Shown here piece by piece: positions 1-32,938 of a stretch of 32,938 nucleotides of DNA. The notes beneath the pieces are model-generated. The model was not told the origin of the DNA. It saw nothing but the letters and a program-made list of their open reading frames with translations, and ran no database searches. The first letter of the stretch is position 1; every line of letters begins with the position of its first letter. Position numbers and translations under genes: made by a program. Source of the DNA: Candidatus Peribacteria bacterium RIFCSPLOWO2_12_FULL_55_15 (GTDB lineage Bacteria; Patescibacteriota; Gracilibacteria; Peribacterales; Peribacteraceae); contig MFYG01000005.1 of NCBI GenBank assembly GCA_001789045.1, forward strand, positions 1-32,938, written 5' to 3'.

Positions 1-87
1 TCTATCGCCCTTTTTCACTATGTATCAGGCTATTTGAACAAGAATATTGAATCTGGGGTCAGAAAACTGGGGCTTTTTCAGGGTTAG
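1..87 (+). pseudogene. Possible 3' end of a truncated coding sequence
   Basis: From the first base an open frame reads SIALFHYVSGYLNKN... and ends at TAG (85-87) after LGLFQG. It has no start in the window and no recognisable domain. A direct repetition of CTGGGG separated by TCAGAAAA lies in it (53-72), a pattern often seen at the ends of IS200/RAYT-like elements, but this is only an impression. It may be the tail of a mobile-element gene or chance. Confidence 0.2.
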
Positions 88-211
88 GGAACCAATGAAA
101 AACTCCGATATGTCATGGTGAGCGTAGACGAACCATCACACCGGCAAGCCATTGTGTCGCCCTTCGACTACGCTCAGGGTGACAAAATGTCCACCTTTTT
201 CATTGGTTCCC
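87..211. mobile_element. MITE-like element with 16-bp perfect terminal inverted repeats
   Basis: Positions 87-102 (GGGAACCAATGAAAAA) and 196-211 (TTTTTCATTGGTTCCC) are perfect inverted complements of each other, bounding a 125-bp segment with no coding capacity. The interior contains a CTTCGACTACGCTCAGGGTGACA-type palindrome (154-184). No target-site duplication is obvious at the two edges. The structure fits a small non-autonomous element; it could also be the two ends of a deleted insertion sequence. Confidence 0.55.
154..184. repeat. REP-like palindrome, family A copy 1
   Basis: The left arm TGTCGCCCT (155-163) pairs with AGGGTGACA (176-184) with one mismatch around the spacer TCGACTACGCTC. 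Close relatives lie at 6170-6197 and 22672-22702, and a variant at 840-875. This is the common CTTCGACTACGCTCAGGGTGACA-type intergenic palindrome, which gives HPERSRG-like peptides when translated. Here it sits inside the MITE-like element. Confidence 0.7.
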
Positions 212-346
212 GTCATCAGTGGCTACGAGGCGAAAATCGAAGACCTCGGAAACGAGAAGCTCCGCATTGGTGAGAACATCGGCAAGATCAAGAAGAGTGC
301 TGTGAGCTTTGAAACCGCCAGTTTGTCGCTTCTCTTTGCGCTTTCT
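212..346 (+). pseudogene. Serine-recombinase C-terminal remnant next to tmRNA
   Basis: Directly after the right inverted repeat at 211, an open frame reads GYEAKIEDLGNEKLRIGENI, then KIKKSAVSFETA. This lysine/glutamate-rich coiled-coil stretch followed by a K-S-x-SFETA segment resembles the C-terminal tail of large serine recombinases (resolvase family), where a similar FETAL..V..FL block closes the protein. The N-terminal catalytic domain is absent and the frame runs on into the tmRNA 3' end, so this is a fragment. tmRNA 3' ends are well-known integration targets, which supports the call. The similarity is short and was judged by eye. Confidence 0.4.
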
Positions 347-374
347 GGCATGGTTGGTGTTGAAAAATCGAAGC

Positions 375-779
375 TGGTGGAGATGCCGGGAATTGAACCC
401 GGGTCCAACGTGTGAACGCGGTATCCGTACTGTCATGTCCGTTTCGAATCACCATGCCATAAGAAGCGGACGAAGAATGGCAGGGAGGGTCGATGCTGTA
501 TGTCGATTCCTGTCACATCACGCAGGAATCCACCTCGCTGATGGCGTCACATCCCCGTAGCGAGAATCAGAGGAGTGACGTGTCCGCAGAAAGTGCGAAC
601 TTAGGCAAATGCCGGCACGAGAGCAGGAGTCCGGTTAAAGACATCCATCGTCTCGAGAGCCTTTGCCATGACACTGTTTTTGGCAGTTGTCGTTTGCAAC
701 AGTGGGTAGTGGGAACCGTTGCCATCCCAGACAGAGACATAACGCATCCAGTATCACGCTGTCGAAGCCTTTCATCCCC
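375..779 (-). ncRNA. ssrA: tmRNA (ssrA)
   Basis: On the minus strand the 5' end GGGGATG (779-773), followed by AAAGGCTTCGACAGC, pairs with CATCTCC at the 3' end, followed by A and an encoded CCA (378-375). The T-arm CCGGG-TTCAATT-CCCGG is perfect. The length of about 405 nt is normal for one-piece tmRNA. The molecule rescues stalled ribosomes by adding a degradation tag. The tag start is unclear. GCAAACGAC at 697-689 is the classical resume sequence (tag ANDNCQKQ..., 20 residues ending GCL at the stop 637-635). A second frame from GCC at 684 gives 27 residues starting AKNSVMAK and ending VPAFA before TAA (603-601). Only the second ends like a real tag; an AFA ending is known from Mycoplasma. 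The gene's 3' end abuts recombinase debris. Confidence 0.93.
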
Positions 780-839
780 ATTGGTGAATTGGAGCCGAGC
801 GCAAGCACTACGTGCGTAGCGCGAGGCCCAATATCCATT

Positions 840-875
840 GTCCTGAGCAAGCTCCGAAGGAGCGAGCCGAAGGAC
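840..875. repeat. REP-like palindrome, family A variant
   Basis: GTCCTGAGC at 840 and GCCGAAGGAC ending at 875 form outer complementary arms, with the inner pair GCTCC/GGAGC. This is the GTCCTGAGC..CGAAGGAC variant of the dispersed palindrome. It lies about 60 bp upstream of the tmRNA 5' end in the otherwise empty stretch 780-941, in which I see no gene and no convincing tmRNA promoter. Confidence 0.5.
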
Positions 876-941
876 TTACATGATGGGCCGTTGCTGCCAC
901 AGAACTACCCATAGTGTACCACAAAATGGGCTGCAGGAGAC

Positions 942-1361
942 CTACTTCCCCCGTCGCAGTTGGCGCTTCTTCGAAAGCCCTCTGTTCGGCGCCGCCTTCA
1001 CATCGCGAGACTGTGCCGGGGTTACCATCTCTTTCTTCTCTGTATCTCCCTGCGTCTTCGCACTTCGGTGGAACTCCTGATGCTTCCGCACCGTGTCATG
1101 ATGGAACTTCTGATGATCGAGTGTCACCTGCGCGTCCGTTAAACCACGGTGTTCCTGATGCCACTTCAAATGGACGGCGTTCTGCTCTCGGTGGAACGTA
1201 TCATGATCTCCCCGCGCACGCTGGGGGTCCATCTTTTTCCAACATAGCACTAATCCCTTTGCACGAAGTCCCTTGCATGGATTCCCAATTTCTTCTGCAT
1301 GACCGATGCGTGGCGAGCTGAAGAGCAAACTTGCGATGGAAAGAAGAAGCATGATTAGCAT
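942..1361 (-). CDS. His-rich secreted protein of unknown function
   Basis: The product is 139 residues from ATG at 1361. An upstream TTG at 1424 is also in frame but would put a polar stretch ahead of the signal sequence; ATG 1352 is an alternative. Residues 1-22 form a clear signal peptide (MLIMLLLSIASLLFSS...GHA), so the protein is exported. The mature part has two Cys (NPC, VLCW) and a helical stretch of about 55 residues with His at 3-5 residue spacing (HDTFH, HLKWHQEH, DHQKFHHD, KHQEFH). This suggests a metal-binding amphipathic helix, though the function is unknown. The C-terminus is strongly basic (KKRQLRRGK). It is divergent from the EF-Tu-like gene at 1534. Confidence 0.6.
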   Translation of the reverse strand: MLIMLLLSIASLLFSSPRIGHAEEIGNPCKGLRAKGLVLCWKKMDPQRARGDHDTFHREQNAVHLKWHQEHRGLTDAQVTLDHQKFHHDTVRKHQEFHRSAKTQGDTEKKEMVTPAQSRDVKAAPNRGLSKKRQLRRGK

Positions 1362-1394
1362 ATGCGCACATCCTACGTCATCGTCATTGCCCAA

Positions 1395-1424
1395 ACAATA
1401 CCAATCGTTTTTTTTGCCCTTCAA
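1395..1424 (-). promoter_or_regulatory. Possible promoter of the His-rich protein gene
   Basis: On the minus strand TTGAAG (1424-1419) and TATTGT (1400-1395) are separated by 18 bp, an acceptable sigma-70 arrangement about 30 bp ahead of ATG 1361. The match is weak. Confidence 0.3.
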
Positions 1425-1476
1425 GATGACCCTATGGCCTATGTTTCCTCGTATTATGAAAAGATTTCTTAACTAT

Positions 1477-1499
1477 TTGCAAGGGTTTTTTCCTTGCAA
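1477..1499. other. Perfect 8-bp hairpin upstream of the EF-Tu-like gene
   Basis: TTGCAAGG (1477-1484) and CCTTGCAA (1492-1499) are perfectly complementary around a T-rich 7-nt loop. No T tract follows, so it is not a standard terminator. It lies in the leader 35 bp before the ATG at 1534 and may be an operator or a 5' UTR hairpin. Confidence 0.4.
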
Positions 1500-1533
1500 C
1501 CTCCCCCAGGGATGAGAGTACGGTGGGGACGGT

Positions 1534-1794
1534 ATGCCTCGTGTAGCAAAGCCAAAACCACTTGGGAAAGTCGTCCATTACTATGACCGTCTGGGGGTTG
1601 CGATTATTGAGTTAAAAAAAGGCCTCAAGGTCGGCGACATTGTCCTCTTCAAACGGGGGGAAGAAGAATTCGCTCAGCCCATTGCCTCCATGCAAATCGA
1701 CCGCGCAAGTGTTGCAAAAGCCAAAAAGGGAGATGCCGTCGGCATCAAGGTCGCTCGGCCCATCAAGGAAGGGGCGCTGGTGATGGCGGCGTAG
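1534..1794 (+). CDS. EF-Tu domain-2-like mini protein (translation elongation factor-like)
   Basis: The 86-residue protein is a single small beta-barrel: GKVVHYYDRLGVAIIELKKG, then LKVGDIVLFKRG...QPIASMQIDR and KKGDAVGIKVARPIKEG. This is the pattern of the translation-protein beta-barrel (EF-Tu domain 2; also the C-terminal barrel of U32 peptidases). There is no GTPase domain, so it cannot act as an elongation factor by itself. Stand-alone proteins of this size are typical of Patescibacteria; their role is not known to me. The start is supported by GGTGGGGAC just upstream. It is followed closely by alaS (57 bp) and is probably co-transcribed with it. Confidence 0.8.
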   Translation: MPRVAKPKPLGKVVHYYDRLGVAIIELKKGLKVGDIVLFKRGEEEFAQPIASMQIDRASVAKAKKGDAVGIKVARPIKEGALVMAA

Positions 1795-1851
1795 GTGTTA
1801 GGTTTTAGATATGAGCGATTCGCTTGTAAGATTGCTGCGAGTTTTTGTTTC

Positions 1852-3723
1852 ATGCGATCACTTTCCACCGACGCACTCCGGCGCGCATACATTGACTTCT
1901 TCGTGAAGAAGCACGGACATGTAGAAATCCCTGGGGCCAGCCTCATTCCGGAGAACGATCCGACGGTTCTCTTTACGACAGCGGGGATGCACCCCCTTGT
2001 GCCGTACCTCCTTGGGGAAAAACACCCGAGTGGCAGCTGTCTCGTCAATTGCCAACACTGCGTGCGGACGCAGGATATTGATGAGGTTGGGGATAGCAGT
2101 CACCTCACCTTCTTCGAGATGCTCGGCAACTGGAGCTTTGGGGCATACTTCAAAGAAGGAGCAATCCGCATGAGTTTTCAATTCCTCACTGAGGTGTTGG
2201 AACTTCCAAAGAACAAACTCGCCATCACGTGTTTCGCCGGAGATACTGATGCCCCATGCGACAATGAGTCTGCAAGAATCTGGGAATCCTTGGGTATTCC
2301 CAACGAACGTATCGGCTTCCTCACGAAGGCAAAGAACTGGTGGGGACCGGCAGGACACACGGGACCATGCGGCCCCGACACGGAGATGTTCTATTGGATC
2401 GGCCCCTCTGAATTTCCTCCCCCGGGGAGCAATCCGGCGAATGACGAGGTGAATTGGCTGGAGATTTGGAATGACGTGTTTATGGAGTACAACAAAAGGG
2501 AAGATGGAACATTCGAGCCGCTGCGGCAGAGGAATGTGGATACGGGGATGGGACTGGAGCGCGTCGCGCAGGTGCTGCAAGGGGTGGAGAGTGTGTATGA
2601 GACCGATGAAATGTTACCTATCCTCAAACGTGTTTTGCGAGAAGACCTCTGGGGCGATATACAACGATTGAGACACGCCCGCATTATCGTTGACCATCTA
2701 CGAGCAGCGACGTTCATCATCGCTGATGGCATTGAGCCATCCAATGTTGATCGCAGCTACGTCCTCCGCCGACTCATACGACGGGCAATCCGTTCAGCGC
2801 GAGCCATTGGTATAGAGCACAGTGGCTCCTTTACTCCCACTGTCGCAAAGGAAGTGATTGCGCAACACGGCCATGTCTACGGTTCACTCCGCACAAATGA
2901 ACAAAAAATTTGTTCAATACTCCGGCGGGAGGAGGAGCAATTCGGAAAAACGCTCCAGGAAGGGCTGAGACATTTTACGAAGACTGTGTCGACCCTTCGT
3001 GACGGCGTGCAGGCGTGGCGCGCCCCTCAGGATGACACAGTCACCCACTTTGACGGCCACACTGCCTTTCATCTCTACGATACGTACGGTTTCCCCATTG
3101 AACTCACGAAGGAACTTGCTGCCGAGCAGGGACTGAGCGTCGATGAAGCCGGTTTCGCGAAAGCCTTCGAAGAGCATCAGGAACTTTCGCGTGCCGGAGC
3201 GGAGAAGAAGTTCACTGGTGGCCTTGCTGATCACTCCGCCGAAACGACAAAGCTCCACACCGCGACTCACCTGCTCAATGCGGCGCTTCGCAAAGTTCTT
3301 GGACAGCACGTGCAACAGAAGGGCAGCAACATCACTGCAGAACGGCTGCGTTTCGACTTCAACCACTCAGAGAAAATGACACAGGAGCAGATCGCAGAAG
3401 TGGAACGTCTCGTCAACGAAGTAATCGAGGCCGATCTCCCGGTGGCCTATCACCTCACCACAGTCGAGGGTGCAAAGAGGGAGGGCGCCGTTGGCGTCTT
3501 CGACGAGCGGTACGGCAGCCAAGTAAAGGTGTACGTCGTTGGTGATGACACAAAGAAAACTGTTTTCTCGCGAGAAATTTGTGGAGGACCGCACGTATCA
3601 AGAACCGGCATGATCGGCGCGTTCAACATTCAGAAAGAGGAAAGTGTTGCCGCTGGCGTGCGTCGGATAAAGGCCGTCGTTACCGGTGGACCGGCAGAGA
3701 TCGATGTTGCACGGGAAATGTAA
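1852..3723 (+). CDS. alaS: Alanyl-tRNA synthetase, short form without C-Ala domain
   Basis: The enzyme attaches alanine to tRNA-Ala. ATG 1852 starts MRSLSTDALRRAYIDFF, the usual class II AlaRS N-terminus; the in-frame GTG at 1795 would add an unconserved stretch. The catalytic core is complete: GASLIPENDPTVLFTTAGM, CVRTQDIDEVG, FFEMLGNWSFG, then GHTGPCGPDTEMFY and NVDTGMGLERV. The editing domain carries both zinc motifs, HTATH (His469/His473) and CGGPH (Cys577/His581), so mischarged Ser/Gly can probably be cleared. The protein stops at 623 residues, right after the editing domain. The long coiled-coil/DHHA1 C-Ala region of the roughly 870-residue bacterial enzyme is missing. This shortness is not a frameshift, because the end is clean and an unrelated gene follows after 64 bp. 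Confidence 0.95.
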   Translation: MRSLSTDALRRAYIDFFVKKHGHVEIPGASLIPENDPTVLFTTAGMHPLVPYLLGEKHPSGSCLVNCQHCVRTQDIDEVGDSSHLTFFEMLGNWSFGAYFKEGAIRMSFQFLTEVLELPKNKLAITCFAGDTDAPCDNESARIWESLGIPNERIGFLTKAKNWWGPAGHTGPCGPDTEMFYWIGPSEFPPPGSNPANDEVNWLEIWNDVFMEYNKREDGTFEPLRQRNVDTGMGLERVAQVLQGVESVYETDEMLPILKRVLREDLWGDIQRLRHARIIVDHLRAATFIIADGIEPSNVDRSYVLRRLIRRAIRSARAIGIEHSGSFTPTVAKEVIAQHGHVYGSLRTNEQKICSILRREEEQFGKTLQEGLRHFTKTVSTLRDGVQAWRAPQDDTVTHFDGHTAFHLYDTYGFPIELTKELAAEQGLSVDEAGFAKAFEEHQELSRAGAEKKFTGGLADHSAETTKLHTATHLLNAALRKVLGQHVQQKGSNITAERLRFDFNHSEKMTQEQIAEVERLVNEVIEADLPVAYHLTTVEGAKREGAVGVFDERYGSQVKVYVVGDDTKKTVFSREICGGPHVSRTGMIGAFNIQKEESVAAGVRRIKAVVTGGPAEIDVAREM

Positions 3724-3787
3724 AGATAACATAACTTTTGTTAAGAGGAATTGACTTCCTTCCTCTCCTCCTCTTTCCTGAGGAGTT

Positions 3788-5821
3788 ATGACGCCGCTTG
3801 AAGCGAGAAAGGAGCGGGAGAAAACTTCTCCTTCCCCGAACCAGATCATCCACGGCAGGCTCGAAACCGTCGCGGCCGCCATCACCGCTCTCGCAGCGCT
3901 TACCCCTCCTGACAAACCCCGCCCTGACGTCGCCCATGAACTGCCGGCCCGCAGCGATGTGCGGCTTTCCTCCGCGACGAACGTATCCGCCCTTGCCTCC
4001 GATGCCGAGATCGCGGACCTGCGCATCGAACGCGGGCACTTCACCTGCCGCTTCGGGGATATACCCATCGACGGCGCCATCGCCGAGGATGGGGCAATTA
4101 CGGAAATACGCTTCGATGGACGCACGGTCATCCTCTCTCATCCGGTCTCCGTCCAGACGCTCGAGCGGTTCCTCCGTCACGCCACCGCGACATCGGCGCT
4201 GCTGCATGCGCGCGGCATTGCGCCGCGCAACGGAACGATGGAAGCCCTCGGCGGCGCGCGCTTCCTCTTCACGACAGGCGCGGATGGCCGCGCGCAGCCG
4301 GCAATAGCAACGACCCGCAACGTCTTCACCATGGATCCGGCGGAGGAATCGGAGCGGAGCGGAGCGGAAATGCGGTGGAAGGACGCCCTCCGCAGCCTCG
4401 CCGCCCTCGCCCAGGCGCAGCACGACGCGATCAACGCGCGCATCGAAGTCCACAACGGGCGCATGCGCGCGGTCTACGACGATCTCACCCGGCGCATGGA
4501 GTCTGACAATTGGTACTATTGGCAGCAGCGCCGGAACGAGTTTGCCCAGGGGTGGAATGCGGTCGTCGCGCCATGGAAACAGGCGGGAACCGACGCGCGT
4601 GGTGCACTCCTTCCCCGCTTCCACGCCCATCTCGATGCCTGGGAACGGTGGATTGCCATCCAGCCGGACATGGAAGCGGAGGATGTCTTCCTGAACCGGT
4701 ACGATGCCACTGTCCGCGAACTCGCGGAACATCGCGATCAGGAGCAGACGCTGCGGGCGGGCGCCCATACGCGTCATCTGCGGGATGCCGTGCATGGCTT
4801 CACGATCATCGAACAGAGCAGCCACCTCTCTCCCAAAAACTTCACCCGCGAAGAGCGGAACGGCTCCGGCCTCCTCTTCCGGCGCCAGACGTACGAGGAT
4901 GATGTCCTCACGCAGGAGACGGAGTACGACCCGTCGGGCAACGTTACGCAAGAGACGCTCTCGCAGTACTTTCCGGGAGGACAGGTCCGCCGTGTACAGG
5001 AGCAAGCGCCGAAGGATGGCAAACTCGTCCTCCAGCGGCAGACGGACTTCTGGCGCAACGGAAACACGCACGCCGTCCTCGATCAACGGAGCGACGCCTT
5101 CGCATACTTCGGTGAAGGGGGCAGCCTCCTCTACGAGGACGTGGCGCGCGGCAACCCCGCAAAACGCCAGCGGGGCATGGTGGATGCAAAGGGGGAACGC
5201 TTCGGCCTCTACCGGGACGAGAAGGCGAAGAATCCGACGCTCACCACAGGGCAGTACCTCGACATGCTCGCGCAAAAACTCGACACCGAGGAAAAGCTTG
5301 CCGTTTTCTTCGAGCAATTCCTCCGGTATGCCTATGATGTTGGAGATGAGTGGCAAACGGCTGAGGAAACGCTGCAGAGGACCGAGGAACTCGAGAAGAC
5401 CGGCGCCTACTACATGCGTGGCGATTGTGACGACTACGCCTTCCTCGCGCGTGACATCCTCCGTCGCCAGGGGAAGAACGCTCACGTCGTCTTCATCCCG
5501 CAGCACGCGATCTGCGTGTGGGTTGAACGTGATGCTGAAGGGGAATTCCACGCTAAGGCACAGGATACGTTCGGCTTCGATCATAATGGGAACCGCTACG
5601 GTCGCGACCACCCTCGGGATCGCGAGAGTGCCAAGGGTTTTACAAAATTGATCGACGCCTTGAACTCCCTCATGAAGAAATACAAGTACCCCGGCCTCGG
5701 CGTCCCATCGGGGCAGGATTACACGCTCCATGAGAACGCTATCACGATTATGCCGAACCCCCCTGCGGGGAACTTTCAATTGGTGACCGCGGAGCACTTC
5801 CTGTCCCACCCCTCACCCTAG
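3788..5821 (+). CDS. Transglutaminase-like cysteine peptidase domain protein
   Basis: This is a 677-residue protein with a good RBS (TGAGGAG, 4 nt before ATG). The N-terminal about 330 residues are Ala/Arg/Glu-rich and helical, with no recognised family. Residues about 355-445 hold MORN/YwqK-like beta strands (LLFRRQTYEDDVL, TEYDPSGNV, FWRNGN, YFGEGGSLLYEDV). The C-terminal part is a transglutaminase-like fold with a plausible Cys-His-Asp triad: GDCDDYAFLARDILRRQGK (Cys), QHAICVW (His) and AQDTFGFD (Asp). That fold can be a protease, cross-linker or amidase; the substrate is unknown. I see no signal peptide, so it may be cytoplasmic. The last codons and stop lie inside a family B palindrome (5810-5843). 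A 709-aa open frame on the opposite strand is a shadow. Confidence 0.7.
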   Translation: MTPLEARKEREKTSPSPNQIIHGRLETVAAAITALAALTPPDKPRPDVAHELPARSDVRLSSATNVSALASDAEIADLRIERGHFTCRFGDIPIDGAIAEDGAITEIRFDGRTVILSHPVSVQTLERFLRHATATSALLHARGIAPRNGTMEALGGARFLFTTGADGRAQPAIATTRNVFTMDPAEESERSGAEMRWKDALRSLAALAQAQHDAINARIEVHNGRMRAVYDDLTRRMESDNWYYWQQRRNEFAQGWNAVVAPWKQAGTDARGALLPRFHAHLDAWERWIAIQPDMEAEDVFLNRYDATVRELAEHRDQEQTLRAGAHTRHLRDAVHGFTIIEQSSHLSPKNFTREERNGSGLLFRRQTYEDDVLTQETEYDPSGNVTQETLSQYFPGGQVRRVQEQAPKDGKLVLQRQTDFWRNGNTHAVLDQRSDAFAYFGEGGSLLYEDVARGNPAKRQRGMVDAKGERFGLYRDEKAKNPTLTTGQYLDMLAQKLDTEEKLAVFFEQFLRYAYDVGDEWQTAEETLQRTEELEKTGAYYMRGDCDDYAFLARDILRRQGKNAHVVFIPQHAICVWVERDAEGEFHAKAQDTFGFDHNGNRYGRDHPRDRESAKGFTKLIDALNSLMKKYKYPGLGVPSGQDYTLHENAITIMPNPPAGNFQLVTAEHFLSHPSP

Positions 5822-5843
5822 CCCTCTCCCATAGGGAGAGGGG
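5810..5843. repeat. REP-like palindrome, family B copy 1
   Basis: CCCTCTCCC (5822-5830) and GGGAGAGGG (5834-5842) form a perfect 9-bp stem with loop ATA, preceded by the conserved leader CCCCTCACCCTAG. The leader encodes the final residues and TAG stop of the transglutaminase-like gene. Relatives lie at 7764-7788 (leader only), 15554-15587 (inverted), 18538-18571 and 22296-22317. As a hairpin it could also end transcription, though no T tract follows. Confidence 0.75.
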
Positions 5844-5882
5844 ACCTGCCAAGCTTCCCCGTGCGGGCGGGCGGACGCAGGA

Positions 5883-6571
5883 TCATCCTGCAGAAGATGG
5901 AGACCGCAACACATAACCCGCAAAGAGGATAAGCACGAGCGATGGGAGGTACATATAGCGGTCGGAGGCGATCACGAGATCGATGATGCCCCCATCTCCC
6001 CTGCGGGCAACGTTCAGGAATGATGGTGCGAGGAGCAGAATGACAGGCAGGGGTGCGATCGAGACCTTTGCGAGGAGACCGAAGAGGAACGAGACGTAAG
6101 GTTGAGAGGATGGACTGCCCAGAGCAATGCGATGATGAGAGGAACCAATTCGTGATCGCATGCCGCACTTCGTCCCTCGACTACGCTCGGGATGACACGA
6201 TGCCTGGCATGATATGCTTTCAGGAAGAGCCCCATCAGCCACCATACGAGCACCGCATTCAGCGTATGCAGGATGAGGCTGATCCCATGACTCATGGCAG
6301 GATTCCACCGACCGACGATCGTGTACTCGATCTGCTCCGTGAGGAGCGTGAGCGGAATGTAGAGCTCAGGATCGTACGTCGTGAATGCCTGTTTCACATT
6401 TTCCCAGGTCACTCCACGTGCTTTGACGTTATCGACAATGAGGAGCCCGTCGTCATACGCGACATACTCGCTCTGGAGTATCGGCCAATAGACTGTCGCC
6501 GTGAGGATGAGGACGACACTGATGCCCATGTAGCACCACATTGCAGGTACGGTAGCATAGGGACACTGCAT
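5883..6571 (-). pseudogene. Decayed multi-membrane protein (TMTC/DUF1736-like glycosyltransferase)
   Basis: ATG 6571 has a good RBS (GGAGAG, minus strand). The frame reads a membrane segment, then EYVAYDDGLLIVDN, VTWENVKQAFT, YIPLTLLTEQIEYTIVG, SLILHTLNAVLVWWL and ALLWAVHPLN (to about 6101). This is the typical N-terminal order of TMTC/O-mannosyltransferase-like proteins. At about 6105 the homologous reading jumps frame to YVSFLFGLLAKVSIAPLPVILLLAP and then to ASDRYMYLPSLVLILFAGY, which in the family is far downstream. The gene therefore carries at least one frameshift and two internal deletions, and ends early near a family B palindrome. A family A palindrome (6170-6197) is also embedded. 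Its start codon overlaps the plus-strand ATG at 6570. Confidence 0.7.
6170..6197. repeat. REP-like palindrome, family A copy 2
   Basis: TCGTCCCTCGACTACGCTCG followed by GGATGACA matches the 154-184 copy. It lies in frame in the decayed glycosyltransferase, adding VIPSVVEGR between the TM segment and the ALLWAVHPLN block. Confidence 0.7.
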
Positions 6572-7763
6572 GATGTCTCTCCGCCCTATCGCTCTCGGCA
6601 TCATCCTGCTCCTTTCTCCCACCGTTTCCTCTGCCAAACAGGTAACTGTTCTCGATTTCCGGCAGGGGATCCCCGGCATATGGGAACAAGGTCCGTGTCT
6701 CTCCGCGCAGCAAACGCCGGAGGGGTTTGCCCTCGCGGCCACAACGGAGCGCTGTTCCATTTTGCACACGACCCGCGACCTCCGTCACCCCATTGAAACG
6801 CTCTCTCTCACGGTCATCTCCCCCGCGCGGACGGAGATCGTTTTCCTCTGGCATCGGCGGGATGCGCCGAGAGGACATATGGTCGAGCTCCCTCTCGTCC
6901 TTCAGAGCATCGATGGGCCACAAACAATCGTCCTCAACCTCCCCCGGTACCCCCAATGGGATCCGACGACCGACCGTATCGGTTTTGCTCTCCCAAAAAA
7001 CTCCTCCTTCATTCTGCAGAATATCACCTTCACCCGGTGGTCCCTGTGGGAAAAGGCTGCCGCAGCATTCCGGAGCTTCTGGACATTCGACACCTTCCGC
7101 CCGTACGCAATCAACTTCCTCTGGGGACCCATCATCGGATGGAATCCTGTGTGGCAGGAGCAGCTCTTCACGAGCATTCCCCCCGTCGGATGGTCGGTCT
7201 CACGCGTGTTCCTCTCCCTGCTCCTCCCCCTCGGCGTCCTCTGCCTTTTCTTTTGTTTCCGACGCGGATGGAAAACCTCCACCTGTCGATCGGCATCCGT
7301 TCTCTTCGGCACTATGTTCGTCGGTTTCTGGCTCCTCTTCGACGTACGGATGGGACTCGAGCTCCTCTCCTACGTCAAAACCGACTGGGAGACCTTCCTC
7401 CTCAAGCCTCCAAGCGAACGGCGCTTCCGCGTCTTCGAAAATTTTAATGCCATTGCCGAGGAATCCATTCCTCTTCTTATCACTTCACCCAAGTATGGTT
7501 TCGTTGGACCACGCGGAGCACCATTCGGGAGCCTCATGCGCTACTTCACCTATCCCATACGACCCCTCTCCCCAAGCGACCCGGAGGAACAACGTTCACG
7601 CCTCCGCCATTGGCTCGTCGCTTTTCGAGACGATGCACGGATAAGCCCTCGAGGAGAGCTCTTCCTCGGAGATATCTTCCTCGCCGGACCCGGCATCATC
7701 GTGCAACGGTTCGGGAAAGACGCCTTCCTCTTTGAAGTCACTGGCTCTGCCACTTCCCCATAG
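6570..7763 (+). CDS. Signal-peptide membrane protein of unknown function
   Basis: The product is 397 residues (ATG 6570 or 6573; AGGGA lies 6 nt before 6570). It starts with a signal peptide (LRPIALGIILLLSPTVSSA). Residues about 25-165 look like an extracytoplasmic beta-sandwich (VTVLDFRQGIPGIWEQ, ILQNITFTRWSLW). Then come two membrane segments (VFLSLLLPLGVLCLFFCF; VLFGTMFVGFWLLFDV) and a C-terminal soluble part (YFTYPIRPLSPSDPEEQ). I recognise no family. It is followed after 25 bp by a GT-C glycosyltransferase gene and may work with it at the membrane. The ATG overlaps the start codon of the minus-strand pseudogene (shared CATG). Its last residues plus stop are followed by the leader of a family B repeat. 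Confidence 0.65.
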   Translation: MMSLRPIALGIILLLSPTVSSAKQVTVLDFRQGIPGIWEQGPCLSAQQTPEGFALAATTERCSILHTTRDLRHPIETLSLTVISPARTEIVFLWHRRDAPRGHMVELPLVLQSIDGPQTIVLNLPRYPQWDPTTDRIGFALPKNSSFILQNITFTRWSLWEKAAAAFRSFWTFDTFRPYAINFLWGPIIGWNPVWQEQLFTSIPPVGWSVSRVFLSLLLPLGVLCLFFCFRRGWKTSTCRSASVLFGTMFVGFWLLFDVRMGLELLSYVKTDWETFLLKPPSERRFRVFENFNAIAEESIPLLITSPKYGFVGPRGAPFGSLMRYFTYPIRPLSPSDPEEQRSRLRHWLVAFRDDARISPRGELFLGDIFLAGPGIIVQRFGKDAFLFEVTGSATSP

Positions 7764-7788
7764 CTCCTCACCCTCGCCCTACCCCTCT

Positions 7789-9327
7789 ATGTCACTTCTC
7801 TTCCTCACCCTCGGCGTCGCCCTCCCGACCATCAGCGGTTGGCTCCTGCTGCGGGCCATCGAGGGAACAATCCCTGTCCTCTCCCACCTGGAACGGTGGG
7901 CCGCCGGTTTCATCATCGGACTCACAGGAACGATGTACGTGACCTTCCTCGCGCACATCCTCGGTTTCATCCGTCTCGACTTTTGGGGATTCCTCGCTGT
8001 CCAGATTACCTTCGCTTCCCTCCTCGCCGCCTCAAATCTCCTGCGTCAACGGAGGCACAGACGCTCTGAACCATTCTGCTCGAGCGCAGACCAGCACAGT
8101 GAGAAACCGGTCTGCACGGAGCGCAGACCGACACGGTTCGGATTTGTCGGGCAAGCGAGTGCAGCCCGGTTTCTCCTCTGTGTCCTCCTCATTTGGACCA
8201 GCATCAAGATCATCGCCGCCAGCGCTACGTTCCTCCTCACTCCCCTCTACGTCGATGACGCCATCGACAACTGGAACATGCGCGGGAAACTCATCTTCCA
8301 TCATCAGGAACTTGTCCTTGGATTCCCGGGAGATCCACAACCGACCGATGGCGGTACGTACGCCTACCCCCCCACTGTTTCCATGACGAAAGCATGGCTT
8401 GCCATCCTCGCAGACTCTTGGTCTGAACCCCTCGTGAATAGCATCCACATTGTGTGGTACCTCGCCCTTCTCGCTCTCCTCTTCGGCACCGTGCGCGCGA
8501 CCATTGGACTCTGGTTTGGCCTCCTCGGTCTCTACATCTTCGGGAGTCTCCCCCTCCCTCTCCTCCATGCGACGAATCCCTACGCTGATATGTTCCTCGC
8601 CGCCCACATTGGCGCCGCTGCCTGCTTCCTCCTCCGTGCCCTCCGATTGCCAGACAGCGTGAGGAGTCTCCGTTTCCTTCTCCTTGCGTCCCTCTCCATC
8701 GCCCTTCTCCCCTTCACAAAGAACGAAGGCCTCGTCCTCTACTTCCCCGCCCTCGCCCTCGCCCTCGCCCTCGCCATTTTTTCTCTCGCCCGTCAGAGCA
8801 TTCTCCATCGTCGCGACGTGATCCGCGCCAGCCTGTTTATGCTCGTCATCACCTCCTCCGTCCTCCTCCCATGGCTCTTCTTCAAGTGGATGCACGGTTT
8901 CAGTTTCGGGAATGCAAAGGGGCTTCCCAACATCCTCGAATTTTCGTGGAATCCAATGAGCCTCCGCGCCATCGTTTCGAATACCATCTTCGAGGGAAAC
9001 TGGCTCCTCCTCTTCCCGCTCTTCGCCTCTCTCCTCCTCTGGCAATGGCGCCGTGCCTTCACCTTTCCTCTCCTCCCTCTCTCGGTTTCCTTCCTCCTCG
9101 CGTACGTGCTGCAGATCGCTCTCTTCACGTTCACTCCCCTCGCCACCGAAGCCATCAAGCAAACGGGCTACGCCCGCGGCGTCATCCACCTCATCCCCCT
9201 CGTCATTCTCCTCACGGTCCTCCTCCTCCATGAGACGCTCCAAAACCCTCGTAGAGATCCGCATGACCCGCTATACTCCACGCCGTGCCTTCCTACGCCG
9301 CGTTCCTCGGGCATCAGCCGCAAGTAA
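7789..9327 (+). CDS. GT-C-fold membrane glycosyltransferase (ArnT/PMT-like)
   Basis: The product is about 512 residues from ATG 7789, where the hydrophobic N-terminus MSLLFLTLGVALP begins; an earlier TTG frame overlaps the upstream gene. There are about ten membrane helices. After the third helix region a loop carries YVDDAIDNWNMRGKLIFHH. An acidic pair just outside an early helix followed by W..R.K is typical of lipid-linked-sugar GT-C enzymes and related O-antigen/protein glycosyltransferases. FTKNEGLVLYFPAL is another family-like block. The sugar and acceptor are unknown. A 75-nt palindromic element (8101-8175) lies in frame and encodes a polar loop of about 25 residues (EKPVCTERRPTRFGFVGQAS) between two helices, apparently tolerated. 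The 3' end overlaps the methyltransferase gene by 43 bp. Confidence 0.7.
   Translation: MSLLFLTLGVALPTISGWLLLRAIEGTIPVLSHLERWAAGFIIGLTGTMYVTFLAHILGFIRLDFWGFLAVQITFASLLAASNLLRQRRHRRSEPFCSSADQHSEKPVCTERRPTRFGFVGQASAARFLLCVLLIWTSIKIIAASATFLLTPLYVDDAIDNWNMRGKLIFHHQELVLGFPGDPQPTDGGTYAYPPTVSMTKAWLAILADSWSEPLVNSIHIVWYLALLALLFGTVRATIGLWFGLLGLYIFGSLPLPLLHATNPYADMFLAAHIGAAACFLLRALRLPDSVRSLRFLLLASLSIALLPFTKNEGLVLYFPALALALALAIFSLARQSILHRRDVIRASLFMLVITSSVLLPWLFFKWMHGFSFGNAKGLPNILEFSWNPMSLRAIVSNTIFEGNWLLLFPLFASLLLWQWRRAFTFPLLPLSVSFLLAYVLQIALFTFTPLATEAIKQTGYARGVIHLIPLVILLTVLLLHETLQNPRRDPHDPLYSTPCLPTPRSSGISRK
8101..8175. repeat. Variable-arm palindromic element, family C copy 1
   Basis: The left arm GAGAAACCGGTCTGCAC (8101-8117) and the right arm GTGCAGCCCGGTTTCTC (8159-8175) pair at 16 of 17 positions. 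Between them is a 41-nt core (8118-8158) reading GGAGCGCAGACCGACACGG then TTCGGATTTGTCGGGCAAGC. A copy at 25399-25472 has almost the same core but different arms. Here the element is in frame within the GT-C gene. A second GAGCGCAGACC occurs just upstream (8082-8092), hinting at a partial tandem copy. Confidence 0.8.
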
Positions 9328-10571
9328 GTCTTGCTGAGCTTCGCGCCACTTTCCCATCCTTCCGTCTCCAGCGGATGGTGGACAGTGGCGTTGCCATCTT
9401 TGAGTCCCAAACGGATATTTCTTCTTCGCACCTCGCAACTCTTGGTGGAACTGTCCTCCTGGCTGAGGAAATCCACGGCGGGAGCGCATCGCTTCAGACC
9501 GTTCCGCAGATTCTCCTGGATGCCGTTTCCTCTGTAAAAGGAAAAGTGACCTTCGGACTCCGGTGTGTCGGGCTGCCGCCAGGACGTATTCGCACGCTCT
9601 ACCGGGAATGTAAAGATGTGCTCCGCGGCGCCGGACGATCTTGTCGGTACATCGGCAATGAACGGCTGCCTGCCCACACAGCGCTGCTCCGTGATAGCGG
9701 TATCCTCGAGGGGCGTCATGGTATCGAGCTGGTCCTCATTCCTGATGAAAAACGCCTCTGGCTTGGGAAAACTATTGCCGCCCAAAATCCCACGAGCTAC
9801 GCCAAACGCGACATCGGCAAACCCGCACGGGATCTCCGTGCCGGCATCCTCCCACCAAAACTGGCGCAGGTGATGCTGAACTTCGGATGGTGGTTCCTTC
9901 AGAGCGGGAAGCAGGTAGCAGGTAGCGGTCAGAAGATGGAAAAGGGGATGCCCGCTCCCAGCTCCCAGCTCCCAGCTCCAATCGTTTGGGATCCCTTTTG
10001 TGGTAGCGGCGTTCTTCCTGTGGAATGTCTGCTCCGCGGTTGGATGGTCATTGCGAGTGATTCCTCACAAAAAGCTGTTGACGCGTGCAAGCGAAACATC
10101 GAGTGGCTTCGTCGAACATTTACGATTCCCGCGGCAAAGATCCCGAGCGCGGTTATGAAACACAATGCATTGAAACCACCAGACTTCTCCTCCCTCCGGG
10201 GGGAGCGATTTCGCACCGGCCCCTCCATCATTGTCACTGAGACGAGTCTTGGACCTTCTCTCCGCAATCGCCCCACAAAACAGGAAGCGCAAAAACTTCG
10301 CACAGAGAACGAAAAACTCCAGATCGCTTTCCTTCGGAATGTCACTTCCTCTTCCCCTGGAATCCCCATCGTCTGCACATGGCCTGTCTGGTACCTCAGC
10401 GCCGGCCCGCTATTCCTGGAAAAAATATGGAAGGAAGTGGAGAAACTCGGTCTCGAAGCTGTCCTACCTCCCGAGACCATCCATACCTCTCCTGTCCGTT
10501 GCACACTCATCTACCGACGACCCGATCAGTACGTCGGAAGGGAAATCGTTCTGCTGCGAAAGAGAGGGTAA
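9285..10571 (+). CDS. TRM11-like RNA (or DNA) methyltransferase
   Basis: The 428-residue protein starts at GTG 9285, inside the end of the preceding gene; MPSYAAFLGHQPQVSLAELRA matches the N-terminus usual for archaeal/CPR TRM11-type proteins. The N-terminal half is THUMP-like. Then come YAKRDIGKPARDLRAGILPPKLAQ (the segment leading into the catalytic domain) and the SAM-binding motif DPFCGSGVLPVECLLRG. Residues after VIASDSSQKAVDACKRN fit the rest of a Rossmann fold. The motif IV position, usually [DN]PP[YF], reads TETSLGPSL. TRM11-like proteins often deviate here, so activity is uncertain. A low-complexity in-frame insert (9911-9979) precedes motif I. The likely role is tRNA base methylation; the gene ends 21 bp before tRNA-Asn. 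Confidence 0.7.
   Translation: MPSYAAFLGHQPQVSLAELRATFPSFRLQRMVDSGVAIFESQTDISSSHLATLGGTVLLAEEIHGGSASLQTVPQILLDAVSSVKGKVTFGLRCVGLPPGRIRTLYRECKDVLRGAGRSCRYIGNERLPAHTALLRDSGILEGRHGIELVLIPDEKRLWLGKTIAAQNPTSYAKRDIGKPARDLRAGILPPKLAQVMLNFGWWFLQSGKQVAGSGQKMEKGMPAPSSQLPAPIVWDPFCGSGVLPVECLLRGWMVIASDSSQKAVDACKRNIEWLRRTFTIPAAKIPSAVMKHNALKPPDFSSLRGERFRTGPSIIVTETSLGPSLRNRPTKQEAQKLRTENEKLQIAFLRNVTSSSPGIPIVCTWPVWYLSAGPLFLEKIWKEVEKLGLEAVLPPETIHTSPVRCTLIYRRPDQYVGREIVLLRKRG
9911..9979. repeat. Low-complexity in-frame insert (GCAGGTA and CAGCTCC repeats)
   Basis: GCAGGTA is repeated at 9911-9924, and CAGCTCC/GCTCCCA units are repeated three to four times at 9954-9978. They translate to QVAGSGQ and APSSQLPAP between the methyltransferase blocks MLNFGWWFL and VWDPFCGSG. 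The stretch looks foreign to the protein family and is probably a tolerated repeat insertion. Confidence 0.5.
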
Positions 10572-10592
10572 CATGTTCCTCGTATCCATCGG

Positions 10593-10667
10593 TCCCCGGT
10601 AGCTCAACGGTAGAGCGGCGCGCTGTTAACGCGAAGGTTGCTGGTTCGAATCCAGCCCGGGGAGCCA
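10593..10667 (+). tRNA. tRNA-Asn (GTT)
   Basis: The acceptor TCCCCGG pairs with CCGGGGA. The anticodon loop CTGTTAA has GTT at 10625-10627, the T-arm is GCTGG-TTCGAAT-CCAGC, the discriminator is G, and CCA is encoded (10665-10667). A T run follows (10671-10676). The 104-bp gap up to the protease gene shows nothing else. Confidence 0.97.
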
Positions 10668-10771
10668 ATTTTTTCCACTTAAAACTCTGCGCTTTGGTGA
10701 GTTTGCTTTAATGGATATTTGACCAATTCTAGCCAGTTTGCGGTTCGGAAGTCGTCCACTATCCCCAGCCA

Positions 10772-12772
10772 TCATTTCCCCCTCCCCTTCCCATGTCCCA
10801 CTCCAACTTCCACCTTCATTTCCCCCTTCGCCCTCATGTCGCCTGCCCGCATATCTCCTTGCGCTTCCCTTCGTACTCCTGCACTGTCGGAAAGGTTGTC
10901 GTCACGCTTTGAATCCTTTCCATCTTTTGCGTCCTTAAAATAATGCCCACTCTGTGCCTGGTTTGCCATGCGCTTCACTTCCTGCGCAAGATCAAACGCA
11001 TTCTGTAGATCACCGGAAAGGAAGGCATCCTCCGCTCTCAGGAGAAGACTGTATGCTTCACTAAGCATAATTTTTGCCTCATCATTGACAATCTTCCCTA
11101 CCCGGGTCTCCGCGTCGATCCTCGTCCAGGCACGGACGTACGCCTCTTTCGCAACACGGATCTCCATTTCCACTCGCACGCGGACGCCGACGACATTCTC
11201 CTTCTGATGACTGAAACGCCCATTACCCACTTCGGACGATGACGCACTCGAAGAACTATTCGAAAAACTACTCGAACTCTTTCCGGGAATCGGACAATTT
11301 TCATCCACGATCTTGTTACAGTTGTCATCACGCTCATTGCACGTCTCCTCCGCACGAGGGGAGATGAAAGCATCGGCATCGTTACAGTCCCCGCCACAAC
11401 TTGTGACTCCATCTGCATCCTGATCCCACCCTTCATCTATGCGACCATCGCAATTATCGTCTTTGCTATTACACACTTCTCCCCGACCCGGATACACCGC
11501 AGCATCGCTGTCATTGCAATCCTCTGGAATACGATACCCATCCCTGTCCTGATCACTCACGAGCATCACCGCTGCGTCGATATCGACCCGTCCAAACCCC
11601 GCCTTCGTATCGAATCCTGCAGACCCGATATCTTTCGCCGTTTCCGTGAGAATGCTGTACGCCTGTACAGGGGTGATTGTTGAATCAAGCTGAAGAAGAA
11701 GGGCTACCGCTCCTGCGACATGCGGCGCTGCCATGGAGGTTCCTGATGCTTTCCCATACCCGGCCTCCGGGCAAGTCTGCACAGACTGGCAGGAAAGAGA
11801 AGAGAGGATACTTAGTCCCGGAGCCACGAGATCGATGGGACGACCGTAGCTTGACCATGGTTGCACCGCATCACTCGCATCAACAGCTCCAACAGCAATC
11901 ACCTTCGATCCGCATGCGGGAACAGCAACCCCCTCCCCGAGCTCCCCACCATTCCCAGATGCAGCAACCACGGTAACGCCCTGATCGACAGCCCAATTCA
12001 ACTTCGCCGCCAACGGGTCTCCATCACAGTGTTCAAGGAACGCCCCTCCGCCGAGACTCAGGTTCATGACGTCTGCCCCCTGAGCCACCGCCCATTCCAT
12101 CGCTTCCATAATGGCGCCCTCGGCGCACCATCCGTCGTTCCCGCAGACCTTCGCAACAATGAGTTCCGCATCCGGAGCAATACCGAGCACGCGGTTCGCA
12201 CGCCCTCCGTCGTCGATGCCCTGCGCCCCCCTCCCCATCGCAATGCCCGCAACATGGGTCCCGTGACCGATTGCATCCTCCGGTCCGTCATCGGTGAAAT
12301 TACGATACGCCAGAACTTTCCCGGCAAGTTCCGCATGATCGGTATCGACGCCGCTATCGAGAATGGCAATCTTCACCCCTTGCCCCGTGACCCCCCGCGC
12401 GTGGACGGAGACTGCACCGATTTGCTCTGCAGAAAAGAGATCATTAGAACGAAAGAATCGCTCCGATCGTAATCCCAGGTACGTACGACCCTCTGGACAA
12501 CGGATAGTAGTTTGATCACGCATCCGATGCCGAACCTTGCACCCCCACTGCACGAGACGCCCAATGGTTCGTTCATTCTTCGACTTGAGCATCAGTCGCT
12601 GCTCACCCTTACATCGGCCAAGTTCTTTACAGGTTGGAATGCTCCGTCCTTCATCTTTTCGCACAGCCACCGTAAAAACCTTTTGACCTGGAAGGAGCTG
12701 GGCTGCCCCACTAGTAATCGATGCCACTGCGACGATTCCAAGCGCCCATGCGAATATTTTTCGTTGCATCAT
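10772..12772 (-). CDS. Secreted subtilisin-like (S8) protease with MopE-type Asp-rich repeats
   Basis: The product is 666 residues from ATG 12772. The signal peptide is KIFAWALGIVAVASITSGAAQ, and a prodomain-like region extends to about residue 125. The S8 catalytic domain has the full triad: Asp139 (AILDSGVDTDH), His170 (GHGTHVAG) and Ser346 (GTSMAAPHVAG), with the oxyanion Asn in ASGNGG. Residues about 403-495 form two and a half MopE/thrombospondin-like putative metal-binding repeats (DQDRDGYRIPEDCNDSDAAV, CNSKDDNCDGRIDEG, GGDCNDADA, CNERDDNCNKIVDENC), probably Ca-binding and Cys-bridged. A Ser-rich linker and a 150-residue helical, very basic tail (HGKGRGK) follow. No membrane or sortase anchor is visible, so it is likely secreted or held by the basic tail. 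Confidence 0.92.
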   Translation of the reverse strand: MMQRKIFAWALGIVAVASITSGAAQLLPGQKVFTVAVRKDEGRSIPTCKELGRCKGEQRLMLKSKNERTIGRLVQWGCKVRHRMRDQTTIRCPEGRTYLGLRSERFFRSNDLFSAEQIGAVSVHARGVTGQGVKIAILDSGVDTDHAELAGKVLAYRNFTDDGPEDAIGHGTHVAGIAMGRGAQGIDDGGRANRVLGIAPDAELIVAKVCGNDGWCAEGAIMEAMEWAVAQGADVMNLSLGGGAFLEHCDGDPLAAKLNWAVDQGVTVVAASGNGGELGEGVAVPACGSKVIAVGAVDASDAVQPWSSYGRPIDLVAPGLSILSSLSCQSVQTCPEAGYGKASGTSMAAPHVAGAVALLLQLDSTITPVQAYSILTETAKDIGSAGFDTKAGFGRVDIDAAVMLVSDQDRDGYRIPEDCNDSDAAVYPGRGEVCNSKDDNCDGRIDEGWDQDADGVTSCGGDCNDADAFISPRAEETCNERDDNCNKIVDENCPIPGKSSSSFSNSSSSASSSEVGNGRFSHQKENVVGVRVRVEMEIRVAKEAYVRAWTRIDAETRVGKIVNDEAKIMLSEAYSLLLRAEDAFLSGDLQNAFDLAQEVKRMANQAQSGHYFKDAKDGKDSKRDDNLSDSAGVRREAQGDMRAGDMRAKGEMKVEVGVGHGKGRGK

Positions 12773-12796
12773 AGGTTTATTTTGAGAATCTCCCTC

Positions 12797-12802
12797 ATTA
12801 TA
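12797..12802 (-). promoter_or_regulatory. -10 element upstream of the S8 protease gene
   Basis: On the minus strand a perfect TATAAT (12802-12797) lies about 25 bp ahead of ATG 12772, followed by GAGGGAGA, which could be an RBS set somewhat far back. No good -35 is seen 16-18 bp upstream. Confidence 0.45.
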
Positions 12803-12871
12803 GAGGAAATGCCGCTTTTTTGCTACGGAACAGGCACGATTCTTCCCTCTACGTTACACTTCTTCATGGTG

Positions 12872-12912
12872 CCCGCGTAGCTCAGTTGGCCTAGCCCCGG
12901 CCAGCCGGGGCG
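12872..12912 (+). pseudogene. Truncated tRNA 5' half joined to a perfect hairpin
   Basis: GCCCGCGTAGCTCAGTTGG (12872-12890) is identical to the 5' acceptor and D-arm of the intact tRNA-Arg 93 bp downstream; the identity extends left through ATGGT (12867-12871). After GTTGG the tRNA sequence stops. It is replaced by CCTA and an 8-bp perfect hairpin, GCCCCGGC-CA-GCCGGGGC (12895-12912). It cannot form a tRNA. Confidence 0.75.
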
Positions 12913-12964
12913 TGATAAAGGAACACAGCGCGATTATTCCGCGTGCGATACACTGTCGAATGGT

Positions 12965-13041
12965 GCCCGCGTAGCTCAGTTGGATAGAGCGCCTGGCTTC
13001 GGACCAGGAGGTCGTGGGTTCAATTCCTGCCGCGGGCACCA
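12965..13041 (+). tRNA. tRNA-Arg (TCG)
   Basis: The acceptor GCCCGCG pairs with CGCGGGC (13031-13037). The D-arm is GCTC-AGTTGGATA-GAGC, and the anticodon stem CCTGG/CCAGG encloses loop CTTCGGA with anticodon TCG at 12999-13001. The T-arm GTGGG-TTCAATT-CCTGC allows a G-U/mismatch pair. The discriminator is A and CCA is encoded. Confidence 0.95.
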
Positions 13042-13078
13042 CAATCTGACTTTCAGAAAATTGACCGACTTTTTCGTT

Positions 13079-13251
13079 GGCGGCGCACAGCGCCGCCCAA
13101 GCATTTCCCCCCGACAAATCCTCTTCGCTCGGCGCGCGCAGGCGCGCCTCGCGGTTGGCCAAGACGAGGTTCGAGCCAAAGATTTCTTTGGCAGCAACCT
13201 TTTTCGCAAAAAGGTTGCTCTCCCGTGCGATTTCAGGCAGGTTTCCTGCCT
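13079..13251. repeat. Cluster of five perfect hairpins downstream of tRNA-Arg
   Basis: Within 173 bp there are five perfect inverted repeats with tiny loops: GGCGGCGC-ACA-GCGCCGCC (13079-13097); GGCGCGC-GCAG-GCGCGCC (13131-13148); GCCAAAGA-TT-TCTTTGGC (13175-13192); AGCAACCTTTTT-CGC-AAAAAGGTTGCT (13193-13219); and AGGCAGG-TTT-CCTGCCT (13235-13251). The palindrome TTGGCCAA lies at 13155-13162. The stems share no sequence with one another. No believable gene covers the stretch. It lies between tRNA-Arg and a transposase tail. Confidence 0.8.
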
Positions 13252-13270
13252 CTTTTATCCATTCCGCCAT

Positions 13271-13450
13271 AGGTTCGAGCCAGCCAGTCCGCTTTTGTTC
13301 AATTCCCTCGGAGAACTCATCTACGAGATATACCGTCTCCTCCACATCTACAACACTTCCCGCATCCATACCGCTCTCAAGATGCCTCCCCAAACCTACG
13401 CCTTGCAGTACCAGACAAAACAATTCCTTCTTTCAAGCAATGTGTTTTAA
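13271..13450 (+). pseudogene. Transposase/integrase C-terminal remnant (IS3/IS481 type)
   Basis: The frame reads RFEPASPLLFNSLGELIYEI, then YRLLHIYNTSRIHTALKMPPQTYA, and ends at TAA (13448-13450). L..LIYEIYRLLHIYN..RIH.AL...P..Y matches the end of DDE integrase-core transposases, where Y-N-x-x-R-x-H-x-x-L precedes the C-terminus. All of the catalytic domain upstream is missing; the frame before 13271 only translates the hairpin cluster. It is a decayed insertion-sequence end. Confidence 0.55.
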
Positions 13451-13489
13451 GTTTGGGGTACTTGCCAGACACACCATCTCATCAATACT

Positions 13490-13507
13490 CCCGTAGCTCA
13501 GTTGGCC
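13490..13507 (+). pseudogene. Second truncated tRNA 5' fragment
   Basis: CCCGTAGCTCAGTTGG, then CC, repeats the acceptor-end/D-arm motif of tRNA genes and stops at the same D-loop point (GTTGG|CC) as the fragment at 12872. It too is followed within 6 nt by a hairpin (13513-13525). No tRNA can form. Confidence 0.6.
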
Positions 13508-13512
13508 CGTCG

Positions 13513-13529
13513 AGCGCAGTGCGCTTTTT
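13513..13529 (+). terminator. Small hairpin with T tract
   Basis: AGCGC-AGT-GCGCT (13513-13525) is followed by a run of five T (13525-13529), a short intrinsic terminator pattern. It lies just before the promoter at 13532 and would insulate the small membrane-protein gene from the tRNA island. Confidence 0.45.
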
Positions 13530-13531
13530 CC

Positions 13532-13559
13532 TTGACATTTTTACGTGTTCATGTATAAT
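13532..13559 (+). promoter_or_regulatory. Strong sigma-70 promoter
   Basis: Consensus TTGACA (13532-13537) and consensus TATAAT (13554-13559) are separated by 16 bp. This is the best promoter in the window. It drives the 75-residue membrane protein whose ATG is 40 bp downstream. Confidence 0.85.
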
Positions 13560-13598
13560 GTTTGTCCTGTGCTCTGTTCTTTCTGAAAGGAGATTCTC

Positions 13599-13826
13599 AT
13601 GGTTGAAGGCCTGTCGGCAACCGTCTTCGCCATCTTGATGTTCGCTCTTCTAGCTTTCCTGGTTATCGCATTCCTCTGCGACTTTCTGGGAAAACAGGAG
13701 AATGACACCGTCTTCCGCCCGCGATCGCCCTACGATGGAAACCCGCTCAAAAGCAACGATTTCCAGCCGGACGGAACCGGCGGATGGACGAACCTCCAGC
13801 TCCGCCGACGCAACGGCTTGGAGTAG
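13599..13826 (+). CDS. Small single-pass membrane protein of unknown function
   Basis: The product is 75 residues with a strong RBS (AAAGGAG, 8 nt before ATG) and a near-consensus promoter, so it is likely well expressed. Residues about 6-30 form one membrane helix (LSATVFAILMFALLAFLVIAF). The remainder is polar (KQENDTVFRPRSPYDGNPLK...GGWTNLQLRRRNGLE). I recognise no family. It is a stand-alone unit ended by a strong hairpin at 13852. Strong expression signals on such a small protein are notable. Confidence 0.7.
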   Translation: MVEGLSATVFAILMFALLAFLVIAFLCDFLGKQENDTVFRPRSPYDGNPLKSNDFQPDGTGGWTNLQLRRRNGLE

Positions 13827-13851
13827 ATAGAGATTAGATTAAGAGCACAGA

Positions 13852-13879
13852 AACCCCCACGCAACGGAGCATGGGGGTT
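13852..13879. terminator. Hairpin between convergent small genes
   Basis: AACCCCCA (13852-13859) pairs perfectly with TGGGGGTT (13872-13879) around a 12-nt loop. No T tract follows on either strand, but its place between two convergent genes suggests a shared, bidirectional terminator. Confidence 0.55.
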
Positions 13880-13896
13880 ATCAGAGTTGCGCACTC

Positions 13897-13977
13897 TTAC
13901 CTTCTGCTCTTCTTGTGCTTCGTCCTCACTACGCGCTTTACACGCTTCCTCGACGCACTCTTTTTCTTCTTCACCAT
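13897..13977 (-). CDS. Tiny lysine/arginine-rich protein (26 aa)
   Basis: An ATG at 13977 opens 26 codons to TAA (13899-13897): MVKKKKSASRKRVKRVVR followed by TKHKKSRR. More than half the residues are Lys or Arg, with no acidic residue. This fits a nucleic-acid-binding peptide such as a histone-H1-like tail or a small ribosome-associated protein, but no family is assigned; it does not match bTHX. There is no strong RBS. It is convergent with the 75-aa gene and followed by the shared hairpin. Chance ORFs this short are common; the extreme composition is the argument for it. Confidence 0.45.
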   Translation of the reverse strand: MVKKKKSASRKRVKRVVRTKHKKSRR

Positions 13978-14061
13978 AGACCTAAGGGGGAAAAGATAAA
14001 TACAGTCATGAATTCTATAAAAGAATTGTTTCTCTGTGAAGTAACTCGTACTGCACTCACC

Positions 14062-15462
14062 TTACTTCCATTGCACGGTGTACTTCGCGCTACTCGACTT
14101 CCACGCCTGTCTTCCCACTCCAATATAATACGTCCCCGTTGGGTATCGATATAAATCATTACACTGCGGACCAGAGAAACCGTACAAGTCGACATCGCTC
14201 ATGGGATAGACGAGGCAGCTTACAACTTCCACGCTCGCAACCTGCAATGTCATGTCTCCCTCACTTGGCACCGTAAATTTGTACCAGTCCGCTGTATCCC
14301 CAACTTCCAAAACTCCCACACGAGGAGCCGCCTTCCCCAGCGTTTTCGCCTCACGGAATCCATCGTTTCCATCACCAACCACATCGACTATCTCTGCGCT
14401 GTACGCCGTATCGCGCTCTGATGGTCGCACTTCCCATTGATAGGATCCGGGAGCAAGAGCGACCCGCATCATGCAATTCCCCTGCTCCTCAAATCCTAAA
14501 TAGTATTCCATGGAGAATCCTTGCTCATCCAGGCGGTACAGGCGACAGGTCACATTCCCCGGCTGTCCGATGACAAGACTCATCTTCAAACGAAGGACAT
14601 GATTCTCCACAAGAGTGAAACGGTAAAGCACTGCCTGCTTTCCGGAAAATACCCCCTCTTCCTTCTTTAAAGGAAGACGGATATCTCTCACGAGATGACC
14701 GGCTGTTGCACTCTTGCTGGATTCCTGCTGCTTCCAAGATGAACTCATCTCTTCCTCGGCTGTAATATCCGACGATGCTTGCGATGAAGAGGATGGAACG
14801 TCATCCGTCGATTTTTCTTCTTCGTGTAAATGCAGCGCCTGGTAGATATATGCCGCGGCTTCTCCCCGGAAAAGCGACCGGTCGGGGAAGAAACGAGGAC
14901 CGTCCTGTCCCTCTATCGGGAGAATCCCTCGCGCAAATGCAAGATACAAATATTTCGTGTACCACGCAGACAGGGAGACATCCACGAATTTCACAACGTC
15001 ACGGGATCTCTCTGTGAGTTCCGGAACAGGAATACCGAGAACAGTCGTGATCATCTTGATCGCCTCCACTCGAGTCACCGGCCGATCGGGACGGAACGTT
15101 CTATCACTGTATCCCTCGACGTAGCGATGCTGCGCCGCATCGCACACATAGGGCTCGTACCAGCTTCCCGGCTGGACATCTGGAAAACAGAGCCGACCTG
15201 CAGGATCTGGCGTTTTCTCCGCCACGCGGTAGAGCATCTTCAACATCTCTACGCGGTTCACGTTCCTTAAAGGTAAGAATGTTCCATCAGGATTACCATT
15301 AATCACCTGCATACCGACGAGAAATTCAATCTCCTCCTGATACATGTGCCCATCGGGCACATCGGGGAAAACCGCAGCCCTGCCTACAAGCAAAACGGAC
15401 TGCGAAAAGAGGAGGGAAAAAATCCCGATAATCCCGATCCGACTTGGCGTCAATGAAAACAT
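14062..15462 (-). CDS. S-layer homology (SLH) domain surface protein
   Basis: The product is 466 residues from ATG 15462 ([20 protein letters not shown]...), which places a signal peptide at the N-terminus; the open frame extends further but crosses uvrA. Three SLH repeats follow: [20 protein letters not shown] (about 35-80), [17 protein letters not shown] (about 95-145) and [17 protein letters not shown] (about 165-215), each ending in a R.E...M.-like segment. A Ser/Glu-rich linker follows. Two beta-sandwich PPC-like domains close the protein ([56 protein letters not shown]). It is likely attached to the cell wall by the SLH repeats and displays the PPC domains. It is divergent from uvrA. 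Confidence 0.88.
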
Positions 15463-15553
15463 GATCGTGCCACATAATACGCCGCGCGTTTTTTTCCCAC
15501 AATACCGCCCTGCGGAGAATCCGGACGATCTGCAAGGGGAATTCCGTATATCC

Positions 15554-15587
15554 TCCTCTCCCCACGGGAGAGGATTGAGGTGATGGG
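15554..15587. repeat. REP-like palindrome, family B, inverted orientation
   Basis: TCCTCTCCC (15554-15562) and GGGAGAGGA (15566-15574) form a 9-bp stem around CAC, followed by TTGAGGTGATGGG, the reverse complement of the family leader. It sits in the divergent gap between the SLH gene and uvrA; the remaining 213 bp of the gap show only the hairpin listed next. Confidence 0.65.
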
Positions 15588-15650
15588 CTCGTGAGAGGGA
15601 GAGCCAATCCCTGGACAGGCGGAGAAAAAACCGGTAGGCTCGCGGCCTCC

Positions 15651-15666
15651 GGCCCTCACCAGGGCC
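15651..15666 (+). promoter_or_regulatory. Hairpin in the uvrA leader
   Basis: GGCCCT-CACC-AGGGCC ends 9 nt before the uvrA ATG, where a ribosome-binding site would be expected; no purine-rich RBS is visible. It might affect initiation, but no regulator can be named. Confidence 0.3.
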
Positions 15667-15675
15667 ACGTTTTGT

Positions 15676-18537
15676 ATGGACAGCATTATTGTTAAAGGCG
15701 CACGGGTGCATAACCTGAAGAACGTGGATGTCACGATTCCACGCAACACCCTCACGGTGATCACGGGGCTCTCTGGCTCTGGAAAATCCTCCCTCGCATT
15801 CGACACGATTTTTGCCGAGGGGCAGCGGCGCTACGTCGAAAGCCTCTCCGCCTACGCTCGGCAATTCATCGCGCAGATGGAGAAGCCCGACGTCGACTCC
15901 ATCGATGGGCTCAGTCCAGCGATCAGCATTGACCAAAAAACCTCAACGCGGAACCCTCGCTCTACTGTGGGCACCGTGACGGAAATCTACGATTACATGC
16001 GGCTCCTCTGGGCAAAAGTCGGACAGGTGCACTGCAGCATCTGTTTGAAGACACTCAAGAAACAGTCCGCGAGTGAAATCACGGAGACGATTGCGCGTAT
16101 GCCCGAGGGAAAGAAAATCGCCCTCCTCGCCCCCATCGTTTCCCAGCGCAAAGGAGAGCACGCACGGCTTCTCGAAGCCATACGTCGCGAAGGGTTCGTC
16201 CGCCTGCGCATTGATGGGACGATTGTGACGATCGATGAGGAAATCTCCCTCGATCCCAAGAAACACCATACTGTCGCTATTGTCGTCGACCGATTGGTCA
16301 TTCGCGATCTCCTCTCCGCGGATGGGACGACAAGTCCACATCGTACCCGACTCGCTGATTCCGTTGAACTCTGCTTAAAAAAAGGAGAGGGAACGCTCGT
16401 GGTTCTTGATACCGAGACTCTGGAGGAATACCGCTTCGCGGAGAATTTCGTCTGTCCGGAACATCCAGAGGCAACCATTCCCCCATTGGAACCGCGCGCC
16501 TTCTCCTTCAATTCCCCTCACGGAGCCTGTGGAACGTGTCACGGCCTCGGTCAAATCCTCCAAATCGATGAGGCGGCGGTTATCCCTAACACAGAGCTCT
16601 CCATCAGCGAAGGAGCCATTCACCCCTGGGCGACGTCTGCCGGTCGCATGACGTACATGATGCAACTCCTCGAAGCCCTCAGCGCCAGCATCGGCTTTCG
16701 CCTCCATGCCCCCTGGCATGATCTCTCCGTAGACCACCGCAACATTATCCTCCATGGTCACAGCGCTCCCCTCTCAGTTTCCCTTGCTCCTGAATCTTAT
16801 GGCAAACCGTACCAGATGACGTACGAGGGAGTCATCCCTAATCTCGAACGCCGTCACCGTGAGACGGAGAGCAGTTACATCAAGAGCCAGATCGAGGAAT
16901 ACATGCTTTCCCTCCACTGCCCGGACTGCCATGGGAAACGACTGAAGAAAGAAATCCTTGCCGTCACCGTCGGTACGAAGAATATCGTGGAAGCGACCGA
17001 CTGCAGCATTGATGAGGCACGGGAATTCTTCGAGGGACTGGCACTCTCTCCCTACCACCACACCATCGCCAGGAAAATTCTTTCCGAGATCCTCGCGCGC
17101 CTCTCCTTCCTACGCAATGTCGGCCTCACCTACCTCACGCTCTCGCGGTCCGCAAACACTTTATCTGGCGGGGAGGCGCAGCGCATCCGTCTCGCCACGC
17201 AAATCGGCTCCGCGCTCCAGGGCGTGCTCTATGTCCTTGATGAGCCATCGATCGGTCTCCACCAGAAAGACAATGCCCGCCTCATCCAAACGATGAAACA
17301 CCTGCGTGATATCGGAAACACGGTCATCGTCGTCGAGCACGATGAGGAAACGATGCATGCCGCGGATTACCTCCTGGAGATCGGCCCGGGGGCCGGGAAA
17401 TACGGCGGAGAGATCATCGCTCAGGGAACTGCCGCGACACTCTTACAAAACCCCGATTCCGTCACGGGACAGTATCTCAGCGGGAAGAAATCCCTCGCCG
17501 TGCCAGAGAAGCGCCGGTCAGGCAATGGACGGTTCATTACCATCCACGACGCCCACCACCACAATCTAAAGCACATTACCGTCCGCCTGCCGCTGGGCAC
17601 CTTCATGGGAATATCCGGAGTTTCCGGGTCCGGGAAAAGCAGCCTCATCCACGGCATTTTGGCCCCCGAGCTTCTCCGCATTCTCAATAATGCCCACCAA
17701 AAACCACAGGACATCGGTAAGATCACTGGGCTCGAGCATCTCGATAAAACCATCGTCATCGATCAATCCCCAATAGGTCGTACCCCGCGCAGTAACCCCA
17801 TCACCTACAGCGGGATCTTCACCGATATTCGCGATCTCTTCACCCTCTCCCCCGAAGCAAGACTTCGCGGCTACAAATCCGGACGTTTCAGCTTCAACGT
17901 CAAAGGCGGCCGCTGCGAGGACTGCGAAGGAGACGGAATGAAACGCATCGAAATGCACTTCCTTTCTGATGTTTACGTCACCTGCGAGGTCTGCCATGGG
18001 AGACGATATAACCGGGAAACGCTCGAAGTGACGCATAAAGGAAAAAATATCGCCGATATTCTCGAAATGACTGTCACCGAGGCTATGGACTTTTTTGCAA
18101 AGGTTCCCATTATCAGAAAAAAACTCCAAACGCTCGACGATGTTGGTCTCGGGTACCTCCACCTTGGACAGAGCGCGACAACATTAAGCGGCGGCGAGGC
18201 CCAGCGCGTGAAGCTCGCGACCGAGCTCCTCAAGCGCGCAACGGGACGGACGTTCTACATCCTCGACGAGCCGACGACCGGCCTTCATTTCGATGACATC
18301 CGGCGTCTCCTCGATGTCCTCCAGCGTCTCGTGAGCCTCGGGAACACGGTGCTCGTCATCGAACACAACATGGACGTTCTGAAGTCGGTGGATTACATCC
18401 TCGACCTCGGCCCTGATGGTGGCAACGGCGGCGGCCGCATCGTCGCGCAGGGCACGCCGGAGGATGTGGCGAAGGAGAAGAAGAGCTACACGGGACAGTA
18501 CTTGAAGAAGGTACTTGCGAAGTCTTCCTCTCCCTGA
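15676..18537 (+). CDS. uvrA: Excinuclease ABC subunit A
   Basis: The 953-residue protein is the damage-recognition ATPase of nucleotide excision repair. It starts [20 protein letters not shown]. The first Walker A is [14 protein letters not shown] (about 31-44), followed by [16 protein letters not shown], the UvrB-contact region and a Zn module (CPEHPE...CGTCHGLG). The first signature is [16 protein letters not shown] and its Walker B is [12 protein letters not shown]. The second half has [15 protein letters not shown] (about 648), [16 protein letters not shown], a second Zn module ([27 protein letters not shown]), [12 protein letters not shown] and [12 protein letters not shown]. The length and domain order are complete. 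The stop is followed at once by a family B palindrome. Confidence 0.98.
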
Positions 18538-18571
18538 CCCCTCACCCTGGCCCTCTCCCGCATGGAGAGGG
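18538..18571. repeat. REP-like palindrome, family B copy at the uvrA/phosphoesterase junction
   Basis: The leader CCCCTCACCCTGG directly follows the uvrA TGA. CCCTCTCC (18551-18558) pairs with GGAGAGGG (18564-18571). The right arm GGAGAGGG ends 1 nt before ATG 18573 and would serve as the Shine-Dalgarno sequence of the next gene. Confidence 0.7.
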
Positions 18572-18572
18572 A

Positions 18573-19589
18573 ATGCCATACACTCTGTGTGTGAACTCAC
18601 TCCCACCATTCCTCCTCGTCACTCCTCCCATCCTCTGGGATTTCGCGATTGCCATTCTCCTCGCACTCTTCTGCAGCATCACGATTGTCACACTCATCTG
18701 GATCCGTCGCAATCACTCATCTTCCATCATCGCCAGTATCCTCATCGGTTGCGTCGGTTTCCTCGGTTGCGTCGGTTTCCTCCTCATTATCTACGGCTCC
18801 TTCATCGAGCCGCAACGTATCACCGTCACCGAGCGCGATATCCGCCTCCCATTGAAGCAACCCCTGCGGATTGTTGTACTCTCTGATTTTCACGTCGGTC
18901 CGTACAAGGGGAAACGATTCCTGGAGCGTACCGTCGAGAAGGCCAACACCCTCTTCCCAGATGTCATCCTCCTCGCAGGGGATTTTCTCTACGACGATGA
19001 CTCATCTCTTTCGGCCCTCGCCCCCCTCGCCCGTCTCCGCGCTACGCTCGGTACCTTTGCCGTCCTTGGGAATCACGATACGGGACATATGCTCACACTG
19101 CTCAATACTCCTCGGCGCACAGATGACCGGACCGATACCATCGCTGCTGTTCTCGAAGACATGGACATCTCCGTTCTCCAGAATACTTCACGCACAATTT
19201 CCCTCGGCGCCGAGCGACTCGCCATCGCAGGATTGACGGAGCTCTGGGCAGGAACAGACAACATCGAAGCTGTCCTGAAAGGAATTCCACCAAGGACTGC
19301 GACGATCCTCCTCTCACACAATCCTGACATCGCCCTCAATCTGAAGAGCCACCAGGCGCACCTCATTACTTCAGGACATACGCACGGAGGGCAAATCCGT
19401 CTCCCGTGGATTGGGGCCATCCCTCGCATCCCGACGCGCCTGGGCAAGCAGTACGACCAGGGACTTTTCCGCATCGACGACGACTCCACCCTCGCCATCA
19501 CCCGCGGCCTCGGGGAGAGCTTCCCCCGCGCCCGCCTCTTCGCCCCTCCCGAAATTCTGCTCCTGAAAAGTGAGGTACGGTTGGATTAA
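18573..19589 (+). CDS. Membrane-anchored metallophosphoesterase (YkuE/YaeI-like)
   Basis: The product is 338 residues. Three N-terminal membrane segments (WDFAIAILLALFCSITIVTL; IIASILIGCVGFLGCVGFLL) precede a calcineurin-like domain with all metal motifs: VVLSDFHVG (DxH), LLAGDFLY (GD), VLGNHD (GNHD), LLSHNPD and TSGHTHGGQ (GHxH). The YkuE type acts on membrane-linked phosphoesters such as UDP-diacylglucosamine or related lipids; the actual substrate here is open. An exact 18-bp tandem duplication (18748-18783) doubles GCVGFL in a membrane helix. It is converging on the spoT-like gene with a single base between the two stops. Confidence 0.85.
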   Translation: MPYTLCVNSLPPFLLVTPPILWDFAIAILLALFCSITIVTLIWIRRNHSSSIIASILIGCVGFLGCVGFLLIIYGSFIEPQRITVTERDIRLPLKQPLRIVVLSDFHVGPYKGKRFLERTVEKANTLFPDVILLAGDFLYDDDSSLSALAPLARLRATLGTFAVLGNHDTGHMLTLLNTPRRTDDRTDTIAAVLEDMDISVLQNTSRTISLGAERLAIAGLTELWAGTDNIEAVLKGIPPRTATILLSHNPDIALNLKSHQAHLITSGHTHGGQIRLPWIGAIPRIPTRLGKQYDQGLFRIDDDSTLAITRGLGESFPRARLFAPPEILLLKSEVRLD

Positions 19590-19590
19590 A

Positions 19591-21525
19591 CTACCGTATC
19601 CGCCGAATCCCCTGCACTCCCGGCACTTGCAAGAGCGCATCGTAGAGATCGCTAAACTCCTGAACATCCTTCACCTCAACGCCTAACCGGTCACAGACAA
19701 TTCCTTTCGATACCTCGTACGTATTCGTGCCCACGATGTTCACCCCTCGTTCCGCAAAACATCGGGTCATCGCATGGAGCACACCCGGTCGATCGGTGAG
19801 GGTGACATCGACCGTGACCATTGTCCCCGGCACGAGAGGACGAGGACACCGGATACAGTGGCAGCGAACGAGGAGATGTAAGAGAAAACCTGTAGGATCT
19901 TCGAGAAGCGCTCGGTACTCCAGAGCAACGCGGTCCACCGAAACGATCCCTGCGCCAATCTGCTCGAGAAGATTCCTAAAATCCTCCTGCTTCAGTCGCC
20001 CGACAAGCTCCCGTTGTAAAAAGGAAAAACGGAAAAGCCACGAAAGCGGCAAGAGATGCTTCCCGCACTCATGGACGAGGAGGAATTTCCCCTCTTCCTC
20101 CAGTTTATCCGGAGAGATGCCATTCGCCATCCGCCGGAGATCTTCCTTCGCAGCGATCGTTTTCGCGCGCTGCCGCCAGAGCGCATCGCGACCATTTCCA
20201 TCCACATCCGTAAAAAGCAGCTCGACCGTATCGCCGTCGTGAAGCTCTCCGGTCACTTCGCGCTGCACGCCATTCACCCGCATCGCCGCAAGGTGCGTGA
20301 TGAATGACGTATCGAGCGCTGCCGCAAGATCGATCCCCGTCGCCCCGCGTGGGAGCGTCACAATCTCTCCCGAAGGAGTGACAACATTGATCATTTCCTT
20401 GAGAACATTCTCCTTGAGATCCTGTAAATACTCCTCCGGCTTCTCCTCGCGAGCGCTGAGAGCATGCAGCACTTTCGCGAGCGCGTTCTCTCTATCCCCC
20501 ATCCACGCGGACATCTTCCGCATCGTCGCATACTCGTGCATGGACTTCGTCTGCATACGGAGAAGGACCTGGTGATCGTGCGCGATGAAGAGCTTCGTGT
20601 GCAGCGCCCGGTATCCGTTCGGGAGCGGCTGGCTCACAAAATCACGGAAGGCAGTGGGATTGACGTGGAAATGTTGATGGATATCGCCGAGAATCTCGTA
20701 GCACGCGCGCGCGTCCGCATTTGGATCCTCCGGCAGAACCTGCACCGAATCGATACTTCCCGCATCGCGCAAGCGAAGAGGGTTGCCTCCAAACTTCCGG
20801 TAGAGCTCGTAATCAGTCATGAGGATGAGATGCACTTCTGTCGGCGCCTGCGTGACCTTTCGTATGCGCGCGATTGCAGAGAGCCGCCACGGTAAAAGCT
20901 CCTCGCGCCGGCGCGCGATGCGCTCGCGCCACTGCCGTGCTTCTAGAGGGAATGCAATGGGGAAGCAAATTTCCTCGAATCGCCTCTTTGTATCCCACAA
21001 GCCCACCATGCGCGCAAACGGCACGTAAATCTCCAGCGTCTCGCTCGCGATGCGCTCCTGCTTGTCTGACGACAGTGCCCCGATGGTTTCGATATTATGG
21101 AGACGGTCCGCAATTTTAATGAAAATAACCCTGAGATCGTCGCTCGCCGCGAGCAGCATTTTCCGGAGTGACGCAATCTGCCGCTCCGATCGCTTCCCTT
21201 CATACCGCAACTTTGTTAGCTTGGTCACGGCATCGACCAAACGTCGCACCTCATTCCCAAATAACCGCTCCACCTCGTCAAAGGTGGTACATCCATCCTC
21301 TACTACATCGTGAAGAAGACCGGCAATCAGCGTTGCCCCACCGCATTCCAACTTCGCAAGAAAGAGCGCCGTGGCGATCGGGTGAACGACATACGGATCC
21401 CCGGAATGTCGGAACTGCCCCTCGTGCCATGTCTTTACCTGCTGCAATGCTCGCTCGACACCATCACGTTCCGTCGAGGGAACGTAGCGGATCGCTGCGA
21501 GAAATTCTTGCTCTTTATCATACAT
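19591..21525 (-). CDS. spoT: RelA/SpoT homologue, apparently hydrolase-only
   Basis: This is a ppGpp-metabolism protein of about 644 residues from ATG 21525 (MYDKEQEFLAAIRY); ATG 21603 is possible but would overlap the ileS leader. The HD hydrolase domain is intact: HPIATALFLAKL, LLHDVVEDG (His72, Asp73, Glu76, Asp77) and IKIADRLHN. The synthetase region is recognisable only by its frame (YELYRKF, CYEILGDIHQHF, NGYRALHTKLF). GRxKH, the D-x-x-A-x-R strand (here IDSVQVL) and the ExQIRT motif (here LLRMQT) are lost. TGS (VTPSGEIVTLPRGATGIDLA) and a C-terminal ACT domain (VDVTLTDRPGVLHAMTRCFA) follow. It probably degrades but does not make ppGpp. It is divergent from ileS across 84 bp. Confidence 0.88.
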   Translation of the reverse strand: MYDKEQEFLAAIRYVPSTERDGVERALQQVKTWHEGQFRHSGDPYVVHPIATALFLAKLECGGATLIAGLLHDVVEDGCTTFDEVERLFGNEVRRLVDAVTKLTKLRYEGKRSERQIASLRKMLLAASDDLRVIFIKIADRLHNIETIGALSSDKQERIASETLEIYVPFARMVGLWDTKRRFEEICFPIAFPLEARQWRERIARRREELLPWRLSAIARIRKVTQAPTEVHLILMTDYELYRKFGGNPLRLRDAGSIDSVQVLPEDPNADARACYEILGDIHQHFHVNPTAFRDFVSQPLPNGYRALHTKLFIAHDHQVLLRMQTKSMHEYATMRKMSAWMGDRENALAKVLHALSAREEKPEEYLQDLKENVLKEMINVVTPSGEIVTLPRGATGIDLAAALDTSFITHLAAMRVNGVQREVTGELHDGDTVELLFTDVDGNGRDALWRQRAKTIAAKEDLRRMANGISPDKLEEEGKFLLVHECGKHLLPLSWLFRFSFLQRELVGRLKQEDFRNLLEQIGAGIVSVDRVALEYRALLEDPTGFLLHLLVRCHCIRCPRPLVPGTMVTVDVTLTDRPGVLHAMTRCFAERGVNIVGTNTYEVSKGIVCDRLGVEVKDVQEFSDLYDALLQVPGVQGIRRIR

Positions 21526-21609
21526 ATCAATCGAGCATTCTACCGTTCTTCTTAGCAAAGGAAAGCCAAAGTTTTGAGCAACTGGCCAACGACCATTCGT
21601 CATGGTGAT

Positions 21610-24600
21610 ATGCAAAGCTCAGCAATACTTCCTCTATACTCTCCACTGCGTTCCCCCCGATGCGTGCCTTTCGATCCCGTTGATCCCAAGCAATCCTTCC
21701 CTGCGCTTGAGCGCGGCATCCTTGCGTATTGGAAGAAGGAAGACATCTTCCGTCGGAGCATCCGCGCACGCCGTGGACGTACGGTATTCCGCTTCTATGA
21801 CGGCCCTCCTTTCGCCACAGGCCTCCCCCACTACGGCCACCTCCTCGCGGGAACCATCAAGGACGTGATTCCGCGCTACCAGACGATGCGCGGAAAGCAT
21901 GTCGAGCGGCGCTTCGGGTGGGATTGCCACGGCCTCCCCATCGAGTACGAAATCGAGAAGGAACATGGCATCAAGGGGAAGAAGGACATCGAGACGATGG
22001 GCATCGCGAAGTTCAATGCTCTCTGCCGCTCGGCGGTGCAGCGGTACACGAATGAATGGAGGACGACGGTCGAGCGCATGGGACGGTGGGTCGACATGGA
22101 CTGGGACTACCGGACGATGGACCCCGATTACATGGAATCCATCTGGTGGGTCTTCAAAGAGCTCTGGGAAAAGAAACTCATTGAGGAAGGGCATAAACCA
22201 ATGCACGTCTGCCCACGGTGCGTGACTCCTCTCAGTAATTTCGAGGTGACGCAGGGATATAAGGAAGTGACGGATCTCGGTGTGGTGGTGAAGTTCCTCT
22301 CCCTTCAAAGGGAGAGGGTGTATCTCCTCGCATGGACGACGACGCCGTGGACACTCCCCGGGAACCAGTTCCTCGCCGTGAAGCCACGGGCGCAGTACGT
22401 GCGCGTGCAGTGCGAGTGGTATGACTACATCGTCGCGAAGAAGTGCGTGGAGAGGATATTCACCGGGAGAGACTACGAGATCATCGGCAAACCGTTCACG
22501 TCGCAGGAACTCGTGGGGAAGAGGTATGAGCCGGTGTTTCCGTACTTCGAGGGGGAAACACGTTCCTTCCGCATCGTCGCTGCAGATTTTGTGACGACCG
22601 ACGAAGGCACGGGCATCGTCCACATCGCGCCAGGGTTTGGGGAAGACGATTACAAGGTATGGGAGAGGGCGTTTCGCACTTCGACTACGCTCAGTGTGAC
22701 ACCACCCCTCCTCCAGCACGTCACGATGGATGGCCGCTTCACCAACGCGGTGACGGACTTCGCAGGATGGGAAGTGAAGCCAAAAGACGATCCTCTGAAG
22801 ACCGACGGGAAAATCGTGGAATATTTGGAAAAGAAAGGACGCGTGTTCTCCAAAGAAACTGTCCGCCACAGCTATCCCCACTGCTGGCGGTGCGACACGC
22901 CGCTCCTCAATTACGCGACGAGTTCGTGGTTCGTGAACGTCGGGAAGATCAAAGAAGACCTTCTCACGGCGAACAAGGAAACGGAGTGGGTGCCCGCGCA
23001 CCTGCGCGACGGACGCTTCGGCAAGTGGCTCGATGGCGCGCGGGACTGGGCGATCAGCCGACAGAGATATTGGGGAACACCACTGCCCATCTGGCGCTGC
23101 AGTGACGATATTGTCGTCATCGGCTCCCGCGATGATCTCATGAAGTATTGCCCCGAGCGCTTCACGAAGGTGACGGTGCTGCGGCACGGGGAGAGCGAGG
23201 GAAATCTCCGGGAGATATACCAGGGGGAGGTTCCGGGGACGAGCCTTACGGCAGAGGGAAAGCGGCAAGCCGCCGCGGCGGCGTTGGCGTTTCACGCGGA
23301 AGAAATCGCCGCCATCTACGCCTCCCCCCTCGCCCGTACGCGGGAGACGGCCGCGATCATCGGCCAAATCGCCGGCGTTTCCGTCACCGTCGATGAGCGG
23401 CTGCGCGAGAGCGCATTCGGCACCTATGAGGGAAAATCCATCGGCCTCGACGAACGCTCGTTCCTCCGTACTGCGCGCCGCAACCCCGCACTCGATCCCA
23501 AAAATCCCGCGCACATCGCGCAGGCCGCCGGTGTGGAGATGTGGGCGCAGGTGCAGGTGCGCATCGCCTCCTTCTTTGCGGATATCCTCCCCCGTCACCG
23601 TGGGGCGCATATCATCCTCGTCTCCCACGTAGACCCCATCCAGAACATCATCCATTTTTTCACGCGGGAAGACCCCATCAAGATTTCGCGGCAACCATAC
23701 CCGTTGTACGCCTCCACGCGCACGTTCTTCTGGGACCACGAGACGAAGGCAGAACTCGATCTCCACCGTGAGACCGTGGACACTATAACCTGGAAAGACC
23801 GCGACGGAAGGACCTTCCGCCGCATTCCCGATGTCCTCGATTGTTGGTTCGAGTCGGGAGCGATGCCGTACGCGGTGAAGGAAGGATTCCCTGCCGACTT
23901 CATCGCAGAAGGCATCGATCAGACCCGCGGGTGGTTCTATACTTTGATGGTTCTCTCCACTGCTCTCTTCAAACGCCCTGCCTTCCGCCACTGCATTGTG
24001 AATGGGATTGTCCTTGCAGCAGACGGAAAGAAGATGAGCAAGCGCCTCAAAAACTACCCGGATCCCACGGCGCTCGCGGAACGGCACGGCGCGGATGCGA
24101 TCCGCTTCGCCATGATGCAATCGCCAGCCGTCCGCGCGGAGGACCTGCGCTTCTCGGAAAAGCTCGTCGAAGAGACCGTGCGCGCAGTCATCCTCCCCCT
24201 CTGGAACGCGTACGGCTTCTTCGTGACCTACGCGAACCTCGCGCACTTCGATCCCCCCTCCGCATCCGCCCACTCCTCTCACCCCCTTGACCAGTGGATT
24301 CGCGCAGAAATTCAGGACATCACCAACCGCATGACAGAGGAACTCGATCGGTACAATCTCTCCGCAACGTGCAATGAGCTCCATGCAACGATCGACGCTC
24401 TGACGAATTGGTACATCCGCCTTTCGCGTCGGAGGTTCGCCGGCCACGGCAGTCGCGACTGCCGTGGTGGGCAGGGAGGGAGAGAAGAGGTCGACCACGA
24501 GGAACAGAGCGCAGCGCTCGCGACGCTCCACGACGTCCTCCTCACCATCGTGCGCCTCCTCGCACCCTTCTGTCCCTTTATTGCGGAAACGATCTATCGG

Positions 24601-25389
24601 AACCTCGTCCCGGAGGAGTACAACTCTGTCCATCTCACTGATTGGCCAAATCCCCGCGCTCTCTCCTCCGAAGAACACGCGCTTCTCCAGAAAACGCGCA
24701 CATTTCGTCGCATCGTCTCCCTGGGGCTCCGCGCACGGTCCGAGGCTGGCATAAAACTCCGCCAGCCCCTTACCTCTGCGCACATTGCCATTCCTCCAGC
24801 TCTCCTCCCTCTGGAAACTCTCTCGCGCGAGGATATCCTCCTCCTCGAGCAAGAGCTGAATGTCGAATCCATTTCCCTCCTTGCCGATCCCGGGATGCTC
24901 GGAGAACGCATCGCGTTCGTCGATGCTCGCAGAGCCGGCCCGCGCCTTGGAGCCCGTGTGCAAGACGTGATCGCTGCTGGGAAACGCGGAGAGTTTGAAG
25001 AGCGAGACGACGGGTCGTTCCGCATCCTCGATGAACTCCTCACACCCGAAGAAGTCCATATCGTCTACCAGGGGAGAGACGGAGAACAGGTACAGGGAGA
25101 AGGAGGCGTCGTTGTGCGTGTCAACACGCACATGACGGATGCTCTGCGACAAAAGGGTCTCGCCCGCGATCTCATCCGCGCAATCCAGCGTCTGCGGAAG
25201 GAGGCTGGACTCAAAATCTCCGACCACATCGTGCTCAACATCGAGGGTATAGATGGTGTCGTCCGAGAATACGGCGATCTCATCGCGAAGGAAACACATG
25301 CAATCTTCGGTAAAGTCTCCAATGGAACATCGCATGCTGTCGATCTCGCTGGACAGAAAATCACCATCCGCTTCTCCTACGCACAATGA
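21610..25389 (+). CDS. ileS: Isoleucyl-tRNA synthetase with inserted histidine-phosphatase domain
   Basis: The product is 1259 residues from ATG 21610; in-frame TTG 21574 is less likely. This class Ia synthetase attaches Ile to tRNA-Ile. It has PHYGH (HIGH) in PPFATGLPHYGHLLAG, the type-2-like block WDCHGLPIEYEIEKEHGI, the editing-domain block WTTTPWTLPGN and HIAPGFGEDDY, RDWAISRQRYWGTPLPIW, DVLDCWFESGAMPYA, DQTRGWFYTL and KKMSKRLKN (KMSKS). Between IWRCSDDIVVIGSRDDLM and DLHRETVDTITW about 190 extra residues form a phosphoglycerate-mutase-type domain: RHGE (His526), SPLARTRETA, LRESAFGTYEG and VSHVD (His673). Three palindromes lie in frame (22296, 22672, 24444). The C-terminal anticodon-binding region is complete. 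Confidence 0.96.
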   Translation: MQSSAILPLYSPLRSPRCVPFDPVDPKQSFPALERGILAYWKKEDIFRRSIRARRGRTVFRFYDGPPFATGLPHYGHLLAGTIKDVIPRYQTMRGKHVERRFGWDCHGLPIEYEIEKEHGIKGKKDIETMGIAKFNALCRSAVQRYTNEWRTTVERMGRWVDMDWDYRTMDPDYMESIWWVFKELWEKKLIEEGHKPMHVCPRCVTPLSNFEVTQGYKEVTDLGVVVKFLSLQRERVYLLAWTTTPWTLPGNQFLAVKPRAQYVRVQCEWYDYIVAKKCVERIFTGRDYEIIGKPFTSQELVGKRYEPVFPYFEGETRSFRIVAADFVTTDEGTGIVHIAPGFGEDDYKVWERAFRTSTTLSVTPPLLQHVTMDGRFTNAVTDFAGWEVKPKDDPLKTDGKIVEYLEKKGRVFSKETVRHSYPHCWRCDTPLLNYATSSWFVNVGKIKEDLLTANKETEWVPAHLRDGRFGKWLDGARDWAISRQRYWGTPLPIWRCSDDIVVIGSRDDLMKYCPERFTKVTVLRHGESEGNLREIYQGEVPGTSLTAEGKRQAAAAALAFHAEEIAAIYASPLARTRETAAIIGQIAGVSVTVDERLRESAFGTYEGKSIGLDERSFLRTARRNPALDPKNPAHIAQAAGVEMWAQVQVRIASFFADILPRHRGAHIILVSHVDPIQNIIHFFTREDPIKISRQPYPLYASTRTFFWDHETKAELDLHRETVDTITWKDRDGRTFRRIPDVLDCWFESGAMPYAVKEGFPADFIAEGIDQTRGWFYTLMVLSTALFKRPAFRHCIVNGIVLAADGKKMSKRLKNYPDPTALAERHGADAIRFAMMQSPAVRAEDLRFSEKLVEETVRAVILPLWNAYGFFVTYANLAHFDPPSASAHSSHPLDQWIRAEIQDITNRMTEELDRYNLSATCNELHATIDALTNWYIRLSRRRFAGHGSRDCRGGQGGREEVDHEEQSAALATLHDVLLTIVRLLAPFCPFIAETIYRNLVPEEYNSVHLTDWPNPRALSSEEHALLQKTRTFRRIVSLGLRARSEAGIKLRQPLTSAHIAIPPALLPLETLSREDILLLEQELNVESISLLADPGMLGERIAFVDARRAGPRLGARVQDVIAAGKRGEFEERDDGSFRILDELLTPEEVHIVYQGRDGEQVQGEGGVVVRVNTHMTDALRQKGLARDLIRAIQRLRKEAGLKISDHIVLNIEGIDGVVREYGDLIAKETHAIFGKVSNGTSHAVDLAGQKITIRFSYAQ
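22296..22317. repeat. Family B palindrome in frame within ileS
   Basis: CCTCTCCCTT (22296-22305) and AAGGGAGAGG (22308-22317) are perfect complements with loop CA. It encodes LSLQRER between VVVKF and VYLLAWTTTPWTLPGN, just ahead of the editing domain. Confidence 0.7.
22672..22702. repeat. Family A palindrome in frame within ileS
   Basis: CGCACTTCGACTACGCTCAG then TGTGACA matches the copies at 154 and 6170. It encodes FRTSTTLSVT after HIAPGFGEDDYKVWE, where other IleRS have a shorter, different link to the G-R-F block. Confidence 0.65.
23167..23748 (+). other. Inserted histidine-phosphatase domain of IleRS
   Basis: This roughly 190-residue segment begins KVTVLRHGESEGNLREIYQG and ends near the YASTRTFFWDHETK block. 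It keeps every catalytic feature of the branch-1 histidine phosphatase superfamily: the phospho-acceptor His in RHGE, the Arg of LARTRETA, the Glu of RESAFGTYEG and the second His of VSHVD. ERLRESAFGTYEGKSI resembles alpha-ribazole phosphatase/PhoE-type enzymes. Its reading frame is continuous with IleRS on both sides. Substrate unknown. Confidence 0.9.
24444..24467. repeat. 24-bp perfect palindrome in frame within ileS
   Basis: CCACGGCAGTCG is immediately followed by its reverse complement CGACTGCCGTGG with no loop. It encodes GHGSRDCRG within an unusual insert between NWYIRLSRRRF and the ATLHDVLL helix of the anticodon-binding domain. Confidence 0.8.
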
Positions 25390-25398
25390 CCAATACCC

Positions 25399-25472
25399 GT
25401 TTCGCCAGGCCGCACGAGCGCAGACCGAAACGGTTCGGATTTTTCGGGCAAGAGAGTGCGGCCTGGCGAAAC
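25399..25472. repeat. Variable-arm palindromic element, family C copy 2
   Basis: The left arm GTTTCGCCAGGCCGCAC (25399-25415) and right arm GTGCGGCCTGGCGAAAC (25456-25472) pair perfectly. The 40-nt core (25416-25455) reads GAGCGCAGACCGAAACGG then TTCGGATTTTTCGGGCAAGA. The core nearly equals that of the 8101 copy, while the arms differ in sequence but keep pairing. It fills the gap between ileS and the holin-like gene. Confidence 0.85.
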
Positions 25473-25485
25473 GAATAACGATCGT

Positions 25486-25863
25486 ATGTCCCCCCCCTCT
25501 CGCATTCTCCTCCGGCTCCTCTGCAACCTGCTCTTTATCTGGGGACTGACGGAGTATGCGGCACAACTCTTCCTCCTCACAGGAGGACTCCCAGCCATCC
25601 TCATTATCGGCTTCCTCCTCACCGCTATTGACCTCCTTATCTGCCCTTTCCTCACGTTTCTCACTTTTCCCCTCCGTCTCTTCCTGTCACTCCTCAATAT
25701 CCTCGTCATCAGCGGACTCTCCCTCGGTATCCTCGTGTTTCTCGGCAGGGAATTCTCCTCCGAAATTCTTACGCTCACGATCATCGGAGGGGTGAGGGAC
25801 ATCTTCCTACTCATTGCCATATTCAGCCTCCGGGACACGTTTTTGCGCTTCTTTGTGCAGTGA
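25486..25863 (+). CDS. Four-helix membrane protein (phage-holin-family/YvlD-like)
   Basis: The product is 125 residues from ATG 25486; an earlier in-frame start would lie inside the palindromic element. It has four membrane helices (LLRLLCNLLFIWGLTEYAAQ; GGLPAILIIGFLLTAIDLLI; FPLRLFLSLLNILVISGLSL; IFLLIAIFSLRDTFL). The order GFLLTAIDLLICPFLTFLTFPL resembles the small holin-like family found in many bacterial chromosomes as an integral membrane protein of unknown role; it need not be phage-derived. The next gene's promoter begins 9 bp after the stop. Confidence 0.6.
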   Translation: MSPPSRILLRLLCNLLFIWGLTEYAAQLFLLTGGLPAILIIGFLLTAIDLLICPFLTFLTFPLRLFLSLLNILVISGLSLGILVFLGREFSSEILTLTIIGGVRDIFLLIAIFSLRDTFLRFFVQ

Positions 25864-25871
25864 TTATGTAC

Positions 25872-25899
25872 TTGCTATTTTAAAAAATGGTGATATAAG
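25872..25899 (+). promoter_or_regulatory. Promoter of the sigma-factor gene (extended -10)
   Basis: TTGCTA (25872-25877), a 16-bp spacer and TGATATAAG with an extended TG motif (TATAAG at 25894-25899) predict a start of transcription near 25906. That would make ATG 25907 leaderless and favours ATG 25931. Confidence 0.5.
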
Positions 25900-25930
25900 T
25901 ATCTCAATGCATCTTCTGGAAGAACCAGAC

Positions 25931-27139
25931 ATGAACGGCAATCCTTCCGATTCTCTCGTGATCTACCTCAGACAAATAGGGGATTTTCCCCTCCTCTCTC
26001 GTGAGAAAGAGCGAGAATTGGCCATGGATATTCTCGAGAAACGCACGGCGTTTCGCCGGAGCGTCCTCACCTCCCCTTACGGCGCCAAACGCGCTCTCGA
26101 GATTCTCTCAGAAGTCCAAGACGGCCGCCACCTCATCGTCCGAGCTCTCGATATACGCCGCATCGATCACCGCGGAAAACAGATCGACTACCCAAATGAA
26201 CAACAAGAGCGCCTCCGCCAGCGTCTCCCCATGAATCTTAAAACCCTCAATGCGCTCCTTGATCCCGCAAAGTCACACAGCGCACGACAAATGATGAAGA
26301 TCTATACACTCCTTGAAGAGACGCCTATCACTACAAAAATCCTTGCAAAAATCCCAATGGAAATACGAAGGATTCTCGAAGAGAAATCCACGGACGACGT
26401 CAAAACGATCTCACTCAATTCTCCGTCCAGCCTGCTGGCACACTGCGTCGATATGGAAGAAAAAGAAGCAGCCATGAAAGAAAAAGAGGTGGAACTCAGT
26501 GAACATAATCTCAGACTCGTGATCTCCATCGCCAAACAGTACAGCGGATGCGGTCTCCCATTACTCGATCTCATCCAGGAAGGAAATATGGGACTCCTGC
26601 GAGCTGTCCAGAAATTCGAACCACGACTTGGCTGGAAGTTTGGCACATACGCAATGGGGTGGATCAAACAGGCAATCACACGCGCGCTTCAGAAACAACA
26701 CCTTGTCCACATTCCGTTCAACCTTCAAGGTCAACTCCGTAATGAAAAAACAATTTCCCCGGCGCTCACCGAGATCAACCGCGCCGCCCGTGCCGCCATG
26801 CGCGCCCCCCTCAGTCTGGAGACCGTATTTCCCCACAGCGCTGGCGAAACATTCACTCTTGGGGAACTCGTCCCATCGCGCGAGGAGGATGTTCCCATTG
26901 CCGCCCACCACACTGCTCTCCGTGCAGCGCTCGAACGAGCCCTCCATGTTTTGCCCGTCCGATATCGGGACATTTTTTACAAAAGAAACATTGAGAAGAT
27001 GAAACTCCAGGAAATCGCGGATATCTACAAGCTGAGCCGTGAGCGGGTACGACAAATTGCTAAAAGGAGCATGGATAGAATGCTGACATACGCCAAATCC
27101 GATGATGCCATTCTCCTCCGGGCATTTCTGGAAGATTAA
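25931..27139 (+). CDS. RNA polymerase sigma-70 family factor (RpoD/SigA-like)
   Basis: The product is 402 residues from ATG 25931, which has GGAAGA 7 nt upstream; ATG 25907 is in frame but sits at the predicted transcription start. Region 1.2 reads DSLVIYLRQIGDFPLLSREKERELA. A helical non-conserved segment of about 130 residues follows. Region 2 is HNLRLVISIAKQYSGCGLPLLDLIQEGNMGLL then KFGTYAMGWIKQAITRAL (core binding and -10 recognition). Region 3 is short and divergent, and region 4 ends with KLQEIADIYKLSRERVRQIAKRSMDRML, a helix-turn-helix for -35 contact. The organization is that of a primary sigma factor, but region 4 departs from the usual TLEEIG..TRERIRQIE form, so a secondary sigma is possible. 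Confidence 0.9.
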   Translation: MNGNPSDSLVIYLRQIGDFPLLSREKERELAMDILEKRTAFRRSVLTSPYGAKRALEILSEVQDGRHLIVRALDIRRIDHRGKQIDYPNEQQERLRQRLPMNLKTLNALLDPAKSHSARQMMKIYTLLEETPITTKILAKIPMEIRRILEEKSTDDVKTISLNSPSSLLAHCVDMEEKEAAMKEKEVELSEHNLRLVISIAKQYSGCGLPLLDLIQEGNMGLLRAVQKFEPRLGWKFGTYAMGWIKQAITRALQKQHLVHIPFNLQGQLRNEKTISPALTEINRAARAAMRAPLSLETVFPHSAGETFTLGELVPSREEDVPIAAHHTALRAALERALHVLPVRYRDIFYKRNIEKMKLQEIADIYKLSRERVRQIAKRSMDRMLTYAKSDDAILLRAFLED

Positions 27140-27156
27140 ATGGTATGATTCCTCCC

Positions 27157-27276
27157 ATGGCAACAGATACGCCGGAGCCGTTCAATCCAGAGGATCTCGA
27201 ACAATGGCTTCACGAGACTCCGAAACCACTCGTGATTGATGCCCGCTCTCAACTTCCAAGTGCAACACTGAGGTAG
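27157..27276 (+). pseudogene. Rhodanese-like N-terminal fragment
   Basis: ATG 27157 starts MATDTPEPFNPEDLEQWLH, then KPLVIDARSQLPSATLR, and meets TAG at 27276. E-x-L..WL......VIDAR is the opening of a rhodanese-like domain, but the rest of the domain, including the active-site Cys loop, is absent. The end coincides with an IS30 remnant. It is probably the 5' piece of a disrupted gene whose 3' piece may lie at 27490-27600. Confidence 0.45.
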
Positions 27277-27307
27277 GAAGTAAAAACCTCGTTGGGTGTG
27301 AGGAATT

Positions 27308-27496
27308 TCCCCGATCGTACGTGAGACTCTGGCGTAGAGATTCGGGTAGTTGGTTGAAGCGTCGCGCAAACTTCCTCCACGCTTCTTCTGCAGATGGAGC
27401 GGAGAGTTTGCAGAGCATCACGTAGCGGGTTGTGCGTTCCACTTTCGGACGGTCATGGACGCTCACCATGTCGGGAATCTGCCCCCTGGCAGAAAT
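27308..27496 (-). pseudogene. IS30-family transposase remnant
   Basis: The minus-strand frame reads ISARGQIPDMVSVHDRPK, VERTTRYVMLCKL, EEAWRKFARRFNQLPESLRQ and SLTYDRG. This matches IS30 transposases (I..R..I..RP, then VERKTRYVLL.KL, then LP..LRKSLT.DRG). The roughly 30 residues normally between RP and VERKTRYV, carrying the PGHWEGDL block with the first catalytic Asp, are missing. The frame also loses similarity after DRG. It is an internally deleted, end-truncated, inactive copy. Confidence 0.75.
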
Positions 27497-27600
27497 ATGC
27501 ACCGTGGATGCCGGCAAATCCATTGTTCCGCGCGGTCCTCCAGCAGGATCCGAAGAATGCCGCAGGCCGCGAGGCGCTGCGGCAGATGGGAAGAGAATAG
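27490..27600 (+). pseudogene. TPR-like C-terminal fragment
   Basis: The frame ending at TAG (27598-27600) reads ANPLFRAVLQQDPKNAAGRE then ALRQMGRE, the typical closing helix pair of a tetratricopeptide protein. No start is available and the frame upstream runs antisense through the IS30 remnant. Together with 27157-27276 it may be the other end of one gene broken by the insertion. Confidence 0.4.
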
Positions 27601-27607
27601 GGGAGCA

Positions 27608-28426
27608 TTAGCCGAAGCGGCCATGGACGTAGTCGCGGGTGAGAGACTCTTGGGGGGAGGTAAAAAGTGTTTGGGTCGGTCCGTGTTCCAGGAGGGCGCC
27701 GGCGTGGAAGAAGCACGTGGTATCGGCAATGCGCCGGGCTTGGTGGAGATTGTGCGTCACGATGACAATCGTGAGGTGATCACGCAGGCGAAGCAGCGTC
27801 TGTTCAATATGGTGGGTGGAGATGGGGTCCAACTCCGAACATGGTTCATCGAGGAGGAGAACGGACGGTTGTACGGCGAGAGCCCGGGCAATGCACAGGC
27901 GTTGCTGCTGGCCGCCCGAGAGACGGAAAGCTGAATGGTGTAGGCGATCCTTCACTTCCTCCCAGAGCGCCGCTTCTCTCAGGCTCCGGAGAACGGCGAT
28001 GTCCATGGGATGATGGCTGCGTTCAAGCTCTGTCGAGGATAATCTTGACGATCCAAACCATGGCCGTCGCGGTCGTTCCATTCCCTGGATTTCGAGTCCG
28101 TAGGCGATATTATCGAAGATGGACTTCGGGAAGGGCGTTGGGTTTTGAAAGACCATCCCGATGCTGCGTCGCAGCGCAATCACGTCGGTATCTTTTTGAA
28201 GGATGTTGTGTTGTCGGAAGACAATCTCTCCATCTATGCGGGCGTTGTGGATGGTATCGAGCATGCGATTGACGGAGCGAAGGAACGTAGATTTTCCGCT
28301 TCCCGAAGCACCGATGAGTGCGGTGATGTGATGGGGCGCAAAGTCCAGTGTTACGTCACCCAGTACCTGCTGGTTGCCGTACCAGACATTGAGGTGTCGG
28401 ACGGCGAGGATAGGGGAAGCGGCCAT
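27608..28426 (-). CDS. pstB: Phosphate ABC transporter ATP-binding protein
   Basis: The 272-residue ATPase drives PstCA phosphate import. ILAVRHLNVWYGNQQVLGDV precedes Walker A GASGSGKST (about 38-46) and the Pst-typical FLRSVNRMLD. The Q-loop block is IGMVFQNPTPFPKSIFDNIAYG. The signature is LSGGQQQRLCIARALA, and Walker B is LLLDEPCSELDPIS (Cys-Ser-Glu where most PstB have Thr-Ser-Ala). The H-loop is IVIVTHNLHQA. A short extra loop (RPRRPWFGSSRLSSTELE) follows the Q-loop. It begins 23 bp after pstA without a clear RBS and is the last gene of the operon; no phoU follows. Confidence 0.95.
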   Translation of the reverse strand: MAASPILAVRHLNVWYGNQQVLGDVTLDFAPHHITALIGASGSGKSTFLRSVNRMLDTIHNARIDGEIVFRQHNILQKDTDVIALRRSIGMVFQNPTPFPKSIFDNIAYGLEIQGMERPRRPWFGSSRLSSTELERSHHPMDIAVLRSLREAALWEEVKDRLHHSAFRLSGGQQQRLCIARALAVQPSVLLLDEPCSELDPISTHHIEQTLLRLRDHLTIVIVTHNLHQARRIADTTCFFHAGALLEHGPTQTLFTSPQESLTRDYVHGRFG

Positions 28427-28449
28427 GGGGTAAAGGGGATGTGACTATG

Positions 28450-29307
28450 CTACCAATCTTTCTTTTTACGGAACCAAAAACGGGCAAGAATGGCGCCAAC
28501 GCTCAAGAGCACCGTGAGGCTGAAGAGGACGAGTGCCGTACCAGCAGCGTACGCTGCGGCCAGCGGACTTGAGTGTTGTGTAGCGAGGATGAACGTGTGG
28601 TATGGCAGTGCCATGAAGGGGTCGAACAATGATCGTGGTAGGTGTGAGAGGTAGAAGGTGGCTCCGACGAGGATGAGGGGGGCGGTTTCCCCGAGAGCTC
28701 GTGCGATGCCAATGATGCCGCCGGTGATACTGCCGGGAATGGCAGACGGGAGGACGATGTGCCACGTCGTCTGGAGGTGTGTGGATCCGAGGACCAGGCT
28801 GCTTTCCCGAAAGTGCAGGGGGACTGCTTCCAATGCTTCGATTGCTGCGGTGATCACCCACGGGAGGGTCATGATGGAGAGGGTGAGAATGGCGGAGAGG
28901 AGGGACATGCCAAAAGCCAACGTCTGCACGAAGACAGCCAGTCCAAAGAGCCCGTACACGACGGAAGGGACGCCCGCGAGATTGCGAATGGCAAGCTGCA
29001 CAGTCCGTTTCCAGAGCGCGTGTGGCCTGTATTCTGTCAGGAAGACTGCTGTTGCCAGACCGAGGGGGAAGCTCACGGTGATCACGCCGATGCCGAGCGC
29101 GAGGGAACCAAAAATGGCCGGAAAAATGCCCCCCCGCGCGATGTCCATGTGCTGCCAATCAGCAGTGAGGAAGTGGAGATTCATTACGCGGATACCGGAA
29201 AAAATGAGCAGGAGCAGAACAGCGGCAAGTATGGAGACAGTGAGCAGAGCACTCATGCGACAGCAACCAATGGCAAGCCGTTCGTGAAGTCGCTGGTCGA
29301 GTCTCAT
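28450..29307 (-). CDS. pstA: Phosphate ABC transporter permease PstA
   Basis: This 285-residue inner-membrane subunit has about six helices. The binding-protein-dependent transport (EAA-loop) block reads EALEAVPLHFRESSLVLGST followed by ALGETAPLILVGATFYL, as in PstA. GVPSVVYGLFGLAVF is the conserved Pst permease motif. Its ATG overlaps the pstC stop (ATGA, 29304-29307), implying translational coupling. Confidence 0.95.
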   Translation of the reverse strand: MRLDQRLHERLAIGCCRMSALLTVSILAAVLLLLIFSGIRVMNLHFLTADWQHMDIARGGIFPAIFGSLALGIGVITVSFPLGLATAVFLTEYRPHALWKRTVQLAIRNLAGVPSVVYGLFGLAVFVQTLAFGMSLLSAILTLSIMTLPWVITAAIEALEAVPLHFRESSLVLGSTHLQTTWHIVLPSAIPGSITGGIIGIARALGETAPLILVGATFYLSHLPRSLFDPFMALPYHTFILATQHSSPLAAAYAAGTALVLFSLTVLLSVGAILARFWFRKKKDW

Positions 29308-30194
29308 AGAGTCCTTCGATGGATGAGGAAATCCGCGACGAAGTTCACAAGGAATGTCAGGAGGAAGAGAATGAGACCGAGAGCAAAGAGGCTGTGCCAG
29401 TGTGTACTGCCGATGATGGTCTCCTTGATCTCAATGGCAATTGTTGCTGTTATGGGACGCGCCGGAGAGAAGAGGGATCGTGGGGGGGCGAGGCTGTTGC
29501 CAGCCACCATGAGGACAATCATGGTCTCTCCAATGATCCGGCCAAGCCCCAGCATGATCGCTGCAGCGATACCGTGGTGTGCTGCAGGGAGTACAACCCG
29601 TCGAATGGTCGCCCAGCGTGTCGCGCCGAGGGCAAGACTCGCCTCCCTATAACGCCGCGTTACGCCTGATAGTGCGTCTTCGCAGACACTGGCAATGGTC
29701 GGCAGTGCGGCAATGCCAACAAGAATTCCAGCGGTGAGAGCGTTGAGCCCATTACTGAGATGGAAAGTTTTCGCGATGAGTGGGGCGAAAAACAGGAGAC
29801 CCAGGAGTCCGAGAACGACAGAGGGGATACCGGCAATCATTTCGATGGTGGGTTTGAGGATCTCCCGCACGAGGGGCCGAGCAATCTCCGAGAGATAGAT
29901 GGCAGTGAAAAGGCCAAGAGGCGCTGCAAAGAGGAGAGCCGTCGTGCTCACGAGGAGTGTTCCTTGGAGGAGCGACCCGATCCCCCACGACGCTCTATGG
30001 TACGAGACGGGATTCCAGCTGTTTCCGAGAAGGAATTCGGAAGGGGTGATTTCCCGGAAGGCTCGCAGACTGCTGAGGAAGAGGAAGAGGAAGATGCCGA
30101 TGAGGAGCAGAACGGTCAAGAATGCAGTGCACATCAGACACCACTGGACGATGTGCTCGGACAAGGGGAGCCGCTGTCGAATGCGTTTGAGCAT
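29304..30194 (-). CDS. pstC: Phosphate ABC transporter permease PstC
   Basis: The product is 296 residues with about six membrane helices. IEMIAGIPSVVLGLLGLLFF and the EAA-like loop VTRRYREASLALGATRWATI, then GLGRIIGETMIVLMVAGNS, identify PstC. LGNSWNPVSYHRASWGIGSLLQGT matches the periplasmic loop typical of the family. The start ATG shares one base with the pstS stop (TGATG). Confidence 0.95.
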   Translation of the reverse strand: MLKRIRQRLPLSEHIVQWCLMCTAFLTVLLLIGIFLFLFLSSLRAFREITPSEFLLGNSWNPVSYHRASWGIGSLLQGTLLVSTTALLFAAPLGLFTAIYLSEIARPLVREILKPTIEMIAGIPSVVLGLLGLLFFAPLIAKTFHLSNGLNALTAGILVGIAALPTIASVCEDALSGVTRRYREASLALGATRWATIRRVVLPAAHHGIAAAIMLGLGRIIGETMIVLMVAGNSLAPPRSLFSPARPITATIAIEIKETIIGSTHWHSLFALGLILFLLTFLVNFVADFLIHRRTL

Positions 30195-31105
30195 CAGTGT
30201 ATCTTCGCGAGGAGGGTGGAATTTCGCTGCACATCTTCCGCAGTGATGGCATAGAATCCCGATGCTTCAACAATTGCCTGCCCGTCGCTAGAGGCTTCGA
30301 AGCGCAAAAAAGCTTCTGCCGGAGAGCCGCGGGGCGGGACCGCGGGGAGGTACTGGTAGATGGGGCGCGAAATGGGATAATCCCCGCGTTTCACTGCCTC
30401 GCGATCTAGAGGAGAGACAGGATTGCTATTTTTCAGCGATATGAGGATCGCACTGATGCCGTCACGGACATTCCCCTGGTCGTCCTTTACGTAACCGACG
30501 CCAACGTAGCCAATGCCATTCGCGTCTGCCCGCACAGCATCGACGATTGCTTGGTTGCCCTCCATATTCCGCATCGTTTGGGCATAGTCGTCTTTTACAA
30601 CCGTATCCCGAAAGAAGCCGAATGTTCCCGAGGTACTCTGGCGTCCGTAGAGAACGATCGGCGCATCACTGCCCCCGATATCCTTCCACCGTGTGGCGCG
30701 TCCGCTGTAGATATCGCTGAGCTGTTGCATGGAAAGTGTCGTGATGGGATTTTCGGGATGGAGAATGATGGAGAGGCCGTCGCGAGCGAGGATGAATTCC
30801 TGGAGGTCGATTCCCCGTTCGCTCGCTTGCGCGCGTTCCGCATCACTCATCGGGCGGGAGGAATTGGCAATGTCGATCTCTCCGTTGAGGAGGCTCGCGA
30901 TGCCTGTCGCACTGCCGCCACCGGTAACTGAGAGGTGCGCGGAGGTATTGTGCCTGGCAAACGCTTTGGCCAGGTTGGAAACAAGCTGCACCTCGGTGTC
31001 GGAACCTTTGATCGTGAGATTCGTCGTGTTCGATGTGCCGCGATTGCATGCAGTGAGTAAGAGGAGGGGGAGAGGAAGAAGAGCGAAGCGGGAGGGCATG
31101 GACAT
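30194..31105 (-). CDS. pstS: Phosphate-binding lipoprotein PstS
   Basis: The product is 303 residues from ATG 31105 (ATG 31099 is equally possible); the longer open frame upstream lacks sense. The signal peptide RFALLPLPLLLLTAC has a lipobox with Cys20, so the protein is a lipoprotein held at the outer face of the membrane. Phosphate-binding motifs include LTIKGSDTEVQLV, LSVTGGGSATGIASLLNGEIDIANSSR, LARDGLSIILHPENPI and LYGRQSTSGTFGFFRDTV. IGYVGVGYV and YPISRPIYQYLP are also typical. It leads the pstSCAB operon; no PhoB/PhoR gene is in the window. Confidence 0.95.
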   Translation of the reverse strand: MSMPSRFALLPLPLLLLTACNRGTSNTTNLTIKGSDTEVQLVSNLAKAFARHNTSAHLSVTGGGSATGIASLLNGEIDIANSSRPMSDAERAQASERGIDLQEFILARDGLSIILHPENPITTLSMQQLSDIYSGRATRWKDIGGSDAPIVLYGRQSTSGTFGFFRDTVVKDDYAQTMRNMEGNQAIVDAVRADANGIGYVGVGYVKDDQGNVRDGISAILISLKNSNPVSPLDREAVKRGDYPISRPIYQYLPAVPPRGSPAEAFLRFEASSDGQAIVEASGFYAITAEDVQRNSTLLAKIH

Positions 31106-31170
31106 AGAAAAGAGGAAGAATGGAGTTCTGAGACTATGAGAGTCTGTGGAAAAAGGCAACAGAAATACTA

Positions 31171-31215
31171 TATGCAATGCATAAAACACACCTCGTGCGC
31201 AACACAATATATAAT
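31171..31215. promoter_or_regulatory. Divergent regulatory region of pstS and the 31259 gene
   Basis: The AT-rich gap 31106-31258 holds a perfect 13-bp palindrome TATGCAATGCATA (31171-31183), overlapped by TATAGT for pstS on the minus strand (31172-31167). A consensus TATAAT on the plus strand (31210-31215) serves the secreted-protein gene. No good -35 boxes are seen. The palindrome could be an operator controlling pst. Confidence 0.3.
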
Positions 31216-31258
31216 TACAATACTTGAAACAATCGATGGAAGTCTCCATACTCTTCTC

Positions 31259-32137
31259 ATGCATCCATATTCTTCCCGTCCACTCGTGGCGTTTCTCTTT
31301 GTCAGTGTATTGCTCTTTCCCTTTCTCGCCTATGCGGGTGATGAGATGGAACCCGTGGCATGGTTTGAGCCGCGCCCCGGGATAGGCAAGCGTGCGACGT
31401 GGACGCCTGGACAAGATATCGTCATCGTCGGTGCGAATCTGAAGGGCAGGTACAGCGTTCAGGATGGATATCCTTCAGATCGCGAAGTCTGTCTCGTGAG
31501 TGAGGCGAATGCAAATGATGTACAGTGCATGAATCCGAAGGATTCTCTCATTAAAGAATGGTCTCAGCACCTCCTCATTGTTGCGATTCCCGAAGATATT
31601 GTGCCCCGAGGAACAGTGAAGCTTCGCTTCTATACGAAAAAACAGGAGTGCAAAAACATAACAGGGACGGATACCATCGGCATGAGCTGTGGGAAAGTGC
31701 TCAAGTGGGGGGATGATGTTCTGATTGGTTCCTACGAGCTCGTACCAAGCGTGACGACGATTATCGATCGAGAGACGGGAGGGGATTTCAAGGGGAATCT
31801 TCTGCCGGGGAAGGAGTACGAGGTGCGCGGTCACTGGTTTGGAGGAGGGCGGGGAAAAGTCCGGGTGAATGGACGACAACTCTTCGCGTCCGAGATCATA
31901 GTATGGCTTCCGGACGCCGTTGCCATTCGACCATCTTTTTGGGGAAAGTTCGTCGAGGTACACAATGGGGTGGGATGGAGTGTGCCTGTCCCTGCATATG
32001 TGGAGAAACCACTTTGGCAGCGCATTCGTCTGCACACGCAGGTAAAACGAAGTGGCTCACGACGCTTGCGACGGGCATACGACGCTTCACTCCTCCGTGT
32101 TGCTCCGCTCCTCGGGCCCAGGAGCGGACGGGAATGA
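31259..32137 (+). CDS. Secreted protein with IPT/TIG-like beta domains
   Basis: The product is 292 residues from ATG 31259, which places a signal peptide first (PLVAFLFVSVLLFPFLAYAG). The mature part reads as two Ig-like beta sandwiches: TPGQDIVIVGANLKGRYSVQ with CLVSEANANDVQC, and LLPGKEYEVRGHWFGGGRGK with VRVNGRQLFASEIIVWLPDAV. The G..i.i.G..f pattern with a variable loop is typical of IPT/TIG domains in surface proteins. Cys pairs suggest disulfides. The C-terminus is basic (RSGSRRLRRAYDAS). Divergent from pstS; no phosphate link is visible. Confidence 0.6.
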   Translation: MHPYSSRPLVAFLFVSVLLFPFLAYAGDEMEPVAWFEPRPGIGKRATWTPGQDIVIVGANLKGRYSVQDGYPSDREVCLVSEANANDVQCMNPKDSLIKEWSQHLLIVAIPEDIVPRGTVKLRFYTKKQECKNITGTDTIGMSCGKVLKWGDDVLIGSYELVPSVTTIIDRETGGDFKGNLLPGKEYEVRGHWFGGGRGKVRVNGRQLFASEIIVWLPDAVAIRPSFWGKFVEVHNGVGWSVPVPAYVEKPLWQRIRLHTQVKRSGSRRLRRAYDASLLRVAPLLGPRSGRE

Positions 32138-32194
32138 GTGTCGGGATATATGTGTTGCAAAGGTCATGTGTGAGCGTTAGCATAGGGCATTGCT

Positions 32195-32713
32195 ATGGCT
32201 GTGACTGTGCAACGTGGGCTCCAGAAAGGTGTACGGCGGAGGTACCGACGGATGTCCGATCCACTGGCATATTACCACGAGTACTATAGTGGTCTCAGTC
32301 GCGGTGAACTCCAGCGCAGGGACGCATCTCTCTACCACACGCTCCGCCGGCGGGAGCTCCTCTCGACCGTGCCACAACGGCAACACCGCACTATGGCGGA
32401 TCCACTCGCATACTACCACGAGTACTACGGGAGTCTTACCCGTGGTCAATTACAGCGACATCAGTCCTGGCTCTACCACCTTCTCCGGCGAAGGGGGCTC
32501 TTACAGAAGATTCCCTTGCAGCCCGGGCACGCAATCTGTGATCCCCTCGCCTACTACCATGAACATTATGGAGACCTCTCTGTGAGAGAACTGCGGAAGA
32601 AGAATCCAGCGCTCTACCAACGCTTGTGGCGTCGCGGATTACTTGGGGATCTTGCAGGAAGGAAAACGAATATTCTCCACAGGAAGAAGTCGATACGACA
32701 GTGGAGGATGTGA
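32195..32713 (+). CDS. Protein of three 47-residue DPLAYYHE repeats
   Basis: The product is 172 residues; AGGG lies 8 nt before ATG 32195. Three tandem repeats start at residues 22, 69 and 116 with exact 47-residue spacing: DPLAYYHEYYSGLSRGELQR, DPLAYYHEYYGSLTRGQLQR and DPLAYYHEHYGDLSVRELRK. Each continues to a LY..L.RRGLL segment. The consensus is DPLAYYHE[YH]Y..L.[RV].[EQ]L.....LY..L[RW]RR.LL..[IVL]. The second half of each unit looks like a helix-turn-helix (RGELQRRDASLYHTLRRREL), and the whole protein is very basic. I know no function. Plausible roles are DNA or RNA binding, with three modules reading a repeated or long target. The gene stands between a secreted protein and an ABC exporter. 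Confidence 0.75.
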   Translation: MAVTVQRGLQKGVRRRYRRMSDPLAYYHEYYSGLSRGELQRRDASLYHTLRRRELLSTVPQRQHRTMADPLAYYHEYYGSLTRGQLQRHQSWLYHLLRRRGLLQKIPLQPGHAICDPLAYYHEHYGDLSVRELRKKNPALYQRLWRRGLLGDLAGRKTNILHRKKSIRQWRM

Positions 32714-32745
32714 GGTATATCGACTGGGAATATTTCTCGTAACAT

Positions 32746-32938
32746 ATGCGCGCATTTATCACACTTCTCCGGGCTTCCTGGCGCTACGCGGAAGGGCGGC
32801 GGTGGACGATGGCGCTCTACCTTGGGATGTTCGTGTGTGCAAATATCTTCAATCTCGCGGAGCCGTACATCATCGGGAAGCTTCTCAATAGCATTCAGGG
32901 AGCGGCAAGTCTTGATGATCCAATTCGGACAATGGCGC
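32746..32938 (+). CDS. ABC transporter (exporter-type), N-terminal part
   Basis: ATG 32746 opens a frame that runs off the window: MRAFITLLRASWRYAEGRRW, then ALYLGMFVCANIFNLAEPYIIGKLLNSIQG. A basic start followed by a first membrane helix ending in N..EP..IGKL.N.I is how ABC-exporter membrane domains (ABC_membrane, fused ATPase) begin. Only 64 codons are present; the ATPase half is outside the window. There is no strong RBS. Confidence 0.65.
   Translation, partial: MRAFITLLRASWRYAEGRRWTMALYLGMFVCANIFNLAEPYIIGKLLNSIQGAASLDDPIRTMA

Follow-up and report, generated by a model that had tools for sequence, protein, structure and literature searches.

The isoleucyl-tRNA synthetase (IleRS) encoded in the window, the whole 32,938-nucleotide stretch of DNA analysed here, contains a complete histidine phosphatase domain nested within the synthetase. 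At least 77 distinct IleRS proteins carry such a phosphatase, and every one whose record names a group comes from Patescibacteria. An assembly artefact or chimera has a negligible probability, because the same architecture occurs in all these proteins and in many assemblies; the lone artefact considered in the initial annotation is ruled out by the other insert-bearing IleRS. The chances are about even that the phosphatase has been kept by selection, and that it is tethered to the synthetases of aliphatic amino acids because proximity to them matters.

The window IleRS and its nested domain

The window ileS is a single open reading frame of 1271 codons (Table 1). Its true start is TTG at 21574 or ATG at 21610, and it may be the ATG; residue numbers are counted here from the TTG. 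The protein matches the TIGR00392 ileS model with 836 bits (cut-off 621.4). The Pfam tRNA-synt_1 match is split in two and flanks the His_Phos_1 match; the IleRS is contiguous before and after the insert, as had been noted initially. The PHYGH, KMSKR, TTTPWT, and GTGIVHIAPGFGEDD motifs were all found. In an alignment of 47 IleRS sequences (A1), the HIGH (HYGH in the window), KMSKS, and CP1 editing motifs occupy invariant or almost invariant columns, as do the TTTPWT and GTG..H.A...D positions. The AlphaFold2 model of residues 40-1075 has a mean pLDDT of 88.7 and a pTM of 0.86, and IleRS structures are its top matches in the PDB (7d5c, Z 44, 810 residues, 3.0 Å). The window synthetase appears to be intact, judging from its sequence and model. 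Since the IleRS motifs are present and the model is IleRS-like, the phosphatase adds to the editing domain and does not replace it. No other full IleRS was found in the window genome (895,810 bases, 96% complete), so this enzyme is presumably functional.

In type-2 IleRS, two connective peptides, CP1 and CP2, separate the halves of the HUP core (PMC10485003). A short in-frame repeat lies in the CP1 editing region (Table 1); it also occurs at positions 162-177 of the window, and the first part of it has 7 copies in the window genome with up to 3 mismatches. The CP1 of another IleRS (L070) holds a different repeat-like stretch, CHSREGGNPDPRVKPEDD.

The phosphatase was placed in CP2, where it follows the CP1 editing domain and precedes the second half of the catalytic (HUP) core, between the GSRDDL and DLHRETVD segments. 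It is bounded by ...VIGSRDDLMKYC upstream and DLHRETVDTITW...RRIPDVLDCWFESG downstream. The Pfam His_Phos_1 match covers residues 534-715 (E=6e-34, 117.8 bits; gathering cut-off 21.7), and all of the catalytic residues are present. The complete domain reported initially is therefore confirmed; its limits, given as 23167-23748, are better placed at about 23152-23757 by alignment. The two active-site residues named His526 and His673 are real and correspond to His538 and His685, as the earlier count ran from the ATG at 21610.

Table 1. Coordinates of the features discussed (window positions unless a locus or genome is named)
Feature	Position	Strand	Basis or remark
RelA/SpoT-family gene, divergent neighbour	19591..21615	-	Pfam/NCBIfam; adjacency not kept in relatives
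ileS, type-2-like isoleucyl-tRNA synthetase containing the phosphatase	21574..25389	+	1271 aa; ORF and Pfam/NCBIfam profiles
Short repeat GTTTCGCACTTCGACTACGCTCAGTGTGACACC	22671-22703	+	In frame inside the ileS CP1 editing region
His_Phos_1 (histidine phosphatase, branch 1), site A	~23152..23757	+	Pfam PF00300, alignment, model, PDB fold matches
Arg537-His538, RHG motif, nucleophilic His	23182..23187	+	Invariant in 42 aligned site-A domains
Arg588, second phosphate-binding Arg	23335..23337	+	Invariant in 42 aligned site-A domains
Glu612, general acid	23407..23409	+	Invariant in 42 aligned site-A domains; conserved in 97% of 75 non-redundant ones
His685, second catalytic His	23626..23628	+	Invariant in 42; 100% of 75
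Site B, empty in the window	23797..23826	+	Second phosphatase here in most family members
Stand-alone histidine phosphatase	G000:C1:35008-35580		Window genome (G000)
UvrB with histidine phosphatase and Ser_hydrolase domain between helicase halves	L120:1061-4435	+	Genome G042
Alanyl-tRNA synthetase with nested histidine phosphatase	L214:2303-5485	+	Genome G058; catalytic Glu not aligned
IleRS, 1490 aa, with a GNAT domain among ~370 additional residues at site C	L125:1106-5575	-	Genome G058; PF00583 1.7e-13
IleRS, 1311 aa, in-frame Y1_Tnp (IS200-like transposase) in CP1	L133:323-4255	+	Genome G041; PF01797 5.4e-13, MPNHIHLVV motif
D-2-hydroxyacid dehydrogenase with C-terminal histidine phosphatase	L219:2985-4643	-	Genome G151

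The AlphaFold2 model of the phosphatase domain alone has a pLDDT of 90 and a pTM of 0.87. Its PDB fold matches have Z scores of 20-24.5, and the matches listed are histidine phosphatases or mutases. The top folds are PspA (4ij6, Z 24.5) and then PhoE (1h2e, Z 23.4); a sequence-profile search of the PDB gave the same ranking. The two best-scoring NCBIfam models are dPGM_arch and PRK07238. However, the domain falls far under the cut-off of every named NCBIfam subfamily, including NF038349 (dPGM_arch, 99.9 against 225), NF045917 (PspA, 73.4 against 350), TIGR03162 (the alpha-ribazole phosphatase CobC, 72.8 against 162.9), and TIGR01258 (cofactor-dependent phosphoglycerate mutase, 25.2 against 81.7). 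The substrate is therefore not readable from the sequence. The profiles and models are best read as a histidine phosphatase from the PhoE/PspA-like branch that is predicted to be catalytically competent.

Sites, hosts, and history of the phosphatase

Intact phosphatase domains were found at four sites of IleRS, with one to three per protein. Site A, the one used in the window, is flanked by GSxxEL and DLHRPYID, and site B by DLHKHxVDxxTW and RIPEVLDCWFESG. The flanks of site C are GAMPYA..YPF and PADFIAEG; those of site D, where the anticodon domain begins, are TYANID and LDxWIxxEL. Most Peribacteraceae carry both A and B; the window IleRS has A only. One IleRS holds B, C, and D copies (L087), and another holds three copies (L217). 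Besides the three IleRS sites that the initial annotation had not covered, the phosphatase was found in ValRS, AlaRS, and UvrB. ValRS contains one to three copies, mainly in the loop homologous to A/B; AlaRS in one genome and UvrB in another contain one each.

To sample the spread among IleRS, 59 relatives were searched and GTDB contigs were scanned. The presence of His_Phos_1 at the same site in other IleRS, which the initial annotation had proposed to look for, was established in many Patescibacteria. The insert-bearing groups are the Peribacteria, Gracilibacteria-type lineages, and many Parcubacteria (Taylor-, Wolfe-, Kaiser-, Vogel-, Lloyd-, Sungi-, Jorgensen-, Campbellbacteria, and others). 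Among the best 80 of 565 relatives in the GTDB-wide scan, the named insert-bearing ones are Patescibacteria. The 30 loci without the insert among the first 80 belong to Komeilibacteria, Spirochaetes, Verrucomicrobia, Chlamydiae, and others.

Host proteins were counted in a PF00300 survey, in which the loci were read and tallied by hand. In the class sample of 60 genomes, 37 had the domain in IleRS, 10 in ValRS, 1 in AlaRS, and 1 in UvrB; aminoacyl-tRNA synthetases thus account for 48 of the 49 host occurrences. Genomes of the phylum outside the class (n=73) added 8 IleRS and 2 ValRS cases. Class genomes that read TGA as Gly (code 25) also have IleRS-nested phosphatases, up to three per protein (L131, L216, L217, L230, L232-L235, and L237). 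A dehydrogenase with a C-terminal histidine phosphatase (L219, Table 1) is encoded divergently from an enolase gene, and it is likely a lactate dehydrogenase-phosphoglycerate mutase fusion.

Conservation of the active site was analysed in 75 non-redundant site-A copies with a mean pairwise identity of 30%. The catalytic His, the second Arg, and the second His are conserved in 100% of these copies, the first Arg in 99%, and the Glu in 97%. The mean column conservation is 0.44; the best-conserved positions include the catalytic residues. In the alignment of 42 site-A domains (A2), the invariant columns are R11, H12, N18, G36, S58, R62, T66, E86, R137, and H159, which are essentially the catalytic and phosphate-binding set. 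The catalytic residues, whose conservation across homologues was the other check suggested initially, are therefore retained at 97-100%. All 26 rows labelled as site B retain all catalytic residues, and the second His is retained in 13 of 15 site-D rows; catalytic residues are lost in a few site-B or site-D copies. The ValRS copies retain the Glu in only 10 of 16, with Asp in 2. The active site thus appears to be under selection, with most copies looking live and a minority looking decayed. A degenerate domain was rejected for sites A and B because of the retained catalytic residues.

A catalytically dead domain with a structural role, for example as a substitute for a CP2 zinc ribbon with lost Cys ligands, is very unlikely. 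The window IleRS and its closest relatives do lack most of the Cys pairs seen in many insert-free or Parcubacterial IleRS, which would suit such a role. However, the most conserved positions of the domain are the catalytic residues; many insert-bearing IleRS retain the Cys pairs, whereas some insert-free ones lack them.

A phylogenetic tree of 176 phosphatase domains showed grouping largely by site, with 17 label changes in all, where shuffling gave a mean of 91.7. The B, C, D, and ValRS copies form groups mostly apart from A, and the AlaRS copy is nested within the ValRS group. Second copies in two IleRS (L018 and L037), which a motif rule had labelled A, belong to the B group. A tandem duplication of A as the source of site B is not supported, since the B copies cluster separately from the A copies. 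The UvrB copy clusters with copies from site A, including one from its own genome; this suggests that the phosphatase may have been copied between host genes, although both branches are long. The stand-alone phosphatases are mostly in other groups than the fused copies, and the fused copies are not simply the housekeeping phosphatase of the cell. In the tree of IleRS cores stripped of their inserts, A is present in both main Patescibacterial IleRS groups, and B was repeatedly gained or lost inside the window's family. As the copies at each site mostly cluster together, several captures, at four IleRS sites and in the homologous ValRS loop, are likely; many inner branches of the domain tree are weakly supported.

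Possible roles of the nested phosphatase

If the phosphatase is tethered for its function, IleRS would carry it in cis, and it would be retained by selection for its chemistry. The benefit might be a phosphatase held beside the editing synthetases of aliphatic amino acids (Ile, Val, and once Ala), where it could strip phosphate from something that appears or accumulates at the synthetase. IleRS, ValRS, and AlaRS are synthetases with editing activity. Because these three are the main hosts, the candidate substrates may include a phosphorylated small molecule (for example an inhibitory analogue or a by-product of the reaction), a phosphorylated tRNA end, and the phosphorylated synthetase itself. 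With the active site kept and several separate entries indicated, the substrate probably matters to translation.

Alternatively, IleRS might serve only as an essential, highly expressed, and insertion-tolerant scaffold, with proximity to aminoacylation having no function. Active domains would lodge in it by in-frame recombination, and would persist through a general job or because removal is hard. We regard this as a serious possibility, short of an even chance. Several observations are consistent with it: the GNAT acetyltransferase at site C of one IleRS (L125), which has no phosphatase domain; the Y1_Tnp transposase domain in the CP1 of another (L133); the single UvrB that holds both a phosphatase and a Ser_hydrolase domain; and the AlaRS phosphatase, which groups with the ValRS copies as if copied between host genes. 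Judging from these nested domains (GNAT, transposase, and hydrolase), essential genes may be used as domain hosts in these genomes. The unrelated domains nested in IleRS of the class fit this alternative and count against tethering. The site-B copies also come and go; because they were lost or gained several times in one family, at least the site-B copy appears to be dispensable, which likewise counts against tethering. However, random landing in essential genes predicts many hosts, whereas the hosts found in the class sample are nearly all IleRS or ValRS. Repeated capture of one superfamily at several sites would also be unexpected if the insertions were neutral. A tethered function is favoured because of this strong bias to IleRS and ValRS.

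The phosphoglycerate mutase of the cell might instead have moved into IleRS, which is very improbable. The dPGM_arch model is one of the two best matches, yet the score is 99.9 against a cut-off of 225, and some genomes lack any other PF00300 protein. On the other hand, the nested domain co-occurs with the unrelated iPGM (for example in G021, G036, G054, G067, G072, and G076), and is present in genomes without detectable enolase (G000, G042, G046, G056, G066, and G088). Among family members, the genomes in which iPGM was found (G007 and G021) have no stand-alone phosphatase, and those in which it was not (G011, G012, G023, and G029) do have one; the stand-alone copy is therefore the likelier mutase and the better candidate for this activity. 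Apparent complementarity between nested and stand-alone copies is better explained as one between the stand-alone phosphatase and iPGM. A relocated glycolytic mutase was rejected by the iPGM and enolase surveys. In the window genome (96% complete), neither enolase nor iPGM was detected. This genome has a stand-alone histidine phosphatase (Table 1).

The nested phosphatase might also act on alarmones such as (p)ppGpp, for which we see very little chance. A RelA/SpoT-family gene lies head to head with ileS in the window, and the initial annotation had raised a link to alarmone or nucleotide signalling from this divergent ppGpp hydrolase. Of 110 related loci with flanks searched by tblastn with the window neighbours, only one had relA/spoT; some of these loci have short flanks or hold other genes. 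The adjacency is therefore probably incidental, and the proposed link is not supported. To our knowledge, there is no alarmone-specific signature for this PhoE/PspA-like branch.

Tethering to the editing synthetases might have a further meaning. The phosphatase could be a Patescibacterial module dedicated to editing aminoacyl-tRNA synthetases, recruited independently (into IleRS loops, into ValRS, and once into AlaRS) and acting on a phosphorylated, translation-linked substrate that other bacteria are not known to have, for example a phosphorylated tRNA end or synthetase, or a toxic phosphorylated analogue. We propose this tentatively, as a doubtful but possible extension. If true, the dedicated module would add a new step to tRNA charging, serving proofreading, repair, or protection. 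Aminoacyl-tRNA synthetases are indispensable and highly conserved, and a second enzyme inside one of them, predicted to be catalytically preserved, is a costly choice in a genome of about 0.9 Mb. That the phosphatase recurs in ValRS and at four sites of IleRS suggests selection for a function beside tRNA charging, one that standard bacteria do without or solve otherwise. What the nested phosphatase dephosphorylates becomes a concrete question in this mostly uncultured lineage.

Comparison with known systems

The core of the window IleRS is 42-44% identical, by structure alignment, to type 2 IleRS (Priestia megaterium IleRS2, 8c8u; yeast IleRS, 7d5c; Z 39-44), and shares with them the HIGH, KMSKS, and CP1 editing motifs. 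However, the window enzyme has an enzyme domain of about 200 residues in CP2, whereas the known IleRS2 structures do not. The nested domain has the same fold as PspA (4ij5/4ij6) and PhoE (1h2e), with Z scores of 24.5 and 23.4 over 190 residues. The catalytic set is common to all of them, although the identity is only 26-27%. PspA (a metal-independent phosphoserine phosphatase) and PhoE are stand-alone proteins, whereas the window domain is nested.

Other synthetases also contain extra catalytic domains. The NCBI exception model NF040702 (ileS_w_GNAT) likewise describes an IleRS with an additional enzyme domain, but it is a GNAT and not a phosphatase. The window protein scores 279 against its cut-off of 1999, and the GNAT-bearing IleRS described above (L125) scores 295, also under the cut-off. 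The CP1 editing insertions of class Ia synthetases similarly set a catalytic domain in the connective region, and catalytic-domain insertions in the connective region of LeuRS have been catalogued (PMC13114784). In contrast to these editing insertions, the phosphatase belongs to another superfamily, is added to an intact CP1, recurs at several sites, and is also present in sister enzymes.

Members of the same superfamily are also found in multidomain proteins, such as the RNase HI-phosphatase (PRK07238), MutT1 (NUDIX-phosphatase), and PFKFB. In these proteins, the phosphatase is joined end to end to a metabolic or repair partner, whereas the window phosphatase is nested inside a translation enzyme. 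The initial annotation knew of no such architecture as a described system, and we likewise found no published description of a phosphatase within IleRS in the open-licence literature, which is weak evidence of absence. Both component families are known; the nested and recurrent arrangement is the new part.
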